Origin: Bdellovibrionales bacterium CG10_big_fil_rev_8_21_14_0_10_45_34
GTDB taxonomy: Bacteria > Bdellovibrionota > Bdellovibrionia > Bdellovibrionales > 1-14-0-10-45-34
Length of the DNA stretch: 64,000 bases
NCBI GenBank assembly: GCA_002778785.1
Contig: PEZS01000011.1
Coordinates: 124,001-188,000, forward strand
Reading direction: 5' to 3'
Part shown: one piece after another, positions 1 to 64,000 of the stretch
Layout of the letters: each line of letters starts with the position of its first letter
Position numbering within the stretch: position 1 is the stretch's first letter
Notes under the pieces: generated by a model
The model's input: only the letters and a program-made list of their open reading frames with translations
Databases searched by the model: none
What the model was told of the DNA's origin: nothing
Program-made: the position numbers and the translations under genes

Positions 1-2144
1 TCGTTTTTATGCAGTTTAACGAAACGAGCGAAGGGCTTCAGCCTCTACCTAACCCCAGTATCGATACCGGAGCAGGGCTTGAAAGATTGAGCGCTGTTAT
101 GCAAGGCACGCCAGTAAACTACAACACGGATCTCTTTTTGCCGATGATTTTGGAGGCTAGCCACTTAGCCAAAGTGGAGTACGGTTTTGACAAAGAAACG
201 CAGAGCTGCGTTTCCAAATTTGTTAAGAGTTCAAACCTCGATAAGAAATTGACCTCGTTAAAGGCCGCCACCGCAGAAACGGATGCATGCTTTAGAGTCG
301 TCGCAGATCACGTGCGCTCGACTTCATTTTTGATGGCAGATGGGGTTATTCCCTCTAACGAAGGCAGGGGCTATGTGCTCAGGCGCATTCTTCGACGGGC
401 GGTAAGATACTCCCAAAAGCTGACAACCGAAAAATCTCTCATCGTGCCTTTAGCGCAGTTATTGATTGATCAAATGAGTGTGGCTTATCCCGAGCTTGCG
501 AAGCGAAAAGAAACTATACTTAAAACACTCGAGAGCGAAGAAGAGAGATTTTTGTCAACGCTTCATCAAGGAACTGAAATTCTTGAAAGGAAGATATCTG
601 ATCTCAAAAATAAAGGCCGGGGCTCGCTTGATGGAGCTACAGCATTTCAACTTTATGACACTTTTGGATTTCCGATCGATTTAACGGCGCTCATGCTCAA
701 AGAAAAGGGTATGGGTCTAAATGAAGACGAGTTTAACAAAGTTTTCGAAGAAAACAGAAAGAAGAGCCAAAAATCTTGGAAGGGCGCCGCTCTCAGCGAT
801 AATAAGTTAGCAATTGCTCAGTGGGCGTCTAGTTTTTCGAAAACACAATTTTTAGGATACCAATCACTCGACGCAGAAGGCGAGATTCTGGGACTTTTTT
901 CTCAGGGCTCTTCCGATGAGGTGGCACCATCTGCCGGAGAGTCAGTTTTTGTGATTTTTGACAAAACCCCTTTTTATGCAGAAGGCGGCGGCCAAATTGG
1001 CGACACGGGGTATCTGCTAAAAGACAAAAAGATTGTCGCCGAAATTATCGATTGCCAAAAATTCGATGACCGCTTTGTCCATGAGGTTTCTCATCTCAAA
1101 ACGACTCTCAAAAAAAATGAAGCCTATGAACTGCAAGTTAAAAATGATGATCGCCAAGAAATTGCTAGTCATCATTCAGTAACCCACCTTTTGCATGCGG
1201 CCCTTAGAAAAGTTTTAGGAAGTCATGTTACCCAAGCCGGATCTCTTGTTGAAGCAAACCGACTGCGATTTGACTTTTCGAATCCAAAACCGCTATCAGA
1301 CGATGAGATTCAGCATGTCGAGGCTCTTGTGAATCGTGAAATAGCGCAAGGCTATAACGTTTCGCCAGAAGAAATGAGTTTTGATGAAGCCCTTAAACGC
1401 GGCGCGCTTGCTCTGTTTGGCGAAAAGTATTCTGATCAAGTACGAGTTGTTTCGTTGGGTAGTTTCTCGATGGAACTCTGCGGAGGTACACACGTGAGTA
1501 ACACCGCTCTCATTCGCGCCTTCCGAATTGTTCAAGAAACAGGAGTCAGCAGTGGTATCCGCAGAATTGAAGCAGTAGCCGGTGAAACGGCTGTTAGGCT
1601 GCTGCTTGCCCAATCTCGCGATTATGACTTGAGCCGAAAATTGGCAGGACTAGAACCCTTCAGTATTGAGGCTCATGCATCCTCTGAAAAGTTAGCTAGC
1701 AAATCCCAAAGTGATCTCTCTGACTGGGTTACACAGCAGCAATCAAAATTGAAAGTTCTCGACAAGCAAATCCAGTCCGCGAGATTGAGCTCGCTTGACC
1801 CGCGAGGATTTTCAAAAGATGCGTTCTTATGGGCGAGCGTTAATGTGGTGCCTGCACTTGTTGAATCGGACGATCGTAATCTTTTAAAGGCGCTCACTGA
1901 TAGAATCCGTGACGTTAACGCAGCAAATACTATTGTTCTTGTTATCGGTCGTAGTGAAGGGCCAACCCAACCGGTTATCGTAGCTTTGACAAAAGATCTT
2001 ACAAGTAAACTGAGCGCGGGCGAGTTGTTAAAGAAACTCACCCACAAATTTGGCGGCAAAGGGGGCGGACGACCCGACTTTGCTCAGGGAGCCATTGAAG
2101 ACTCCGCGGGACTTCAAGCCCACCTAACCGAAGCTTTTAACTAA
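1..2144 (+). CDS. alaS: Alanyl-tRNA synthetase, C-terminal 80% (5' truncated by window edge)
   Basis: Charges tRNA-Ala with alanine in the cytoplasm and edits mischarged tRNA. The open frame runs in from the window edge. It reads VFMQFN at once, which in E. coli AlaRS lies about 200 residues in, so the ATG at 9 is an internal Met and the true start is outside. Visible parts: the end of the aminoacylation domain (SIDTGAGLERL), the tRNA-recognition helices (RGYVLRRILRRAVRYS), the editing domain with its metal-binding HHSVTHLLH and CGGTH motifs, and a C-terminal DHHA1-like domain ending GGKGGGRPDFAQGA. The remaining 711 residues plus about 200 missing fit the usual 870-900. No terminator-like hairpin with a T-run follows the stop. 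Confidence 0.96.
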   Translation, partial: VFMQFNETSEGLQPLPNPSIDTGAGLERLSAVMQGTPVNYNTDLFLPMILEASHLAKVEYGFDKETQSCVSKFVKSSNLDKKLTSLKAATAETDACFRVVADHVRSTSFLMADGVIPSNEGRGYVLRRILRRAVRYSQKLTTEKSLIVPLAQLLIDQMSVAYPELAKRKETILKTLESEEERFLSTLHQGTEILERKISDLKNKGRGSLDGATAFQLYDTFGFPIDLTALMLKEKGMGLNEDEFNKVFEENRKKSQKSWKGAALSDNKLAIAQWASSFSKTQFLGYQSLDAEGEILGLFSQGSSDEVAPSAGESVFVIFDKTPFYAEGGGQIGDTGYLLKDKKIVAEIIDCQKFDDRFVHEVSHLKTTLKKNEAYELQVKNDDRQEIASHHSVTHLLHAALRKVLGSHVTQAGSLVEANRLRFDFSNPKPLSDDEIQHVEALVNREIAQGYNVSPEEMSFDEALKRGALALFGEKYSDQVRVVSLGSFSMELCGGTHVSNTALIRAFRIVQETGVSSGIRRIEAVAGETAVRLLLAQSRDYDLSRKLAGLEPFSIEAHASSEKLASKSQSDLSDWVTQQQSKLKVLDKQIQSARLSSLDPRGFSKDAFLWASVNVVPALVESDDRNLLKALTDRIRDVNAANTIVLVIGRSEGPTQPVIVALTKDLTSKLSAGELLKKLTHKFGGKGGGRPDFAQGAIEDSAGLQAHLTEAFN

Positions 2145-2533
2145 GTCTGCTGGACAAACTAAGCCAGAACGAGGCTAACGGCGAGCTTATTCACTGTCTG
2201 CATTGGATTTTGCAGCAGGAGTTCCTATGGTACATAGCAGTGCCGCCTATTTTTTATGCAATTCTTTAGTGTCGCCGTGTTTATTTGTAACAGAATGAAG
2301 GCACACTCCGCCTGTAGCGTGTCACTTGTTATGAAAACAAGAAGTCCTGGCCTGGTTTCTGGTAAAACCTCAGAACAGTTGAAGACAGAATCAAACTCTC
2401 TTAGCTGGTTACAACGGTAAACATGCTTTCAACCGTTAAGAAGCTTTGTGACAAAAAAAACTCTAGTGCTTAGCTTTTGTCTCAGTGTTAGAGTTGTCTT
2501 CGCTAAAGATTCTGGGGGAGCTGAAATAAGATC
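2145..2533. other. Intergenic gap, 389 bp, between alaS and the tolC-like gene
   Basis: No convincing gene, RNA or terminator is seen. A weak hairpin (CTTGTT/AACAAG) lies near 2328-2344. A 23-codon frame at 2227-2298 has GGAG five bases before its ATG but no other support. A G-rich ribosome binding site (GGGGGAG, about 2514-2520) sits just before the next gene. Confidence 0.5.
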
Positions 2534-4177
2534 ATGATGACTTTTTCTGAAAAACCAACACAAACGCCGAATCCAAGATTTGCCAGGCTCTCGAGCCCGA
2601 TAACCACATTTTTTCTGACATTTTTTGTGGTTGCGCTCGGGGGACCCGCAAAAACAGCAGATGCCCCTATCCCTAAGAAGGCTCAAGAAATTTTGGATAG
2701 CCTCCCTGGTAAAAAGATAACCCTCGATTTCGTACTCATGCGGGCGATCCAAACTTCGGAGTCGTTTAGGCAAGTTGCCTCTCAAATTTTAACGACAAAG
2801 GTGGGTGAACTTCAGGCCTCTGCACTTCTCGATACCCAGTTTGAGATTGGCGCTTCGAAGCTTCTTAACCAGAATGAACCAACTAGCCCCTTCGCCCCAA
2901 ATCGCATCGAAGGGTACCTGCTTGACGTTTCGGCCAAAAAGTATTTCCAAAGCGGCACGGCCGTTTCTGTGGGCGTGTCGCATGGCCACACAGCCATGTT
3001 GTTTCCTAATCCTTCAATTAGACTTGATCCATTTTACGAGTCTCGAATTACGTTGGGGCTATCCCAGTCTCTATGGAAAGACTTTTTTGGACTCGCGACG
3101 AGGGCCCAGCTCGAGGCAGCTGAACTGCAAACGAAGGCTGCCGTATGGCAGCTGATTACTTCTATTGAAGACTGGGCGTTTAGACTCTCTCAAGTGTTCT
3201 ATCAAGCTTGGCTTTCTAAACAACAAGTTCTCACGGCGCGAGAGAACGTCACGAGGAGAAAGCGTCTTGTTGAAATCAACAGAATCAAACTCAATCGTGG
3301 TACCTCAGAAAAGCCTGAGGCTTTGCAGATTGAGTCGGCCTATTTGAAGTCCCAGACCGACGCTGAAAACGCTGAGCAGATGCTCGGCGATGTTTGGCGA
3401 AATCTTGTCATTTCTTTGAAACTTCCCGACGAACTTGTTAAAATTGATCCCACTCTCACGCCAATCGTTCTTGATGAACCGTATGACATGGCCCGATCCG
3501 TTTGCGAGTCCATCAATAGGGGGGAAATCAAGCCCGAAAGTAGCGCAAAAGTTCTGGCGGCGATTAAGCAATATGAATCTGCGGTACTTACGCAAAAAGC
3601 GGCTCGTAACTTTGCGAACCCCGACTTAAAAGTCTCTGGCCAATATATCGTTAACGGAGTCGACGGCTCTGTTCAGCCGTCAGTTGAGGACACAACGGCA
3701 GCAAGATATCCCCACTGGGTAGTGGGTCTGCGGCTATCTATGCCTTTGGGATTTTGGGCCGAAGAGGCCAATTTGCGACAAGCAACTGCCCAAAGAATTC
3801 GAAGTGAGGCCATGAAAAATCAGGCTCTCGAGCAGTTCACCATTGACGGACTCAACCTTTGCTCGGATTTAAGTCGATCAAAAGTTGCCATGGAGCGAGC
3901 TGAACGAGCCAACAACAATCAAAACTCACGGGCTGTGTTAGAAGAAAGCCGTTTTCGCTTGGGGAGAATCAACACGCTTCAAGTAATTCAAGCCGGAGAC
4001 GAGTCCGCCTTTGCACAACTTGATTATCACAGGTCGCAAGTAGACTTCCGAATCGCTGCTTGGAAGGTGCTACTACTTACCCAGAACTTCAAAAAACATC
4101 TCGAACATTTAATCGGTCAGAAGTTTGAAAACGAAGAGGATTTCAAAAGCTTTTATGAAAGCTCGTCGTACAACTAA
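2534..4177 (+). CDS. TolC-family outer membrane efflux protein
   Basis: Likely outer membrane channel of a tripartite efflux pump. The 547-residue protein has a basic N-terminus with a hydrophobic segment (about residues 18-37, ending AKTADA) that fits a signal peptide. It then has two related halves rich in long amphipathic helices with heptad-like Ala/Gln/Glu patterns, typical of the OEP fold, for example RAQLEAAELQTKAAVWQL and the matching LRQATAQRIRSEAMKNQ. ATG at 2534 has GGGGGAG upstream; a second ATG follows at once. The RND pump gene starts 36 bp downstream, so the two are probably co-transcribed. No periplasmic adaptor gene lies between or after them. Substrate cannot be told from sequence. 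Confidence 0.85.
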   Translation: MMTFSEKPTQTPNPRFARLSSPITTFFLTFFVVALGGPAKTADAPIPKKAQEILDSLPGKKITLDFVLMRAIQTSESFRQVASQILTTKVGELQASALLDTQFEIGASKLLNQNEPTSPFAPNRIEGYLLDVSAKKYFQSGTAVSVGVSHGHTAMLFPNPSIRLDPFYESRITLGLSQSLWKDFFGLATRAQLEAAELQTKAAVWQLITSIEDWAFRLSQVFYQAWLSKQQVLTARENVTRRKRLVEINRIKLNRGTSEKPEALQIESAYLKSQTDAENAEQMLGDVWRNLVISLKLPDELVKIDPTLTPIVLDEPYDMARSVCESINRGEIKPESSAKVLAAIKQYESAVLTQKAARNFANPDLKVSGQYIVNGVDGSVQPSVEDTTAARYPHWVVGLRLSMPLGFWAEEANLRQATAQRIRSEAMKNQALEQFTIDGLNLCSDLSRSKVAMERAERANNNQNSRAVLEESRFRLGRINTLQVIQAGDESAFAQLDYHRSQVDFRIAAWKVLLLTQNFKKHLEHLIGQKFENEEDFKSFYESSSYN

Positions 4178-4213
4178 GAATATTCTGCCTTCTCTGAGAG
4201 AGGAATTTGTCAC

Positions 4214-7200
4214 ATGCGTGGTTTAGTGGAATTCTTTTTAAAACAAACTATTTTTGCCGATGTCTTGGCTTTTTTTATATTAGTTGTAGGTGTCCTTTCT
4301 GTTTTCGAAATTAAGCGGGAAGTTTTTCCAAACGTGAATTTCGATATCATAACGGTAACTACAATTTTCCCTGGAGCGTCCGCCGAAGAGACAGAGAAAA
4401 TGATTATATCTCCGCTTGAACGTGATCTTAAAGAAGTCGACGGAATAAAAAAAATGACATCGGTCACCGGAGAGAGCCGTGGCTATATTGTCCTTCAATT
4501 AGACCCTGATCAAACAACTGAGCGCAAAGCGAAGTCTGACATTCAAGATGTGGTCGATCAATTTGACTTTCCTGCAGAAGCTGAAGATCCGGTCGTCACT
4601 TCTGTTGAGAGTAAGAACACTCCTATCATCGAAATTACCGTTGCAGGTGACTTGCCAGAATTAGAGCTCCGAACCGTCGCGAAAGAGGTTGAAAACGAAA
4701 TTGAACGCATTGCCGGCGTGGCTAAAGTTGTACCAAAGGGAATGCGTGATCTAGAAATCCGCGTCGAGGCCTCGCCCACTCTTTTGTCGCGCTTCCGAGT
4801 TTCTTTAGATGAAGTTGTGCGAGCCCTCAGCCTTCACAATAAAAACATTCCTGGTGGTACAATCGAGGCTTCTAAGAATCCCGATTCACCCGACAGAGAA
4901 AAGCTTGTCAGAACTATTGGTGAATTCGAAAACGAAGAAGACATATTAAAAACTGTGATTCGGGCCAATGATTTGGGTCAGGTAATCCAAGTAAAAGACT
5001 TAGCAACTGCTCGTTTGCAGCTTGCAAAAGCAAATACACTTAACGGGACTGATGGCTATCCTTCTATCAATTTGACGGTGCTAAAGAAGGAGCGCGCTGA
5101 TGTCATTGAGATGGTTGAAAAGGTTAAGGTTAAAGTTGCAGAGATCCAGGAGCGACTAAAAGACCGCGGCGTTAAGTTGGCTTATGTAAATGACTTTTCG
5201 ATGTATGTGAAGCGGCGGCTAGGAGTGCTTAGCAGTAACTTATTGGTAGGCCTCTTTTTGGTAGTTCTTATACTTTCGTTGATTCTACCTGGCCGTGTGG
5301 CAGCTCTCGTTTCTTTAGCCATCCCATTTTCCTTCTTAGGAACGATGATTGTCTTTGAACAATTTGGACTTAGCATAAATCTGATTTCCATGCTCGGGCT
5401 CATCATTGTTTCAGGTATGCTTGTCGACAATGCCATCGTCGTCACAGACAACTGTGTTAGACATATGGAAGAAGGTGGCCCTTCCGAAAAGGCCATCATC
5501 ACGGGCGTACTTGAAGTTTGGCAGCCTGTCTTCGCCAGTGTGATGACAACCGCGGTGGCTTTTTTGCCCATGCTCTTTATGTCAGGAATCTTTGGAAAGT
5601 TTATTAAGCAAATTCCTATGGGAGTCCTCATTGCTCTTGGAATCAGTCTGCTTCAGGCCTTTTTCATCATCCCTGCCTACATTGGTAGATGGGTTCGGGT
5701 GAACCCAAAGGACGTTCAAAGAGAAGTTTCAAATAGGAAGACCTCCAACTTTCTTTCTAAGTTAACCCAATACACGCAAAACATCTGGAATGATAAAATC
5801 ACACCTTCTTACGTGTCGATTCTTCGAAAGAGTCTTCAGCGACGGTACTTGGTCGCACTTGGTGTAACCGGAATTCTGGTTCTTAGCCTTATGCTTGCCG
5901 CATTCAAAATGAAGCTTATTCTCTTCCCGCCTGACGGAATTGAAAACTTTTTTGTTCGCATCGAAGCACCGGTTGGAAGTAGTTTAGAGCAAACAAAAAG
6001 CCTCTTAAAGCCTGTCGAAGAGCAACTAAGAGAGCTTCCCACGGATGAGTGGGATAATTTTGTTACGACTGTTGGAATCATTCAGCAAGATCCCAACGAT
6101 CCCAACACTAAACGCGGCAGTCAGTACGGGCAAATCGCCGTTTACTTATCTGCCGAATCCAAAAGAGAACGCTCTGCAGATGAGATTATCGCAAAACTGA
6201 AAGCAGACATTGGACAACTAAAAGGCGTGGAGCGTTTGACATTTGATAGAGTCAATCCCGGCCCACCCGTGGGAAAACCCATTAGCGTTGCAATCCAAGG
6301 TAAGGAGTATTCAGATATTCTTCCTGCTATTGAGCAGCTTACGAGCTACCTTAAGACAATCGACGGTGTCTTAGATCTGACAGACACTTATACTCTCGGC
6401 AAAGAGGAGCTTCGTATAAAGATCGACCCAAAAGAAGCTGCAGCTGCCTCTTTGACAGTCGCAGACATCGGGACTTCTGTGAGAGCCGCGTTTGAAGGCC
6501 TTGTAGCCACGTCGATTCAGAAACTAGAAGATGAGGTGGATGTAAGGGTGATGTACCCGGAAAGCGATCGCAAATCTGCGGCTGTTCTAGAAACTCTACT
6601 CATACCAAACCGTTTTCAAAACTTGATTCCGCTTGAGCAAGTGGCGCGCATCGAAAAAACTCAAAGCGTCGATACGTTTCATCATGAAGACAACAAGCGA
6701 GAGGTTCGCGTGCTTGGCGAAGTGGATACAGACAAAACTTCAGCGCGAGAAGTCGCGGCAAAAGTTATCGCGTATCAGAGCGAGCTCCTTAAAAATCACC
6801 CGAACGTTAGTCTCGACTTCGGCGGCGAAGAAGAAGACACACAAGAAAGTCTTATGAGCTTGTTTAGAGCTTTTGGTATCGCCGCCATGACGATTTTCTT
6901 GATTCTGGTGATGACCTTTAAGCAGCTGCTTCAACCTGTTATTGTTATTCTCACGCTTCCGCTTGGGATTATTGCGGTTATCTTAACACTCTTTTTGCAC
7001 GGAAAGCCTTTGAGCTTTTTAGCGATGTTAGGAATCATCGCCTTGGGCGGTGTGATCGTGAACAATGCAATTGTATTTGTCGATTTCATTAACAAACGTC
7101 GCGAGATGGGTGAGGACCGATTTCAAAGTATTGTTTCGGCAGCCGGCATGAGATTAAGACCCATTGTTTTGACGACTCTCACCACAGTTGCGGGGCTGAT

Positions 7201-7375
7201 GCCAACCGCGTATGGGATTGGGGGAAGTGATCCTTTTGTAAAGCCGATTGCTCTTGGCCTTGGCTGGGGCTTGTTTATCGGCTCGCTTCTAACAGCATTT
7301 GTTATTCCAAACGCTCTTGCCATCACCGACGACATCTCCCTCTTCTTTGGTCGCCTCTTCAAAAGAAAGGCCTAA
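4214..7375 (+). CDS. RND-family inner membrane efflux pump (AcrB/HAE1-like)
   Basis: Proton-driven exporter of the inner membrane; 1053 residues is the normal RND length. TM1 (about 15-32) is followed by a large periplasmic loop with the porter signature FPGASAEETEKMI, a cluster of helices around residues 335-490, the second periplasmic loop, and the last TM block (about 885-1045). The TM4 relay reads GMLVDNAIVV, with one Asp where AcrB has two. The TM10 position reads VIVNNAIVFVDF without the AcrB-type Lys, as in several non-AcrB RND clades. It follows the TolC-like gene by 36 bp. The stop codon at 7373 lies inside a REP-like repeat. Substrate unknown; the adaptor subunit is not in this window. 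Confidence 0.93.
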   Translation: MRGLVEFFLKQTIFADVLAFFILVVGVLSVFEIKREVFPNVNFDIITVTTIFPGASAEETEKMIISPLERDLKEVDGIKKMTSVTGESRGYIVLQLDPDQTTERKAKSDIQDVVDQFDFPAEAEDPVVTSVESKNTPIIEITVAGDLPELELRTVAKEVENEIERIAGVAKVVPKGMRDLEIRVEASPTLLSRFRVSLDEVVRALSLHNKNIPGGTIEASKNPDSPDREKLVRTIGEFENEEDILKTVIRANDLGQVIQVKDLATARLQLAKANTLNGTDGYPSINLTVLKKERADVIEMVEKVKVKVAEIQERLKDRGVKLAYVNDFSMYVKRRLGVLSSNLLVGLFLVVLILSLILPGRVAALVSLAIPFSFLGTMIVFEQFGLSINLISMLGLIIVSGMLVDNAIVVTDNCVRHMEEGGPSEKAIITGVLEVWQPVFASVMTTAVAFLPMLFMSGIFGKFIKQIPMGVLIALGISLLQAFFIIPAYIGRWVRVNPKDVQREVSNRKTSNFLSKLTQYTQNIWNDKITPSYVSILRKSLQRRYLVALGVTGILVLSLMLAAFKMKLILFPPDGIENFFVRIEAPVGSSLEQTKSLLKPVEEQLRELPTDEWDNFVTTVGIIQQDPNDPNTKRGSQYGQIAVYLSAESKRERSADEIIAKLKADIGQLKGVERLTFDRVNPGPPVGKPISVAIQGKEYSDILPAIEQLTSYLKTIDGVLDLTDTYTLGKEELRIKIDPKEAAAASLTVADIGTSVRAAFEGLVATSIQKLEDEVDVRVMYPESDRKSAAVLETLLIPNRFQNLIPLEQVARIEKTQSVDTFHHEDNKREVRVLGEVDTDKTSAREVAAKVIAYQSELLKNHPNVSLDFGGEEEDTQESLMSLFRAFGIAAMTIFLILVMTFKQLLQPVIVILTLPLGIIAVILTLFLHGKPLSFLAMLGIIALGGVIVNNAIVFVDFINKRREMGEDRFQSIVSAAGMRLRPIVLTTLTTVAGLMPTAYGIGGSDPFVKPIALGLGWGLFIGSLLTAFVIPNALAITDDISLFFGRLFKRKA

Positions 7376-7407
7376 AGGTACTAAAGGTACGGAGTCACTT
7401 GTGGGAC
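7373..7407 (+). repeat. Left REP-like inverted repeat flanking the transposase gene
   Basis: Positions 7387-7407 are the exact reverse complement of 8095-8115 (21 of 21 bases; core GGAGTCACTTGTGGGAC). The outer side carries a tandem doublet AAAGGTAC-TAAAGGTAC, which is mirrored in the right copy. The RND gene's TAA (7373-7375) is the first part of the repeat. The core is itself imperfectly palindromic (CAC-TT-GTG), as in REP elements. Confidence 0.85.
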
Positions 7408-7446
7408 CGAGTGCGTCAATTCAAACCAGGATTCACGCGTTCTAAC

Positions 7447-8049
7447 TTAGTAATTGCGACTTGTTGCAGGCTTAAAGACTGTTCGTCGAAGCCCCTTCTG
7501 TATGGCGAGGTATTGGGCGGGCTCAATCTCTTTATTGTACCACTCTATCTGCTGTTCGTGACTAGCTGTATATCCGATGTCAGTGCTTAGGGAGCAGCAA
7601 ATAATGCCGCTTTGATCGTTAATCGTTGAAAACGGATATTTTTCGACTCGATCGACCAATCCCGCCTTTACTGGGTTTCTGTAAACATACCGAATGGCCC
7701 ACATGTAGTATTGAGGGTTTGTAATTAGCGATGCTTTGTAAGACCCGCCAAAGAGATGATTTATTCTTCCGGTGTGCGAATTCACCGTCCGAGTCGTGTT
7801 TCTTTGTATGTCTCGAGTGACGCCTCCCAATTCACTTCCTTCAATCACACTTGCGATCATATGATAATGATTCAGCATCAAAACAAACGCGTGTACCATG
7901 AGTCGGTTACTTGTAACCTGCTTGTTTAACTCATGTTTAAAGATATCCCACATATATACTTGGCCCAACGGAAAGGCCTCTTTGTTATTGGACCGTGCCG
8001 TAATGTGGTAAGGGAACTCCGCAGTATAGACGAGTTTTTTACGAGCCAT
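7447..8049 (-). CDS. REP-associated tyrosine transposase-like protein (Y1_Tnp/RAYT)
   Basis: Single-stranded DNA transposase-like enzyme of the IS200-related Y1 group, HUH type. The motif MLNHYHMIASV holds the His-x-His metal site. Further family marks are the early FPYHITARSNN, the HLFGGSYKASLI block and YVYRNPVKAGLVDRVEKYPFS, which corresponds to the NPVKAGLV motif of RAYT proteins. The ATG at 8049 (MARKKLVYTAEFPYHIT) fits the family start; an in-frame extension to 8103 would begin inside the right repeat. The gene sits between two inverted 21-bp repeats, the classical RAYT-REP arrangement. About 200 residues is typical. Whether it is active cannot be told. Confidence 0.88.
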   Translation of the reverse strand: MARKKLVYTAEFPYHITARSNNKEAFPLGQVYMWDIFKHELNKQVTSNRLMVHAFVLMLNHYHMIASVIEGSELGGVTRDIQRNTTRTVNSHTGRINHLFGGSYKASLITNPQYYMWAIRYVYRNPVKAGLVDRVEKYPFSTINDQSGIICCSLSTDIGYTASHEQQIEWYNKEIEPAQYLAIQKGLRRTVFKPATSRNY

Positions 8050-8094
8050 AGGCAAGGCGTATGCAAACGGTGCATACCCGATTTGCTGCATTGA

Positions 8095-8130
8095 GTCCCA
8101 CAAGTGACTCCGTACGTTTTGTACGTTTTA
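8095..8130 (-). repeat. Right REP-like inverted repeat flanking the transposase gene
   Basis: Read on the minus strand it begins CTAAAACGTACAAAACGTAC and continues into the same core as the left repeat. The 21-bp match is at 8095-8115. Its TAA (complement of 8128-8130) is the stop codon of the CCA-adding enzyme gene, as the left copy holds the stop of the RND gene. The two neighbours therefore converge on the element with both stops inside repeat copies. Confidence 0.85.
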
Positions 8131-9804
8131 GGGGGAGATGGCGAATTGGAGAGCGGCTTCTTTGGTGAGAATTTTGCCTTCGAGTTGAAGCATCCAGATT
8201 TCGTGGAGTGTCTCACCGAGTTTCGACCCTTTTAAGCCTAACGCCATCAAGTCGTTTCCGCGAACCAACGGCTCTGGCGCGTAAAAACTGCTATCTAGTT
8301 CGCCAGTTTGTAGGCCACTCCTGTGTTCGTCGCCTCGTTGGCCGACTCCCTGTTCGAAAACCGTTTCATTGTTTTTTTGTTTGGCAGCCGTTCCGTCGGC
8401 ACCTTGTTCGCCAGATCTTTTATTACTTCGACGTCGAAGATTTTGTTTCTCATTTTCAGCATTAGCCAACTTCAGTTTCCCTTGCCAAGCTTCCAGAGTA
8501 ACAAAAATATCCTCCCACCTTTGGGTACTATCGCATTCAGAATTCACTTGCCGACCCTTCGTAGCCGATGAATCATCAAATGATGAAGTGTGAACACTCT
8601 CAAGTGCATCCGCAACAATAGTAAGCCATTGACTAAAAATCACGAAACTCTCTTGAAAAGTGATTTCGCGAAACCAACCCAGACGCGGAACATCCCCGTT
8701 GAAAACTTGCGCATACCACTGCCGCATCTCAATTATTTCTTTTTGAGTTTGAAGTGAAAGTCTCAGCTTTCCTAAATGCGACTTGTCGAACTGAAAACCC
8801 AAAAATTCAAAAAGGCACCAAAAAGCCAAGGACTCTACATCGCGAAAGCGCTGTCGCGCGCAGTACGCTTTGAAGACTTCATCAGAAACTTTCGCACCAA
8901 GGCCCAAGTCAGACACGACCAAATTTGATTTAGCAATGCCCAATTCATTGCTGGAACGGGTGGGTTTAGTCCCAGGTGATAACTCCGAATCATTGGGTTT
9001 TATGACAGATGATTCTTCCAAGCGGTTAAGGTTTTTGGCAGATGATGCATCTGAGAAGTTATTCTTTGGTGATTGTAACCCGGCAGCTTGAAAAATCTCC
9101 GCTACCCAGCCCAGTCGTTGAACAAGCTGCACGGCCTTCATAACGTCGTGCCCGAGCAATAATTTCTTCATTTCCTCGGTCATGCGTTCTTGAGAAACGC
9201 CTTTAAATACTTCGCCCTGTTCGCGCAGAGAGAGATGTTCGATTGCCTTTAAAGTTTCACTTTCAATTTCAAACCCCAGCTGACTTACAAAACGCACGGC
9301 CCTCAGAAGTCTCAGTCGATCTTCGTTAAACCTTTCTTCTGAAGTGCCAATGGCACGAATTATTTTCTTCTCTAAGTCTCGCTTTCCACCAATGGGATCG
9401 ACTAAAGTGTCGGTGAACGGATCAAAATAGAGTGCATTCATCGAAAAATCCCGCCGAGCAGCATCTTCTTCAAGAGAGCCGTACTCGACGACACTTGGCC
9501 TTCTAAAATCTTTATAGCCACTTTCTTTTCGAAACGTCGCGACTTCAAATGATTCGCCTTCTTCGACAACAAGGATGATACCAAACGCTTTACCTACGGG
9601 ACGGGTGTCGCTAAACACTTTCTCTACCTCATCGGGCTGCGCGTTCGTAACAATATCGACATCTTTAATCTTGCGACCAAGAAGGGCGTCTCGCACACAT
9701 CCGCCCACAAAGTAAGCTTCGAAACCCGAGTCTGCCAGATTACGAACTATGCTATGTGCAACCGGAAACAGTGAGAGAATCTTGTGACGATCTATTGAAG
9801 ACAT
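8128..9804 (-). CDS. cca: CCA tRNA nucleotidyltransferase-like (class II) with low-complexity insertions
   Basis: Adds or repairs the 3' CCA of tRNA, or is a close polyA-polymerase relative. The head domain shows GGCVRDALLG and the catalytic D48/D50 (KDVDIVT), then RRDFSMNALYFDP and the RNA-binding RFNEDRLRLLRAVRF block. At 558 residues it is longer than usual (about 400-450) because of Ser/Asn-rich insertions near residues 245-310 and a charged one near 465-520 (QNLRRRSNKRSGEQGAD). ATG at 9804 is chosen over GTG 9813 because AAGGTG lies just upstream. A second family member, PcnB-like, is encoded at 18069-19271, so the two presumably divide CCA addition and polyadenylation; that split is inferred. 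Confidence 0.85.
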   Translation of the reverse strand: MSSIDRHKILSLFPVAHSIVRNLADSGFEAYFVGGCVRDALLGRKIKDVDIVTNAQPDEVEKVFSDTRPVGKAFGIILVVEEGESFEVATFRKESGYKDFRRPSVVEYGSLEEDAARRDFSMNALYFDPFTDTLVDPIGGKRDLEKKIIRAIGTSEERFNEDRLRLLRAVRFVSQLGFEIESETLKAIEHLSLREQGEVFKGVSQERMTEEMKKLLLGHDVMKAVQLVQRLGWVAEIFQAAGLQSPKNNFSDASSAKNLNRLEESSVIKPNDSELSPGTKPTRSSNELGIAKSNLVVSDLGLGAKVSDEVFKAYCARQRFRDVESLAFWCLFEFLGFQFDKSHLGKLRLSLQTQKEIIEMRQWYAQVFNGDVPRLGWFREITFQESFVIFSQWLTIVADALESVHTSSFDDSSATKGRQVNSECDSTQRWEDIFVTLEAWQGKLKLANAENEKQNLRRRSNKRSGEQGADGTAAKQKNNETVFEQGVGQRGDEHRSGLQTGELDSSFYAPEPLVRGNDLMALGLKGSKLGETLHEIWMLQLEGKILTKEAALQFAISP

Positions 9805-9849
9805 CAAAAACACCTTTTTGATTACCGCTACAAAACAGAAGGAGCAAAA

Positions 9850-9924
9850 ATGGCGTGCATCAAGGCCAGTAGGTACAAATTTATCAAGGAGAAAACTCTA
9901 AAGAACCTGTGTGCCCTCAAGTAG
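9850..9924 (+). CDS. Candidate 24-residue basic small ORF
   Basis: ATG at 9850 has AAGGAG five bases upstream and opens a 24-codon frame (MACIKASRYKFIKEKTLKNL, then CALK). It is Lys-rich and ends over the 3' end of speB on the other strand. It lies in an otherwise empty gap between two minus-strand genes. Only the ribosome binding site supports it, and chance is quite possible. Confidence 0.2.
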   Translation: MACIKASRYKFIKEKTLKNLCALK

Positions 9925-10852
9925 ACTCCGCCATTAAACAGAGCATCTCAAACATAACGTCAACTCCGACGAGAGTTGTTAGGTCGGCATGATCGTACGG
10001 AGGAGAAATTTCTACGATGTCGCCTCCGACAAGATTCTTAACTTTCAAGCTTCGCAGAATTCTTTGCACTTCGTAGGTCGTCAGCCCGCCCACAACGGGC
10101 GTACCCGTGCCGGGTGCATACACGGGGTCTAAGCAGTCCACGTCAAACGTTATATAGGTCGGCAAATCAACAAAAGTGGGCAAACTGGCCAGCACAGATG
10201 ACAAATTCTGGTCGCGTATGTCATCTATAGTAAGGCCGCGCAGTCCATGTTTTGTCACAAATTCTTTGTCTTCGCCCCCTGCAAGTGGGCCCCGAAGCCC
10301 AATCTGAAAGGATTTTTTGGGATCGATCAATCCCTCTTCGATGGCATGTCTTAAGAATGATCCATGGTGATACTCTTGCTCCCATGCGGCCGGGTAAGTA
10401 TCGAGATGGGCATCAAAATGAATCAAACACAGCGGCGACTTCATCTTTTTTTTGACGGCCCTTAAAAGTGGAAGCGTGACCGAGTGATCTCCTCCCACGG
10501 CGACAAACTTTTTACCGCTATCAACAACTTTACCCACATACTTTTCGATGCGATCATAGGTGGACTTCAAATCCACAGGAACTACCGGGCAATCCCCAAC
10601 ATCTGCAATCCTGAGCGTTTTAAAAAGATCAACCTCTCGGCTCCAGTGATAAGCACGCCCTAAAGACGAAAGTTCTCTCACTTTTGTCGGCGCAAACCTG
10701 GCCCCCGGCCTGTAAGAGAGACCGCCGTCAAAAGGGACTCCAAAAAGAGCTACATCAAAGTTTTCATCAATCGATACATGGGGAAGTCTAAAAAAAGTTT
10801 TCACCCCGGCAAAACGCGGAAGATCTCGTCCGCTCATTGGCTTAAATTCCAT
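9917..10852 (-). CDS. speB: Agmatinase/arginase-family ureohydrolase
   Basis: Binuclear manganese ureohydrolase, most likely agmatinase (agmatine to putrescine plus urea). The metal ligands are all present: GGDHSVT, HFDAHLDTYP and TFDVDCLDPVYAPGTGTP. The last matches the agmatinase pattern more closely than arginase. The N-terminal DGGLSYRPGARFAPTKVREL is also a family mark. 311 residues is normal. The substrate (agmatine, guanidinobutyrate or another guanidine compound) cannot be fixed from these motifs. It lies upstream of the CCA gene on the same strand, with a gap of about 110 bp. Confidence 0.88.
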   Translation of the reverse strand: MEFKPMSGRDLPRFAGVKTFFRLPHVSIDENFDVALFGVPFDGGLSYRPGARFAPTKVRELSSLGRAYHWSREVDLFKTLRIADVGDCPVVPVDLKSTYDRIEKYVGKVVDSGKKFVAVGGDHSVTLPLLRAVKKKMKSPLCLIHFDAHLDTYPAAWEQEYHHGSFLRHAIEEGLIDPKKSFQIGLRGPLAGGEDKEFVTKHGLRGLTIDDIRDQNLSSVLASLPTFVDLPTYITFDVDCLDPVYAPGTGTPVVGGLTTYEVQRILRSLKVKNLVGGDIVEISPPYDHADLTTLVGVDVMFEMLCLMAEST

Positions 10853-11114
10853 ATTTCATCTCACTCCCTCAAACGATATTCGAACACTGAGTCTTTCGCC
10901 AAAGCTTACAAAATAAAACACACCTTTGCACTGTTTTGCGTGGATTGGCTCACCCAGCTCTCGTAGCCCCCAACCCCTTGAAACTCGCGAACTTATAGTC
11001 ATTGAAATAGCAATATAGCTTTCAGAGGGGCTTTTCTTCTAATCTAGCTACTGAAGCGCTACGCCATTTATAAAAAGTTTGTTCCTCTGGTTCGAGTATT
11101 TCAGTTATTTTAGT

Positions 11115-13337
11115 ATGGTGCAAAAACAACTAATGAAATGGTATTCAGCGAACAAGCGCCCTCTTCCTTGGAGAGAAACCCTAGAGCCCTACGCCATTTG
11201 GATCTCTGAGGTGATGTTACAACAGACAACAAGTGAGGCCGTGCGCCAGTTTTATTCTAAATTTCTTGAAAGATTTCCAACTGTTGAAAGCCTTGCACAA
11301 GCACCTCTTGAGGACGTTTATGAACTTTGGGCGGGCCTAGGCTACTACTCACGGGCTAGAAATTTACACAAAGCCGCTCAGATTCTGGCCCATAGGGGAT
11401 TTCCAAATAATTACCAAGAACTACTCGAACTACCTGGCTTTGGCCCTTACACGAGCCGAGCAGTCAGCAGCATCGCGTTCAATGAGAATGTAGGAGTTGT
11501 CGACGGCAACACCATACGAGTGCTCAGTCGATGGCATGCAAAGAAGATTAAATGGTGGACCACGCCCGGGCGAAAAGCTGTGCAAGAACTTGCTGACAGT
11601 TTTGTTTCCGGCAACGACGCACGCTCACTTAACCCTGCGCTGATGGAACTTGGAGCTTTAATATGCAGCCCCACAAAGCCCAAATGCACGCTTTGCCCTC
11701 TGGTATCTAGTTGCGCAGCCAACCAAAAGGATATGGTCGACAAGCTGCCTCTAAAAAAAGTAAAACCGACCCAAGAGCTTTGGATCTGGAAGCCAGAAAT
11801 CACTCTCTCGCCAAAAGGACTCTTTTTGACAAGAGCTCACACGACTCCGTTTCTTAAAAATCATTGGTCACTTCCAGGAAAGGCAGAGATCGTGAAAGTA
11901 GCGCCTAAGGCTTTCGCAATAAAACATACAATTACAAAACATCAAATCTACGTTGTGCCAAAAATGAAGCCCTTTCCTTTTTTAGCAAATAAATTTGGAA
12001 ATGATTCTCGAAGAAATTCAACCCGGCATGTCTCTGTAAATACTAAGTGCGCTTTGGCTAGTCTCAATACAAATACAAATACAAATACAAATACAAATGC
12101 AAATGCAAATGCAAATTCGAATGCAGACGCAGATACAAACTCATTTTCAGACTCTGCGACGCAGATCTGGGTTCCGCTAAATCAAGTTAAAAGAATAGCA
12201 CCGTCCTCTCTTATTACGAAAATACTAAAGAACTCCGGGCTTGTAGTGGCTCTTTTTGGTCTCTTAATGGGATGCCAAATCGCAAAGAAAATGGAGACTT
12301 CCAGCGCTACTGACCCCGCCCTTGATCGACTCCAGCAGGAGCAAATCTTTGGAACATTGAAAAACCACAATCTAAAACTCATACACACTTTGCCGATTGA
12401 GGTTCAAAAGATTGCGAAGAAAGATGACGACTCACTCTTCGTTTTAGCACTTTCAGATTCGATGCGGCTTGCACGGCTAAGCGGTAGCGACCCCGACGTA
12501 AAAAAACAAGAAATCTACGAATATCAAATAAAGGACTCAAAATTCTCTCAGACAAGTTTTCATTCCAGTCAAATCATTGATTTTGTCAGTCATCCGCAAG
12601 AATCAGAACTGCTCTATGTTTCAGATGCGGAAGAGCGGGTGCGCAATCTTTCTCTTAAGAAATGGCTAAAGAAGAATCAGCAGTCTACTCAAGTAGAAGC
12701 CAATTCTTGCGCGGGCGGATTTGATATTTTTAAACGAAATTTAACCTCTCCAAAGATTCAAAACCTTACAAAAAGAAATGGGCTCGAGACTTTGCCAGCA
12801 TTTACAAAGAATTTCAATTGCTGGGCTGAGTGTATGACAAGAGAAACCACTTCTTGGCGTATCGTTTGCCAAAGCAACTCCCAGAAGCCTGTTTCGTTTC
12901 AACTCTCGGGCCATCCTAAGTTTGTTTCTGGCAGTCAAAATGAAGATGCTCTTGTTTGGGTTCTCGCCGAAAAACCGAACACCCTCTTCATGGCTCGATC
13001 GGCCAGTTTTTCGGCTTCTGCAAAAAAATCCAAAGAAAGTGCCATTATCGAATTGGAACTCGACGGAGTCATTCGAGACATTGGCTCTACAGCAGCTGGA
13101 GAATTGCTTGTCACCTATCAAGATGGCGAAGACTACACGCTCGTATCGTTCAGCAAAGGTTGTGCAAAAAAGGCTCGAGCCTTCGGACTCCCTTCAAAAC
13201 TGTGGACTTACCGTTCGTTTCAAGACGAGTTTATTTTAGCACTCCCGCAAAACGGCAAAACAGACATATACCTCTTGTCCAAACCTACCTTTGGAGAGTG
13301 CGACAAATCTCTCTACGAGCAAGCCTTCGGTCTATAA
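11115..13337 (+). CDS. mutY: MutY adenine DNA glycosylase fused in frame to a lipoprotein-like sequence
   Basis: Residues 1 to about 375 are MutY, which removes adenine opposite 8-oxoguanine. Seen are the catalytic Glu in ISEVMLQQT, the helix-hairpin-helix LPGFGPYTSRAV, the Asp in VVDGNTIRVLSR, the 4Fe-4S cysteines C-x6-C-x2-C-x5-C (CSPTKPKCTLCPLVSSC) and a NUDIX-like C-terminal region ending WVPLNQVKRIAPSSLITKIL. ATG 11115 is preferred to TTG 11079. The frame does not stop there: it runs on through LKNSGLVVALFGLLMGC, a textbook lipoprotein signal and lipobox, into about 355 further residues of unknown fold. No ATG/GTG/TTG with a usable ribosome site precedes that signal. A hexanucleotide repeat inserts Asn-Thr/Asn-Ala pairs in the C-terminal domain. 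Confidence 0.85.
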   Translation: MVQKQLMKWYSANKRPLPWRETLEPYAIWISEVMLQQTTSEAVRQFYSKFLERFPTVESLAQAPLEDVYELWAGLGYYSRARNLHKAAQILAHRGFPNNYQELLELPGFGPYTSRAVSSIAFNENVGVVDGNTIRVLSRWHAKKIKWWTTPGRKAVQELADSFVSGNDARSLNPALMELGALICSPTKPKCTLCPLVSSCAANQKDMVDKLPLKKVKPTQELWIWKPEITLSPKGLFLTRAHTTPFLKNHWSLPGKAEIVKVAPKAFAIKHTITKHQIYVVPKMKPFPFLANKFGNDSRRNSTRHVSVNTKCALASLNTNTNTNTNTNANANANSNADADTNSFSDSATQIWVPLNQVKRIAPSSLITKILKNSGLVVALFGLLMGCQIAKKMETSSATDPALDRLQQEQIFGTLKNHNLKLIHTLPIEVQKIAKKDDDSLFVLALSDSMRLARLSGSDPDVKKQEIYEYQIKDSKFSQTSFHSSQIIDFVSHPQESELLYVSDAEERVRNLSLKKWLKKNQQSTQVEANSCAGGFDIFKRNLTSPKIQNLTKRNGLETLPAFTKNFNCWAECMTRETTSWRIVCQSNSQKPVSFQLSGHPKFVSGSQNEDALVWVLAEKPNTLFMARSASFSASAKKSKESAIIELELDGVIRDIGSTAAGELLVTYQDGEDYTLVSFSKGCAKKARAFGLPSKLWTYRSFQDEFILALPQNGKTDIYLLSKPTFGECDKSLYEQAFGL
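12067..12114 (+). repeat. Hexanucleotide microsatellite inside mutY
   Basis: Five ATACAA units followed by three ATGCAA units, decaying over the next 24 bases. In frame it encodes alternating Asn-Thr and Asn-Ala. Six-base units keep the reading frame, so slippage changes linker length rather than switching the gene off. Confidence 0.95.
12213..13337 (+). other. Lipoprotein moiety of the mutY fusion frame
   Basis: Starting around TKILKNSG the sequence has a positively charged n-region, a hydrophobic core and the lipobox LMGC (Cys codon at 12273). It is followed by a secreted-type domain with scattered Cys and recurring short strand-like segments such as SLFVLALSDSMRLARL and GELLVTYQDGEDYTLV, suggestive of beta-rich repeats. 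A separate protein would need a non-standard start such as ATT 12213; the only ATG (12267) leaves no signal peptide. What is translated in the cell is unknown. Confidence 0.55.
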
Positions 13338-13465
13338 AACGGGACTAAAATTAGTCCGCCTGGCTGTGAGTAAGAGTAGGTATTGCTAGACCTCTTAAGG
13401 GGCAATATCCTAAAACCAACGGCGGCAAATGATTTCGCAAAACATAAAGTGGAGCCCAGCAAGTC

Positions 13466-14176
13466 ATGTCAGAACACCTTCCCCTCGTAGTTTTAGGGTG
13501 CCTCACGCTTTCAGTAGCACTAGTTGCCTCTACGAAAGGCACAGTGCGCGCCGAACTACAGAAGACCTCGCAAAAAGTCTCCGCGAAGATCGCAGAAAAC
13601 CCTGAGTTACTGAGAATTGATATTGACGAAAATGTTTATTTTTCAGGCGCGGCAACCATGAACTGGAGAGCGCTATCACGAGACTCCGAGAAGTTAACCC
13701 TGCGTAAAACATCAGCCTCCGAGACACTCGACAATGTTAAAGAGCCTTCCGCGGAGAGGTTTGATGAAACTTTACAAAACGACAACAAAATCAAAGTCAG
13801 CGCTGATGAAATTTTGGAAAACGACAGCATCAAAGTGAATGATGGTGAGACTTCTTTAGGACTTTTAACACTGGAGTGGAAGCAGACGGGTAATGGAATA
13901 TCTATCGATAAGTTTGTTTCGTCGTGGATGAAGGATTACCCCAAATTTGGTTATCAAATCGAAGAGTCCAAAGTGTTTGGCCTTCTCAATGAAAAAGCTC
14001 ACTTTCTAGAACTCACCAAAAAGAACTCCGAAACTCGTCTTAGCCAATACGTGCTTAAAAAAAACTCACACCGTTTTGTTTTTACCTGCGTCTCCCAAAA
14101 AAGCCAGTGGGCGACCCTTCGTAAAGAATGCCACCGACTTATTATGTCGCTAAAATCGACTGAAACCCCGCACTAG
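13466..14176 (+). CDS. Secreted or periplasmic protein of unknown function
   Basis: 236 residues with an N-terminal hydrophobic stretch (about residues 5-22, LPLVVLGCLTLSVALVAS) that reads as a signal peptide or anchor, although positive charge before it is poor. The middle is acidic, with short repeated phrases (ENDSIKVND, DETLQNDNKIKV). The C-terminal half, with TLEWKQTGNG, VLKKNSHRFVFTCVSQ and a closing CHRLIMSLK helix, has the general look of small periplasmic proteins with one alpha/beta domain. It starts about 130 bp after the mutY fusion on the same strand and may share its transcript. Function not recognised. Confidence 0.65.
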   Translation: MSEHLPLVVLGCLTLSVALVASTKGTVRAELQKTSQKVSAKIAENPELLRIDIDENVYFSGAATMNWRALSRDSEKLTLRKTSASETLDNVKEPSAERFDETLQNDNKIKVSADEILENDSIKVNDGETSLGLLTLEWKQTGNGISIDKFVSSWMKDYPKFGYQIEESKVFGLLNEKAHFLELTKKNSETRLSQYVLKKNSHRFVFTCVSQKSQWATLRKECHRLIMSLKSTETPH

Positions 14177-14311
14177 CAAACGTCATTGCCACTTCGTTAA
14201 ATGTAGAGCGGAAATGTATTTCAATAAACAGCAAGGCGCGACGCGGAGGCACAGCTAAATTACGTGCAACGTCACACTTCGTTGGCAAAGCATCAATACC
14301 ATTGTCCTCGA

Positions 14312-16141
14312 CTAGCGGAAAAGGCTTCGAATCGCTCCGGTGATCTTTGAAATAATCGATCCGTCTTTTGAAGAGCTTGCAGACTTCGCCGCATGACGAT
14401 GAGAAGAGCTTCGAGATTTGGCTCTGTAACTCTGACCTTTTCGTTGTTGATTATTATCCTTAGATTTTTGCGCCTCGCCGCTAGAGCCCCGTTGTGTAAG
14501 AGTGTCTCGTTGACGATTTCTTCTATCGGATCGCCGCGCGTCGGAACGCGGCGGAGACGAGGTGCCCCTGGAGTGTTGGCCTGCGCCCGTTACCGGCGCT
14601 CCACCTGCACTACTCGCTTCGTGATGCGTTCCATCTCTACGAGGGCCCCGAGCCCTTGGAGACCTTTCATAAGAGCCTCCTTCGGCAGCCTCTCGATCAC
14701 TACCTGCACGCGGCGGCCGAGCTCCTCTTTGGGTGGAGCGTCTCGAACTATCGCGACCCTTGCCATTTCCTCCGCGACCAGCGCCCGGAAAGGGCTGAGT
14801 CGGCATGCGACTTCGCTTATCTCTAAGATCTCGATCTTGCGGAAAGGGCTCAAACTTTTCAACGAGTTCGCCCTCTTCTATCCAGCCGACTTTTAGCGGA
14901 GATTTTAAATAGGTCTCAATTCTTTGAAGGGCTTCAACGTCGCGATCGCCAACCAAACTAACGGCAGCACCTTGTTCTTCGGCGCGCCCAGTTCTGCCAA
15001 TTCTGTGCACGTAGTTTTCAGCGTCATCGGGCAAATCATAATTGATAACAAGATCAACGCCTTTAATATCAAGGCCCCTAGCTGCAAGGTCCGTCGCTAC
15101 TAAAATATTTCTACCTGATTGGGTTTTGAACTGCTCGAGCACGCGATTTCTCTGAGCCTGAGTTAATAGACTTGAAATGCCAACAGCGGCAAATCCGTTG
15201 CTGCTGAGAAATTGCGCCAATCTCGGCACATTATGTTTAAAATTAGAAAAGATAATACACTGCTCTGGGCTTTGCCTTTTTAAAATAGAAAGAAGCACGC
15301 GAGGCTTTTCATCGTGACCGATGTGCAAGATCTCATCTGCCACGTTCTCTGCTTTGACTTCGTCTTTGCTCAAGTTAAGTTCAACGGGGTTTGCTTCAAA
15401 TTCGTAAGCAATGTATTGAACTTCAAAATTAAGAGTCGCGCTGAAGACGAGAAACTGTCTCTCTCGGGGAATTCGCTGAAGCAAAAATCTCATATCGTCT
15501 TTAAAGCCCATATCAAACATGCGATCAGCTTCATCAAAGACAACTGCGCGGACGCGCTTTGGGTTAAAGTCGTGTGACTTGTAAAGATCAATAATTCTGC
15601 CCGGCGTGCCAATCACAAACTCTGCACCCGCCTGGAGTCTTTCTTTTTGAGGTTCGTAAGCCATTCCGCCATAAAGCACAGCCGCAGAAAGGGAGCTCTC
15701 GCCTTTGAGACTTTGAAATGCTTCGCTGACTTGTTCGGCCAACTCGCGCGTTGGCACCAACACCAGCACGCGGTCCCCGTGAGTCCAATGATCAAAGAGT
15801 CTCAGAGAAAGCGGACCACTCTTTATCTCGGCAGTTTCGGAACTTGCTTGAACCAATCCATTTTTGGGAGCGGCTTCATCTGTAGCACTCGCCATAGCAG
15901 CTGAACTTTCAACAGCTTTAGTATGGAGAGCTGTCGCTTCCATCGACCTTAAAACCCTGTCGATGAGCGGAACCAAAAAGGCGGCTGTCTTGCCCGTTCC
16001 TGTCTGCGCTAGGCCGCTGATGTCTTTTCCTTCAAGAGCTAAAGGTATCGCAGCCTCCTGAATGGGAGTGCATTCTTTATATCCTAGCTTCTGGGTGGAT
16101 TGAAGGAGAGTAGGATGAAGCTCAAATTGCCCGAAATTCAA
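14312..16141 (-). CDS. DEAD-box ATP-dependent RNA helicase with basic C-terminal tail
   Basis: Unwinds RNA structures in the cytoplasm. All core motifs are visible: Q motif (GYKECTPIQ), motif I AQTGTGKT, Ia PTRELAEQ, Ib TPGRI, II DEAD, III SAT, IV IIFSNFKH, V ATDLAARGLDI and VI HRIGRTGRA. Between motifs I and Ia is an Ala/Ser-rich insert of about 45 residues, unusual for RhlE/CsdA types. The core ends near residue 420. The rest (about 190 residues) is Arg/Gly/Ser-rich, likely disordered and RNA-binding as in RhlE. 609 residues. Assigning RhlE, RhlB or CsdA from sequence alone is not safe. It diverges from the flavin reductase gene across a 240-bp gap. Confidence 0.95.
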   Translation of the reverse strand: MNFGQFELHPTLLQSTQKLGYKECTPIQEAAIPLALEGKDISGLAQTGTGKTAAFLVPLIDRVLRSMEATALHTKAVESSAAMASATDEAAPKNGLVQASSETAEIKSGPLSLRLFDHWTHGDRVLVLVPTRELAEQVSEAFQSLKGESSLSAAVLYGGMAYEPQKERLQAGAEFVIGTPGRIIDLYKSHDFNPKRVRAVVFDEADRMFDMGFKDDMRFLLQRIPRERQFLVFSATLNFEVQYIAYEFEANPVELNLSKDEVKAENVADEILHIGHDEKPRVLLSILKRQSPEQCIIFSNFKHNVPRLAQFLSSNGFAAVGISSLLTQAQRNRVLEQFKTQSGRNILVATDLAARGLDIKGVDLVINYDLPDDAENYVHRIGRTGRAEEQGAAVSLVGDRDVEALQRIETYLKSPLKVGWIEEGELVEKFEPFPQDRDLRDKRSRMPTQPFPGAGRGGNGKGRDSSRRSTQRGARPPRAGSDREAAEGGSYERSPRARGPRRDGTHHEASSAGGAPVTGAGQHSRGTSSPPRSDARRSDRRNRQRDTLTQRGSSGEAQKSKDNNQQRKGQSYRAKSRSSSHRHAAKSASSSKDGSIISKITGAIRSLFR

Positions 16142-16316
16142 TGGATGTCCTCACAGCATTTACAACATGATGCATTGCAGTTTTATATCTATGGCTCCTA
16201 CCTTTGTCAAAAGGCAATAACATGAACCAAGCCGTCGTAAAGTTCTTTTTGCCTACCGGGGCCTCGTTGCGTTCTACTATTAAGGGTAGCTTTTGAAGCC
16301 TCTAAGCTGATCCCAT

Positions 16317-16338
16317 GTTCAAAAATAGATTTTTGAAC
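16317..16338. promoter_or_regulatory. 22-bp near-perfect palindrome, possible operator
   Basis: Two 10-base arms (left GTTCAAAAAT, right ATTTTTGAAC) are separated by two bases. It lies 46 bp before the flavin reductase start and about 175 bp before the helicase start, in their divergent promoter region. The symmetry and lack of a T-run fit a dimeric regulator's site better than a terminator. No regulator gene is adjacent. Confidence 0.45.
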
Positions 16339-16384
16339 GATTTAGCCGACTCTGCGCCTCTGACGCAGCTTTTGCGAGGAGCAA

Positions 16385-17098
16385 ATGGCCCGAAAGATTT
16401 ACAAATGCAAATTGTCGCAGCTAGGACACCTCACGCCGACGGTGAGGGAGCTCGTCTTTGACATTCTCGAAGGAGAAAAACTTGAGTTTGAAGCGGGACA
16501 GTTCGTTATGATGAGGGTTCCCGGCGGCGAAAAACCCTCTCTGAGAGCTTATTCCATAGCTTCTTCTGATGCGCTTTCCACTCAGTTCAAATTGCTCATT
16601 AAACTCGTACCCGGCGGCGTCGCATCTGAGTTTGTCGAAACCTACTGCAAGGTAGGAACGGTCGTCGAGTTCACGGGACCTTTTGGCAAGCTGTTGTTTC
16701 AGGAACCTCCTGCTAAGAAAGTTCTCTTTTTTTGCACGGGAGCCGGACTGTCTCAGCACATCTGCATGTTAGAATCAAAAGCCCACAAATACCCAGAAAC
16801 AGAATTCTACCTTTATAAAGGCGCCTTGAGCGAAAAAGAAATCTACTACAAAGACGTGCTTCAAAATTTAAAAGAGAAACTACCCCAGTTCAAAAAATAC
16901 GAATTCACAATTGATGATGGCTCTGCCACCTGGCAAGGCCGCACCGGATATGTTAATCAGTTCCTCGACGAGTTCGACCTTGCTAGCGATATCCAGATCT
17001 ATTTGTGCGGCAATCCTAATATGATCAAATCCATGAAAGCAGATTTGGAGCGCAAGGGCTTCTCTAAGGACCGCTTATATGCTGAAGCCTTCTATTAA
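16385..17098 (+). CDS. Ferredoxin-NADP reductase-like FAD/NAD(P) oxidoreductase
   Basis: Electron-transfer flavoenzyme passing electrons between NAD(P)H and a ferredoxin, flavodoxin or similar partner. The FAD domain has the RAYSIASS motif (flavin-binding R-x-Y-S) and GTVVEFTGPFGKL. The NAD(P) domain has LFFCTGAGLSQHICML, IYLCGNPNMIKSM and a terminal aromatic residue (AEAFY), typical of FNR-type enzymes. 237 residues without extra iron-sulfur domains. ATG 16385 has GAGGAG just upstream. A single-cluster ferredoxin gene lies in the window at 28080-28316, but nothing ties them together. Confidence 0.85.
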   Translation: MARKIYKCKLSQLGHLTPTVRELVFDILEGEKLEFEAGQFVMMRVPGGEKPSLRAYSIASSDALSTQFKLLIKLVPGGVASEFVETYCKVGTVVEFTGPFGKLLFQEPPAKKVLFFCTGAGLSQHICMLESKAHKYPETEFYLYKGALSEKEIYYKDVLQNLKEKLPQFKKYEFTIDDGSATWQGRTGYVNQFLDEFDLASDIQIYLCGNPNMIKSMKADLERKGFSKDRLYAEAFY

Positions 17099-17113
17099 AT
17101 TTTGATGAACCTA

Positions 17114-17130
17114 CAGACTCAAACAGTCTG
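17114..17130. terminator. Small hairpin between convergent genes
   Basis: CAGACT and AGTCTG form a 6-bp stem with a 5-base loop between two convergent stops (17098 and 17167). There is no T-run on either strand, so any terminator role would be weak or factor-dependent. Confidence 0.25.
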
Positions 17131-17166
17131 GTTGCTCCGAAGTGTTGCCATAGTCGTTTCATGCAG

Positions 17167-17988
17167 TCACTTTGTAGGGCTAGCAGAAAGCGTGCCTTCA
17201 AAGAAGTTTTGAAGAGTCGCAATGAACTCTTTTGGCTTGTCAAAGTGAACCCAGTGGGCGGCGCCTGGTATTTCCACGCCGATGCACAAGGGCGCAGCGG
17301 CGAGCATTTCTTGATATTCTCCAAGACTTAGCTCATCCGATAGTTCGCCCCTTATAACAAGTGTGGGGTTCTGGATGGCCTTCCATTGCTCCCACGAAGA
17401 TTCCGTCCGCCCTTTTGTCACGCTCTCAAGTATAGCGCCACGTTCAAATCGCCAATCATATTGGTCGCCTTCTTTTTGTTCTATATTCGACTTCAAATAG
17501 GCATTTAGGGTCGGTTCAAACACACCCTTTTCAAAAAAGGAATTCATAGTGTCGCGGCTTTTAAAGGGAGTTGGCACTTTATCCAGAATTCCGATTATTC
17601 CTTGAATAGCCTCTGGCCTGGCTGATGGGCCAATGTCTTCGACAACTAATTTTTCGATGCGACTCGGGTTCTCAGAGGCAAAATGAATCGCATTTCGCCC
17701 GCCCATCGAGTGACCCACTAGATGAAACTTGCGCCAGCCCAGATGATCCACAATTTCAAGCAAGTCAGTTGCATAATCGCTCGGATGGTATCCAACGAGG
17801 TTCTTCACGGACTTTCCGTGCCCTCGTTGATCATACGTTAGTATCTCATATTCCGATTCGAATGCGCGGGTGACACTCAACCAATTGTTCAGATAACCCA
17901 TGAGGCCATGCAAAAAAACAATTCTACCCTTGAGGGGGTGTCCGACGATGCGGGCTTGAAATTTATTAAGCAAGAGAAAATTCTGCAT
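17167..17988 (-). CDS. Alpha/beta-hydrolase, YbfF-like esterase
   Basis: Serine hydrolase acting on an unknown acyl ester. Visible are the oxyanion-hole segment VFLHGLMGYLNNW, the nucleophile elbow GHSMGG, the family phrase LVVEDIGPSARPEAI (like the IDIAP stretch of YbfF) and the catalytic His in GAAHWVHFDKP. I choose ATG 17988 (MQNFLLLNKF), giving 273 residues, because the frame upstream to 18069 opens with TTG and its first codon touches the divergent pcnB start; ATG 18024 is a second option. The 5' ends of the two divergent genes are about 80 bp apart. Confidence 0.85.
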   Translation of the reverse strand: MQNFLLLNKFQARIVGHPLKGRIVFLHGLMGYLNNWLSVTRAFESEYEILTYDQRGHGKSVKNLVGYHPSDYATDLLEIVDHLGWRKFHLVGHSMGGRNAIHFASENPSRIEKLVVEDIGPSARPEAIQGIIGILDKVPTPFKSRDTMNSFFEKGVFEPTLNAYLKSNIEQKEGDQYDWRFERGAILESVTKGRTESSWEQWKAIQNPTLVIRGELSDELSLGEYQEMLAAAPLCIGVEIPGAAHWVHFDKPKEFIATLQNFFEGTLSASPTK

Positions 17989-18068
17989 GAGTGATGCCAA
18001 GTTTAGCACGCCAATATCGGGCATGTACAGTTGACCGCGGCGCCTGAACTCGTCATGATCTTGCGGCA

Positions 18069-19271
18069 ATGGTTGATATCATAAGACGACCACATCTCTG
18101 TGCTGACTGGGTTCATAATGACGCCCGGCAGATTGTTAAAACTCTTAAAGGGCGAGGGTTTGAAACCTATCTCGTCGGCGGATGCGTGCGCGATCTGCTC
18201 GCTGAAATTCATCCCAAAGACTTCGACATTGCAACCGCTGCGAGTCCCCAGCAGGTAAAACGAGCAATATACAATAGCTACATTATTGGTCGCCGATTTC
18301 GCCTGGTTCTGGCAAAGCGAGGTGTCGACCAATACGAAATATCCACCTTTCGAAGAAGTCCCACCATTGAAGACCTACAGAACGAAGACATCTCCGGGGA
18401 TAATTTTTTTGGTACAGCAGAAGAAGATGCTGTACGTCGCGACTTTACGATTAACGGTCTTTTTTACGACCCTGTTGAAGATAAATTGACCGACTACGTT
18501 GGAGGAGGTCGAGATATCGATCTTCGTTTAGTGCGAATGATCGGAGAGCCCGAAGTCCGCCTGCGCGAAGATCCTATACGCATCCTCAGAGCCATTCGTC
18601 TGGCTGCAAAACTCCGCTTTGATATTGATCCCCATTTGCGCCAGGCAATGGTGAGTGAAGCCGAACACCTAGTGTCGTCGGTTCTGCCTCGAAAGCGTGA
18701 GGAGTATCTTAAGGTCCTCAGGTTGTCCGACCCAATACCCGCCCTTTTTGAAATGAAGGATCTGGGAATCCTAAAATTTTGCCTTCCAGAACTTGATACA
18801 CTTTTTGATAGTTCAGAGCTCACAGCCCGTTTTGGTTGGCTTATGAGACAAAGTCGTCAATTTGTAGGAGACGACTGCTCGCCGACCGAGCTTTTTGCTT
18901 TTTTTCTGACAGCATATATTCATGCGGGACAAGCAGATCACGAGGGGCACGAAGAATTTCAGAAAGCATTTCACCAAGAGGCCAACATCACCTTTCTCAA
19001 GCAGGGTCTTGGCTTGTTTCAAACAGAAATTCGACTTATTGCTGCGGCCCTCGAAATTGTTCCGAATCTTAAAGACGCAGGTGGATTTTCTCGGAAAGGG
19101 TTACGCCGCCAGGCTGCTTTTTTAAGCCACGAATCCCTTCCACTTGCTTTGGTTTTGGCCCGCATGCTGCACGAAATCAGTGGCGAAGAGGCCACCTACT
19201 GGGAGTTGCAGCTCAGCAATCATAAAACCTTTGCCACAGCGCCGAAACAGGCGGTAAAAGAGGGCTTTTAA
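18069..19271 (+). CDS. pcnB: Poly(A) polymerase I
   Basis: Adds 3' poly(A) tails that mark RNA for decay. Family marks are VGGCVRDLLAE with catalytic D51/D53 (PKDFDIAT), STFRRSP, the RRDFTINGLFYDP block and IGEPEVRLREDPIRILRAIRLAAKL. The last is closer to PcnB than to CCA enzymes. 400 residues, with a shorter tail than E. coli PcnB and without its Arg-rich end. ATG 18069 overlaps the upstream frame of the divergent esterase. tatA starts 10 bp after its stop, so the two are probably co-transcribed. Confidence 0.85.
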   Translation: MVDIIRRPHLCADWVHNDARQIVKTLKGRGFETYLVGGCVRDLLAEIHPKDFDIATAASPQQVKRAIYNSYIIGRRFRLVLAKRGVDQYEISTFRRSPTIEDLQNEDISGDNFFGTAEEDAVRRDFTINGLFYDPVEDKLTDYVGGGRDIDLRLVRMIGEPEVRLREDPIRILRAIRLAAKLRFDIDPHLRQAMVSEAEHLVSSVLPRKREEYLKVLRLSDPIPALFEMKDLGILKFCLPELDTLFDSSELTARFGWLMRQSRQFVGDDCSPTELFAFFLTAYIHAGQADHEGHEEFQKAFHQEANITFLKQGLGLFQTEIRLIAAALEIVPNLKDAGGFSRKGLRRQAAFLSHESLPLALVLARMLHEISGEEATYWELQLSNHKTFATAPKQAVKEGF

Positions 19272-19281
19272 GAGGTGAGTT

Positions 19282-19530
19282 ATGAGTCTTGGCCCTATGG
19301 AGCTCTTGGTCATATTAGGTATTGTGCTTTTACTTTTTGGGCCATCCAGGTTGCCTGGTTTAGGCAAATCCATCGGTGAGGCCATCCGCGGATTCAAAAA
19401 AGGTATCGCAGACGATGAAGTCGATGTGACGGCCAAAGATTCCACCGCGAAATATTCTTCAGAAAAACTCGAATCTGCTAAAAAATCAGAATCCGTAAAA
19501 TCCCACACCGAAGACAAATCAAAAGTCTAA
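19282..19530 (+). CDS. tatA: Sec-independent translocase subunit TatA/E
   Basis: Pore-forming subunit of the twin-arginine export system. It has one short TM helix (about residues 7-22), the FGPSRLPGLGKSIGEAIRGFKKG hinge and amphipathic helix typical of TatA, then an acidic, Ser/Lys-rich tail. 82 residues. AGGTGAG precedes the ATG. It lies away from tatB-tatC (43038-44263), so the Tat genes are split between two loci. Confidence 0.92.
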   Translation: MSLGPMELLVILGIVLLLFGPSRLPGLGKSIGEAIRGFKKGIADDEVDVTAKDSTAKYSSEKLESAKKSESVKSHTEDKSKV

Positions 19531-19540
19531 TCAGACGAAC

Positions 19541-19618
19541 AACTCAGACCTCCGGCGAGCGTGAAGCGTTCGCACGCGTCAGCTGCGACGCCGGCGAGAA
19601 CAGGAGTCCGTGTCTGAG
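19541..19618 (+). repeat. 78-bp structured repeat, copy 1
   Basis: Matches copy 2 (19667-19744) at 77 of 78 positions, with A or G at position 59 of the unit. The ends are CTCAGAC and GTCTGAG, which pair. Inside, CCGGCG pairs with CGCCGG around an inner hairpin GCGTG/CACGC. It is far more GC-rich than its surroundings. Copy 1 lacks the long outer arms of copy 2. Confidence 0.93.
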
Positions 19619-19642
19619 GGTACGCCAACTCATTGAGCTAAA

Positions 19643-19770
19643 GTGTGTCTGTACTTCTTTCTCCTTAACTCAGACCTCCGGCGAGCGTGAAGCGTTCGCA
19701 CGCGTCAGCTGCGACGCCGGCGAGGACAGGAGTCCGTGTCTGAGTTAAGGAGAAAGAAGAAAAGACACAC
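19643..19770. repeat. 128-bp inverted-repeat element enclosing copy 2
   Basis: Left arm 19643-19675 and right arm 19738-19770 are reverse complements at 31 of 33 bases (CTTCTTTCTCCTTAACTCAG in the left arm). A transcript of either strand would fold into one long stem topped by the copy 2 structure. It sits between the convergent ends of tatA and the transketolase genes, so it may serve as a bidirectional terminator or transcript-end stabiliser. It also resembles a small non-autonomous mobile element. Confidence 0.85.
19667..19744 (+). repeat. 78-bp structured repeat, copy 2
   Basis: Second copy of the unit, starting 126 bp after the start of the first and separated from it by 48 bp. Its ends extend into longer inverted arms (see 19643-19770). 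Confidence 0.93.
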
Positions 19771-19780
19771 TCCTGCGCAA

Positions 19781-20716
19781 TTAAAAATAAGATTGAATTG
19801 TGTGAGCCACTCCCACGCCATCTAGCTTGTGAAAGCGATAGAGATCTTCTGGAGTGCCACTTTCGCCATAAACATCATTCACACCGATACGAACTACTTT
19901 GCAAGCAAGCCCCAGCCCGCTTGTGACTTCACTCACGGCTGCGCCTAGTCCGCCAATCACACTATGGTCCTCGGCTGTGAAAATTGTTTTAAACTGCGAT
20001 GCGTACTTTTCGATCGAGGCTCGATCAATAGGCTTTATTGATGAAACATTCACGACGCCAACATTTAATCCTTTAGTCGACAATTCTTTTGAAGCTTCAA
20101 GAGCCGAACCCACAAGTGCGCCCGTTGCGAACACTACCGTGTCGCTACCTTCTTTAATTGTATGCGCCTTACCGGGCTCGAAGCGATAGTTTTCACTATG
20201 AACTCGGGGAAGATCTTGCCGAGACAACCTAACATAAGCCGGGCCTTGATGCCGGCACAGGTACTCCATCATTGCATGAGTCTCAATGTCGTCCGCAGGC
20301 TGTAGCACCAACATACCTGGCAGTACGCGCATACATGCTAAATCCTCGAGCGCCATCTGACTGCAGCCATCTTCGCCAATACCCACACCAGCATGCGTAC
20401 CAATGAGTCTCACATTGGCTTGTGCATAGCCAACGGTGACTCGAATTGTGTCAAAACGCCCAGACAAAAAAGCTCCAAACGAACACAAAAATGGCACCTT
20501 GCCCGAGAAGGACATACCAGCTGCCACACCAATCATGTTGGCCTCTTGAATGCCCATCTGAAAGAAACGATTCGGATATTTTTTCGAAAAGCCCTCTGAC
20601 TTTGTACTTTTTGAGAGGTCCGCATCGAGAACAACCACTTGCGGGTAATCCGCACCGAGCTGCACAAGAGCTTCACCAAAACTAGCACGCGTTGCTTTTT
20701 TCTGAACTGCTGTCAT
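19781..20716 (-). CDS. Transketolase, C-terminal half subunit
   Basis: Second half of a two-subunit transketolase, carrying the pyrimidine-binding and C-terminal domains. It runs from LDADLSKSTKSEGF through the conserved QMGIQEANMIGVAAGMSFSG, which holds the Glu that activates thiamine diphosphate, and THAGVGIGEDG, to the C-terminal domain GALVGSALEASKEL and EDHSVIGGLGAAVSEV. 311 residues. The N-terminal half ends 5 bp upstream in the same direction, an arrangement known from archaea and many bacteria. Role: pentose phosphate interconversion of ketose and aldose phosphates. Confidence 0.9.
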   Translation of the reverse strand: MTAVQKKATRASFGEALVQLGADYPQVVVLDADLSKSTKSEGFSKKYPNRFFQMGIQEANMIGVAAGMSFSGKVPFLCSFGAFLSGRFDTIRVTVGYAQANVRLIGTHAGVGIGEDGCSQMALEDLACMRVLPGMLVLQPADDIETHAMMEYLCRHQGPAYVRLSRQDLPRVHSENYRFEPGKAHTIKEGSDTVVFATGALVGSALEASKELSTKGLNVGVVNVSSIKPIDRASIEKYASQFKTIFTAEDHSVIGGLGAAVSEVTSGLGLACKVVRIGVNDVYGESGTPEDLYRFHKLDGVGVAHTIQSYF

Positions 20717-20721
20717 GACGA

Positions 20722-21552
20722 TTACCTCTCTAGCTCTTTCATTGCTTGATTGAATTCATTTTCGTTGGGTGCGGAGCCATGCCACTTGTTGTCGTTTTCC
20801 ATGAAAGAAACGCCTTTGCCTTTTACTGTCTTTGCGACAATCAAGTGAGGTTTGCCTTTTAGTTGTGAGCATTTCAGAACCGCTTGATGGATCTGCTGCA
20901 TGTTATGCCCATCGATCTCTTCGACGTGCCATTTAAAAGCTTCAAACTTGGCTTTGATGTCTCCAAGATCCATCACATCTTTTACGGTACCGTCGATTTG
21001 GTAACCATTCGAATCTAAAAAGACGATCAAGTTGTCGAGCTGGAAATTGCCCGTCGACATAGCGCACTCCCAAATCTGACCTTCTTGTGTTTCGCCATCG
21101 CCGATAAGACAAAATACCCGAGCTGGGTTGTTATCCATACGAAGAGACATGGCCATACCCTGAGCGACGGAAAGTCCCTGGCCCAACGAACCCGTTGATG
21201 CTTCAAGCACAGGCATTCTCACTCTATCAGGGTGCCCCTGAAAAGGGCTCCCTAACTGGCGAAAGGTTGCCGTCTCTTCAATGTTAAAATAACCTCGAAG
21301 CCCCAGCGCCGCATAAAGAGCCGGCACGCCGTGACCCTTGCTAATAACAAAACGGTCGCGATCTTCTTTAAGAGGATTTTTTGGATCCACATTCATGTCA
21401 TTGAAGAAAAGCTCAGTGATGATATCGATGCAAGAAAGCGAGCTCCCCGGATGCCCCGATTTGGCTTCAAAGATCATTTTGATGATCCACTTACGAGCTT
21501 CGTGTGCTACTTTTTCTAGCTCTGATTGCTTTTCTTTAGAAAGATCTGACAT
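20722..21552 (-). CDS. Transketolase, N-terminal half subunit
   Basis: Thiamine-diphosphate domain of the split transketolase. Visible are SGHPGSSLSCIDI near the start, the substrate His in SKGHGVPALYAAL, STGSLGQGLSVAQGMA, and the cofactor motif GDGETQEGQIWECAMSTGN ending in LDSNGYQIDG. 276 residues. ATG 21552 has AGGTGAGG upstream. The C-terminal partner follows by 5 bp. The active enzyme is presumably an alpha2-beta2 assembly. Confidence 0.92.
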   Translation of the reverse strand: MSDLSKEKQSELEKVAHEARKWIIKMIFEAKSGHPGSSLSCIDIITELFFNDMNVDPKNPLKEDRDRFVISKGHGVPALYAALGLRGYFNIEETATFRQLGSPFQGHPDRVRMPVLEASTGSLGQGLSVAQGMAMSLRMDNNPARVFCLIGDGETQEGQIWECAMSTGNFQLDNLIVFLDSNGYQIDGTVKDVMDLGDIKAKFEAFKWHVEEIDGHNMQQIHQAVLKCSQLKGKPHLIVAKTVKGKGVSFMENDNKWHGSAPNENEFNQAMKELER

Positions 21553-21680
21553 AAAACCTCACCTGAAGTTGCGTGGCCGTTTGATACGCAAAACCCCAGA
21601 TGTGCCACTGATTCGGTGGAAATTCAAGGCGCCTACAGCCGTCGCTCATGAAAGTTCAAGTCAACTCTTATGAATTTACG

Positions 21681-21700
21681 GCCGGCACCCAAATGCCGGC
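21681..21700 (-). terminator. GC-rich hairpin after the lipoprotein gene
   Basis: GCCGGCA and TGCCGGC form a 7-bp stem with a 6-base loop, 29-48 bp past the stop of the minus-strand lipoprotein gene. No T-run follows on the minus strand, so termination there would be weak or assisted. Confidence 0.35.
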
Positions 21701-21728
21701 TACTTATAGAAAATAGTGATCATCCGAA

Positions 21729-22832
21729 CTATCGAGACACTAGAAGAAAGTTAAATAGCTTTGTTGTATCGCCTGGATCAGCTCCTGCACAGTTAATTAC
21801 CTGTTTGCCTGTGCCATTAGCATTAGAGACCGCCATACATGCCACAGTTCCACTACCTGACGGTGAAGTTAATGTGCCAGCCATCAAGCCTGTCGAAGGA
21901 CTGTTAAGCGCAGAAATATTTAAAGATACAGTATCAGAGCTTGTTGTGTCAGTATCTACATCCGTCACAATATTACCCGTACCAGTGATAGAGCTTGAGG
22001 CACCAGTCAAAGTAAATTTAACCACCTTAAACTTGTTCCCGGTAGACTGCCCACCCATATAAACGAATCCTGAGTACGTTCCAGAATAAGTCGTGCCAGT
22101 TATAGATGTGACCGGTAATCCAAATATGTAAGTAGATTGAGTTGGGTCGGCTGTAGCCGTGTTTACAATCGCCCCGCCATTCGAGGTAAGATACATGGTC
22201 GACGTGTCGCCAGGAACACCGACAGTCATAATCCCACCTGAACACGTTGAAGCGGTAAAAGTGTTGGCGCCTAAGTCAGTCGTAACAGCGGCAAGAGAGT
22301 ACCTAGTGGCTACGCTGGCGACTCCGGAAGCGGCTGAGTATGTGAAAGTTCCAAAAGTATCCTGAGTCCCACTTGACACGTCTGAAGAATCAGCCTGCTT
22401 TACTATAACCCAGTTCGCATTAAGCGCGCTCGAAGGACAAGCTCCTGCGGAAACAGCCGCAACCACTTGATCTGGGTTTCCTGAATCAATCGGTTTTATA
22501 AATAATGCCATACCGGGCACCTCAAGGCCATAGGCCGCACTACCCGCCGCAGGCGCTCCAGTGCCCGAAGAGCTAGTGACCGATAGTTTTTTAAATCCGT
22601 TTACGTCAGTCCCCGTTGCCGTGACGGTCATATCTGCTGACGTGTCCGACGAGGAAGCGTATTTGTTAATTGTGTAAGTTGCACCTGTGGCGGATACCGT
22701 GTAGTGAGAGCCAGGCCCGCTATACGAGTAGGCGGATGCGGCGGGTGTGGTGCTTTCGTTTTTTGCACAGCCTGCAAGTGCTAGCAAACTAGTTATCAGA
22801 TATGTAACATTTTTTACTTTGTTGCGACTCAT
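21729..22832 (-). CDS. Ser/Thr/Gly-rich lipoprotein of unknown function
   Basis: 367 residues. The basic N-terminus (MSRNKVKNV), a hydrophobic core and the lipobox LAGC (Cys22) mark an exported lipoprotein. The mature part is low in charge and very rich in Ser, Thr, Gly and Ala, with strand-like phrases such as GAPAAGSAAYGLEVPGMALF and FGLPVTSITGTTYSGTYSGF, typical of beta-rich surface proteins. No domain recognised. GGAGGA lies 8 bases before the ATG. Similar composition is seen in the large lipoproteins at 44563 and 56117. Confidence 0.8.
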   Translation of the reverse strand: MSRNKVKNVTYLITSLLALAGCAKNESTTPAASAYSYSGPGSHYTVSATGATYTINKYASSSDTSADMTVTATGTDVNGFKKLSVTSSSGTGAPAAGSAAYGLEVPGMALFIKPIDSGNPDQVVAAVSAGACPSSALNANWVIVKQADSSDVSSGTQDTFGTFTYSAASGVASVATRYSLAAVTTDLGANTFTASTCSGGIMTVGVPGDTSTMYLTSNGGAIVNTATADPTQSTYIFGLPVTSITGTTYSGTYSGFVYMGGQSTGNKFKVVKFTLTGASSSITGTGNIVTDVDTDTTSSDTVSLNISALNSPSTGLMAGTLTSPSGSGTVACMAVSNANGTGKQVINCAGADPGDTTKLFNFLLVSR

Positions 22833-23060
22833 TTAAGTGATTCCTCCAATTTTTAAAACTTTTTTTAAACTCCTAAAAACAAACTCAATAAAAAACCAAA
22901 AGCCTTTCTTCGTTCAATTGCAAACCTTGTCCAAGAAACCAGACATTGCTTGGCTTTCGTGTACCAACTCACAAAAGTCCAACCTCTCTTATTTTGGCGA
23001 CTACTTATCTATTTTGAACGAAATTCTAGCGCCCCACCGACTTAAGAGTTGATTCCAGTT

Positions 23061-23654
23061 CTAAAGATAGAACCAAAATGCGAGGTAAGGGTAAAGCGTT
23101 GTGAATGTACCTGTAGCTCCAGAAATCTCGGTGCCGCTTGAAGTTAACTTGGTGTACTTTAGTTGGCGGTAGCTAATGTGAGGGCCAAACGCAAACGAAG
23201 AGATATTAAAACGATAACCCAAATCGACTTGAAACCCCGATCCGCTTTCATACTTAGCCGTGTTGCCCACTTCTCTCGTTGATGAGAGATGGTAGCTACC
23301 GAGAACACTGAAGTTTTCAGCGACGTAGCCGACAGTCGGGCCCATAGCATTGATTTTGGTCTCAGTCGTTGTATTGCCACTTCGGCTCGAAATCGTGTCC
23401 GCCGCGTAAACTCCGCCCAAGTAGAGACCATTCGGCATCACATAGCCGGCTCGGATGTCCGCGAAAAAGTAGGTGAGATCGGCGGTCGAAGTCGTACCCG
23501 ACTGCGTAACTTCTTGCTTATCCATAATGTACGTCGCAGCCGGGCTGATGACAAAACCCGAGCCACCACCTTTTGCATGAGATGTTTGGTTTAAGAAAAG
23601 AAAAACAACAAACAATCCGTACGCAATAAAACTAAAACCTACTTTTTTAATCAT
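23061..23654 (-). CDS. Outer membrane beta-barrel-like protein
   Basis: 197 residues. A signal peptide (MIKKVGFSFIAYGLFVVFLFLNQTSHA) is followed by alternating amphipathic strands (FVISPAATYIMDKQ, YFFADIRAGYVMPNGLYLGGVYAA, VGYVAENFSVLGSYHLSS, VDLGYRFNISSFAFGPHISY), ending in aromatic LYPYLAFWFYL. The closing strand with a near-terminal aromatic fits an 8-stranded outer membrane barrel (OmpW/OmpX-like fold class). Function unknown. It lies 67 bp downstream of thiQ on the same strand. Confidence 0.75.
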   Translation of the reverse strand: MIKKVGFSFIAYGLFVVFLFLNQTSHAKGGGSGFVISPAATYIMDKQEVTQSGTTSTADLTYFFADIRAGYVMPNGLYLGGVYAADTISSRSGNTTTETKINAMGPTVGYVAENFSVLGSYHLSSTREVGNTAKYESGSGFQVDLGYRFNISSFAFGPHISYRQLKYTKLTSSGTEISGATGTFTTLYPYLAFWFYL

Positions 23655-23721
23655 AGCCGGTCCTCCCCAATGCTGGTGCAGACACTATTGCAGCAAGAGC
23701 ACCCACTTCAGTCAACGCAGC

Positions 23722-24357
23722 CTAGACTAAGGAGCCTTTACTTAAGTGAAAGACTTTTTGAGTCACAAACGCCTCGACCTCCTCAAGGTCATGTGAGATG
23801 AGAAGCGATGGTACAGCCAATTCTGTCAGTATTTCTTTTGTCAGATTTAAAACATTTTTCTTTAGCTCTCTATCAAGAGCCGAAAACGGCTCATCCAAAA
23901 ACAAAAACCGTGGCTCAATCATCAGCGCGCGGGCAATTGCGACTCTTTGCCTTTCGCCGCCAGAAAGCAAACCTGCCCTTCGATCGCACAAATGACCGAT
24001 TTCAAACCCCTCTACCAACCTAGTTAGCAACTTGCCGCAGCGAGTGGAGTCAATCTTGTGCGCCCGGGCACCAAATAAGATGTTTTCCCTGACGCTGAGG
24101 TGGCTAAAAAGATCTAGTGTCTGAAACACAACCGAAACTTTCCGTTGCTTAAAGCTCAGCGGCATCACATCAGTGTCACCAAAGCGCCATCTCAACCCCG
24201 CACAGTTCTCGAGGCCCGAAAGAATTCTGACGATTGTGCTCTTTCCAGAACCGGATGGGCCCATGAGAGCTGACAGACCTTGGTCGGGAATATCCCAGTG
24301 CTTGATAGAGAGGTGGAACCCCTTCTTAGCAACATTTAAATTTTCGACTACAGACAC
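23722..24357 (-). CDS. thiQ: ABC transporter ATPase, thiamine-type (ThiQ-like)
   Basis: Energises the importer encoded with thiP and thiB. It has Walker A GPSGSGKST, the Q-loop VVFQTLDLF, signature LLSGGERQRVAIARAL, Walker B FLFLDEP and switch His in LLISHDLEE. 211 residues is short, like E. coli ThiQ, and it lacks the C-terminal regulatory domain found in iron- or sugar-type importers. The permease stop lies 21 bp upstream. The substrate assignment rests on the ThiB-like binding protein. Confidence 0.85.
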   Translation of the reverse strand: MSVVENLNVAKKGFHLSIKHWDIPDQGLSALMGPSGSGKSTIVRILSGLENCAGLRWRFGDTDVMPLSFKQRKVSVVFQTLDLFSHLSVRENILFGARAHKIDSTRCGKLLTRLVEGFEIGHLCDRRAGLLSGGERQRVAIARALMIEPRFLFLDEPFSALDRELKKNVLNLTKEILTELAVPSLLISHDLEEVEAFVTQKVFHLSKGSLV

Positions 24358-24378
24358 TTAAGCCTCATAAAACGAGTT

Positions 24379-25848
24379 TTAGTTTCTCAAATACTTAGGC
24401 GGTTTGGGCCAAATAAAAAACAACACCGCACCCAATGCAAGAATTAAGAGCAATAGCAACATACCATCGGCCAAACGGTAGCTAGAAATCAAGGCTTGAG
24501 CCTGAAGTGCGAGTGTTTGAGGGCGATCGAAGAAAGCTCGTGAAATGGCAAAATCGCCCATAGCGTAAACGCCAACAAGTACACTCACAAATCGCAATCG
24601 CCCATAAACCTGAGGGAGTAAAACCTTCCAGAGGATGCTCCACTTGTTCGCCCCAAGAAGTTTCGCTGCTTGAATGTCTGAAGTGTATGCGAGAAAAGCA
24701 CTGTGCGCATAGCCCCTTAGTAATGACGGCCCAAGGCTCAAGGTCATGAGGCCACCTAAAAAGATGACGGCGAGAAGTCCTTCAGTGAGTAGCAGCTTAA
24801 TTCTTACAACGAAGGCAACAAATGCCAAAAGGCTTGCGCTTAAGCCCACCCACGAGAGCTGCAAGTTGTACCAGGGTCGATAGAAAAAGAGAGCACAAAC
24901 CCCAATACAAAATCCAAATGCAAGAAGACTTGAAATCAGACCTATAAGAAACGTGTAAAGCAATGAGTGGATTAAGTAATTTTGAGGCGTGGCTTCTATA
25001 AGAGAAAAGCTACTTCCGAAAAGCACTCTCAGATAGCTAAAGCAGATTGCTAAAGAAGCCATCAGTGCTAACAGAGAATACCTTCTTTGGCCATAGTTTA
25101 ACATTGTAGTCGATGAGGATCCTGAGTGTCTGACCGGGTCATGAGAACTCATTCGATTTAGAAGTCCAAACATCATTACGACAAGGATGGTTTGAAGCAG
25201 CGACACTCCGAGCGCCTGCTTCCAAGTTTCGGGCATCATCGCCAAATCCCAAACCAATAGTTCTACCGAATAGATTTTTGATTTTGAGGCAATGAGCGGA
25301 ATCGAAAAACTCATAAAGGCATATACAAATACAGAAACCGCTGACCAAATGATGGTGGGTTTTAGTTTGAAAAGGCCTATCTTAGACCAAAACTGAAAGC
25401 CAGATGCACCCAAAACTTTAGAGACCTCAATTGCTACCAACATATCTTGCTGGTGACAAGACTTAGAGATCGACACGGCCACAAAACCCGCCATCACTAA
25501 AGTGTGCACAAACACAATACCCGTCAAACCATACGGGAACGGATGCCATAAAAAGAACGCCGCGAAAATAGCAAACAAAGAAGGCAGTAAAGTAGGAAGT
25601 AACGCCAGGGACTCGAAGAACCTGCGCGATTTGGCGCCAAAGGAGCTAAGTCCAATGCCGCCGATTACACCGAGCAAACTGCATGCTAAGGCCGACATGA
25701 GCGCCTGAAGGAAGGTCAAAAAAAAGGTTTTACTTAAAAGTGACCACTCAGGCAGGGCTACTCCCTGAACGATGGCTCCTCCCATAAGAAAGGGAAGCAG
25801 CAGTCCTAAAAGTGTGAGAGCGGCCAGCGCTAGTAGGACTTTATCCAA
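24379..25848 (-). CDS. thiP: ABC transporter permease, fused two-domain (ThiP-like)
   Basis: Inner membrane channel for thiamine-type import. 489 residues with about twelve hydrophobic segments in two halves. Each half carries an EAA loop: EVSKVLGASGFQFWSKIGLF in the first and AKLLGANKWSILWKVLLPQV in the second. So one chain supplies both halves of the pore, as in ThiP and FbpB. Its start overlaps the end of thiB by 19 bp, indicating translational coupling. Confidence 0.85.
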   Translation of the reverse strand: MDKVLLALAALTLLGLLLPFLMGGAIVQGVALPEWSLLSKTFFLTFLQALMSALACSLLGVIGGIGLSSFGAKSRRFFESLALLPTLLPSLFAIFAAFFLWHPFPYGLTGIVFVHTLVMAGFVAVSISKSCHQQDMLVAIEVSKVLGASGFQFWSKIGLFKLKPTIIWSAVSVFVYAFMSFSIPLIASKSKIYSVELLVWDLAMMPETWKQALGVSLLQTILVVMMFGLLNRMSSHDPVRHSGSSSTTMLNYGQRRYSLLALMASLAICFSYLRVLFGSSFSLIEATPQNYLIHSLLYTFLIGLISSLLAFGFCIGVCALFFYRPWYNLQLSWVGLSASLLAFVAFVVRIKLLLTEGLLAVIFLGGLMTLSLGPSLLRGYAHSAFLAYTSDIQAAKLLGANKWSILWKVLLPQVYGRLRFVSVLVGVYAMGDFAISRAFFDRPQTLALQAQALISSYRLADGMLLLLLILALGAVLFFIWPKPPKYLRN

Positions 25849-26882
25849 AGTTCGTTTATTTCTTTCGGCTTTAAGAGAGAATTTACACTTTGAAGTTGGA
25901 AATCTTCATAAGGTTTCCAGGCTAAGTCCGTAACTTCAGTTCGTGCTGGAAGCATATAGTTCTTGAGCGAAATCACTTTTTGCCCCTCAACACTTCCGAT
26001 CAAAGCAAGAAACCTTTGGGCGTTTGCGAAGTTTTTTGTGTGACTCACAATGGCCGCATATTCTACCTGATAAGGATGGCCCGTCTTAAATCGCGCTAGC
26101 TCGTAGTTGAGATTTCCTTCGGCAAAACGATGATAAGCAGCAGAAGTGGTGTAAGTAAAAACAGCTTCAGCCTGGCCAGAAGTAAACGCAGCATAGGCAT
26201 CACTCCAAGAAGGAAAAACCCCGGCAGCTGAACTTTTGACGAATCTAAAAGTATCTAGACTCAGCTGTTTATCCGCAACCCCCGCTGTCAACCAAGCAAT
26301 GAACTGAAACCCTGCGCTGCTTGAGCGCGGATCAATAAGAGCAATGCGCGGGGTCTGCTCTAGAAAAGATTTCCAACTATCGTAGTCATGGATTAACTGC
26401 TTACCAGTTGTATTTTCGGTTTTGCGAATGAAGGTCAGCGGGGCCCAATCAAATGGATAAAAAGCGTCTAACTGATCAGAGGCTAAAACTCGCTCGTCGA
26501 ATTCACTCAAATCCAGCAGATGTTGCCGAACAGGTAGAGCTTCCACTCTGGAAATAGTGTAGTCGTCGATACCCATTAAAACGTCCGCTGGTGTGCCGTC
26601 CTTTTCAAGAGTGACTCGGTTTATCATTTCAACGGCGCCGCCTGCATCTACCCATTTCAGACTACACTTTGTCTTCTCATGGAACATTTTAGCGAGCTCT
26701 GGGCCAGGGCCCCAACCTGCTACCATGGAAGTGTAGGAGTAAACGGTCAATCCGCATTCAAGAGCGGAAACTTCAGGCTTTTTTTGAAAAAGAAATCTAG
26801 AAACGAGAACGATAATTAGTAGTCCCAGAATGGCGAACATAAAGTAGCGGGCACTCTGAAGGTCTGAAATTCGAGGTTTCAT
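25830..26882 (-). CDS. thiB: Thiamine/TPP-type ABC substrate-binding protein (ThiB-like)
   Basis: Periplasmic capture protein. After a membrane segment (about residues 16-32) the mature part opens LTVYSYTSMVAGWGPGPELAKMF, followed by CSLKWVDAGGAVEMINR and ADVLMGIDDY, all close in pattern to E. coli ThiB. ATG 26882 is chosen because GGGAGT lies 5 bases upstream; the longer frame to 26915 lacks this. 350 residues. The signal looks uncleaved or lipidated (Cys in SALECG), so it may be membrane-tethered. No TPP riboswitch pattern was found upstream of this gene or of the operon head. Confidence 0.82.
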   Translation of the reverse strand: MKPRISDLQSARYFMFAILGLLIIVLVSRFLFQKKPEVSALECGLTVYSYTSMVAGWGPGPELAKMFHEKTKCSLKWVDAGGAVEMINRVTLEKDGTPADVLMGIDDYTISRVEALPVRQHLLDLSEFDERVLASDQLDAFYPFDWAPLTFIRKTENTTGKQLIHDYDSWKSFLEQTPRIALIDPRSSSAGFQFIAWLTAGVADKQLSLDTFRFVKSSAAGVFPSWSDAYAAFTSGQAEAVFTYTTSAAYHRFAEGNLNYELARFKTGHPYQVEYAAIVSHTKNFANAQRFLALIGSVEGQKVISLKNYMLPARTEVTDLAWKPYEDFQLQSVNSLLKPKEINELWIKSY

Positions 26883-26931
26883 TTTTACTCCCAATTTCTC
26901 GATTCCCCTCCCCACAAATTAAATACTTAGA

Positions 26932-27414
26932 TTACCACCAAATCCCTCGATTCCTCTTATAAAAGAAGTAATCAAACCCCAAACACCTACCCGCTCCGAA
27001 CCAAAGAAGCACAATCACAACGACCATCATGAGGCTGTGAAATTGAGACTCTACTGACGTTGTTAACTCTAGTTGATGCGCTAGTAACAAAATTGCCAAA
27101 ATGCTCAGCGGACGCACTAAGTAACCTAACACATAGCCGATACCTACAAGAAAGTAAGAAACAATTAAGAAGACGGAAAAAATTTTCCAGTTCGGGCTTA
27201 CAATTTGCACCAAAAAGTTTTCATACCAGTGTGAGGTTGCGCCGATGGAGAGCCCCCTTTCCAAAGTCGAAACCAAATGAGGCTCGCGTGTCCAACCCAG
27301 GGATATCCATTCAGAGGCTTCGTGAGTAAAAAAAATCCCCACATAAATTCGCAGAAAAGCCAAAGGGAACAAATGCCCCACGTATTTAAAACTTTCAAAA
27401 AAAGCGACAATCAT
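26932..27414 (-). CDS. DoxX-like small membrane protein
   Basis: 160 residues with four hydrophobic helices (about 14-30, 72-95, 97-110, 125-143). The phrase LAFLRIYVGIFFTHEASEW at the start and a closing GAGRCLGFDYFFYKR fit the DoxX/quinone-oxidoreductase subunit family. Exact role unknown; relatives are linked to redox or sulfur metabolism. It lies between nth and thiB in a probable six-gene run (gaps of 31 and 49 bp). Confidence 0.7.
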   Translation of the reverse strand: MIVAFFESFKYVGHLFPLAFLRIYVGIFFTHEASEWISLGWTREPHLVSTLERGLSIGATSHWYENFLVQIVSPNWKIFSVFLIVSYFLVGIGYVLGYLVRPLSILAILLLAHQLELTTSVESQFHSLMMVVVIVLLWFGAGRCLGFDYFFYKRNRGIWW

Positions 27415-27445
27415 GGCTCATAATTCCCCGGTATCCGACAACCTG

Positions 27446-28096
27446 TCAAACACCCTTGCGCGGGCAAATGCTTTCTAAATGACAAGAGTCACACAGAGGC
27501 TTCCTCGCCTTACACACGGCCCTTCCGTGATAAATAAGAAGATGAGAAAAAACGACCCAATCCACCTTGGGGATCACCCTCATTAGCTCCAGTTCAATGA
27601 CTTCGGGAGTTTTTCCTTTTGCAAGCCCCAGGCGTTGGCTCAACCTAGATACGTGAGTATCTACTACCATTGCAGCAATCCCAAATGCATTGCCTAAAAC
27701 AACATTGGCTGTTTTGCGTCCAACTCCGGGCAATTGGCTCAACTCTTCGACGGACTTTGGGAGAATATCGGCATAAACTCCGTGCACCGTCTTAGCGCAG
27801 GCGACCAAATTTTTGGATTTGTTCCTGAAAAAGCCTGTCGATCTAATGATTTCTTCGAGATCATTTTGATCAGCCTCAGCCAGAGCTCCAAAATCTGGAT
27901 ACCTCTTGAACAAATGTGGCGTGACCTTATTGACTCTCTCGTCTGTGCACTGAGCAGAAAGGACTGTCGCGACGAGGAGCTGGTAGGGGCTGCTGTGATC
28001 GAGTGAGCACTTTGCTTCCGTGTACTGCGCCTTTAACCTTTTAATAACTTCTCTGATTCTTGGGCCGTCTGGCTTGATCTTATTCTTCGCCGTCAT
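27446..28096 (-). CDS. nth: Endonuclease III
   Basis: DNA glycosylase/AP lyase removing oxidised pyrimidines. Motifs: LLVATVLSAQCTDERVN, the helix-hairpin-helix LPGVGRKTANVVLG with catalytic Lys, VVDTHVSRLSQRLG with catalytic Asp, and the 4Fe-4S site C-x6-C-x2-C-x5-C at the end (CKARKPLCDSCHLESIC). 216 residues is normal. Its start overlaps the ferredoxin stop by 17 bp, suggesting coupled translation. The MutY homologue at 11115 handles the complementary oxidised-purine pathway. Confidence 0.96.
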   Translation of the reverse strand: MTAKNKIKPDGPRIREVIKRLKAQYTEAKCSLDHSSPYQLLVATVLSAQCTDERVNKVTPHLFKRYPDFGALAEADQNDLEEIIRSTGFFRNKSKNLVACAKTVHGVYADILPKSVEELSQLPGVGRKTANVVLGNAFGIAAMVVDTHVSRLSQRLGLAKGKTPEVIELELMRVIPKVDWVVFSHLLIYHGRAVCKARKPLCDSCHLESICPRKGV

Positions 28097-28316
28097 TGCC
28101 GATCGCCTCGACCGGGCAACCTTCCATAGCCTCTCGACAAAGGTCTTCTTCTTCTGGAGAAAGTGGCTGTTTGGCTAGAAATGCGTGGCCGTTGTCTTCA
28201 TCCATTTTGAAGTTATTAGGCGCGGCGGTAACGCAGGCGTCGCAAGCGATGCAAGTCTGGTCTACATAGAATTTTCCGGGAGCGTTATCATCCCATTTCT
28301 GACTTTTGTCTGACAT
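28080..28316 (-). CDS. Single-cluster 4Fe-4S ferredoxin
   Basis: Small electron carrier of 78 residues. The cluster is bound by CIACDAC (C-x2-C-x2-C) and a distant CP in EGCPVEAIG, the monocluster pattern. ATG 28316 has GAGGA upstream; the longer frame to 28349 lacks one. It appears to head the operon with nth, which it overlaps. A ferredoxin next to nth is found in several bacteria; whether it helps load or read Nth's iron-sulfur cluster is speculation. Confidence 0.88.
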   Translation of the reverse strand: MSDKSQKWDDNAPGKFYVDQTCIACDACVTAAPNNFKMDEDNGHAFLAKQPLSPEEEDLCREAMEGCPVEAIGNDGEE

Positions 28317-28548
28317 TTTGTCCTCAAACCGAATGGGCATTATCTCCAATTTCTGAGCACTGTCAAACGTAGACCTCAGTGCGCCGGTGCTCGCTAAAGA
28401 GCCCTAACGTTTGGACTTCTCATAGCTCTAAGCCCCTACAAATAGCCCACAGCGAAGCCGGCCTTCCGAAGAGATTTAGAGTCGGAGCGGGTAGGACCCA
28501 TTACATCCCGGCTTTCGCTTGATAGAATAAAAGTCTAAGGGGGTGTCC

Positions 28549-29649
28549 ATGGAAGGACCTCGTGCGCCGCAAATACAAGAGTTGAGTCGGCTTATAAACT
28601 TTTTGGACTCGGAGCTTCGTCCACAGGCCGGTTGGTCTGTCGCAGAAGAGTACCCAACAGCCCTTTCTGAAGGAAACCTGCACAACATTCGGTTCATCGA
28701 GGAAGACGGGGAAATCCTTTCTCATGCCGTTGTCCGCCCGCTGATTGTAAAAACCCCGCGAATCGCTTGGAAGGTGTCTGCTATTGGTAGCGTATTGACT
28801 CATCCAAAGTATCGAAACAAAGGGTTAAGCCGAAAAGTAATTCAAGAGTGTTTAGATCTCAGCGAACAGCAAGACTGCGACATTGCTATTCTTTGGAGCA
28901 ATCTCTTTGAATTCTATTCTGCAATGGGTTTTGAACTTGCCGGCGAAGAGATCAACTTTCGCGTAGATAAGCTCATACCTACTCCGCCGCGTGAGGACCT
29001 TAAGTTTTTAGAAGGCAATCAAATTGATCCAAATGCATGGCTCAGAATTTTCAACCAACACTCAATAAACACACTTCGCACCTACGATGACGTACGAAGA
29101 CTCCTAAAAATCCCAAACTCCCAGGTTATCACTGCCTGGAATTCCTCTGGTCAGCTTGCCGGGTATTTGGTCGAGGGTAAAGGCGCCGACCTTCAGGACC
29201 ATGTTCACGAGTGGGGCGGAGATGTCGAAACAATCACAAATCTTCTCAACGAACGTCTTAAGCAGAAACAACAAGCTCTTCGCATTATTGTAGGACCACA
29301 TTCGCAACAACTCATTGACACTCTCTCGAGCTGCGGTTTCGAAAGGCACCAAGGTTACCTTGGACTTATTAAGATTCTCAATCCCACCAAATTCGCTGCA
29401 AAGATCAGACGAACGCTTACCGCAACCATGAATTCAGATACGGCCACGTGCAGCCTCCACTTTGATGCTCAAGATAACGTCTTCATTTTGAGCTGCAAAA
29501 ATGAATCTCTTGAACTTACAGAATCCCAACTTACAAAGCTTGTTTTTGGACCCGTCAAAGACCTTGGAGCCAATACTTCGGGATTTTTGCAAAGAAACAA
29601 TTTGCAGGTTCCACTTCCGCTTTGGTTGTGGGGCTGGGATTCAATATGA
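28549..29649 (+). CDS. GNAT-family N-acetyltransferase, two-domain
   Basis: Transfers an acetyl group from acetyl-CoA to an unknown amine. Residues about 15-150 hold the GNAT fold: VSAIGSVLTHPKYRNKGLSRKVI is the CoA-binding motif A, followed by ILWSNLFEFYSAMGFELAG. A second domain (about 165-366, with AWLRIFNQHSINTLRTYDDV) resembles the C-terminal part of Eis-like or other double GNAT proteins, but I cannot name it. ATG 28549 with AAGGGGG upstream is preferred to GTG 28543. Its stop overlaps the start of the next gene (ATGA). Confidence 0.8.
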   Translation: MEGPRAPQIQELSRLINFLDSELRPQAGWSVAEEYPTALSEGNLHNIRFIEEDGEILSHAVVRPLIVKTPRIAWKVSAIGSVLTHPKYRNKGLSRKVIQECLDLSEQQDCDIAILWSNLFEFYSAMGFELAGEEINFRVDKLIPTPPREDLKFLEGNQIDPNAWLRIFNQHSINTLRTYDDVRRLLKIPNSQVITAWNSSGQLAGYLVEGKGADLQDHVHEWGGDVETITNLLNERLKQKQQALRIIVGPHSQQLIDTLSSCGFERHQGYLGLIKILNPTKFAAKIRRTLTATMNSDTATCSLHFDAQDNVFILSCKNESLELTESQLTKLVFGPVKDLGANTSGFLQRNNLQVPLPLWLWGWDSI

Positions 29650-30464
29650 AGCCCATCTTTCAAAAGTCCGTCGAGCCTAGCCTTCCTTTATTTTCCTCTG
29701 CCTTTCGATTTCTCATTGCCCTGTTTTTTTTAATGCTTGCAGGATGCGCAGAAGATGGACTCGAAGAACTAAAGGAAGATCTTGGCCCGCAGGTGCCTTA
29801 CGAAACAAGAGATTCTGCTCTTAGCAAAGCGACCGGTGAGCAAAACCCAACCCTCATTCGCGTCGACGATTGGCATGTCAGCGAGACAAGCGCTCGTCTT
29901 CTACTTGGCGATTTTAGAACATTCTCTTTATTAGAACTGTTGGTGGTCTCTAAAGAATGGATGAACAATCAGACCATTATCAATTTGAGTCTGCGCGAAA
30001 CAAAGTATGAATCAGACGGCTCTAACACCGAAGATCACTACTCAAACAGACTCGTCATCGACGACAATCCCACAAACTCGGATTTTTCAGTGGGCTATCA
30101 ACCCTGTTCTGTAAATCCGCTTAAAAGAGTGCGTTTGCCAGAGGGGGCGCAGGTTCAGGTTTTTAAAATAGAATCCTCCACCCAAGTAGCCCCGCCGCCT
30201 ATCCTAGTTGCCAAAAGTCCTACGTGCGGAGGCCTGAACCCCTGCTCAATGAACTACGTCAATGTGAAATTTGATGAATTGCTCTCTTTTAAAGGCGAAA
30301 CACAAAGGTTCAACTGTCGATTCAAAATTTCCAACCAAGCACCGTATCTTGCCAAAGTTTTGCAAAACTGCGTAAAATATCTAGTCACTATCGAAGATGG
30401 GCGCCAAATCCCCGCGGAGAAGTGCACGAGTGTTGTGAATTTTCGAATCGGTAAAGCCGATTAA
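29646..30464 (+). CDS. Lipoprotein of unknown function
   Basis: 272 residues. The start is ATG 29646, overlapping the GNAT stop as ATGA, so translation is coupled. The signal ends with lipobox LAGC (Cys34). The mature part begins acidic (AEDGLEELKEDLG) and contains cysteines in SVGYQPCSVN, CGGLNPCSMN, FNCRF and KCTSV that could form disulfides outside the cytoplasm. No domain recognised. elbB follows by 42 bp and may be in the same transcript. Confidence 0.78.
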   Translation: MKPIFQKSVEPSLPLFSSAFRFLIALFFLMLAGCAEDGLEELKEDLGPQVPYETRDSALSKATGEQNPTLIRVDDWHVSETSARLLLGDFRTFSLLELLVVSKEWMNNQTIINLSLRETKYESDGSNTEDHYSNRLVIDDNPTNSDFSVGYQPCSVNPLKRVRLPEGAQVQVFKIESSTQVAPPPILVAKSPTCGGLNPCSMNYVNVKFDELLSFKGETQRFNCRFKISNQAPYLAKVLQNCVKYLVTIEDGRQIPAEKCTSVVNFRIGKAD

Positions 30465-30506
30465 AAATACTGTTCACTTTTTTTCGTACAATTTCGGAGG
30501 TAGCTT

Positions 30507-31160
30507 GTGAAAAAGAAAATTGCCGTCATCTTATCTGGCTGTGGCTATTTAGATGGAGCCGAAATTACGGAAGCCATCTCTTCGCTCATTGTATTGTCTG
30601 AGCTAGGCGTCGACTACCAAGTCTTCGCTCCCAACATAATTTTTTCTGTTGTCGATCATCTCACTGGTCAACCAACTGGTGAGAAACGCAACGCTCTTAC
30701 GGAGTCCGCTCGAATTGCCAGGGGCAAAGCACTTGATTTGGAAGAGCTCAATCCTGATCACTTCGATGCCATTGTTTTTCCGGGGGGCTTTGGGGCCGCA
30801 AAAAACTTGAGTACGTTTGCAGAAAAAGGGGCAAATGCCACCGTATTAGCAAGTGTTCAAAAAGTTATCGAGGCTTTTCATACCCAGTGTAAACCGATCG
30901 CAGGCATTTGCATTTCTCCTGCGGTGATTGCCACCGTCTTGGGCTCTAAAGGAGTTGAGGTGACGATAGGTAACGACCGTGCAGTTGCCGAGCAAATTGA
31001 GAAGACGGGAGCTGAACACCATGACTGCGACGTTGAAGACTATCTCACAGATCGCGACAATAAGGTCATCACAACTCCCGCCTATATGTACGACGCCAAA
31101 CCAAACCAAGTGTTTAACGGCATTCGAAAGGCATTGAGGGAGCTGGTGGAAATGGCCTAA
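30507..31160 (+). CDS. elbB: Isoprenoid biosynthesis glyoxalase ElbB (DJ-1/PfpI superfamily)
   Basis: Class I glutamine amidotransferase-like protein with glyoxalase activity in E. coli; its link to isoprenoid synthesis is genetic. The start KIAVILSGCGYLDGAEITEA is the ElbB signature. The nucleophile elbow is CKPIAGICISPAV with the reactive Cys, and VFPGGFGAAKNLSTFA supplies the glycine-rich loop. 217 residues. GTG 30507 has GGAGG ten bases upstream, so a GTG start is well supported. Confidence 0.92.
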   Translation: MKKKIAVILSGCGYLDGAEITEAISSLIVLSELGVDYQVFAPNIIFSVVDHLTGQPTGEKRNALTESARIARGKALDLEELNPDHFDAIVFPGGFGAAKNLSTFAEKGANATVLASVQKVIEAFHTQCKPIAGICISPAVIATVLGSKGVEVTIGNDRAVAEQIEKTGAEHHDCDVEDYLTDRDNKVITTPAYMYDAKPNQVFNGIRKALRELVEMA

Positions 31161-31167
31161 GTGCCCA

Positions 31168-31208
31168 TTAGATACGAACGTTAGTCGGCTTTTAGATACG
31201 AACGCTAG
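31168..31208 (+). repeat. 17-bp direct repeat just past elbB
   Basis: TTAGATACGAACGTTAG (31168-31184) recurs at 31192-31208 with one change (T to C), a period of 24. It begins 7 bp past the elbB stop. No gene lies here. Confidence 0.85.
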
Positions 31209-31270
31209 AGGTACTTAGAGGTGAACACAATTTTGTTCAACCGTGGTACTCGTTTTTAGCGAGCAGAGGC

Positions 31271-32017
31271 TCAACCCATTTTTTTTCGAAAATTATTCAG
31301 AGCATTGAGGTGCGGGCTCTTCCACCAAAGCGAGCGGAAGTTTTTAGACTCACTCCGCTGGATGCTGCCGTTGGCAGATGCAACTCTTTGAGCCTTAAGC
31401 GTGCTTGGGTCTAATTTTGATATCCGCTCGTCAAACTCGTTTTGCTTACTCCCCCAAAACTGAGGATCACACACTTCGTCCGCGAAACCTATATGAACGG
31501 CCTTGTAAGAAGAGTAGGTTTCAGCACTCAACATAGAAAAATCGAGCTGAGAAACAAAAACTCGATTTACTAGTCTTGCGGCGCCGAACCAGCCCCATGA
31601 AAGACCCATCTTTCTTTGCCAAACACCAACGATCGCCTGCGGCGCCAGAATCACTCGATCAAAACAAGATAAGATTTCTAATCCTCCTCCAAAGACATCA
31701 CCCTGCACCCATGCCACCTTGACACAAGAAAGTGCTGCCAACCCTTGTAAGACTTTTCGAATCAAAAGATGACCCCGTAAGCCATCTACTGAATTCTTTA
31801 GAAGAGCTTGCTTTTTTAGGTTGCCGCCAGAGCAAAATACTTTTTCACCGCTGGTAAAGTGCAACAGTGAAAACGCCTTTTCTTTTTTTAGTTGCCCAAG
31901 AAGAACTTTGAACTCCTTGGCCACGTCGCTGTCGAAGGCTCCTCCGTTACTAGATAAGTCCATATGGATTCGAGCAACAGTGCGATCGGCGCTAAAGGTG
32001 ATCAAAAAATATTTCAT
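31271..32017 (-). CDS. Enoyl-CoA hydratase/isomerase-family protein
   Basis: Crotonase-fold enzyme of 248 residues. The oxyanion-hole segments are FCSGGNLKKQ (usually SAGGDL) and WVQGDVFGGGLEILSCFD. The rest of the fold follows, with a short C-terminal tail rich in Ser/Arg/Lys. Substrate unknown: no fatty-acid or amino-acid catabolic gene is adjacent. It is a different paralogue from the leucine-pathway hydratase at 52084. Confidence 0.82.
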   Translation of the reverse strand: MKYFLITFSADRTVARIHMDLSSNGGAFDSDVAKEFKVLLGQLKKEKAFSLLHFTSGEKVFCSGGNLKKQALLKNSVDGLRGHLLIRKVLQGLAALSCVKVAWVQGDVFGGGLEILSCFDRVILAPQAIVGVWQRKMGLSWGWFGAARLVNRVFVSQLDFSMLSAETYSSYKAVHIGFADEVCDPQFWGSKQNEFDERISKLDPSTLKAQRVASANGSIQRSESKNFRSLWWKSPHLNALNNFRKKMG

Positions 32018-32075
32018 AAAAAATCCTTCTTTTATTTTGTTACCCTAACAAGAGACAGAGAGTCACCTAAGGATT

Positions 32076-32219
32076 ATGAGGCCGCTGAGTCTACTCTGGC
32101 TTAACAAGACCAACCTATGGCCTATAGAAAACGCTATGCCGGGCGTATGGCCCCCGACAGCCTGTCGGCGCCAAGGAAGCAAAGTCGTCTTGTTTGACAA
32201 GCCTTCGTTTAAAGCGTAA
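32076..32219 (+). CDS. Candidate 47-residue ORF in a structured gap
   Basis: An open frame from ATG 32076 to TAA 32217-32219, ending 10 bp before the next gene. AAGGA is only two bases from the ATG, which is too close for good initiation. The same DNA holds two palindromes: CCGACAG-C-CTGTCGG at 32154-32168 and CTTGT-TTG-ACAAG at 32189-32201. The stretch may therefore be a leader or structured element rather than a gene. Confidence 0.2.
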   Translation: MRPLSLLWLNKTNLWPIENAMPGVWPPTACRRQGSKVVLFDKPSFKA

Positions 32220-32229
32220 CCGTTGATGT

Positions 32230-32481
32230 ATGTCAGAACAAAAATATAGAATCTCCTATTCAGGATCTATGCTGTGGCTCATCTTTTGGTTTCTTGTTTT
32301 CTTTCCGGTGGCGCTCGTACTGCTAGCTACATCTGGAGAGTTCATGGTAGACAGCAGAACATTTGCCATCAACTATGAGGGCTCCAAGTTTTGGTTGTGT
32401 TTTTGGACGCTTGTGTTCTTTCCCGTTGCTATTGTGATGGTCTTACTCAATGGGTTTTCTGTCAGAACCGCAGTAGCTTAG
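32230..32481 (+). CDS. Small membrane protein made of two duplicated TM hairpin-less segments
   Basis: 83 residues with two TM segments that are copies of each other: YSGSMLWLIFWFLVFFPVAL (from about residue 9) and YEGSKFWLCFWTLVFFPVAI (from about residue 49). Over 27 aligned positions 16 are identical. The shared core is W-L-x-F-W-x-L-V-F-F-P-V-A. The loop between them is short and the C-terminus polar. Function unknown. No catalytic residue is apparent. Confidence 0.65.
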   Translation: MSEQKYRISYSGSMLWLIFWFLVFFPVALVLLATSGEFMVDSRTFAINYEGSKFWLCFWTLVFFPVAIVMVLLNGFSVRTAVA

Positions 32482-32590
32482 TGAGTTTACAAATCCAAAC
32501 CATCGCAAATCTCAAACGGCGAATTTCTCTGTGAAAAGAGTGTCTTTGACTAGAGTTGCTCTCACTACGCCAATGAAAAGACAATAGGGA

Positions 32591-33265
32591 CTAAATTTTT
32601 TGCAATAGATTCCGGTAGATGTCGCCAGCTTTGATAAACTCTACGCCAATCGTAGAAGGCCCAGAATCCTTTGGCTCCGACCAAACCACTTTTGCATGCA
32701 CGTTATAACTCTTCGACAGATCCTTAAGATCAACTTTAACTCGCAATATCTCGCCTTTTTCTACTGGCGTACCATCGTATTCAATAAGCGCTCCACCTCG
32801 AGAAAGATTTCTTAAAATCGAATTCATTTCTTGTCCGGAAAAAGGAACTATGTGGGCTTTTTGGTTAGTAAAAAAGCGTCGATGCACTCTTTGTCTCACG
32901 TCGTGACCCGAGACAAGCTTTCCAACGACTCCGTAAAAGTCATTCGCGACATAGGGCCGCTCGATAAGAACACATTTATCTAAAGCAGTTATTGCTTCAG
33001 CACTATCAGCAGAGACGAACTTAGCAAGCACCAAAATTGAATCGCTATATCCCATTTCTTTAAGATTCACTATGAGGGACTTCTTTTTGGGTGTGAACAC
33101 GTCAAAGTTAAGAATGACAAGATGAGGCTTCTGACCCTGCACCATCCTTATCGTTTCAATCGAAGAGTTGGCCAGAAATATCGAGTATAACCGGTTTCTT
33201 GAGAGGTCTTCTGCGACTTTGTCGTTGAGCTCTTGGCTGCCCGCCACAACGATAGGATGCACCAT
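32591..33265 (-). CDS. PilZ-domain protein with receiver-like N-terminus
   Basis: Probable cyclic-di-GMP-responsive regulator. Residues 1 to about 120 have a response-regulator-like layout (PIVVAGSQELNDKVAEDLSR, KPHLVILNFDVFTPKKKSL, DSILVLAKFVSADSAEAI). The phosphoacceptor region reads NFDVFTP, so phosphorylation is uncertain. Residues about 125-222 look like PilZ: RRFFT near the start and LSRGGALIEYD (the D/NxSxxG-like site), then KVVWSEPKDSGPSTIGVEFI. 224 residues. It has its own promoter region; no obvious partner is adjacent. Confidence 0.78.
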   Translation of the reverse strand: MVHPIVVAGSQELNDKVAEDLSRNRLYSIFLANSSIETIRMVQGQKPHLVILNFDVFTPKKKSLIVNLKEMGYSDSILVLAKFVSADSAEAITALDKCVLIERPYVANDFYGVVGKLVSGHDVRQRVHRRFFTNQKAHIVPFSGQEMNSILRNLSRGGALIEYDGTPVEKGEILRVKVDLKDLSKSYNVHAKVVWSEPKDSGPSTIGVEFIKAGDIYRNLLQKI

Positions 33266-33648
33266 CTTCTTCTCCTTATAGACAATTTCAGCTGAAATCT
33301 AATGCCACCTGAAGAAGACGCTCAACTTATGTGACAATCTTGATTCGGAGTTTTGTGGGTTCTCCTAAAGACCAAAAGAAGGCCCTGCTTTCAATATGCT
33401 GCGAAAAGACTTTCAGTATCTGAGCCATGCATCCTGTTAGAGCGAAGAAAGCCCCTATTAGAACTCATTGGTTATGGGGTGCCTTTCTCGGAAGGCATCC
33501 CACCTGTTTTTAGGTAAAACGGTATTACAATTCGGTCGAAATATTCTTAGACAGAGAGAATACATATGTATCAAAATGAATGCTCTGTTCTTGAGCGAAT
33601 CTCATATTGAGACATACCGATAAATCTACTGGTAAGAAGGAACTAGAA
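33266..33648. other. 383-bp gap with an orphan intrinsic terminator
   Basis: No protein gene is visible. It holds a hairpin-rich stretch (AATATGCTG with CAGTAT near 33390-33412), a strong terminator at 33476-33511 and then about 137 bp before the alpha/beta-hydrolase start. The layout fits either a small RNA read rightward or an attenuated leader of the downstream gene. Confidence 0.45.
33476..33511 (+). terminator. Intrinsic terminator without an upstream gene on its strand
   Basis: GGGGTGCCTT pairs with AAGGCATCCC (10 bp, one G-T pair) around the loop TCTCGG, followed by ACCTG and five Ts. The T-run exists only in the plus orientation. The nearest plus-strand gene upstream ends at 32481, almost 1 kb away, with a minus-strand gene between. 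Confidence 0.7.
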
Positions 33649-34401
33649 ATGAAGGTAAATAATTGGCTTTTGCTACGAGGCTGGTCAAGAGAGGTGAGAC
33701 ATTGGAGCGACTTTCCAGTTCATCTAAAGAGGGCCCTCGGGCGGGGCTCAAAAGTGATCGCTCTCGATTTGCCTGGTGCAGGAACAGAATTTAAGCGCCT
33801 AAGTCCCCTGACCGTTGGCGGAATTGTCGAAGACGTGCGCTCGAGATTCACGCTTATCAGACCCAAAGGCCCTTGCGGTATACTTGGCCTCTCCTTAGGA
33901 GGAATGGTAGCGTTAGAATGGCTTTCAAAATACCCCAAGGATTTCGAATCGGGCGTTGTGATCAATTCTAGTGCGTCAGACATTGGGCCATTCTGGAAGC
34001 GACTAAGGCCCCAAGCCATGCGCTCACTCGTTGAAGTTGTGCGTAAAGAGACTCACGAAGATCGGGAACGCGAGATTCTAAAAATAGTCTCCAACTTGCG
34101 CCAAGATGACGCCAAGGTTTTAGAAGAATGGCACAAAGCCACTTCTAGTGCGCCCGTTTCAATAACGAATGCAGCTGCCCAGCTCGCAGCAGGCGCCTCA
34201 TTTAAAACACCAAAGCACATTGCGGCGGCGCTTGTAATCTTAAGTTCTGCAGAAGACAAAATGGTGGACGAAGCGAGTAGCTACTTGCTCGCCAAACGAT
34301 TGGACTGCAAGCACTTTAGCCACCCCACAGCCGGACACGATCTTACTCTTGATGATCCAAAGTGGGTCGCTCAACACGTCGCCAAATACGCTGCTGGCTA
34401 A
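33649..34401 (+). CDS. Alpha/beta-hydrolase (BioH-like group)
   Basis: Serine esterase of unknown substrate. Marks: NWLLLRGWSREVRHW (oxyanion segment), IALDLPGAG, the nucleophile elbow GLSLGG, the acid region ILSSAEDKMVD and the catalytic His in TAGHDLTLDDP. The general order resembles BioH and other carboxylesterases, but no biotin gene is nearby. ATG 33649 with AAGGAA upstream is preferred over the longer frame to 33607. 250 residues. It converges on citrate synthase with a gap of only 4 bp. Confidence 0.8.
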   Translation: MKVNNWLLLRGWSREVRHWSDFPVHLKRALGRGSKVIALDLPGAGTEFKRLSPLTVGGIVEDVRSRFTLIRPKGPCGILGLSLGGMVALEWLSKYPKDFESGVVINSSASDIGPFWKRLRPQAMRSLVEVVRKETHEDREREILKIVSNLRQDDAKVLEEWHKATSSAPVSITNAAAQLAAGASFKTPKHIAAALVILSSAEDKMVDEASSYLLAKRLDCKHFSHPTAGHDLTLDDPKWVAQHVAKYAAG

Positions 34402-34405
34402 TGTA

Positions 34406-35521
34406 TTATAGTTTTAAATGCTTGTTACCTTGGTAGTCGCCGCGAGGTCGGTATATTCGGTTTTGGCTGTACTGCTCAAATATGTGAGCCAACCATCCTG
34501 ACACTCTAGAAGCTGCGAAAATAGGTGTAAACAAGTCGAGCGTAATACCCATACTGTAGTAAACAGTTGCCGAATAGAAATCGACGTTTGGTAAAAGACC
34601 CTTCTCTTTTTGCACAGTATCGTCAATGAGAGTCGACATTTCATAAAGGTGATGTTTTCCGACTTTTGCGGTCAGCTGGTCACTCATCGATCGGAGTATT
34701 TTTGCGCGAGGATCTCCATTTTTATAAACACGGTGACCAAATCCCATAATCTTCTTTTTATTTTCAAGTGCGTCTTTAACCCATTCACGCGCATTTTCCA
34801 CTGTACCAATATCGTTGAGCATTCTCATCACTTGTTCGTTAGCACCGCCATGGAGAGGCCCTTTCAGAGCACCAATAGCAGAAACAACAGCAGAATAAAT
34901 GTCGCTCAACGAAGACGCCGTAACTCTCGCCGAAAAAGCCGAACAATTTAGCTCGTGATCAGCATGCAATATCAAACAGACATCAAAAATTCTTACGACG
35001 TCTGCGTCTGGCTCTTTACCAAACAGTTGGTAAAGAAAATTCCACGCGATACCTTTTTCTGGCTTTGGAGGCACAATGGGCTGACCCGTTCGTATTCTTT
35101 CAAACGCTGCCACCAAAGAAGCCATCTTACCAGTTAAGCGGTAAGCTTTCTCAAAATTTGCTTTTTCATTTTCGACTTCGGCATTCACATCCCAAAGCGC
35201 CATCATGGACACAGCCGACCGCAGCCACGCCATCGGATGCACGTTTCGTGTTGGCAATGTTTTTAACGACTCCAGGAGTTCAGGCTCAATAGTGATATGC
35301 TTGGACAAATTCGTTTTTAGATCCGCAATTTCGCTTTTGCTTGCAAGACGATCATGCCACAGTAAAAATATAACTTCTTCAAAGGTAGACTGTGCAGCCA
35401 AATCTTCTATTACGTATCCGCGGTAAGTAAGTGTTGCATCAACAATTGAAGAAATTCTTGTTGTACAGGCTACTACTCCTTCAAGCCCTTTATCTATCGC
35501 GCCTCTGTACTCTTCTGCCAT
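34406..35521 (-). CDS. gltA: Citrate synthase
   Basis: Condenses acetyl-CoA and oxaloacetate, the entry to the TCA cycle. The start EGVVACTTRISSIVD is followed by YRGYVIEDLA, the catalytic His regions GPLHGGANEQVM and GFGHRVYKNGDPRAKIL, and the catalytic Asp in NVDFYSATVYYSMGI. 371 residues and the compact start fit the short Gram-positive/archaeal and 2-methylcitrate-synthase group rather than the long NADH-regulated E. coli form; a methylcitrate role cannot be excluded. AAAGGAAG lies before the ATG. The upstream side holds the terminator of the preceding operon. Confidence 0.92.
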   Translation of the reverse strand: MAEEYRGAIDKGLEGVVACTTRISSIVDATLTYRGYVIEDLAAQSTFEEVIFLLWHDRLASKSEIADLKTNLSKHITIEPELLESLKTLPTRNVHPMAWLRSAVSMMALWDVNAEVENEKANFEKAYRLTGKMASLVAAFERIRTGQPIVPPKPEKGIAWNFLYQLFGKEPDADVVRIFDVCLILHADHELNCSAFSARVTASSLSDIYSAVVSAIGALKGPLHGGANEQVMRMLNDIGTVENAREWVKDALENKKKIMGFGHRVYKNGDPRAKILRSMSDQLTAKVGKHHLYEMSTLIDDTVQKEKGLLPNVDFYSATVYYSMGITLDLFTPIFAASRVSGWLAHIFEQYSQNRIYRPRGDYQGNKHLKL

Positions 35522-35573
35522 AACTCTTCCTTTCTCAAGCTGATGCCATATACGTGTATAGGTAAGATCTACT

Positions 35574-35618
35574 AAAAAACAAGACTTCCCTATAGTAACT
35601 CGGCGTTACCAGAGGGAA
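35574..35618 (-). terminator. Intrinsic-type terminator of the SpoIIE-phosphatase operon
   Basis: On the minus strand TTCCCT pairs with AGGGAA, enclosing a second stem GTAAC/GTTAC. Six bases later comes a run of six Ts. It lies 80-125 bp past the stop at 35698. The T-run is a little distant, so efficiency is uncertain. It also sits just upstream of the gltA promoter region. Confidence 0.6.
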
Positions 35619-35697
35619 AAGGCGATTTTTTTATCGCAAGACTTGAGGCTACGAGCTGGCCCCTCTGACATCTGCAAATTTTTGGTGTACGAATAAC

Positions 35698-36606
35698 TCA
35701 CTGAGTTGGAGCTAATCGAAGCGATTTTGACTCGACTTCCATAACGATCACGGTCTGATCGCGCGTTGGCTTCTCACTTTCCGCAAATTCTTCGAGTTGA
35801 AAGAGAATCTCATTTCGGACTTCGTGAGGACCGGATCCAAGTAACCGACTATCCGCGAGAATCTCATTGATTCGCTGCATACCAAACATTTGTCCATCGC
35901 TACCGACCTGCTCAACGACTCCTCGACTGCAAAGTATCAGTCTATCAAGTGGCCGCAGCTGAACACTCTTGGTAGAAATCTTCTGCAAGCCCCCTTCGTT
36001 TTCGTCGGCAACTGATAAAACCTCGAGCTGCTTTTCTTCCTCTCTCCATGCCGCCACGTAGATACCGCCCACGCTTGCCAACCTTACCAAAAAACTCCTG
36101 CGATCAATTTCGGCGTAGGCAATATGCATCAGCCCCTCACCCGATGCAGCCCATTCTTGCTCGATCGAGGCGAGAAGCGCTGAAAGTGCTTTTTCGGGAG
36201 CAGAAGCCTTCTTGAATTCTTTTTCCCCGTAAAGCCTAAACAGCACAGACAATAGCAGAGCAGACGCTCCATGACCTGGCGCCGATGACATAAACACACA
36301 AAACTTAAACTTGCTGCCTAAGTCGAAAACATCGAAGTAGTCTCCTCCGCGGTTATCGCTCGCTCGAAATTTAGATGACATTTTGAACCCAGGGACGTTC
36401 GGAAGGTGCGTGGGAACCAACATGCCATAAATGGCCTGTGTAGCTCTGAGTTGATCTTCGAAGCCCCCGATGAGACCTTCAATCTGCGAGTTAAGCGTGG
36501 CCATTTCTCGTTTTACTAGCTCCAACTCTTCACTTTTCTTTGCTAGAGCTGCTCGAAGTAACTCTACCTCGGATTTTGTGCTCAATTTAGATTTTGCTTT
36601 GGGCAT
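35698..36606 (-). CDS. SpoIIE/PP2C-type serine phosphatase with N-terminal coiled coil
   Basis: Metal-dependent protein phosphatase of the RsbU/SpoIIE group. Residues about 8-60 are a charged coiled coil (VELLRAALAKKSEELELVKREM). The phosphatase domain starts LPNVPGFKMSSKFRASDNRGGDYFDVFDLG, where the GGDYFD Asp binds metal; then SSAPGHGASALLLSVLF, RLILCSRGVVEQVG and the closing RDQTVIVMEV. 302 residues. No sensor or TM domain is present, so it probably acts downstream of another input. No anti-sigma antagonist gene lies next to it. The upstream gene (36616-37869) ends 9 bp before its start, so they form an operon. Confidence 0.85.
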   Translation of the reverse strand: MPKAKSKLSTKSEVELLRAALAKKSEELELVKREMATLNSQIEGLIGGFEDQLRATQAIYGMLVPTHLPNVPGFKMSSKFRASDNRGGDYFDVFDLGSKFKFCVFMSSAPGHGASALLLSVLFRLYGEKEFKKASAPEKALSALLASIEQEWAASGEGLMHIAYAEIDRRSFLVRLASVGGIYVAAWREEEKQLEVLSVADENEGGLQKISTKSVQLRPLDRLILCSRGVVEQVGSDGQMFGMQRINEILADSRLLGSGPHEVRNEILFQLEEFAESEKPTRDQTVIVMEVESKSLRLAPTQ

Positions 36607-36615
36607 ATCCCATTC

Positions 36616-37869
36616 TCAGTTGCGAGTCGCATGAGTCAAGGGACTAAAGATGAGGTTCACCTCAGTCTGGTTGCGACGTGCCTCTACCAGTTTTAAAGGC
36701 AAATCTGTGTCACTCAAGTGCACAAGTGGAAGAGCCGCGCGGCTTGGCTTAAAGGAGCCGCTGTCATAGCCTGCGACTTTGAGTGCGCGCTTGAGGTCTC
36801 GTTTCGTTTTTGACCAGTGGCTGACGAATCGCAATCCCGACGGAAATATAAACCCCATTAGACATTTGCATTTTTGCTGACCTTCTTTAGCGAGAATAGA
36901 CTCGACAGAAGATTCCTTATCGATCAAAAAGAGTTCCACTTTCCGGGAGAAAAATTGGTCACCCATAAAGCTCGATAGACCAAACTTCTCTTTAGGTGCG
37001 ATGAGAAATTCGCGGTGGACTCTCAAGCTACTGGACCAAAAACGAGGGAGAGTGAGTTGGCTTCTACCAAGGTACAAGTGGTCTCCTACCATAAGTGCCC
37101 AGCTCTTTTGGCTTTTTTGCAAATTCTTAACAATGTCTTCTTTTAGGCCCGCGTTTAAGTCTGCCGTCCAGTGAACTACGACGTCGACATCCTTTAGAAA
37201 ATCTTGTGGATAGAGAATTCCCAACTTCGAAAGGTCTAACATCTCGCCTTTGGGCCAGATATCTCGAGGAAAATTCCATCCGTACTCACTCCTGAGAAGT
37301 TGAGCAAATTCGGAGGTACGAATCCAGCGCGGGAGCGAGCCTCTTTTCATTAAGAGCCTCCGAGCCAGTCCAGGGCGCAAAACCCCAAGAGCCCTTAGCT
37401 TCAAGACAATTTCACTTGCATAACTCGGGTGAGGGTTGGCCTTCGAATTGGTTTGGGCGATAGCTGTTTGGGGAGCGCGAGAAGTGCTCCAGTTTGTGGT
37501 TGGAAAAATGCCCAGCTCCAAACTCGACAATAGCCGAGTCAAATCTTCTCTTCTCAATCTAGAAACATATTCCAAAACGACCTTACTCTCGAAGTCGCTC
37601 CACGCCTCGCCATCGAAACCCTCAAGAAGATTCGACCTAAAATGGCAGCCTACGCCAAGACCCGTACAGATTTTGTCGAGTTCGTCATCGAGTAAGCCCA
37701 TACGATGGAGCCAGAACTCCGCAACTGGGCCAGAGTTGGGGCCTTGGCCTAGAAAGATGTTCCCAGTCGAATTGAAAAATTTCCAGGGCCGTGGCCCAAC
37801 GAGAGTTGCAGCCCACACTGTCAGAGGTATTATGAGTAAAAGAGCGAGTCGGAACTTAGTATTCGGCAT
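36616..37869 (-). CDS. Signal-anchored protein of unknown function
   Basis: 417 residues with an N-terminal hydrophobic segment (about 7-22, RLALLLIIPLTVWAATLVG) that is a signal or anchor. The mature part has Trp-rich patches (GWNFPRDIWPKGEM, FWLHRMGLL), two Cys-containing motifs (CTGLGVGC and QQKCKCLMGF) and a VVVHWTADLNAGLKEDIV stretch. I recognise no domain. It is followed 9 bp later by the SpoIIE-type phosphatase, with which it is probably co-expressed, and diverges from the gene at 37915 with only 45 bp between starts. Confidence 0.6.
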   Translation of the reverse strand: MPNTKFRLALLLIIPLTVWAATLVGPRPWKFFNSTGNIFLGQGPNSGPVAEFWLHRMGLLDDELDKICTGLGVGCHFRSNLLEGFDGEAWSDFESKVVLEYVSRLRREDLTRLLSSLELGIFPTTNWSTSRAPQTAIAQTNSKANPHPSYASEIVLKLRALGVLRPGLARRLLMKRGSLPRWIRTSEFAQLLRSEYGWNFPRDIWPKGEMLDLSKLGILYPQDFLKDVDVVVHWTADLNAGLKEDIVKNLQKSQKSWALMVGDHLYLGRSQLTLPRFWSSSLRVHREFLIAPKEKFGLSSFMGDQFFSRKVELFLIDKESSVESILAKEGQQKCKCLMGFIFPSGLRFVSHWSKTKRDLKRALKVAGYDSGSFKPSRAALPLVHLSDTDLPLKLVEARRNQTEVNLIFSPLTHATRN

Positions 37870-37914
37870 CCTCGAACTCAGTAAGCAAGATCTTTGCCTA
37901 AAGAAAGCGAAAGC

Positions 37915-39342
37915 ATGCTCCTACACGGATTATCTACAAAAGAGAAATGTCAGATCATAAACCAGAACCCGAAAATCTATGGCTCCTTTGCAGAAATTGG
38001 TGCAGGCCAAGAGGTGGCGCGCTCGTTTTTTCGAGTTGCCGGAGCCTCAGCGACGGTTGCAAAAACAATGTCTGCTTATGACATGACGTTTAGCGATCTC
38101 ATCTACGGGGCAGAACCATCTAAGAGATATGTTTGTGAAAGTCGGCTAAAAAAAATGTTGATACACGAGTTCGACCTTCTGACCGATCGCCTAGGGAGGC
38201 CACGCGGGAAAGACTCGGCCTTCTTTGCCTTTGCAAACACCGTCGCAGCAAGGAGCCGCAAGTCACGAAGCCAATGCCACGGTTGGATGGGCCTGCGATT
38301 TCAACAATCACCTGAGTCAGAGTTTAGTGAAATTATCGTGCACGTGAGAATGCTCGATCAGCGAAATTTCCTTCAACAAGAGGCTCTTGGTATTGTAGGC
38401 GTCAACCTCATTTATGGCGCCTACTATCTTTCTAAAGATCCCCTTGATCTTATTGATTCTCTTGTGGATGGCCTTGACCTCGGAAGAATTGAGATCGACT
38501 GCGTGCATTTGTCTGGTCCTTTGTTTTCTAAAACCGATCGAAGAGTTATTGGTTTTCATCTTGTTGAAAACCAACTGTCTAAGAATGTTTTCATCACCGA
38601 AAGTGGCAACACCGATCTAGCCGGCGACCAATTGTATGGAAAGCCGGTCCTTACGCTCAGCGGGAGCTTTGCTCCGTTAACGCTCCTTCATGAAGACATG
38701 ATTAAAGCAGCTCGATCGTTAATTCAGACAAAGTTTAAAATCTCAGAACCTCATGTTGTTCTCGATATCAACGTAAGCAAGCTTGTCGGCCCCCAAAAGT
38801 GTGCCGACATTTACTTTTTAGACAGAATCAAACTACTCGGTGAATTGGGTTTTAGTGTTCAGCTTTCAAGATACGAGCACCATTTTGAGTTGATGGAGCA
38901 CATCACGAAATGCACCCAAGAAAAGGTGTTTCTTCTCGTCGGCATTGGGCACCTAGCGCCAATGTTTGATGCCGCTCACTTAGACAATCTGGATGGCGGA
39001 GTTTTAGAAGGACTGGGCAAACTGACGAGCGGAAACTCTCACATTTTGTGTTACCCCGCAAACTCGCTTGATGTCGAGCAGCCCGTTGCCAAGGATCAAA
39101 AGACGAATTGCTTCACTCTTAAGTCTTTCCCGGTGCCGTCTAGCTTTAAGGGGGCATTGTCAGACTTAGTGAGTGAAGACAAGTTTATTGATTTAGAAGG
39201 GTCCGATGACAAACTTCTCAGGATTTCCTCAAAAGAAGTGCTTGAACAGATACGAAGTCGTGAGGCGGCTTGGACCGACAAAGTTTCAAAGAACGTAAAA
39301 GGTATCATTGAAAGTCAGCACCTATTTGGATGGCGTCCTTAA
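37915..39342 (+). CDS. Conserved protein of unknown function (family often labelled nicotinate-nucleotide adenylyltransferase)
   Basis: 475 residues, soluble. The N-terminus (KIYGSFAEIGAGQEVARSFFRVAGASATVAKTMSAYDMTFSDLIYG) and the middle (CHGWMGLRFQ, ALGIVGVNLIYGAYYLSKDP, IEIDCVHLSGPLF, PVLTLSGSFAPLT) recall a family found in Bacteroidetes and other bacteria. Database names for it (nicotinate-nucleotide adenylyltransferase, TonB-dependent receptor) look like propagated errors: I see no HxGH adenylyltransferase motif and no barrel. ATG 37915 is preferred to TTG 37894. Its last 60 bp are tandemly duplicated just past the stop. Function unknown. Confidence 0.72.
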   Translation: MLLHGLSTKEKCQIINQNPKIYGSFAEIGAGQEVARSFFRVAGASATVAKTMSAYDMTFSDLIYGAEPSKRYVCESRLKKMLIHEFDLLTDRLGRPRGKDSAFFAFANTVAARSRKSRSQCHGWMGLRFQQSPESEFSEIIVHVRMLDQRNFLQQEALGIVGVNLIYGAYYLSKDPLDLIDSLVDGLDLGRIEIDCVHLSGPLFSKTDRRVIGFHLVENQLSKNVFITESGNTDLAGDQLYGKPVLTLSGSFAPLTLLHEDMIKAARSLIQTKFKISEPHVVLDINVSKLVGPQKCADIYFLDRIKLLGELGFSVQLSRYEHHFELMEHITKCTQEKVFLLVGIGHLAPMFDAAHLDNLDGGVLEGLGKLTSGNSHILCYPANSLDVEQPVAKDQKTNCFTLKSFPVPSSFKGALSDLVSEDKFIDLEGSDDKLLRISSKEVLEQIRSREAAWTDKVSKNVKGIIESQHLFGWRP

Positions 39343-39403
39343 GTTTCACGAACGACGTAAAAAGAATCCCTGAAAGTCAGCACCTGCTTGGATGGCGTCG
39401 TTA
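39283..39403 (+). repeat. Tandem duplication of a gene's 3' end
   Basis: The last 60 bp of the preceding gene (39283-39342) recur at 39343-39403. Shared stretches include GAAAGTCAGCACCT and TTGGATGGCGTC, and both copies end in a stop-like TTAA/TTAG. The second copy has drifted by small substitutions and one extra base and lies outside the gene. Confidence 0.88.
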
Positions 39404-39590
39404 GGCGGAGAAGGCCTTACCCTTTCCCCTGAGAGAATTCACTGGCGAGAACCAGAATCTGCATGTAACTTTGGGTCGCCAAAACTTTAGGACTATTCGA
39501 ATCTTTGCGATTTGTAGGGCCTTTGACAGCGCGCGCAGCTATGCTCTCTACTTAACAAAGCTAGGTAAAAACAACAAGATTGAATCTTCT

Positions 39591-40253
39591 ATGAATCAAG
39601 AATGTCGCGAACACGATCATGAGTTTGGCCAAATTGCCCTCAAGGGTTTACGAAAAGCCGTAGCGATCAGTCTAATTTATTTTTTGGTCGAATTTATTGG
39701 CGGCACGATATCTCAGTCTCTAGCGCTGGTTTCAGATGCCTACCATATGCTCGCGGATTCAGCTGCTTTGGCAATCGCGTGGTTAGCGATGGAATTTTCG
39801 AATTGGCACCGGAACAGTCGCGATATCAATCTAAATGAAGCAGCAAAGAAATCCGCATCCGATGTCGTAAAAAATTTAGCAACCCTTATTAATACTATTT
39901 TGCTTTTCGGAATTTCTCTCTTCCTTTTCAGATCAGCTTATGAGAGGTGGCACGCGCCACTCGAAGTAGACTTGAGCATTATGCTGCCCATTTCTGTAGG
40001 CGGACTCATAGTTAATGTACTCATTCTGAAATCACTTTCGAACGTCGGCCATACGCATATCGTTGTGGCCTCTGCCGCGCTTCATGTAGTTGCGGATTCG
40101 CTGAGTTCTGTGGCTTCGATTGTTGCCGGCCTTTGCATATACTTCTGGCAATGGCACCAAGCAGACGCTATCGCCGGCGCATTCATTGCCACACTCATTT
40201 TTGTCAGCACTGTTCTATTTGCCAAAAAAGCCTTGGGTGACAAGGCCCCTTAA
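39591..40253 (+). CDS. Cation diffusion facilitator (zinc/divalent metal exporter)
   Basis: Inner membrane H+/metal antiporter. It opens with a His-rich cytosolic end (NQECREHDHEFG), then about six TM helices. The metal site in TM2 is SLALVSDAYHMLADSAAL and that in TM5 is SAALHVVADSLSSVASI, both with the His/Asp spacing of the CzcD/ZitB group. ATG 39591 gives 220 residues; an upstream extension to 39471 is possible but atypical. The usual cytosolic C-terminal domain is absent, so this is a short CDF. Metal specificity, probably Zn, is inferred. Confidence 0.85.
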   Translation: MNQECREHDHEFGQIALKGLRKAVAISLIYFLVEFIGGTISQSLALVSDAYHMLADSAALAIAWLAMEFSNWHRNSRDINLNEAAKKSASDVVKNLATLINTILLFGISLFLFRSAYERWHAPLEVDLSIMLPISVGGLIVNVLILKSLSNVGHTHIVVASAALHVVADSLSSVASIVAGLCIYFWQWHQADAIAGAFIATLIFVSTVLFAKKALGDKAP

Positions 40254-40624
40254 AATACCCTGCTTCCTCCCGTCATGTAGTCTCTCAAAGGTACAGTCTT
40301 CAACTTGTGCTGGTGTGTTTCATCTCATATTGCTCAGCTTTGGTTGTCTATTGCACATCTTTAATTCAGCGTCGATCGCTTTACTGGCGTCCATACGTTT
40401 GTCCCTTCTTTAACAACAGCAAAAATTTTGGTGTTGGTGTTGGTGTTGGTGCTGGTGCTTCGATTGCCTGATACTGGCCTGCTGCAAAAGGTAGCGGTAT
40501 ATTAGAATGCCCAGTAACACAAAGCATTTATAGAAGTGTAATGTTGCTAAACTAATCACTTTTCGCTACTATCCCTTATCCCAAACCTTAGATGAAATAT
40601 GAATGAAGTTTGAAGGGTGACAGT
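40254..40624. other. 371-bp gap with a hexanucleotide repeat
   Basis: No gene seen. At 40430-40459 there are three GGTGTT units followed by two GGTGCT units. The stretch before the transposase-like gene is AT-rich with no clear promoter. This is the second six-base microsatellite in the window (the other is in mutY), and both switch one base part way along the array. Confidence 0.6.
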
Positions 40625-41272
40625 TTGAGTTCACGACTTACACAAAAACAAGACCTACGTTCACGCAAGATACAACTTTCTTTGATCAAAGAGCCACGAC
40701 CAGACACAAAGCTTTGGTGGGTTGAAAAACAGCACCAATACGGAGGTTCACTCGACTACAGAAAAGTGAAGCGCCCCTTTGACACATCTAAACTTATCCA
40801 CACCGTTTTTAAGGCCCGGCTCGGTAAAAATATCTGGTTTACCAAAAGCCAAATATCAATTGGCAAATTGTTAGAATCTGCTGCCAAAAGATATAAGCTC
40901 AAGATCAGAGACAAAGCGATTAACAAAGACCATATTCATCTGCTCATTGAACCTAGTCGATCCCAACCCTACAATGAGGCACGCAGGGAATTTCTTAGGT
41001 TCCTCAGGTTTTTTGCAGCACAAATGGCCCGTAAGTATGATGAAATTCATAAACGACTGGGCTTAAGAAAATCCAAACAGTTCTGGATAGAGCGACCCTT
41101 CACTAGGCTTGTCGGATGGGGTCGAAGCACTCTTACAAACATCCACAACTACTTTGAGAAAAACCGCAACGAGGCCGCAGGCTTTGTCTCTTACACGCCT
41201 AGGAAGCACAGATTGAATGCGTTTTTGGTCAAATGGCAAGCTCAAGCGCAGAAGCTTGAAAACACTTGCTGA
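40625..41272 (+). CDS. Y1-type (IS200-like/REP-associated) transposase-related protein
   Basis: HUH single-stranded DNA nuclease-like protein of about 215 residues. The metal-binding His-x-His is in INKDHIHLLIEPS. The helix with the catalytic Tyr is probably TNIHNYFEKNRNEAAGF, and FWIERPFTRLVGWGRS lies between. The start is uncertain: TTG 40625 has GAAGGGTG eight bases upstream, TTG 40610 is the alternative, and no in-frame ATG is early enough. Basic throughout. Unlike the copy at 7447 it has no inverted repeats that I can see, but degenerate direct repeats of its own 3' end follow. Confidence 0.78.
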   Translation: MSSRLTQKQDLRSRKIQLSLIKEPRPDTKLWWVEKQHQYGGSLDYRKVKRPFDTSKLIHTVFKARLGKNIWFTKSQISIGKLLESAAKRYKLKIRDKAINKDHIHLLIEPSRSQPYNEARREFLRFLRFFAAQMARKYDEIHKRLGLRKSKQFWIERPFTRLVGWGRSTLTNIHNYFEKNRNEAAGFVSYTPRKHRLNAFLVKWQAQAQKLENTC

Positions 41273-41318
41273 CCGAAGGGGAGCCCCAAACGCAAAAATT
41301 TGAAGGCAACTGCCGACC
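41243..41318 (+). repeat. Degenerate repeat of the transposase gene's 3' end
   Basis: Positions 41243-41274, spanning the stop of the Y1 gene, match 41287-41318 at about 23 of 32 bases (TTGAA and TTG/TGC cores kept). The phrase CACTTGCTGACC at 41263-41274 appears a third time, unchanged, at 41404-41415. Confidence 0.6.
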
Positions 41319-41735
41319 CATTGAGTGGTGGCTTGTTTTCACAGGCCAACTCGAAACGTGCCTGATTACTCTTGCGGCGTCACCTTGATTCCATGACCAC
41401 TTTCACTTGCTGACCAAATGGTGCTGAGCGATTAGCAATCAACTCCGCTTCGACCCTAAGTTAGAATTTACTTTTGATTTGAAATCGCTATGCGCAAAAA
41501 ATGAACGCATTCGCCGAAATGTAAACGTCATATTAATTGGCCTGGTCGCTACCGCACCCTAATGGGGCATTTTGGCTCCTATTGCCCTAGCTTCGTTGAC
41601 TTCGGTGTCAGGATTATGAGGCAACGAGGCACTCAGTGACCCCATTGCGATTCAACTGCCCCTTTCGGTACGATTTTCAATGATTCAATTCGGGGCAGAG
41701 TTCTTTTGGCATTAATTTCGAATTGAAATAATAGT
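41273..41735. other. 463-bp gap after the Y1 gene
   Basis: Contains the decayed repeats described at 41243-41318, a third CACTTGCTGACC copy, and at its end a promoter-like pair. No open frame of useful length. It looks like the decayed outer part of a mobile element. Confidence 0.5.
41706..41734 (+). promoter_or_regulatory. Sigma-70-like promoter before the Lys-tailed secreted protein
   Basis: TTGGCA (41706-41711) and TAATAG (41729-41734) are 17 bp apart. Transcription would start near 41741, downstream of the ATG at 41736. If this promoter is real, translation must begin later, for example at ATG 41820. Confidence 0.4.
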
Positions 41736-42920
41736 ATGCAGTTCACTAGCAGTCTACGCCCAACATTTAGATTTGAACCCCAGCTAGTGTCTAGAGTTTT
41801 GACATACTCTCGCCGGTTAATGTCACCTTATGCTCTCTTCGCTCTACTTGCCACTGGACTTGTGCCCGCTGGATTCTACTCAGCAGCCCAAGCCTCTGTC
41901 GAAGAACTGAATGTCGAGCTTAAGAAATCCACCGTTCCCACAAGGATGAGCAAGAAGACTGTCGAAAGATGGATTCTCGATGTTCAAAAGGAGCTTCCGG
42001 GGAAGAACTTGGTACTCCTCTCCGAAAGCTATGCTTCAAAAAACTCTAGATTCAAGGCACACCATCTTGAATGTATTGACGGCACTTTGAACCATGTGAA
42101 AGACGAGCTCAAACATTCATCTAAAGAGTACCTTGCCGTTAGAATTAACGATGAAATTTATGAACCCCAAAAGGCCCGAGTAGCATCGGGTGGACTCGAT
42201 GTGGTGCAAGACCCTACCAAAGACGGCGGATGGAACACGAACTTCATTTTCTCAAACATACACAGATCAAGTTTTGCCCACCCCGATGCTGACTGGAAGC
42301 TCGAGACCTCTCAGCGAACCATAGGGCTGCTCTATATTTCGAGAGACGATGTTTCTAAAGGAGGAAAGGCGTTAAATATTCAGTGGGTTTACGTACCACT
42401 TCAAGAAGCTGCCCAGTCTAACATGCGAGATGGTTCACTTTGCTCTTCAGGGAATGTTCAACGAGGCGAAGTTCACTTAGATGACGCCGAGGACTCCAAA
42501 GCTGACTTGAGTTTGTTGGTTGCAGATCAGATACAGCAAAGCAAAATAGCACTCAACGACGTAAAGAACCTGATGGAAAAAAAGGCGCTAACAACAATTC
42601 ATGTACAAAAGGCAAGTTTGCCGTCGAGTGATAGTATTGTCAGTTGCGATGGAAATCCCTTTACCGAGGTTTATAAAATCGCGGAGGTTGTTCCAAATTT
42701 TCGTACACGCAGGATCAATGCCGACATCCTTGATGTGGGATTTTCACCAGGTGGTGACTGTCTTACCGCTGAACTAAAGCTACCTGATGAGAAAAAGAAA
42801 AAAAATGTTCAGAAATCTCAAAAGTCGAAAGTTAAGAAAAGCAAGAGATCAAAGAAAGCCAAATCGTCTTCGAAAAAGCCCAAGAAACCTTCAAAGAAAA
42901 ACAAATTAAAGAAAACCTAA
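41736..42920 (+). CDS. Secreted protein with lysine-rich C-terminal tail, function unknown
   Basis: 394 residues from ATG 41736, or 366 from ATG 41820. A signal peptide is clear: YSRRLMSPYALFALLATGLVPAGFYSAAQA. The mature part has three or four Cys (HHLECIDGT, GSLCSSGN, IVSCDGNP, GGDCLTAEL) suggesting disulfides, and polar mixed secondary structure. The last 45 residues are almost only Lys and Ser (KKSKRSKKAKSSSKKPKKPS), histone-tail-like, possibly for binding DNA or an anionic surface. No domain recognised. It converges on tatC. Confidence 0.7.
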   Translation: MQFTSSLRPTFRFEPQLVSRVLTYSRRLMSPYALFALLATGLVPAGFYSAAQASVEELNVELKKSTVPTRMSKKTVERWILDVQKELPGKNLVLLSESYASKNSRFKAHHLECIDGTLNHVKDELKHSSKEYLAVRINDEIYEPQKARVASGGLDVVQDPTKDGGWNTNFIFSNIHRSSFAHPDADWKLETSQRTIGLLYISRDDVSKGGKALNIQWVYVPLQEAAQSNMRDGSLCSSGNVQRGEVHLDDAEDSKADLSLLVADQIQQSKIALNDVKNLMEKKALTTIHVQKASLPSSDSIVSCDGNPFTEVYKIAEVVPNFRTRRINADILDVGFSPGGDCLTAELKLPDEKKKKNVQKSQKSKVKKSKRSKKAKSSSKKPKKPSKKNKLKKT

Positions 42921-42988
42921 ATAATGCGGGTGCGCGCTGGTTATCTCGAAATACGCGTTAAATCTAGCCACTCGATAGCCCTACCGGT

Positions 42989-43048
42989 AACACGACTCAA
43001 TAGCTGAATTATTCGGTAGCACGACTCGATAGCCGAGCTATTCGATAG
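42989..43048 (+). repeat. Degenerate 29-bp tandem repeat at the 3' end of tatC
   Basis: Units at 42989-43019 and 43018-43048 (period 29) match at about 25 of 31 positions, with CACGACTC and ATTCG cores. A third, shorter copy (ACTCGATAGCC) lies at 42970. The tatC stop codon (complement of 43038-43040) lies in the innermost unit. Confidence 0.7.
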
Positions 43049-43790
43049 TGGGATTCTTTGGAGCAAGCAGCTTCACTATCCAAACCGCCGATTCATAAAG
43101 TATCACCATGGGCACCAACATCATAACTAAAGAGAGAGGATCTGGAGGGGTTACAATTCCGCTCAAAAGTGCGAGTAAAAGAATTGCATATCGCCGGTTT
43201 CGAGCTAAGAAGTCTCGATCGATCACCCCGGTTACACCGAGTACAACCAAAACCAACGGAAGTTCAAATGAAACTCCCATTGCAAGCGACATCAACATAA
43301 AAAACGAGAGATACTCAGAGATACTTATAAAAGGCGTGTCTTTTTCGCCGCCAAATCCCAGTAAAAACTCAAATGCAGTCGGAAAGAAAATTTTGTAAGC
43401 GAATAAAATACCTACTGCAAAAAGTAGGGAACCGACCGTCAAAAACGAAAATGCATACTTCTTTTCTTTTCGGTAAAGTGCCGGCGAAACAAATAACCAG
43501 ACCTGGTACATCCAAAAAGGTGCAGAAATAACTACTCCCGCGAATAGCGAAACCTTTATATGTGCGACAAATTTGTCCATCACTCCCGTAAATACAAGTC
43601 CACCCTGAGTCGCAGTTGTCAAAAAGGGTTCGATGGGGTGCCGAACTATATCGAATATTTTTTCGCTAAAATTCCAACAGGCAATGCAGCCGATGAGTAT
43701 CGCGAGCAATGACCAAAAGAGACGTTTTCTTAACTCAGATAAATGCTCGACGAGTGGTTGGGCCTCAAATTCATTATCGACTTCAGCCAT
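43038..43790 (-). CDS. tatC: Sec-independent translocase subunit TatC
   Basis: Receptor for twin-arginine signal peptides in the inner membrane. The N-terminus carries PLVEHLSELRKRLFWSLLA, the conserved cytosolic cap, followed by six TM helices. FSFLTVGSLLFAVGILFAYKIFFP and MSLAMGVSFELPLVLVVLG, with the conserved Phe-Glu, match the substrate-binding face. 250 residues is normal. It starts 2 bp after the tatB stop, a tight operon. Confidence 0.95.
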   Translation of the reverse strand: MAEVDNEFEAQPLVEHLSELRKRLFWSLLAILIGCIACWNFSEKIFDIVRHPIEPFLTTATQGGLVFTGVMDKFVAHIKVSLFAGVVISAPFWMYQVWLFVSPALYRKEKKYAFSFLTVGSLLFAVGILFAYKIFFPTAFEFLLGFGGEKDTPFISISEYLSFFMLMSLAMGVSFELPLVLVVLGVTGVIDRDFLARNRRYAILLLALLSGIVTPPDPLSLVMMLVPMVILYESAVWIVKLLAPKNPTIE

Positions 43791-43792
43791 AT

Positions 43793-44263
43793 TCAGGAAT
43801 TCCTATTAGAATGTTCGTTCTTAGATGAATCGCCTACAGGCGAATCAATGGCAGAAGAATCACCTGATCTGTCAAGATCTAGAGCCAACTGATCATTTTG
43901 TTTAGACGTTCCGATCTCACTTTTCGCAGAAGAAGCAACCGAGGGCTCTTCGTTTTCTAATAAATTTTCGCCTTCGAGCTTTTGAAGTGGCCTTTCGAAG
44001 TTAATAATTTCATCTCTCGTTTGATCTATCTCGCCTTGAACTTTGTGGTGAATATCCGTCACCTGTTTTTTAACTTTGCGAATACTGTGGTCTGCTCGAT
44101 CGCGGGCATCCATAAAACTGCTTGTAACGTCTTCGCTGGCTCTTTTGAGCTCGTTAATAAATCGTCCGATGACTCTTGCCAGCTCCGGCAGTTGCTTGGG
44201 TCCTAAAAGCAGCAAGCCTAATACCGCGATTATAATTAGTTCGCCAAAGCCCAAGTTAAACAT
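43793..44263 (-). CDS. tatB: Twin-arginine translocase subunit TatB
   Basis: Single-spanning partner of TatC. LGFGELIIIAVLGLLLLGPKQLPELARVIGRF is the TatA/B TM helix and hinge. Next comes an amphipathic helix and a long, charged, coiled-coil-like stretch (AREDVTSSF through QTRDEIINFERPLQKLEGENL) and an acidic Ser-rich tail. The length (156) and position directly before tatC favour TatB over TatA; TatA is encoded separately at 19282. Confidence 0.88.
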   Translation of the reverse strand: MFNLGFGELIIIAVLGLLLLGPKQLPELARVIGRFINELKRASEDVTSSFMDARDRADHSIRKVKKQVTDIHHKVQGEIDQTRDEIINFERPLQKLEGENLLENEEPSVASSAKSEIGTSKQNDQLALDLDRSGDSSAIDSPVGDSSKNEHSNRNS

Positions 44264-44562
44264 AAAGAATCCCTCAATAAACTCGCTAATCTAACGTCAT
44301 TTTTTGGGTCAATTCCAGTTAATTCTCAAGCGCGGCTTTGAAAAAGACTTTTTTGCTTTTATTTCCTACCCTCTTAATGCTTGCTTATCTTTAAATTCTT
44401 AATGTTTGGCACCATGCCGGTCGTATCAATTGCGACCACTCTGTCTCCAAATAATAGATCATTTTGAGAAAAAACGACCAAAACCAAAAGAGTTACCTCT
44501 CAGCGCCGATAAGCTTATGAGCCTCACTTACCAGCGAGACTCAGTTTCTTTAGGAGGAACTC

Positions 44563-47500
44563 GTGGGACGTACGTTGACTTATAACTTTTGGGCGCTCCT
44601 AGTATTTGGATTGTCAGGTTGCGGGTTTATTTCTGAGCAACTGTCAAACACTGGCGGAGGGGGAAGTTCACTCCCATCATTATCTGATCTTTTGTCTGAA
44701 AAGGTTTATATCAATACAACTTCTCACTCTTTAGCCTGGTCTGCATCCGCAGGAGCCACCGGCTATCAGGCCAAGCTATACTCTGGACCAGGTTGCTCGG
44801 GTGATCCTTTAGATACGATTCAGAGCATAAACGCTCAGGCCACTTTTACAAGTTTAGAAGATAGCAAAAGCTATTCGATTGGCGTCCTAGCTACTAACTC
44901 TGCGGGCAATAGCGCTGAGCAGTGCAGCTCGGAGATAGTTGTAGATACTCAGGCACCTGACGACGTAAGTTTTCTATCACCAACTGTTTCGATGAAAACC
45001 GGAGGCTCTAACTACGATATTAATTATACGGCTCGGGATCACGGACTCTCTGGTTTGGCAACTTCCGATAGATTTGACATTGAGATTTTTGACAATGCCT
45101 CTTGCTCCGGAAGTCCAAGTTCAACGTTAAAATGGTTAAACTCAGTTTATAATTTGCCCTTAACGACTGGTACAGCCAGATCCATCAGAGTTCGAACTCG
45201 TGATAGGGCCGGAAATTATTCCAACAAAGTTTGTTCGAACTCTGTTGAGAAAGACGCCACCGTGCCTGTCGTAATCCTAACAGACGGCACGACATCTTCA
45301 AATAACCTAACGGACTCGACGTCTGTATCACTATCTATCTCTAATGATTCTACAGCAGCAAAATGGTGTATTTCTGAAACACAAACTTCAGCTCCCGCGA
45401 ATGGCGCAGCAGCTTGTACTGGAGGCTTGGGACCCGCTTCGGGTTGGTATACAGTTGAACCAACCAGCTTTACTCTTTCTGCTTCGGACGGATCTAAAAC
45501 AATTTATGTTTGGATAGCTGATGGTGGCGACAGCATTATTAATGCAAGCGCGGGTATCGGCAATATCACCAAAGACAGCACTTCTCCTTCAGTTCCCACA
45601 TTTACCGCGCCACTTGCTAGTGCCTCAATTACGGCCTCGACATATACTTGGCTTTGGTCAAATTCGACCGATGCCACCTCAGGGCTTTCTATTGAACAAC
45701 CCTACTTTGCAGAATTGTTTAGCGGCTCGTCTTGCTCGGGCAGCGCCATCGCATCTGGATATCAATCTACAACTGAATACAATTTAACTGGCATAACTGA
45801 AGGTCAGAGCTACTCTCTCAGAGTTAAATCACTCGACCAAGCCGGCAATGAAAGCACAACAGTCTGCTCTGCTACTATTTCTCGCCCAACGACAGGCGGA
45901 GGAGGTGGCGGAGGCACAGCTATAGGCAACCCTACTTTAAGTCTTGCAGATGCGACTTCGGCTTCTACGGCAACCTCAAATGCCGCGACCGTCAATGTCA
46001 CTATTGGTTCTGACTCGACGGCGACGAAGTGGTGCGTTAGCGAGACCCAAACATCTCAGCCTTCCGTCAGTGGCTCTTGCAGCGGTGGCTCTGGCAGCTC
46101 GGCAGGATGGCACACTAGTCGTCCTTCGACGTTCTCATTGTCTGCAGGTGACGGAACAAAAACCGTGTACGTTTGGGTAGCTAATGCGACCTCTGTTAGC
46201 TCTTCTGTTTCTGCGTCGATCCTTCTTGACACCACGTCGCCAGGAGCAGTTTCATTTACAGCTCCTGCAACAAACTCCAGCACCACTTCAAACAGCTACA
46301 CATTTACATGGGCCGCCGCTACAGATCCCGGAGGAGCAAATTCTTCAGGGCTACACCCAACTACGCCGTACCGTATAAGAACTTACTCTCAAGCTTCATG
46401 TGCTGGCGGCATTGGGGCCACCTCAACAAGCTCAGCCGCATCTTTCAATTACTCGGGCTTAACTGCTTACAGCGTCTACTCAGTTAGCGTAACGGCAATT
46501 GATGCCGCTGAAAACGAGGGCGCAGCAACTTGCTCCAACTCCGTCACCTACGCTCAAAATGCAGCACTCACTCTTGCATCCGTTTACACAGGCAATGACA
46601 ATTGGCTCGAGTACATTCACTGGGCAGATGCAGGGCAAGACAAGTTTCACCAAACCAATACAAAATGCACATCGGCGAATACCGGCTTGATGAGGACTAC
46701 CTGTATTCACGCAGGGCAAGTGCGCAAAGTTGCGCACTCATCATTTGACTCTTGTACTGGCCTCACAGCAACTGATTCGTTAGGTGTCTTTCAGTGGGAG
46801 TGTCAGGTCGAAGGCGGCGTTGCTACTTTTTACTCGTATGCGTTTCAAACTGGCAAAGGCCTCAAGGACTTGATTACATCAACACCATCCCTGGCATGGA
46901 GGGAAAATCAAGTCACACTAACATGGAACAGTTACACAGTCGGGCAAACGGGATCGGTAGCATGGCATACGAACGATTTAGAGGCTCCTGCTGCAAACGG
47001 TGATGGTGTTGACTCTGTAGTAAATCTAACAATTGGCGCATCAACTGATCCGAAAATTTATGTTGTGAGTTCGTCCACAACGACTCAAGGGTATAATCTT
47101 AACTCAGATAACTTAGGATTTGTAACTCTTCCGGGAGTGACCCTAACTTATGGAGGCAGTGCCTCCAACAACGTTAGCGGAGTCGGAGAGACAGCCTCAC
47201 CGACTGCCATCTCTGTTTTGGCCTCAGGTTACAATAATTTTTTATGGATCGAGGCAAACGTCAATGCAACTGCCGCTACAGTCGCTGGGTACGGCCTCTA
47301 CTTGGGCGGCTGGCCAAAATATGTGAGGGTACATAACTCTTCATTCGCCAATGCTGCGACAGCTAATATTCATGACAACTCAATTTCACCGGGACAAGGA
47401 CATTACTATACAGATGTGACTCTCTCAAGTAGTGCAGGAAAGAACTATTACTCGATTGGCGCTAGCGTAGAGTTAGATAATGTCACCTCTAGCGGCTCAA

Positions 47501-49086
47501 CGGGATACTCTATCCATCTCGCAACCACATCCAATGCGAACACCTCGATCATTCGAAATTCCACGATCACTGGCGGAAGTCGCGGCATCGAGATATCAGG
47601 GGCCGGCACATCAGTGCACCAGCTCATCGATAACACGGTTTCTGGTGCAACAGGTGAATGCATCTATCTTAATAAAATTGGCAATCATTCGATGACGAAC
47701 AACACGGTGCACTCTTGCGGTTCTGATGGGTTTCGGGCAACTGGGCAATGTGCGATGACAATCGAGAATTCCACCTTTTATGGCAACACTAACGGAGCGA
47801 GATTCAATACGTGTTCCGGCTCAAGTCAACCTATCATCAAAAATTCGACCGCCTACGGTAATTCCGGGAACGGATTTGAAATTTGGTGGTTTACGGCAAA
47901 TGGTAGAATTGAAAATTCCATCTCTTACAGCAACGGCGCCAACGGATTCCAAATCGGTGGGACTTCTTCAGCCAACTGGAATGTCTTTGGTTCAAGAGCC
48001 TACAACAACACCGGCGTTGGCATTTATGCGACCGCAAACGGTTTCATTAATGAAGCCTATCTTTTTGGCAATGGCTCTGATGGCCTCGAAATCGACGGCG
48101 CTGATATTACGGCTTCGAAGATCACCTCGGTCGGTAACCAGGGGGCCGGAATTTTGGTGGGCTCAAACGCGGCAAGAGCAACCTTCAATCATGCCTTCCT
48201 CGCGAACAACGGTCATGCCCAAGGAAATCTCTATCTGTATCGCTCAGACTACGGAACCTTCAACCATATTGTTTCTTTGAATAGCACCTATGGGGTTTAT
48301 ATCGGGAATGTCCTAGAAGCGACAGGCAATCATTTTTACAACAGCGCCTTCGCTTTGAACGGCACCGATGTCTACGTTGAAGTTGGCGGTGGAACTCAGT
48401 TCAAAGGTCTCTGGCTGAGACCTGCAAGTTTGACCTGTGGACTTGGTGGCACTCCAGGAACTAATCCGGGAATCTCTAACCCGGGGTGTGCTAACCAAGG
48501 TGGATCTGATGCGACCCATGTCGCCATAGGAAGTCCAGCAACCAGTTTTGCTGGAAAAGTCTCTGTTACTGATACGAGCAATGGTTCAAACACCAACGGC
48601 ACAAGTGCACTTGCAAGTATCACGGACTGGATAAACTTCGAAACGCTCTTTAGGGCTTTCGGTAAATCAGGGTCTGCGTTCGCGAACTCTGATCACAGAG
48701 GTCGCTGTTCTACTGGCGGAGAGACCTGTCAGATTTGGGATTGGCGCCTTCTTAGTACCGACACAGTGTTACTAGATAAGAGTGAAGATGGTGCAACCGC
48801 AAATACTTTTAACGGTTCCGACTGCCCAGACGCTGTAGACGGAGACAGCGTGGTGATCGACCAACGAACATCTGCACAAACGTTCTTGGCAAATGCTTGG
48901 GAGCCATGGGGTGATTCAAGTGGAGATGACGACGGTATTTGTGAAACCGGTGAGATTTGTGTCTATTCACCCAACTTCGGCGCCTATCAAGGTCATGGTG
49001 ACTTCACAACTCAAAGCTGCACCCAACCTTCTGGCACGACTGTCGTGCCCACTACACTGTTCTACTTTCCAACAAATGGAATCTAG
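44563..49086 (+). CDS. Giant lipoprotein with repeated Fn3/bacterial-Ig-like domains and a beta-helix
   Basis: 1507 residues. Lipobox LSGC (Cys20) follows a short basic start; GTG 44563 has TAGGAGGA six bases upstream. Residues about 45-660 hold Ig/Fn3-like modules with the repeated phrase TATKWCVSETQTS or TAAKWCISETQTS, the C-S-G-S Cys pairs and PGAVSF/PSVPTF linkers. A Gly-rich stretch separates two of them (TGGGGGGGTAIG). From about 890 to 1290 short turns such as NNTVHSCGSDGFRA, NSTFYGNTNGARF and NSTAYGNSGNGFEI repeat every 20-30 residues, the layout of a right-handed parallel beta-helix. A surface role (adhesion, glycan binding or degradation) is inferred. No enzyme active site is identifiable. 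Confidence 0.85.
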   Translation: MGRTLTYNFWALLVFGLSGCGFISEQLSNTGGGGSSLPSLSDLLSEKVYINTTSHSLAWSASAGATGYQAKLYSGPGCSGDPLDTIQSINAQATFTSLEDSKSYSIGVLATNSAGNSAEQCSSEIVVDTQAPDDVSFLSPTVSMKTGGSNYDINYTARDHGLSGLATSDRFDIEIFDNASCSGSPSSTLKWLNSVYNLPLTTGTARSIRVRTRDRAGNYSNKVCSNSVEKDATVPVVILTDGTTSSNNLTDSTSVSLSISNDSTAAKWCISETQTSAPANGAAACTGGLGPASGWYTVEPTSFTLSASDGSKTIYVWIADGGDSIINASAGIGNITKDSTSPSVPTFTAPLASASITASTYTWLWSNSTDATSGLSIEQPYFAELFSGSSCSGSAIASGYQSTTEYNLTGITEGQSYSLRVKSLDQAGNESTTVCSATISRPTTGGGGGGGTAIGNPTLSLADATSASTATSNAATVNVTIGSDSTATKWCVSETQTSQPSVSGSCSGGSGSSAGWHTSRPSTFSLSAGDGTKTVYVWVANATSVSSSVSASILLDTTSPGAVSFTAPATNSSTTSNSYTFTWAAATDPGGANSSGLHPTTPYRIRTYSQASCAGGIGATSTSSAASFNYSGLTAYSVYSVSVTAIDAAENEGAATCSNSVTYAQNAALTLASVYTGNDNWLEYIHWADAGQDKFHQTNTKCTSANTGLMRTTCIHAGQVRKVAHSSFDSCTGLTATDSLGVFQWECQVEGGVATFYSYAFQTGKGLKDLITSTPSLAWRENQVTLTWNSYTVGQTGSVAWHTNDLEAPAANGDGVDSVVNLTIGASTDPKIYVVSSSTTTQGYNLNSDNLGFVTLPGVTLTYGGSASNNVSGVGETASPTAISVLASGYNNFLWIEANVNATAATVAGYGLYLGGWPKYVRVHNSSFANAATANIHDNSISPGQGHYYTDVTLSSSAGKNYYSIGASVELDNVTSSGSTGYSIHLATTSNANTSIIRNSTITGGSRGIEISGAGTSVHQLIDNTVSGATGECIYLNKIGNHSMTNNTVHSCGSDGFRATGQCAMTIENSTFYGNTNGARFNTCSGSSQPIIKNSTAYGNSGNGFEIWWFTANGRIENSISYSNGANGFQIGGTSSANWNVFGSRAYNNTGVGIYATANGFINEAYLFGNGSDGLEIDGADITASKITSVGNQGAGILVGSNAARATFNHAFLANNGHAQGNLYLYRSDYGTFNHIVSLNSTYGVYIGNVLEATGNHFYNSAFALNGTDVYVEVGGGTQFKGLWLRPASLTCGLGGTPGTNPGISNPGCANQGGSDATHVAIGSPATSFAGKVSVTDTSNGSNTNGTSALASITDWINFETLFRAFGKSGSAFANSDHRGRCSTGGETCQIWDWRLLSTDTVLLDKSEDGATANTFNGSDCPDAVDGDSVVIDQRTSAQTFLANAWEPWGDSSGDDDGICETGEICVYSPNFGAYQGHGDFTTQSCTQPSGTTVVPTTLFYFPTNGI

Positions 49087-49099
49087 GCCGGATGTTAGG

Positions 49100-50047
49100 C
49101 TACCATCCTCGCGGAAGCCCTACCCGGCTGACGCGCGAGGGGAGTTCACGACCCACTTTTTTTGAAATCCAATCTTTTGTTCGTCTCAACTGAGGCAAAT
49201 CAATGCCGGTATTGATACCCATTCCTTCAAACATATAGACTAAGTCTTCAGTTCCAACGTTACCTGCAGCTCCGGGCGCGTACGGGCACCCCCCAAGACC
49301 ACCCACACTTGCGTCGAAAGTCCTTACGCCCATTTCATAAGCTTTAAGCGCATTCGCAAGCGCTGTGCCTCGGGTATCATGAAAGTGCATGGCAATCTTA
49401 TTAATATCTACCTGAGACGTTTTTAAAATTTTTATTAATCTCTCCACATGACCTGGGGTTGCCGCACCTATCGTATCTCCAATCGAGACTTCGTAGCACC
49501 CCTTCTTCAGCAGAGTTTGACTAAGTCTGACTACCTTTTTCGGGTCAACGGCCCCATCAAAGGGGCAAAAAAAACAAACACTCAAATAGCCTCTTACCTG
49601 AACTCCCCTACCGCGAACGGTTTCAATTATTTTACTGAATCTCTCAAGGCTCTCAGTGACAGAGCAATTGGTGTTCGCTTGAGAAAAACCCTCCGAAGCC
49701 GACATGAAAAAGGCGACTCTTTTTAAGCCAGCATCGATAGCCGCTTGCGCTCCAATCGCATTGGGAACCAACGCGCTAAAATTCTTAATAGACAGATTTG
49801 AACTGTCCTTTGCTTTTGCCCTTGCCCAGCGAAGTACCTTCGTCGCTACTTGGCGCGAATCCGCCATTTGCGGAACCCACTTGGGTGAAACAAACGCGGC
49901 GATTTCTATCTGCCGAAGACCACTTTGGTAAAGTCGCTTAACAAACTCCACTTTCTCTTCGGTACGCAAGTAAGCGGCCTCGTTTTGAAGACCATCTCTT
50001 GGTCCCATTTCTATGATATGCACTTTTTTTCTGGATGCAGGCGCCAC
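49100..50047 (-). CDS. mvaB: Hydroxymethylglutaryl-CoA lyase
   Basis: Cleaves HMG-CoA to acetyl-CoA and acetoacetate, the last step of leucine breakdown (LiuE). TIM-barrel signs: VHIIEMGPRDGLQNE at the start, AAFVSPKWVPQMAD, IGDTIGAATPGHVERLI, KIAMHFHDTRGTALANAL and the signature GGLGGCPYAPGAAGNVGTED with the catalytic Cys. 315 residues. It directly follows the biotin carrier (no intervening bases), as the operon's last gene. It converges on the giant lipoprotein gene with 13 bp between. Confidence 0.95.
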   Translation of the reverse strand: MAPASRKKVHIIEMGPRDGLQNEAAYLRTEEKVEFVKRLYQSGLRQIEIAAFVSPKWVPQMADSRQVATKVLRWARAKAKDSSNLSIKNFSALVPNAIGAQAAIDAGLKRVAFFMSASEGFSQANTNCSVTESLERFSKIIETVRGRGVQVRGYLSVCFFCPFDGAVDPKKVVRLSQTLLKKGCYEVSIGDTIGAATPGHVERLIKILKTSQVDINKIAMHFHDTRGTALANALKAYEMGVRTFDASVGGLGGCPYAPGAAGNVGTEDLVYMFEGMGINTGIDLPQLRRTKDWISKKVGRELPSRVSRVGLPRGW

Positions 50048-50422
50048 CTATTTCTCCTTAATTTGTAGATGAACAAGTGCGGCGCCGAGCGCAACCGTTT
50101 GTCCTTCTTCAACAAACAATTCTTTGACTGAGCCATCTGTGGGGGCAGAAATCACATATTCCATCTTCATTGCGTTAAGGGTTAACAAGGAGTCCCCGGC
50201 CCTTACGGTCTGCCCTTCTTTGATGTTTACTTTGATGATTTTCCCAGGCATCGGCGACGTGATGTTTCCGTCTTCTATTCCAGCCGCGCCGGCACCTGCC
50301 GACTTCCTTTTAGGGCCATCCTCTTTAATGAGAGCAGTCACTCCATCGTAGTGAACCCAGATACCACCACTCGTTCGAAGTGATGTAACACTCACTTTTT
50401 TACCATCGACCTCTATGATCAT
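50048..50422 (-). CDS. Biotin carboxyl carrier protein of methylcrotonyl-CoA carboxylase (separate gene)
   Basis: Carries biotin between the carboxylase and carboxyltransferase active sites. The biotinylation site is NAMKMEYV with Lys86, preceded by the hinge-turn MPGKIIKVNIKEGQTVRAGD and followed by PTDGSVKELFVEEGQTVALG. The N-terminal 45 residues form a small domain and an Ala/Gly linker. 124 residues. It overlaps the biotin carboxylase stop by 4 bp (ATGA). In most bacteria this domain is the C-terminus of MCC alpha (LiuD); here it is a separate gene. Confidence 0.92.
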   Translation of the reverse strand: MIIEVDGKKVSVTSLRTSGGIWVHYDGVTALIKEDGPKRKSAGAGAAGIEDGNITSPMPGKIIKVNIKEGQTVRAGDSLLTLNAMKMEYVISAPTDGSVKELFVEEGQTVALGAALVHLQIKEK

Positions 50423-51957
50423 TGGCTAACCCCTCTTTTGAGCTTCAATTCATCTTGCTCCCCACTGGTCCGCTTCCACCTGGCGAAGAAAGGAGAGTTA
50501 GTTTTTGAACTGTTCAAAGACCGTGCTCCAGCACGACTTGAGTCACCTCCCCCTTTAACTGATTTCACAGCCCTAACAATTTCTTCAGGCACACTGGGCG
50601 CCGGCAAACTTTGTGAGAAATACTTTTCAAAAAATCTTGTGCTCATTGTTCCATCACGAAATTCCCTATGATCAAGCATTCTTATCAAAAGCGGAATATT
50701 TGTCTTCACCCCAAATATAACTGTGTCTTTCAAGGCCCTGATGAGTCCGTCGATTGCGAGCTGGCGGCTTTCACCCCAAGCCACAATCTTTCCGATCATC
50801 GAGTCGTAATACTGAGGAATAACATCGCCCGCTTCATAACCAAACTCAAACCGACGCCCAGGCGCTTGCGGCAGACTAAGGTACTCGATCTTTCCTGGCT
50901 GCGGTAACCCCCTGTTGTAAGGATCTTCAGCGTATATTCGGGTTTCTACGGAGTGTCCTCTTGGCTGGATCCAATCGGGCTGAACCCAATTGCCGCTCAC
51001 CAGTTGAAGCTGCCACTTTACTAGATCAACTGATAGCACCATCTCTGTCACTGGGTGCTCCACTTGGAGTCTTGTGTTGAGTTCTAGAAAATAAAACCTG
51101 CCCTTTTCGACGAGAAACTCCACCGTCCCTGCTCCGCTGTAATTGACGGCTTGTGCGATGACCTGAGCGGACTTGTGGAGGCTCTCTCGAACAGTATTCT
51201 CTAGCGTCGCAGCGGGCGCCTCTTCAATGATTTTTTGATGCCGCCTTTGAACCGAGCACTCTCGCTCTGAAAGTACTGCAACATTTCCTTTACCATCGCC
51301 AAAAATTTGCACCTCAATGTGCTTGGGACTTTCTAGATATTTTTCTATAAACAGTGTGGGATTCGAAAATGCCTCGAGAGCTTCAGATTGTGCAGAGTCA
51401 AACAAGGGGCGAAGTTCCGTCTGCGAACGAACAACGCGCATTCCTCGACCACCGCCGCCCGCGGCAGCTTTGAGCAATATCGGGTAACCGATTTTTTCAG
51501 CGGCCTGCCTAATCTCATCAAATGTAGCAGAGTCCTTTTGAAAACCCTCAATGCAAGGCACACCAATTTTTTGCGCAAGGTTACGTGCCTGGATTTTATC
51601 TCCAACGGCCAAAATACTTTCAGGCGATGGACCAACAAATATAATTCCGTTTTTGGCACACGCTTTTGCAAAATCCGCATTTTCAGAAAGAAACCCAAAA
51701 CCCGGATGCAAAGCTTGCGCTCCCGCCTTTAGTGCGGCCTGAATATTGTTATTGATATTAAGGTAGCTCAAATCGGATGGACCAGGTCCGATACACTTTG
51801 TTTCAGTCGCCAATCTATAGGCGAGCGTTTCGCGATCGACCTCTGAGTGAAGCAGTACACTCTCTAAACCTAAATCCTGACATGCCCTAATAATTCTAAC
51901 GGCTACTTCGCCGCGATTCGCTATTGCTACCTTTTTGATACAGTTATTTGATTTCAT
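50419..51957 (-). CDS. Methylcrotonyl-CoA carboxylase biotin carboxylase subunit
   Basis: ATP-grasp enzyme that carboxylates biotin. KVAIANRGEVAVRIIRACQDLG starts the fold; the Gly-rich ATP loop is KAAAGGGGRGMRVV, with KYLESPKHIEVQIFGDGKGN, SVQRRHQKIIEEAPA and FLELNTRLQVEHPVTEMV. These fit all acyl-CoA carboxylases; the operon gives the 3-methylcrotonyl role. 512 residues; unlike complete MCC alpha it ends before the biotin domain, in a Ser/Lys-rich tail. ATG 51957. The hydratase gene ends about 125 bp upstream. Confidence 0.9.
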   Translation of the reverse strand: MKSNNCIKKVAIANRGEVAVRIIRACQDLGLESVLLHSEVDRETLAYRLATETKCIGPGPSDLSYLNINNNIQAALKAGAQALHPGFGFLSENADFAKACAKNGIIFVGPSPESILAVGDKIQARNLAQKIGVPCIEGFQKDSATFDEIRQAAEKIGYPILLKAAAGGGGRGMRVVRSQTELRPLFDSAQSEALEAFSNPTLFIEKYLESPKHIEVQIFGDGKGNVAVLSERECSVQRRHQKIIEEAPAATLENTVRESLHKSAQVIAQAVNYSGAGTVEFLVEKGRFYFLELNTRLQVEHPVTEMVLSVDLVKWQLQLVSGNWVQPDWIQPRGHSVETRIYAEDPYNRGLPQPGKIEYLSLPQAPGRRFEFGYEAGDVIPQYYDSMIGKIVAWGESRQLAIDGLIRALKDTVIFGVKTNIPLLIRMLDHREFRDGTMSTRFFEKYFSQSLPAPSVPEEIVRAVKSVKGGGDSSRAGARSLNSSKTNSPFFARWKRTSGEQDELKLKRGVSQ

Positions 51958-52083
51958 AAATTTATCACCAAACTTTACTCTCTAGAGTTGCTTTGCTTTT
52001 AAAACTAACCCCTATTCTTTAAAGTATTTCTTCTCGGGGATTCTTTAAAAAAATTGCCTCTCTCACATTTACAATCAAAAAAA

Positions 52084-52863
52084 CTATTTCTGCCAGCTGG
52101 GCCTTCTTTTTTCTAAAAAGGCGGCTAGTCCTTCTTGCCCTTCTACACTTACTCGTCGCTGAGATATTACCTCGATCGCCCTAGCTTTTATCTTTTCGTC
52201 ATTTGGCGACTGATCTATAAAGTCGACTAGAGATTTCGTGTCTTTTACTGCTGCTTTACCATTGTTCTGAATCAACGTTTTTTGACTATTTAGAAACTCC
52301 TCGCATCTATCCTGCGAGCCAATAAAATGTACCAATCCGGACTCCAGGGCAGCATCTGCCCCAAACACCTCGCCAGTGAGCATATACCTACGGTACCTGG
52401 ATGCCTGCATTCTCCTCGTTACGAATGCACTGATCACACTCGGTACAAGTCCGATTCTTACCTCGCTAAAACAAAACTGGGTCTGACTCTCTGCCGCGAC
52501 GATATCACCACAAGCAACAAGCCCCAATCCACCGCCCATGACGTGCCCGTGCACCCGAGTTAACAGAGGCACTGGACAGTTCGAAATGGCATCAAACATT
52601 TCATAGAGCTTCATAGCGTCTAGGCGATTTTCCTCAAGAGAAAAATCAACCATTGATTTCATCCAGTTTAAATCTCCGCCGGCACAAAACGCTTTGCCAT
52701 CTCCCGCCAACTCCACCGTTTCTAATTGCGTTTCTTGGTCTAATCCTCGAAAAAATGCCGTCAACTCTGCAATCATCTCTGTGTTAAATGCATTTCGAAC
52801 TTCTGGACGATTCAAAGTAACAATCACATTCTGAGAGTCACCACCCACCTTTAGTGTTTTCAT
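52084..52863 (-). CDS. Methylglutaconyl-CoA hydratase (LiuC-like crotonase)
   Basis: Converts 3-methylglutaconyl-CoA to HMG-CoA. The crotonase oxyanion loops are AFCAGGDLNWMKSMV and HGHVMGGGLGLVACGD. The EVRIGLVPSVISAFV stretch, with the active Glu expected in EVRIGLVPS, and TGEVFGADAALESGLVHFI complete the fold. The NWMKS phrase after GGDL is common in methylglutaconyl-CoA hydratases. ATG 52863 is preferred because 52878 is TTG. Its place between the two MCC genes supports the leucine role. 259 residues. Confidence 0.87.
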   Translation of the reverse strand: MKTLKVGGDSQNVIVTLNRPEVRNAFNTEMIAELTAFFRGLDQETQLETVELAGDGKAFCAGGDLNWMKSMVDFSLEENRLDAMKLYEMFDAISNCPVPLLTRVHGHVMGGGLGLVACGDIVAAESQTQFCFSEVRIGLVPSVISAFVTRRMQASRYRRYMLTGEVFGADAALESGLVHFIGSQDRCEEFLNSQKTLIQNNGKAAVKDTKSLVDFIDQSPNDEKIKARAIEVISQRRVSVEGQEGLAAFLEKRRPSWQK

Positions 52864-52995
52864 TTCAGCATGCTTCAAATTAAAGGCCCCCTCATTTCAA
52901 GATGCTTCCAAGGTTTACTCTTGCTTACTCGAACTTAAAATCTTCTTTCCAAAAAAAAGCATTTTTAAATTGCAACCATTTACTCAGTTGTAAAA

Positions 52996-54603
52996 CTACA
53001 TTCGGTAGACGTTAACTCGCGGCTTGGGCCACGCCCTATACAGAGAGCATTCAAGCCCCATGGCAAGAACCTTTCTCGTATCGCGAGGATCAATAATTCC
53101 GTCATCCCACAGCCTGGCAGTAGAATAGTATGCAGAGCTCTCCTCCGCATACTTACTCAATATCGGCTCTTTAAAGTTTGCCTGATCTTGTTCAGACATA
53201 GTTTTATCACTCGCCGCTAGTTGATCTTTTTTTACCGTTAAAAGAACGTTTGCCGCTTGCTCACCGCCCATCACAGAGATCCTTGCATTTGGCCACATCC
53301 AAAGCTGTCTTGGTGAAAAGGCCCGCCCACACATGCCGTAGTTTCCGGCACCATAGGACCCACCGATGATAACTGTGAATTTGGGAACGTTGGCCGTGCT
53401 CACCGCCGTAACAAGCTTTGCCCCGTGCTTTGCGATCCCTTCGTTTTCGTATTTTTGACCAACCATGAACCCTGTTATATTTTGCAGAAAAATTAAGGGA
53501 ATGCTTCTTTGCACGCAAAGCTCAATGAAGTGGGCCCCCTTAAGTGCACTTTCGCTAAAAAGAACTCCGTTGTTGGCAATAATGCCGACCGGATATCCGT
53601 AAATTTTTGAAAAGCCCGTTACGAGAGTATCGCCAAATAAGGGTTTGAACTCGTGAAAGTCGCTCCCATCAACAATACGAGCAATTATTTCTCGAACATC
53701 GAACGGAAGCTTTGTGTCTGAGGGAATTACACCGAGCAACTCCTCTGGATCACAAACCGGCTCAACGATAGCGGTCTTTTTTAGACGCTGCTTTTTCGAT
53801 TGATTGAGATGGAGAACAAGCTCCCGGCAAATAGCAATCGCATCCTCATCATCTTCTGCTAAATGATCCGTGACGCCAGAAACGGAGCTGTGAACTTTGC
53901 CCCCTCCCAAACTCTCTGCATCTACCTCTTCTCCTGTAGCGGCTTTCACCAGCGGAGGACCACCAAGAAATATGGTTCCTTGTTTCTTCACAATGACGTT
54001 TTCATCGCTCATTGCCGGCACATAAGCGCCCCCAGCTGTGCAGCTACCCATAACCACTGCTATCTGCGGTATACCTAACGATGACATTTGCGCTTGATTG
54101 TAGAAAATGCGTCCAAAATGTTCTTTGTCCGGAAAGACTTCGCTTTGAAGCGGCAGAAAAGCGCCTCCGCTGTCGACAAGGTAAATGCACGGAAGGCCAT
54201 TATCGAGTGCCACTTCTTGAGCCCTCAAATGCTTCTTCACCGTCGTCGGAAAATACGTACCGCCCTTAACAGTTGCATCGTTCGCAACGACCACACAAGG
54301 CGTGCCATTTATTACACCTATTCCCGTGACAACTCCGGCGCAAGGCGCTGCTCCGTCATACATTTCAAAAGCAGCCAAACTTGAGAACTCCAGAAAGTGA
54401 GAGCCCACATCGATCAAAAGATTGACGCGCTCGCGGGCAGTCATTTTGCCACGAGATTTGTGCCTTTTTATCGCATCTGCACCTCCGCCCTCAGCAACTT
54501 TGGCGGCGGCCTCTTCGAACCGGCGTAGAAGCGATTTGTGGTGATTCAAGTTTGATTGAAATTCTGGGGAGTTTTTAGAGATTTTAGAGCTAAGTTTTGG
54601 CAT
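52996..54603 (-). CDS. Methylcrotonyl-CoA carboxylase carboxyltransferase (beta) subunit
   Basis: Transfers the carboxyl group from biotin to 3-methylcrotonyl-CoA. It has DPGSE-type layout with [15 protein letters not shown] and [18 protein letters not shown] at the start, [19 protein letters not shown] (N-terminal CT oxyanion loop), [26 protein letters not shown] and the C-terminal [21 protein letters not shown]. 535 residues, the MCC-beta norm. It heads the operon (LiuB position). No isovaleryl-CoA dehydrogenase (liuA) or regulator lies upstream; the divergent gene is a pseudouridine synthase. Confidence 0.94.
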
Positions 54604-54686
54604 ATCTTAGCTAATTTCAATGAGGAAGGGTCACTTAGCAATATGCACTCGCAAAATCGAATGCAATGCGCTATGTAAGGAATTTC

Positions 54687-55553
54687 ATGAACTATGCTGT
54701 AGTCTACTTTAAATCCGAAACTGCTGAGCCACTCATTGAAAGGCTCGTCAGAGAATACTCCGATATAGGCTCTGAACTCTTAAAAATCGGGAGCGTCTAC
54801 GTCAATCAGAAGCGTGCCGACCCGGCCGCTCACTTGAACATTGGAGATCTCGTAAGAGTCCACACCAATCCCCGGCGCTACCCTATTCGCGATTTCGACT
54901 GGAAGGCGCGAATTCTTTTTGAAAACGACGACCTACTGGCCGTCAACAAACCGTCGTTTGTGCCTTGCCACCCCACAGTAGACAACATTGAAGAGAATAT
55001 AAAAAAGATCTTTGAGGGGTTTTTGGGTCAGTATCTTTGGATCGGCCAACGTCTCGACTTAGGAACGACTGGTTGCCTCGTTTTATTTAAAAATCTCAAT
55101 GAGCTCCATTATCTCAACAAAGAGCTCAGAAGCGGGAGAGTGCAAAAGTACTACGATGCGTGGACGCGAACCCCACCTCCAGTAGGTATTCTCGAACATC
55201 GCATCTTGTCGACTGGCAGGGCTCCGGTGCAAGCATTTGAGAGGGATGACGAACTTGGAAAGCCCGCTAAGTTGGAAGTGCTAGAGGTTTCACAGGATCA
55301 CGAACTCGGAATTTACAAAAGCAAAATTCAACTGTTCACCGGGCGTACTCATCAGATCCGCGCGCAACTTGCACGTGTAGGTCACCCCCTCGTGGGCGAT
55401 TTGATGTACGGCGATTCCTGCGGAGACGATCAAATGTTTGCACTTCACTGTCGACGCCTAAGATGGTCAGGGCGAGCCCAGAGCTACGATATAACGGCCC
55501 ATTCTGACGACGAGTGGAGACGAAGAATTAAAGTATTTTGCTCGCCCCACTGA
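54687..55553 (+). CDS. RluA-family pseudouridine synthase with S4 domain
   Basis: Isomerises uridine in rRNA or tRNA. An S4 RNA-binding region (about residues 10-60: LVREYSDIGSELLKIGSVYVNQKRADP, then VRVHTNPRRYPI) precedes the catalytic domain: LFENDDLLAVNKPSFVPCHP, QRLDLGTTGCLVLF with catalytic Asp, KYYDAW, LFTGRTHQIRAQLARVGHPLVGDLMYGD. ATG 54687 has TAAGGA upstream, better than ATG 54666. 288 residues. The active-site phrase QRLDLGTTG differs from the usual HRLDxxTSG. Target site unknown. Confidence 0.88.
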   Translation: MNYAVVYFKSETAEPLIERLVREYSDIGSELLKIGSVYVNQKRADPAAHLNIGDLVRVHTNPRRYPIRDFDWKARILFENDDLLAVNKPSFVPCHPTVDNIEENIKKIFEGFLGQYLWIGQRLDLGTTGCLVLFKNLNELHYLNKELRSGRVQKYYDAWTRTPPPVGILEHRILSTGRAPVQAFERDDELGKPAKLEVLEVSQDHELGIYKSKIQLFTGRTHQIRAQLARVGHPLVGDLMYGDSCGDDQMFALHCRRLRWSGRAQSYDITAHSDDEWRRRIKVFCSPH

Positions 55554-55683
55554 GCCGCCCATATGATTGGCTACGTATGGCCGCTGAAATTGGCTGAATT
55601 AAGTCTATAAATTACTCTTCGCTCTTGAATTCTCCTGCTGCAAGCAAGATACTTTAAAGGCGACTATAAGATGGGGTTCTTCT

Positions 55684-56136
55684 ATGAAATTTATCAGTGT
55701 GCTTTTCGTTGTATTGGTTCTTTACGTGAGTTGGAATTGGTCTCAGCACGAGACCGAATTTGATGTGAGCACCCACAATCAACTACAACTCGAACTTGCT
55801 GATTTTATTCAAAAGTATGTCCGAGATAACCTACCGGGTGTATCAAATATCATCTTTCATCATGTATGGACAGAACCCATGACAAAAGGGATGGTGAAAG
55901 CTTCTTTTGAATATTCGTTTGATTTACCCGGCAACATGGGCCCCGCATCGCAAAGCGTACTTAATGGCTTTGCACTTTTGGCGCCAAGTGCTGATAGATC
56001 AGGGTTCATTTTGGAACACATTGAAATCGCCAATGAGAAATTGGAATTTAAAGAAGGTACCACCATTACTCCCGGCGACTCTTCGTCCATAAAGAATGAC
56101 GAAGCCGAGCCAGAAACTAGTACTGAGTCACTGTAG
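55684..56136 (+). CDS. Small membrane-anchored protein of unknown function
   Basis: 150 residues. N-terminal TM segment MKFISVLFVVLVLYVSW is followed by a periplasmic domain with helix QLQLELADFIQKYVRDNL and strands SNIIFHHVWTEPMTKGMVKASFEYSF, and an acidic Ser/Glu tail (SIKNDEAEPETSTESL). No domain recognised. Its 3' end overlaps the converging lipoprotein gene by 20 bp. Confidence 0.65.
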   Translation: MKFISVLFVVLVLYVSWNWSQHETEFDVSTHNQLQLELADFIQKYVRDNLPGVSNIIFHHVWTEPMTKGMVKASFEYSFDLPGNMGPASQSVLNGFALLAPSADRSGFILEHIEIANEKLEFKEGTTITPGDSSSIKNDEAEPETSTESL

Positions 56137-58372
56137 GTGATGGATTACTAAAGTAAACACTTCCTCCATTGTAAATATAAGTAAGCGTCGTTACGTAGTT
56201 AAAGTAAATACTCGGATACACTTTGTGAATGAACTTAATTTGAACATCAATGGTTGCATCAGCCGAATAAGGTGCTGTGGTCATATGAGTGAAGACTGCC
56301 GTTGATGCATCCGTGACAGTATGACTTCCTTCGGTTCCAGTAAATACTGTCCAGGTGTCGATATCATAATTGGATACTTGGGTGGCAACATTCGTTGAAT
56401 TAAACTGCACAAATCCTCCCTGATTTACGGGCGGGGCAACAGATAACGACGTAAGAGTGGGCACTTCATAGATTCTGGTAAAATTAAAAGAAGTCGCATC
56501 GATTTGAGCTTGAGTGGCATCGTAGGCAATCAGCTCGAGGGCAAGAGGTTCATCGGAGTAAAGGCTGCACGTTGAAAGGTCGAGAGTAATAGGGCTCGAA
56601 ATATAGCTATCAGCAGTTGCTAATGAACATTTAATTGCCCCGGACCCACTTTCTTTGACTACATAGCTATAGTAAGCCATTCCTGCGGGCACGCCGGAGA
56701 GAGAAACAAGCACTTCGTTGCTACTAGTGCCTACCAAAAAATTGTCTATTATGCTGTCGTAAAGATGTCCTGTTTCTAACCCTTGCACATTCAGAATGCC
56801 TAAATTGTTTCCGGTTCCATTCGAGGAAGAGTCATAGATTTCAAAGCTCGCCGCGCTGGCAAAATATTTTCGCCCGGCGAGAGTATCGATGTAAGGGCAA
56901 ACCACACCTAGATATTTCGAACCCTCAGGTGCCAAGGATTCTGCGAACGTGAACGAGTTTTCACCAGCTTCCGCCAACTTATCCCCAACTCTTTGGAAGC
57001 CCAGTGATTCCAATTTGTCGCACTCAAACCCATCTCCCGTTTCTGCAAGTCCGTAGCAGTTGTTCGAACAACCAAGTGAATCTTTAATAAAAATGGAACT
57101 ACCTTGAGCGACCGTCGCTACGCCCGAAAGATAGTTCCACTTCAGCTCAATGTTTCCCGCATTTCTGCAGACCGGAATAAATCTCTCGTCACTGCTATAG
57201 TTACAATTGGAATCAGAAAAAGTGACCGATTTTCTCTTAAACCCACCTTTCATACCCGACGCAAATCTCTCACCATTCTTAAATTTTGCATCGAAGTTTA
57301 AAACCTTGGGTGACTGGTCGGCATTTAGGCAAACTGCATTTGTATTCAGCGCTCCACCTTTAACTAAAGAAAATTCACTGGCAACAAAGGTTTTCGACCA
57401 AATGTGGTTAGTTTGAGGGGAGGCCGTCTTATAAATACTATTAAGTGTCGTATCGTCTGGGTAACAAACGACAAATGTGGAATCAACTGCCGGCCCATAA
57501 AATCCCAGAAATAGTCCGCCACTTTTTCGAGGATAAGCAGGCGATGTGCCACCGTAATCGACAATGTACTCAGATGGTGTCGAGACCTGAATCTCACTCG
57601 CTTTAGCGGGAGCTGAAGCTAATTCTTGAAAGCTCACCCCCTGCAATAAGAATTTTTCTGTGTTGTTTGAAACTCGGTACTTAAATGGAATTCCGTCAAT
57701 GGCAAAGATTTGAAACCATCCGTTAAGAATTCCGCCCTTTGACACTGTCATATCTGGCCGACCATTTGGCGGCACAAACAAAACGTCTATCTTTCCGGTT
57801 GGCCCAACAGGGATGCCTCCCACCAGGGAGGTTACATATTGGCCTGAAATTACGGCTTCTTTACCACTCGCTTCACCGTATTGACTCGCAACCAGCGTAA
57901 CTGCCTGATCACCTGAAGCAAGGTCCACCAAAGCGTCTGCATAGGTTGTTAGAAGCCCATTACCTAGAATGTTTTTGTAAACTCCGACATATTGAATCAG
58001 TCTTCCAGGGCCAGATGGAGCCTCAATATTGACTTCCACAGGTGCGGGGTCACAGCAGTCTTTGCCTCGCTCACCGTCCCAATCCCAAACTATGACATCA
58101 GGAATTCCAGAGCCTCGAATGTTTATAACAATGTGGGCAAGTCGGTAGTCGACAGCCAACCCCTCTACTTTGCTATAACTTAAACTCTGATCGGTCTGGA
58201 ACCGCAGTCTGGCAGTCGTGTTTTCAATATCTCGAGTACATGCGGTCGAAAGGCCCAGCAATATCGAGAGCCAAAGTGATGCGAACCCAGACGAAGCGAG
58301 ACTTGGCATAAAGAAATATGGCGAAATGAAATATGGTGAAGTGATTTTTTTTAAACGATCCGTTCCGCGCAT
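56117..58372 (-). CDS. Large secreted Ser/Thr-rich protein, probable lipoprotein
   Basis: 751 residues from ATG 58372 (AGGAG five bases upstream; an in-frame extension to 58465 has none). The signal is unusual: a tandem TSPYF-ISPYF motif, encoded by a short DNA duplication near 58319-58346, precedes the hydrophobic core. The core ends LLGLSTAC (Cys45), a lipobox with Ser rather than Leu at -3, so lipidation is uncertain. The mature part is beta-rich and Ser/Gly/Asn-rich, with scattered Cys (NNCYGLAETGDGFEC, STCSLYSDEP) and Ig-like phrases near the end (TLTYIYNGGSVYFSNPSPTV). No recognised domain. Surface exposure inferred. Confidence 0.78.
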   Translation of the reverse strand: MRGTDRLKKITSPYFISPYFFMPSLASSGFASLWLSILLGLSTACTRDIENTTARLRFQTDQSLSYSKVEGLAVDYRLAHIVINIRGSGIPDVIVWDWDGERGKDCCDPAPVEVNIEAPSGPGRLIQYVGVYKNILGNGLLTTYADALVDLASGDQAVTLVASQYGEASGKEAVISGQYVTSLVGGIPVGPTGKIDVLFVPPNGRPDMTVSKGGILNGWFQIFAIDGIPFKYRVSNNTEKFLLQGVSFQELASAPAKASEIQVSTPSEYIVDYGGTSPAYPRKSGGLFLGFYGPAVDSTFVVCYPDDTTLNSIYKTASPQTNHIWSKTFVASEFSLVKGGALNTNAVCLNADQSPKVLNFDAKFKNGERFASGMKGGFKRKSVTFSDSNCNYSSDERFIPVCRNAGNIELKWNYLSGVATVAQGSSIFIKDSLGCSNNCYGLAETGDGFECDKLESLGFQRVGDKLAEAGENSFTFAESLAPEGSKYLGVVCPYIDTLAGRKYFASAASFEIYDSSSNGTGNNLGILNVQGLETGHLYDSIIDNFLVGTSSNEVLVSLSGVPAGMAYYSYVVKESGSGAIKCSLATADSYISSPITLDLSTCSLYSDEPLALELIAYDATQAQIDATSFNFTRIYEVPTLTSLSVAPPVNQGGFVQFNSTNVATQVSNYDIDTWTVFTGTEGSHTVTDASTAVFTHMTTAPYSADATIDVQIKFIHKVYPSIYFNYVTTLTYIYNGGSVYFSNPSPTVTQY

Positions 58373-58549
58373 ACGTACTCCTAATCGTATTTTTCGGAAG
58401 GTCTCAGCTGGCATTTCACTAGAAAAAGCATTCCGTATCATTATTTCTGTCTTAATTTGACTCACTCTCGACTACATGTCTTATTTCAAGACGATAGAAG
58501 CGCGATAATGCTATTGACCTCGCGCACGGGTTTTACTTAGATTCTACGC

Positions 58550-59578
58550 ATGAATAAATTTCTGAAAATTGATTCCGAAGGCTACATCGATCTCGATGGA
58601 ATTAGATCAACCGATGAAGACTTTGGCCAAACTGTGTTAAAAAGTTTGCGCCTCGGAGAAACTGGGGAATGGCTGGCAACAGTCGGCGGCGAAACGGCAA
58701 TAGCGGAGGTGAATGATGCTCCTCTTGTTGCCCAGATGATCGAATGGAAAGATAATAAAGAGCTCCGTGCGCGCTTTGCCTACAATTATTGGCAATCGGT
58801 AAATCTAGATAGATTGACTTTAGATGATTGGGATCGCGTACATGGATACACAGAGCGACAGATTCCGTTTGTTATGAATAGAGCTGCTCAGATGGAATTG
58901 TTCAACTCCGCCATCGAATTCGACGACGATTCACTGACTTTCCCCGCAGGAAAGATTGTTTTGCCCTCGTGGCTATCGTCAACAGGCGATGAAGTGTCCG
59001 AAAGTTTTTGGGCACAGAAGTACTCAACAATGAGCACTCCCTGGGACATGCAAAATGCCCATCCAAGTCTTGAAACAATTATTGCTCAACTAAAACTACC
59101 TCGGTCTCGAATTGCTGTACTTGGGTGCGGACGTGGCCACGACGCGGCTTTTTTTGCATCCAAAGGCCATAAGGTAGAAGCCTTTGACTTCTCGAAAGAC
59201 GCCATTGATGAGGCACGAAAGCTTTATGGAGTTTCGGAGCAGCTTTCTTGGCATCAAATGGATGCTTTTGCCCTTAAAAAATCACATTTCCAAAAGTTCG
59301 ACATTGTCTTTGAGCACACTTTTTATCCCGCCGTGCCGCCGACACGTCGAAATGAGCTGGTCGATCTTTGGCGCACTCTTTTAGTTCCCCGGGGGCATTT
59401 GCTAGGAATATTTTTGTGTTTCGAGCGCCCCGGCGGGCCGCCGCACTCAGCGAGCGAATGGGAAATCCAAAAGCGCACAGAGAAAGCTTTTTCTCCTTTG
59501 TACTGGACAAGATCTCGGTTCTCGCCTCCCGATCGATTGGGCAAAGAACTGATCGTTTACCTCCAAAACCGCTCTTGA
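58550..59578 (+). CDS. Class I SAM-dependent methyltransferase (thiopurine methyltransferase-like)
   Basis: 342 residues. The N-terminal 150 residues (LRLGETGEWLATVGGETAIAEV) are unassigned. The methyltransferase domain starts near FWAQKYSTMSTPWDMQNAHP, a TPMT-type opening, and contains the SAM loop IAVLGCGRGHDAAFFA, the acidic residue in VEAFDFSKDAIDEARKL, and LSWHQMDAFAL. The end GHLLGIFLCFERPGGPPHSASEWEI also fits TPMT-like enzymes that methylate thiols, halides or small oxyanions. Substrate not predictable. It has no clear ribosome site; the stop is followed by an 18-bp repeat and rnpB on the other strand. Confidence 0.82.
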   Translation: MNKFLKIDSEGYIDLDGIRSTDEDFGQTVLKSLRLGETGEWLATVGGETAIAEVNDAPLVAQMIEWKDNKELRARFAYNYWQSVNLDRLTLDDWDRVHGYTERQIPFVMNRAAQMELFNSAIEFDDDSLTFPAGKIVLPSWLSSTGDEVSESFWAQKYSTMSTPWDMQNAHPSLETIIAQLKLPRSRIAVLGCGRGHDAAFFASKGHKVEAFDFSKDAIDEARKLYGVSEQLSWHQMDAFALKKSHFQKFDIVFEHTFYPAVPPTRRNELVDLWRTLLVPRGHLLGIFLCFERPGGPPHSASEWEIQKRTEKAFSPLYWTRSRFSPPDRLGKELIVYLQNRS

Positions 59579-59717
59579 CGCTTATCTGCCGCGACCTCGC
59601 AAAGAGAAGTAAGCAATTCAAGGAAGCGATGGGTGAGGGAGTGAGGCCTATATCAAATAGGCCGCAACGAACGAAATCCTGAAGCTGACGACGAAGTGCG
59701 ACGCTTATCTGCCGCGA
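59577..59717 (+). repeat. 18-bp direct repeat between methyltransferase end and rnpB
   Basis: GACGCTTATCTGCCGCGA at 59577-59594, overlapping the methyltransferase stop, recurs exactly at 59700-59717, 13 bp past the 3' end of rnpB on the opposite strand. Between them a 7-bp-stem hairpin, GGCCTAT/ATAGGCC, lies at 59645-59663 without a T-run. Confidence 0.85.
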
Positions 59718-59730
59718 GGGTGAGGAAGTA

Positions 59731-60125
59731 GTGGGATCAGCTATAAGCCGGGTTCTGTCTTCCAAGGCTCCTCGCACCTTGGGAGAAAATCATTCATCTA
59801 GGAGATTTGTCACCAAATCCCTCAAGCGATCTTACCCGGAAGCTCTGCGCTGGCCGCGCTTTCTAATGCTTCCCTATTTGATCTTGCTCCACGCAGAGTT
59901 TAGCTGTTTTCACTCCAGCAGCTCCCTTAAAGTCTCCCGTTCCCGACAATAAGATCAATGCCCTGGACATTCTCTCTGTTCCACTGTTCCTCACCTTGCG
60001 GTGGAAGGGTATTACCCTTTGCGTCGCCATACGGAGCCCGGACTTTCCTCCCTAAATAAAACAGTCAAAATTTTTTTACAAAAACTTTGGATGCTTTACC
60101 CAGAGCGATTTTCCGCCGATCCCAC
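59731..60125 (-). ncRNA. rnpB: RNase P RNA (M1 RNA, type A)
   Basis: Catalytic RNA of RNase P, which trims the 5' ends of tRNA precursors. On the minus strand it reads GGAGGAAAGTCCGGGCTCC, then AACAGAGAGAA, CTCTGCGTGGAGCAAGATC, CAAATAGGGAAGCATTAGAA, CTTGAGGGA, CTAGATGAATGA and the end ACAGAACCCGGCTTATAGC. These are the conserved core in the normal order. The 11-bp P1 helix is perfect: 5' arm 60125-60115 pairs with 3' arm 59741-59731 with one G-U pair. The length of about 395 nt is typical. The GGGTAAG near P15 can bind the tRNA CCA end. No clear terminator is seen; a weak -10-like TATCTT lies 6 bp before the 5' end. Confidence 0.95.
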
Positions 60126-60328
60126 AAAGCAAAGATACCACAGGACACCGCAGCCCGATACCAATAACTTTTACAAAGGTGACACGCAGATAGATTTTTT
60201 TGCCCTTCCCGTCTAGATTCCCATTTTTACTCTTGTTTTTGCTTTTGTATAAAACAAGAGTGGGCTCATAGGGGAGCCGCCGACATTTTAACTTCAAGGA
60301 CTTTGATGAAGCACCGGGGGGCTCGATC
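60126..60328. other. Gap between rnpB and the CxxCH protein gene
   Basis: 203 bp of divergent promoter region. It contains a T-rich hairpin (CTCTTGTTTT with AAAACAAGAG at about 60231-60261) and a G-run ribosome site before the gene at 60329. No further gene. Confidence 0.4.
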
Positions 60329-61645
60329 ATGCGATTCCTATTAGGGCCGGTTGCCAATTCTTCCAAACAATTGCCCAAACGTTTAACGAAATGCAAACAA
60401 CCCGTAGTCATAGCAATTTTAGGCATCTGCATGTGCCAAGCCTTTTTGGTGGGGGAACTGATAGTCCAAGCAAGTAATGCCAATGCTGAAAAATTTTTCG
60501 AAAATGAAATGAGCTATAGCAACCTTCAACAAAAACTCTTGCAAGACAATGAGTTAACGAGTGTCGAGGCGTTCTTAGATTTTTTGCCTGAAAGCTATAA
60601 AGAAAATCCTATTATCATCGGAGACTCAAAGAGCATTCAATACGCAACCCCTACAAGTCCGCGTATCTTGCTCCCCAATGCCGACGCGAGCATTGTTTTT
60701 ACGTTCAATGGCTCAGAAGAACATAGCGGAGGCTCAACAGTAGAAGCTTACGAATTTGATCGTATAAAAAGACGCTTTAATTTTTTTGCTATCGACTTTT
60801 CTTCGGGAAAAGGCGTACTGTCACAGAAGAATCCCGCCCTCTGTTTGGGTTGCCACGCGCCCGATCCGAGGCCCAACTGGGAACACTATCCCAACTGGAA
60901 GGGAGTCTACGGCGATCGCGACGACTATCTAAAGTTTGAAGACAAATCGAAGAGTCTTTCTGAATTGGATTTTTCTAAATGGCTTCAGGATGCAGGTAAG
61001 CACCCAAGATATTCCTTTCTAAAGCTCCCTATAGTTAATTTTATGCTTCCCGGCGGCAAAACTTTTGTTGTGAATTTTAACCTGCCGACGCTGCTCGAAA
61101 AGCCATTTGATCTCTTTCTCGATGCTAAGTACATTCAGTTTGAAGAAAGGATCAACTCCGACTTCACTCAGAAGGTTGTTGAACTAAACGCATTAAGACT
61201 CGTCAGAATCATCGAAGAGCACGGAAATGATGATCAAACCGCAGACGAAGTCCTCGATTTTTTACTCAACGTTGTTAGCTCTGAAGAAATTCTTTCAGGT
61301 GAAAAGACTTGGCAAAGCGAAGTGCCTATAAGCCTTATCAAAAAACTGAAGCCCAATCGTTCGCCAAACTATTATCAGGACCGATTTGACAATCATGCCA
61401 GCGGCAAAGGTGATATCTCCTTCGAAGAAGACCGACGCACCATGCCCGCACTCATGATGGCCCTCGACCTAATAGGGTACAGTGATGATCGATGGGCAAC
61501 TGGATTTATTATCGGACATAGGTGGGGGTACCGAATGACTACGCCTTTGTTCTTCTCCACGGCTGTTTTGAGAAAAGCCATTCTAGATTCGAGCTCTAAG
61601 CGTTATCAAGCGCCTGATTCGCAAGTTCATCAGCCCGGTGATTGA
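60329..61645 (+). CDS. Secreted single-heme (CxxCH) protein of unknown function
   Basis: 438 residues with an N-terminal signal or anchor (VVIAILGICMCQAFLVGELIVQAS; about residues 26-49). It bears one c-type heme motif, CLGCH, in LSQKNPALCLGCHAPDPRPNWEHYPNWKGVYG, so a periplasmic heme is expected. The axial Met or second His cannot be fixed. The rest is mixed alpha/beta with no recognised domain. GGGGGG lies upstream of the ATG. Its last 50 bp overlap the RNase HI gene on the opposite strand. Confidence 0.7.
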   Translation: MRFLLGPVANSSKQLPKRLTKCKQPVVIAILGICMCQAFLVGELIVQASNANAEKFFENEMSYSNLQQKLLQDNELTSVEAFLDFLPESYKENPIIIGDSKSIQYATPTSPRILLPNADASIVFTFNGSEEHSGGSTVEAYEFDRIKRRFNFFAIDFSSGKGVLSQKNPALCLGCHAPDPRPNWEHYPNWKGVYGDRDDYLKFEDKSKSLSELDFSKWLQDAGKHPRYSFLKLPIVNFMLPGGKTFVVNFNLPTLLEKPFDLFLDAKYIQFEERINSDFTQKVVELNALRLVRIIEEHGNDDQTADEVLDFLLNVVSSEEILSGEKTWQSEVPISLIKKLKPNRSPNYYQDRFDNHASGKGDISFEEDRRTMPALMMALDLIGYSDDRWATGFIIGHRWGYRMTTPLFFSTAVLRKAILDSSSKRYQAPDSQVHQPGD

Positions 61646-61997
61646 ACTCTCGCCTAACATGTTCGATTCGAAAGTTTTCGAATCGACCACTGAGAACTCG
61701 CACTTGATTGAAGAGTGGTCTTATTACTTCTGACTTTACTTTGTATTGGCCGACAACTTGTCTTACCAACAACTCAGAGTCCGTCTTAACTGTAACGCCT
61801 TTAAACCCTTTTTCGAGTGCCAAAGTAAGTGCTCTTATTACCGCTGTGTACTCTGCATAATTATTTGTCTGATTGCCAATGACTTCGCCGTGCTCAAAAA
61901 CTGTATCGCCATCTTCAGAGTAAAACACAATTCCTACTGAGGCTGGCCCGGGGTTTCCCCTGCTGGCACCATCTGTATGTATAACGACGGATTGCAT
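61596..61997 (-). CDS. RNase HI-family ribonuclease
   Basis: Degrades RNA in RNA-DNA hybrids or a related substrate. Catalytic residues D9 (HTDGASRGNPGP), E49 (NNYAEYTAV), D73 (KTDSELLVRQ) and D123 (HRADELAN) are present. 133 residues is the compact YpdQ/archaeal-type form without the long basic protrusion of E. coli RnhA. The coding end overlaps the convergent gene by 50 bp, and both end-regions look needed for their folds. Confidence 0.9.
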   Translation of the reverse strand: MQSVVIHTDGASRGNPGPASVGIVFYSEDGDTVFEHGEVIGNQTNNYAEYTAVIRALTLALEKGFKGVTVKTDSELLVRQVVGQYKVKSEVIRPLFNQVRVLSGRFENFRIEHVRREFNHRADELANQALDNA

Positions 61998-62047
61998 CTG
62001 ATTAACTTACTCCAGTGGGACTATAATCCGAAACAATGAACACAGCG

Positions 62048-62959
62048 TTATCTAGACTCTAAGGAAACAGGCTCAAGTCCCCATGCCTTAGACTCGTCGG
62101 CCCACAAATCCAAGACTTTCTTTTTGACTTCAAGATTGATCGCTTCATTCAAACTGCGATCAACTTTTTTGAAATCTGACGACTCGTCAGAGATGCTGAG
62201 TTTATTCGCCATCTCTTGAGTCCAGACGCAGGCACCCAAAGAAGATGTGTTCCATGCTAAATGTTTCACAAATTCCAACGAAAGCCACCAAACAGATGAA
62301 CCAAGCGTTGTGGTCAAATTAGAAACGAAGCCTTCAAACAATTCAAAGTTTAGCTCATGATAAGCAGACTCGGCCTGCGTTGACGGATAATCTATCCTCC
62401 AAATAGGAGGCCCTCTAAGCACTCGAAACGTTTTTGCTCCTGGAACCTCCAGCGCAACTTCAATGAAACCTGCACGACAATTCGCTCCGCAATAGCCCAC
62501 GAGGAGCTTCTGATAAAAACCACGGGAGCCAGATCCTGTGAGTTTAAAGTTGCGGTTAAAAGACTTATCAAATCTCGACTTCAACTTACTTTCAATTTCG
62601 TGAATGCTGATTATCCTAGGCTTATCAATATTTTGGCTGATCTCTGACCAATAAAACCAATTTGAATTTTTCTGTGATTCTGAAAGCGTTAACATTTCTT
62701 TCTTGGCAAGTTCATAAGCGACTGCTGATTTTCGAATCAACTGTTCATAAAGAAAATCATCTTTCGACTGTTTCAAACGGTAAGGAACAAAGCCTTTTAT
62801 ATGCGCCCTCCAAGTCTCATCATTCTCGGGCTTAACCAAGAACTGAACAGCCTTTTCAAAACGTGATAAGCAGCCACTAGTTTGTGAGTCGGCAAATGAA
62901 GACTGAGAGACCAACATGCTCAGAGTAAGAATCATGTTTATGCAAAATGCTTTTTTCAT
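62048..62959 (-). CDS. Secreted protein of unknown function
   Basis: 303 residues with signal peptide MKKAFCINMILTLSMLVSQSSFA. The mature domain has two Cys pairs (GYCGANCRAG; SGCLSRFEKA and SLGACVW) and aromatic-rich segments (NSNWFYWSEISQNI, SSVWWLSLEFVKHLAW). No domain recognised. ATG 62959 follows GAAGG closely; the longer ATG 62977 overlaps the stop of the L,D-transpeptidase gene by 8 bp and lacks a ribosome site. The overlap suggests coupled expression with the upstream gene and hence a possible envelope role. Confidence 0.65.
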   Translation of the reverse strand: MKKAFCINMILTLSMLVSQSSFADSQTSGCLSRFEKAVQFLVKPENDETWRAHIKGFVPYRLKQSKDDFLYEQLIRKSAVAYELAKKEMLTLSESQKNSNWFYWSEISQNIDKPRIISIHEIESKLKSRFDKSFNRNFKLTGSGSRGFYQKLLVGYCGANCRAGFIEVALEVPGAKTFRVLRGPPIWRIDYPSTQAESAYHELNFELFEGFVSNLTTTLGSSVWWLSLEFVKHLAWNTSSLGACVWTQEMANKLSISDESSDFKKVDRSLNEAINLEVKKKVLDLWADESKAWGLEPVSLESR

Positions 62960-62969
62960 CTGCCTTCGT

Positions 62970-63953
62970 TTAATCATCTTGATTCACGATAATCAACAAC
63001 ACCTGCACACCCAGTTCCATAATGGGATTACCTGCGCCGTCGACATCCACTTGACCAACGACATTTGTTGCGCCGTTTTTAAAAGAAGAAAACTTTGGTA
63101 CCATCTTGCCCTTATAATTCTCAGTAATATTTTTGAAGAGTTCCTTCACATTTTCGAGCCCGATCCTAATACAGCCGTGGCTAGCCTGTCTCCCTAACTT
63201 GCCTTCGGCGACAACACCCTTCGGAACTCGATGCAGTGCCACTCCGGTACCCAAAACCCCACCGCCGCTTGTTTCGTAGAAGTATTTTAAGAACATCGCG
63301 TAGGGCATCTCGGCTTCATACTTTTTTGAAGTGTAATCCTTATACATTCTTTTTTGATCCAACTGAAAAACACCGCTTGGAGTATCGTACTGTTTTGCTA
63401 TTCCGGTTGAAACAAAAAACGAGTGCTCACGAACCCAAAAGTCGTTAGAACTTCCTTCGAGTGCGTTTAGGCCAGATCCCAGTTCGTCGATTGAAAGTCG
63501 TCTATAGATCCTCATTACCTGGGCCGTTTGACCTTCTTTAGCTTTGTTCACCCACATCACAACTGGGAAATAACTGATCGTTTCGGCTAGGCTCTCGGTC
63601 GAAACACGTAGATCTATTTGTTCATCAAGAATTATGTCTCCACCTGTGTACCAGGGCACCCGACTTTCTGCAATTTGGGTTCTTCGAGGATCATTGTATT
63701 TGAGAGTAGACTCACTCAAGATATTAGAACCGCCGCCAACATTTGCTGCGCCAGTAGCCGCTGCGCTTTCGCCCGCGTCAAGCTCATCACCCGCAGGCGA
63801 ACCAACTGTATCTTCATTAGCAAACTCTCTTTCAAAATATTCGCCGATTTCATCTTTGCCGAATTCTTCAAGGGCTGATGCATGACCTGCTGAAGTGAAC
63901 AAGTAAGCAAAGCAAACCACAAGAGCTGTAGCTAGCAAGCCACGAGCAACCAA
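62970..63953 (-). CDS. L,D-transpeptidase (YkuD domain), 5' end uncertain
   Basis: Cross-links peptidoglycan via 3-3 bridges or attaches protein to it. The YkuD catalytic motif is ASHGCIRIGLENVKEL with the nucleophilic Cys, preceded by GTGVALHRVP. The N-terminal part has a signal peptide (GLLATALVVCFAYLFTSAGHA) and an acidic Gly/Ala linker. 327 residues from TTG 63953; the frame stays open to the window edge with no better start, so the gene may begin outside. The next gene overlaps it. Confidence 0.85.
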   Translation of the reverse strand: MVARGLLATALVVCFAYLFTSAGHASALEEFGKDEIGEYFEREFANEDTVGSPAGDELDAGESAAATGAANVGGGSNILSESTLKYNDPRRTQIAESRVPWYTGGDIILDEQIDLRVSTESLAETISYFPVVMWVNKAKEGQTAQVMRIYRRLSIDELGSGLNALEGSSNDFWVREHSFFVSTGIAKQYDTPSGVFQLDQKRMYKDYTSKKYEAEMPYAMFLKYFYETSGGGVLGTGVALHRVPKGVVAEGKLGRQASHGCIRIGLENVKELFKNITENYKGKMVPKFSSFKNGATNVVGQVDVDGAGNPIMELGVQVLLIIVNQDD

Positions 63954-64000
63954 AGGACAGATAAACTCGGTGGTCTGCTTTTGTAGATGAAGAAGAGTTT

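Follow-up and report, generated by a model that had tools for sequence, protein, structure and literature searches.

Known systems with two proteins in one chain

Polyproteins that are split by a signal peptidase are already known. The fbcH gene of Bradyrhizobium encodes a fused cytochrome b/c1 precursor; cleavage at an internal signal turns the product of this single bacterial gene into two proteins. The parts of fbcH belong to one membrane complex and are separated by signal peptidase I. At the core-E1 junction of hepatitis C virus (HCV), the end of a cytosolic protein is formed by the signal peptide of the next, exported protein in the chain (PMC5402940). Signal peptidase separates both proteins, and the first one is left anchored by the signal peptide (PMC5402940). 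The ATGA-type translationally coupled gene pairs have also been well described (PMC6728339).

The locus reported here lies in a window of 64,000 nucleotides (the whole stretch of DNA that was analysed) from a Bdellovibrionales genome. Like HCV core-E1, it joins a cytosolic protein to an exported one via the signal peptide of the latter. However, HCV is a eukaryotic virus that uses type I signal peptidase, whereas the mutY fusion is found on a bacterial chromosome and carries a lipoprotein signal, where cleavage by LspA would be expected. In contrast to the fbcH product, the mutY fusion pairs a DNA-repair enzyme with a lipoprotein unrelated to it, and the cleavage site would be of type II. If it is made and cut as proposed below, the fusion differs from the known polyproteins in its halves and in its lipoprotein signal. 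The mutY and lipoprotein genes of the relatives are coupled via ATGA or GTGA overlaps, as in the described coupled pairs; termination-reinitiation could not operate at the fused junction of the window, where neither the mutY stop nor the lipoprotein start is left. No relevant report on a fusion of MutY to a lipoprotein, or on a mutY operon of Bdellovibrio, was found in the open-access literature searched.

The fused open frame and its MutY half

A single open frame on the + strand extends from ATG 11115 to the stop at 13337 (stop codon 13335-13337), encodes 740 aa, and has zero internal stops. The first-pass annotation, which had placed MutY and a lipoprotein in one frame without a stop, was therefore right about this stretch. 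There is an in-frame alternative start at TTG 11079; ATG 11115 is the likely start and TTG 11079 is less likely, because the alignments with homologues begin at about residue 3 of the protein counted from the ATG. The order within the frame is a complete MutY, then the lipoprotein signal (GLVVALFGLLMG, followed by C387), and then a predicted TolB-like propeller of 354 residues. Two proteins are joined in one open frame via a signal peptide, which is the arrangement of a polyprotein. The sequence comparisons give good support to the reading of this frame as a true in-frame fusion of two genes.

The MutY half (11115-12233, + strand) includes the HhH-GPD catalytic domain, the Fe-S cluster and the Nudix-like C-terminal domain, and the complete MutY spans residues 1 to about 373. 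The best NCBIfam model is TIGR01084 (mutY), which matches residues 15-266 of the TTG-start frame at 1e-77 with a score of 261 bits, slightly below the curated cut-off of 286.5. The PF00730 match is above its cut-off, and solved MutY structures in the PDB were matched at about 1e-53. The alignment showed that the catalytic residues E32 (codon 11208) and D130 (codon 11502) and the four Fe-S cysteines C184, C191, C194 and C200 (11664-11714) are invariant among the fused homologues. The earlier claim of a complete MutY with its active site and FeS cluster agrees with these matches. Judged by the profile and by the catalytic and Fe-S residues, this half is a predicted A/G-specific adenine glycosylase of the MutY type. 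The AlphaFold model of the whole fusion also contains the predicted strands of the Nudix-like domain. The fused copy is the sole MutY found in the genome; a second HhH-GPD match is shorter and more distant.

A hexanucleotide tandem array of the AATACA type (12066-12125, + strand) lies in a loop of the Nudix-like domain. It has 8.5 copies of AATACA at 97% matches with degenerate copies after them, and codes for Asn-Thr and Asn-Ala, that is (NT)n(NA)n. The loop containing this stretch (290-346) is of low confidence in the model. A change of copy number would alter the length of MutY and not the frame, since the period is six, and phase variation by this array was rejected for the same reason.

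The lipoprotein half and its signal

The last conserved helix of MutY, PSSLITKILKN (12201-12233, + strand; helix 365-373 in the model), also provides the charged n-region of the lipoprotein signal, a double use that had been foreseen from the sequence alone. The hydrophobic core and lipobox follow at 12240-12275 (LVVALFGLLMG, then the Cys), with the LMG-C lipobox at 12264-12275 and the Cys387 codon at 12273-12275. The charged n-region (TKILKNSG), the hydrophobic core and the lipobox Cys of a lipoprotein signal are all there; however, this signal is located about 375 residues into the open frame rather than at the N-terminus of the chain. The lipobox Cys does not vary among the fused homologues or across 32 members of the family. 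Two more cysteines of the mature part, C297 and C343, are nearly invariant in the family, as might be expected of an exported protein with a disulfide.

The predicted mature lipoprotein (12273-13337 with the stop, + strand) has 354 aa and no Pfam or NCBIfam match. An HMM of the mutY-adjacent lipoproteins from relatives, built without the window copy, nevertheless finds this half at 2.4e-19 in a single-sequence search. The window copy is strongly diverged and shares only 10-18% identity with the family members. The profile of 32 family members matches TolB chains, and PD40 repeats were seen in the relatives; Pfam found none in the window copy. For the C-terminal half, AlphaFold modelling of the whole fusion gave a poor result (mean pLDDT 58.7), whereas modelling of this half alone with a deeper alignment gave a propeller (mean pLDDT 73.4). 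The best Foldseek matches of the propeller model in the PDB are TolB, with TM-scores of only about 0.5. From the HMM, the profile and the predicted fold together, the second half is placed in a conserved mutY-linked family of TolB-like lipoproteins. The predicted propeller, and the PD40 repeats seen in family members, resemble TolB of the Tol-Pal system. However, TolB is a soluble periplasmic protein encoded in the tol-pal operon, whereas the fused half has a lipobox and a mutY neighbourhood; no tol operon was seen at the mutY-lipoprotein locus.

Separate pairs in the relatives

The window genome (G000; 3.06 Mb, 16 contigs, 100% complete) is the only member of its family in the comparison. The MutY query matched in 137 of the 141 genomes of the order, and the mutY junction was read in about 90 of them. 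Most genomes of the order have a homologous TolB-like lipoprotein directly 3' of mutY, and the 73 loci with this arrangement form one similarity cluster. The separate state is the commonest, with 59 of the 70 analysed pairs. Among the 54 separate pairs with a plausible lipoprotein start, this start lies no later than the end of the mutY stop codon in 26, and a -1 stop/start overlap (ATGA, GTGA or TTGA) is seen in 14. Most genomes of the largest genus (g4) have an ATGA junction.

Other overlaps were also observed among the relatives. In G116 (L048), the lipoprotein gene begins out of frame, about 165 nt ahead of the mutY stop and with a strong Shine-Dalgarno pairing of -9.2 kcal/mol, so that the two genes overlap deeply. 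In G098 (L011), G040 (L009), G068 (L044), G070 (L049) and G069 (L059), the lipoprotein is in the -1 frame and its signal overlaps the end of mutY. These five junctions have no usable canonical start 12-32 codons before the Cys and contain AAA-rich codons. It is possible that their translation begins 35-44 codons upstream and yields a long signal, or that the ribosome shifts into the -1 frame at the AAA codons of the last helix.

Recurrence of the fusion in the order

The two genes form one open frame in 11 of the 141 genomes, belonging to four families: the window genome and 10 others (G066, G042, G028, G027, G085, G094, G130, G131, G132 and G133), where the contig of G027 starts inside mutY. 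On the MutY tree, the ten full-length fused genomes require 7 changes of state, at least 3 of which are forced by the starred branches, though this tree does not distinguish gains from losses and has many weak forks. Separate pairs are also found next to fused ones, such as G065 beside G066 and G129 among the g60 genomes. Read from these junctions and the tree, the same merger appears to have occurred repeatedly within the order. No open fusion outside the order was among the matches listed for the fused-protein profile in 369 genomes of the phylum, 228 of them outside the order. In G270, which belongs to the same class, both halves are in one frame with a stop between them.

Relatives with plainly separate genes and standard starts had been considered as evidence against the fusion. 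Such pairs do exist (59 of 70, many with ATGA), but they do not refute it; they reveal how it arose, given that the two genes are merged repeatedly, in 11 genomes from four families. If the frame is expressed as read, the fused lineages would be natural replicates, up to about seven in number, and might show how a coupled stop/start overlap turns into a gene fusion.

Start signals at the junction

Within 72 codons upstream of the Cys, the only canonical starts in the lipoprotein frame are GTG 12246 and ATG 12267. Both were rejected as starts, since they fall within the hydrophobic core, only 9 and 2 codons ahead of the Cys. No ATG, GTG or TTG at this junction could start a normal signal peptide, and the first-pass annotation was correct in finding no conventional internal start. 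It had also regarded ATT 12213 as non-canonical, and Shine-Dalgarno pairing is absent there (+0.4 kcal/mol), as it is at ATA 12222 (+1.2 kcal/mol). Several other genes of the window have a strong Shine-Dalgarno (-8 to -10). The mutY ATG 11115 itself has none, which means that a missing Shine-Dalgarno does not exclude initiation in this genome.

The 11 fused junctions were compared with the 59 separate ones for canonical starts that would yield a signal of 12-32 residues. Any canonical start in this range was found in 7 of 11 fused versus 54 of 59 separate junctions (p=0.029), an ATG in 1 of 11 versus 43 of 59 (p=1e-4), and an ATG with Shine-Dalgarno pairing of -3 kcal/mol or lower in 0 of 11 versus 30 of 59 (p=0.0016); these tests treat the genomes as independent, which they are not fully. 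Four fused genomes (the window, G066, G085 and G094) have no canonical start in the range, and G094 has no ATG, GTG or TTG in the stretch from 2 to 82 codons before its Cys. All fused genomes retain the hydrophobic segment and the lipobox Cys. A signal that is kept while its start is lost across the fused genomes is the prediction of a single-chain product. The comparison adds two points to the earlier annotation: the lipoprotein belongs, by its homology, to a conserved mutY-linked TolB-like family, and the loss of the start codon is, on the junctions compared, common to other fused genomes.

Proposed origin and processing

The recurrence of the same merger in the order suggests one chain that is cut at the lipoprotein's own signal peptide. 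The reading that we consider probable is that recurrent loss of the stop codon merged a coupled gene pair, and that the resulting chain is split by Lgt and LspA at the internal signal into MutY and the lipoprotein. The starting point would have been the arrangement common in the order, a tight pair of mutY and a TolB-like lipoprotein gene, often coupled by ATGA or GTGA. The mutY stop might have been lost via a small indel or a substitution in several lineages, including that of the window. The ribosome would then make a single MutY-lipoprotein chain, in which MutY would fold in the cytoplasm and the internal hydrophobic segment would be taken by Sec as a signal anchor. The propeller would be moved to the periplasm, Lgt would lipidate Cys387, and LspA would cut in front of it. 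The mature lipoprotein would be freed, and MutY would stay in the inner membrane through a short hydrophobic tail, which might be trimmed off afterwards.

The genome has two matches each of Lgt and LspA. The LspA matches are at C11:53723-54151 and 19868-20272, and those of Lgt at C11:54236-55051 and C4:59906-60607. One LspA is directly beside one Lgt on C11; the second LspA is inside a longer 339-aa frame.

The chances seem about even that the order has repeatedly evolved a chromosomal polyprotein, in which MutY serves as an extension of the n-region and LspA as the splitting protease, and MutY may be retained at the membrane until the chain is cut. If the frame is expressed as read, a lipoprotein signal peptide would function with a folded DNA-repair enzyme in front of it, at a distance of several hundred residues from the N-terminus, and LspA could split a fusion of two unrelated genes. 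Annotation of such a frame as an adenine glycosylase alone would hide the lipoprotein.

Alternative explanations

The main rival to the split single chain is a pair of nested in-frame genes, in which internal initiation in the last helix of MutY is an additional or the main source of the lipoprotein, and a read-through MutY with a long tail is tethered or degraded. The candidate sites would be ATT 12213 or ATA 12222 in the window, and TTG, GTG or ATG in some relatives. Initiation at ATT 12213 would give a textbook signal of 20 residues; G094 and G133 have an ATT at the corresponding place, 7 of the 11 fused genomes offer some canonical start 12-32 codons ahead of the Cys, and the mutY ATG likewise has no Shine-Dalgarno. 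However, ATT is very rare as a start codon, and neither ATT 12213 nor ATA 12222 has a Shine-Dalgarno. The four fused genomes without a canonical start in range, and the depletion of start signals in the fused relative to the separate genomes, also argue against nested genes, which we regard as unlikely, though a serious competitor. Weak internal initiation would be most plausible in the fused genomes with a TTG, GTG or ATG close to the helix.

The fusion might also be made and left unsplit, with an uncleaved signal anchor holding MutY at the inner membrane, or one half might have lost its function, the fusion being tolerated as a relic. The sequence gives no proof of cleavage, and the window lipoprotein is strongly diverged (no Pfam match, 10-18% identity to the family). 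On the other side, the lipobox Cys is kept in every fused genome, the catalytic residues of MutY are kept, Lgt and LspA are present, and the fused copy is the only MutY found in the genome. Since both sets of functional residues are kept, an unsplit MutY or the decay of one half appears improbable.

A sequencing or assembly error that took away the mutY stop is suggested only by the nearby tandem repeat (12066-12125). Chance or a single error of this kind is practically ruled out because the same merged arrangement is found in 10 other genomes. In addition, the assembly has 16 contigs and is 100% complete, the reading register holds on either side of the junction, where the conserved MutY end leads straight into the signal, and the repeat period of six keeps the frame.

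The third gene of the locus

The fused frame is followed by a gene for a predicted exported protein of 236 aa (13466-14176, + strand), which is a neighbour of mutY or of the lipoprotein gene in many relatives. A third conserved exported protein after the lipoprotein, like that of the window, was seen in L055, L062, L072, L074, L078 and L092. In loci without the lipoprotein, a related exported protein directly adjoins mutY.

Follow-up and report, generated by a model that had tools for sequence, protein, structure and literature searches.

A dispersed family of intergenic palindromes in Bdellovibrionota with a conserved folding head and locus-specific arms

Between a gene of the TatA/B/E family and a convergent transketolase gene in a genome of the Bdellovibrionales there are two nearly identical copies of a 78-nt unit that folds on itself. 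The locus raises the question of what this unit is and why a long stem is attached to only one of the copies. The window, i.e. the whole stretch of DNA that was analysed, is 64 kb long. Its features are listed in Table 1; the gene contexts, for the window as well as for the loci of the relatives, were taken from simple ORF calls. An earlier note, made from the letters alone, had described the repeat pair and this description was borne out. The two copies (19541-19618 and 19667-19744) show a single difference, with A at 19599 and G at 19725, and each of them is closed by the self-pairing ends CTCAGAC/GTCTGAG. The arms are found on copy 2 only, with 32 of 34 positions paired, and in the repeat search they lengthen to 44 nt at 86%. 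The A at 19599 disrupts one pair of the P3 hairpin and copy 1 is probably a degenerate copy. For the 150-nt hairpin of copy 2 we observed a folding 9-11 standard deviations better than that of dinucleotide shuffles. It is the sole inverted repeat of such strength in the window, and none was found in five shuffles.

Table 1. Coordinates of the repeat pair, its structural parts and the neighbouring genes in the window
Feature	Position	Strand	Basis
TatA/B/E family gene, upstream	19282..19530	+	PF02416
Copy 1: head unit with only a 7-bp P1, without long arms	19541..19618	+	
Copy 2, left arm, locus-specific, with many U/C on the head strand	19642..19675	+	inverted-repeat search
Copy 2, conserved head made up of J (CT) - P2a - mini-hairpin P2' - P2b - P3	19676..19737	+	structure, covariation
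P2a, 5' strand CCGGCG; partner 19715-19720	19678..19683	+	
Mini-hairpin P2', GC-GTGAA-GC	19685..19693	+	
P2b hairpin, TCGCA/TGCGA	19696..19714	+	
P3 hairpin, GGAC-AGGA-GTCC	19724..19735	+	
Right arm of copy 2; pairs with 19642-19675; purine-rich on the head strand	19738..19771	+	inverted-repeat search
Transketolase C-terminal subunit, convergent neighbour	19781..20716	-	PF02779, PF02780

The earlier note had proposed to search the genome and its relatives for the unit, and we found it in both, genome-wide and phylum-wide. The 78-nt unit is a member of a dispersed intergenic family of folding elements in Bdellovibrionota. The genome of the window has four full sites, namely the one in the window and one each at C10, C13 and C8. 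All four carry long complementary arms whose sequences are unrelated between the sites, and each is adjoined by partial or degenerate copies. In other families of the order we encountered diverged heads with an unchanged layout. A covariance model of the head was built from ten heads and gave matches in 38 of the order's 141 genomes, which represent 23 of 66 genera, and in 45 of the 369 genomes across the phylum, with a maximum of 30 copies in one genome. B. bacteriovorus HD100 (G031) is among the carriers and has two sites, at 423,501-423,576 and 3,086,151-3,086,220; the c-di-GMP-I riboswitch of G031 falls inside the published merRNA coordinates of HD100 (PMC3627812). As the unit is present elsewhere in the genome and in the phylum, the possibility of a chance local duplication, which the earlier note had kept for a unit found nowhere else, is ruled out. 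No Rfam family matched the element in the window region or at the head loci at the gathering thresholds. A scan of viral sequences for the head pattern and a distant BLAST of one plasmid and one phage collection gave no match either, and we found no earlier description of the family in the open-licence literature.

To describe the family we inspected 183 elements, which came from 41 genomes. The nearest head was located in the same genome in 120 of 142 cases, compared to 6% by chance. Heads are by far more alike within one genome than between genomes and they appear to spread inside genomes. Insertion as such is presumed: a clean empty/filled pair did not turn up among close relatives, site 1 of G012 had no alignable empty site in G005, and the boundaries of the elements are not precisely definable.

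The conserved part of the element is a head of 60-70 nt that has two branches: one is a mini-hairpin whose loop is (G/U)GA, the other a hairpin whose loop is GGA. In 5' to 3' direction the head consists of the GAC stem closure, CU, the 6-bp P2a, A, the mini-hairpin, P2b, CGA, P3 and the GUC closure. The consensus of the mini-hairpin is GC-N-(G/U)GA-N-GC and its pairs covary; in relatives it has 3 bp and the loop is GGA or TGA. P2b differs in length and sequence between genomes and is missing in G018. For the P3 loop we observed GGA in most of the family (as AGGA or ANGGAN), with few exceptions in G328. In the alignment of the ten heads 97.3% of the cells were paired, compared to 32-42% with the partners slid. 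The number of cells with double changes was 41 versus 12.3 in shuffles, where both counts ignore phylogeny. Across 91 sequences most pairs occurred in several or all four Watson-Crick types, and G-U pairs were almost absent from the core helices (4 G-U and 4 A-C in ∼1,320 cells). The head is an uncatalogued, strongly covarying structured motif.

The arms behave differently from the head. The stem that is capped by the head has a median length of 35 bp, the longest perfect stem reaches 104 bp and perfect arms of 25-104 bp were found in 31 elements. Among 177 elements, a count that leaves out the IS-borne copies, at least 20 arm positions were paired in 161 and at least 60 in 28. Because the covariance model holds only the first bases of the stem, this pairing is an independent validation. 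Clustering placed the arms of 148 elements in 121 unrelated clusters, 107 of which are singletons. We also compared pairs from one genome whose heads share 97% identity or more; of 35 such pairs, 23 had similar arms and 8 had unrelated ones. The inner arms of G060, G021, G023, G328 and G121 keep a weak common sequence, so the head probably takes some of its arm along when it moves, and this portion diverges later; no common sequence is kept in the inner arms of G131 and G134. The arms are locus-specific and stay complementary while their sequence changes. That the stem sequence is different at almost every site suggests that one side is recopied from the other, and repeatedly so. The earlier note had thought of recent copying or selection, of a small mobile element and of a structured RNA, and in this it pointed in the right direction, given the multiple copies, the apparent spread and the covarying fold. 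The locus-specific arms are the main finding and went beyond its view.

Orthologous sites illustrate how the arms change. For the site adjoining rplL in the genus Bdellovibrio we compared G037 and G103: the head is identical in 51 of 52 bases and the flank in 83%, whereas only 7 of 21 arm bases are identical, which is about the level of unrelated sequence. Despite this the arms are complementary in both genomes. The site and its head are conserved over several species of the genus; rplL was identified as ribosomal L7/L12 by Pfam, with the L12 motif seen at most loci, not every one. At a second orthologous site G031/G028 and G014/G101 differ by paired changes, and the element is absent in other species. 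Two further arms contain the end of a gene. In G060 (L223) the outer arm includes the 3'-terminal codons of an oppC-type permease gene (GCCTTCGACCCCAAGATGAAGAAATAA), whose Pfam domain reaches the final residue, and this gene end recurs in inverted form in the other arm, across the head. The outer arm in G012 (L102, 7830-7987) includes the end of a transpeptidase gene, which the opposite arm repeats in inverted form; in G005 this gene end is present without the palindrome of G012. Judging by the outcome, the inverted gene ends in these two arms match what fold-back copying would produce. Inverted repeats are known to undergo template switching, which homogenises their arms (PMC8604942), and the process has also been put forward to explain perfect palindromes that evolve (PMC6649704). 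A separate observation concerns G023, where the site of G012's headed palindrome is occupied by a headless perfect hairpin of 34 bp with a 4-nt loop (L218:531-602).

On balance we lean towards the following reading: a conserved head spreads in genomes, nucleates the rewriting of its flanks by template switching and is kept by selection on the folded strand. Whenever the region becomes single-stranded, during replication or as RNA, the head would fold and act as a hinge holding the flanks together. A polymerase would then switch template and copy one flank onto the other. In this way template switching would create, repair and extend the arms site by site, and the head with the inner arm would occasionally be copied to new intergenic sites. 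The head would be retained by selection on the folded strand, most likely as a protein-binding site for which CsrA is a candidate. The part of the self-closing head as the hinge is one that the outcome suggests. More tentatively, the family may form a new class of elements, self-palindromising and phylum-wide, in which mainly the head is inherited and copied, whereas fold-back replication makes the long stem anew at every site, with the local flank as its source.

The mismatches within the arms bear on the strand that is selected. On the head strand and more than 12 bp away from the head we detected 59 G-U compared to 24 A-C mismatches, a lean that was found in 17 genomes with 2 showing the opposite. 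Next to the head purine-purine mismatches are dominant on one strand (80 versus 8). Given the G-U excess and the purine-purine bias, selection appears to act on the head strand in its folded, single-stranded form, be it RNA or DNA, and the GGA hairpin loops make CsrA a candidate partner. Most P3 loops show the feature of CsrA-binding (Rsm-type) RNAs, a GGA (ANGGA) in a hairpin loop. Selection on the head through one folded strand as a protein-binding site would be the likeliest explanation on the basis of these sequences, and it is the weakest step of the proposal.

The same mismatch patterns would also fit a head that is a protein-binding RNA, either a CsrA/Rsm-like decoy or a 3'-UTR element, with a stem selected for stability and arms that drift by compensatory mutation without template switching. 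The GGA of the P3 loop, which recurs in many mini-hairpin loops, agrees with such an RNA, as does the CsrA gene in the genome of the window. However, perfect stems of 64-104 bp exceed what selection for stability would lead us to expect, the inverted copies of gene ends within arms speak against it, and the scarcity of G-U in the core helices is unusual for RNA. Between tandem gene pairs the head was antisense in 33 cases and sense in 17, which led us to reject a sense 3'-UTR element and weighs against the RNA reading in general. CsrA itself does not discriminate: nearly every genome of the order has its gene, whether heads occur there or not, and this near-universal presence is uninformative as a predictor of heads. 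CsrB/RsmZ-type CsrA-binding RNAs and the TwoAYGGAY motif resemble the heads in their GGA-bearing hairpin loops; the heads differ by their branching, by the long stem and by the lack of an Rfam match at the tested sites. In HD100 neither of the two sites is among the eight published attack-phase sRNAs. Overall we regard a structured RNA with arms drifting by compensatory mutation as unlikely.

We consider it distinctly less probable that the elements are non-autonomous mobile DNA of the MITE/REPIN-like type, with a transposase encoded elsewhere that acts on the folded single strand and with arms that are fast-decaying terminal repeats. Multi-copy, patchy and genome-specific heads and arms common to some copies are in line with this, and the strictly Watson-Crick core helices are as a DNA fold might be, but the arms diverge and yet stay complementary, which is not simple decay. 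The conservation of site and head across Bdellovibrio species also conflicts with it. No target-site duplication was recognised in the flanks inspected, where the element boundaries are imprecise and the arms differ between most sites. For G018 and G027 we found a head inside a multi-copy IS-like element, 3' of the gene for a 304-aa putative transposase that has no Pfam match; heads are thus able to hitch-hike. The IS-like element is located at L221:653-1567 (G018) and at L081-L087, with the head after the stop codon and the right end near GGGTCAGTTTA. A RAYT (PF01797) was not detected in G012 with its 7 heads, and G060 with 19 heads is not among the genomes with a match. Reverse transcriptases are absent in the head carriers G012, G078, G034 and G348. 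We rejected both as required enzymes. RAYT-like Y1 proteins occur in 113 of the 141 genomes of the order with a maximum of 24 in G077.

A bidirectional intrinsic terminator between convergent genes, suggested by the earlier note for tatA and the transketolase genes, is highly improbable: the hairpin is stable and 36% of 98 sites lie between convergent genes compared to ∼20% of the neighbour pairs in the window, but 13 of the 98 are flanked by divergent pairs, there is no sense bias, the U-run that a terminator has directly after its GC-rich hairpin is depleted, with TTTT at 15/323 outer edges of the palindromes and 33-39/323 in the flanks (a drop to roughly one half), the U-rich 5' arm and A-rich 3' arm are the reverse of a terminator, and termination does not need a conserved branched head.

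Several known systems share some of these characteristics. REP, BIME and REPIN sequences are likewise dispersed intergenic palindromes, often paired or with partial copies, in genome-specific families (PMC3733652, PMC2817692). In REPs the conserved stem measures 5-13 bp and the end tag is GTAG or CGTC (PMC3733652), whereas the present family has locus-specific stems of 20-100 bp, the head is conserved, no GTAG/CGTC tag is present in the consensus and a RAYT is not required. Rickettsia palindromic elements are also dispersed palindromes multiplying within the genome, but they lose their arm identity with time (PMC6649704), while the head family keeps it as the sequence changes. Quasi-palindromes and the perfect coding palindromes of Nematomorpha mitochondria have arms that remain identical while evolving, for which template switching was proposed (PMC8604942, PMC6649704); a conserved covarying head and a dispersed head family are not described there. 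The core sites of integron attC (RYYYAAC / GTTRRRY at the hairpin ends) were not found, as the arm ends are unconserved between sites.

We also encountered palindromes with heads of 63-86 nt that are unmatched by the R1 model (L184:174-335 in G108, L140:1333-1441 in G123, L096:1460-1603 in G034 and L185:184-355 in G328). Their arms are locus-specific and 23-52 bp long, and TCAGACAT near one end is common to L184 and L140. They may represent additional head families of a similar kind. The elements of G328 (L185-L193) have a second conserved module beyond the inner arms (GATGAAACAAAGTCCTCGCCACC ... GGTGTCTGCGGATATTGTTTCATC), after which the locus-specific arm continues. In G104 two heads of opposite orientation lie ∼250 bp apart (L136:1184-1252 and 1501-1569), and similar close pairs were seen in G021 and G060.

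Known dispersed palindromes keep their stems. The head family keeps the tip and appears to rewrite the stem, and it does so across a phylum that includes the model predator HD100. It would offer a natural system for the birth, extension and repair of palindromes by template switching, which can be read from sequences and tested in the laboratory, and with the covarying head there is a motif for which the binding partner can be sought.
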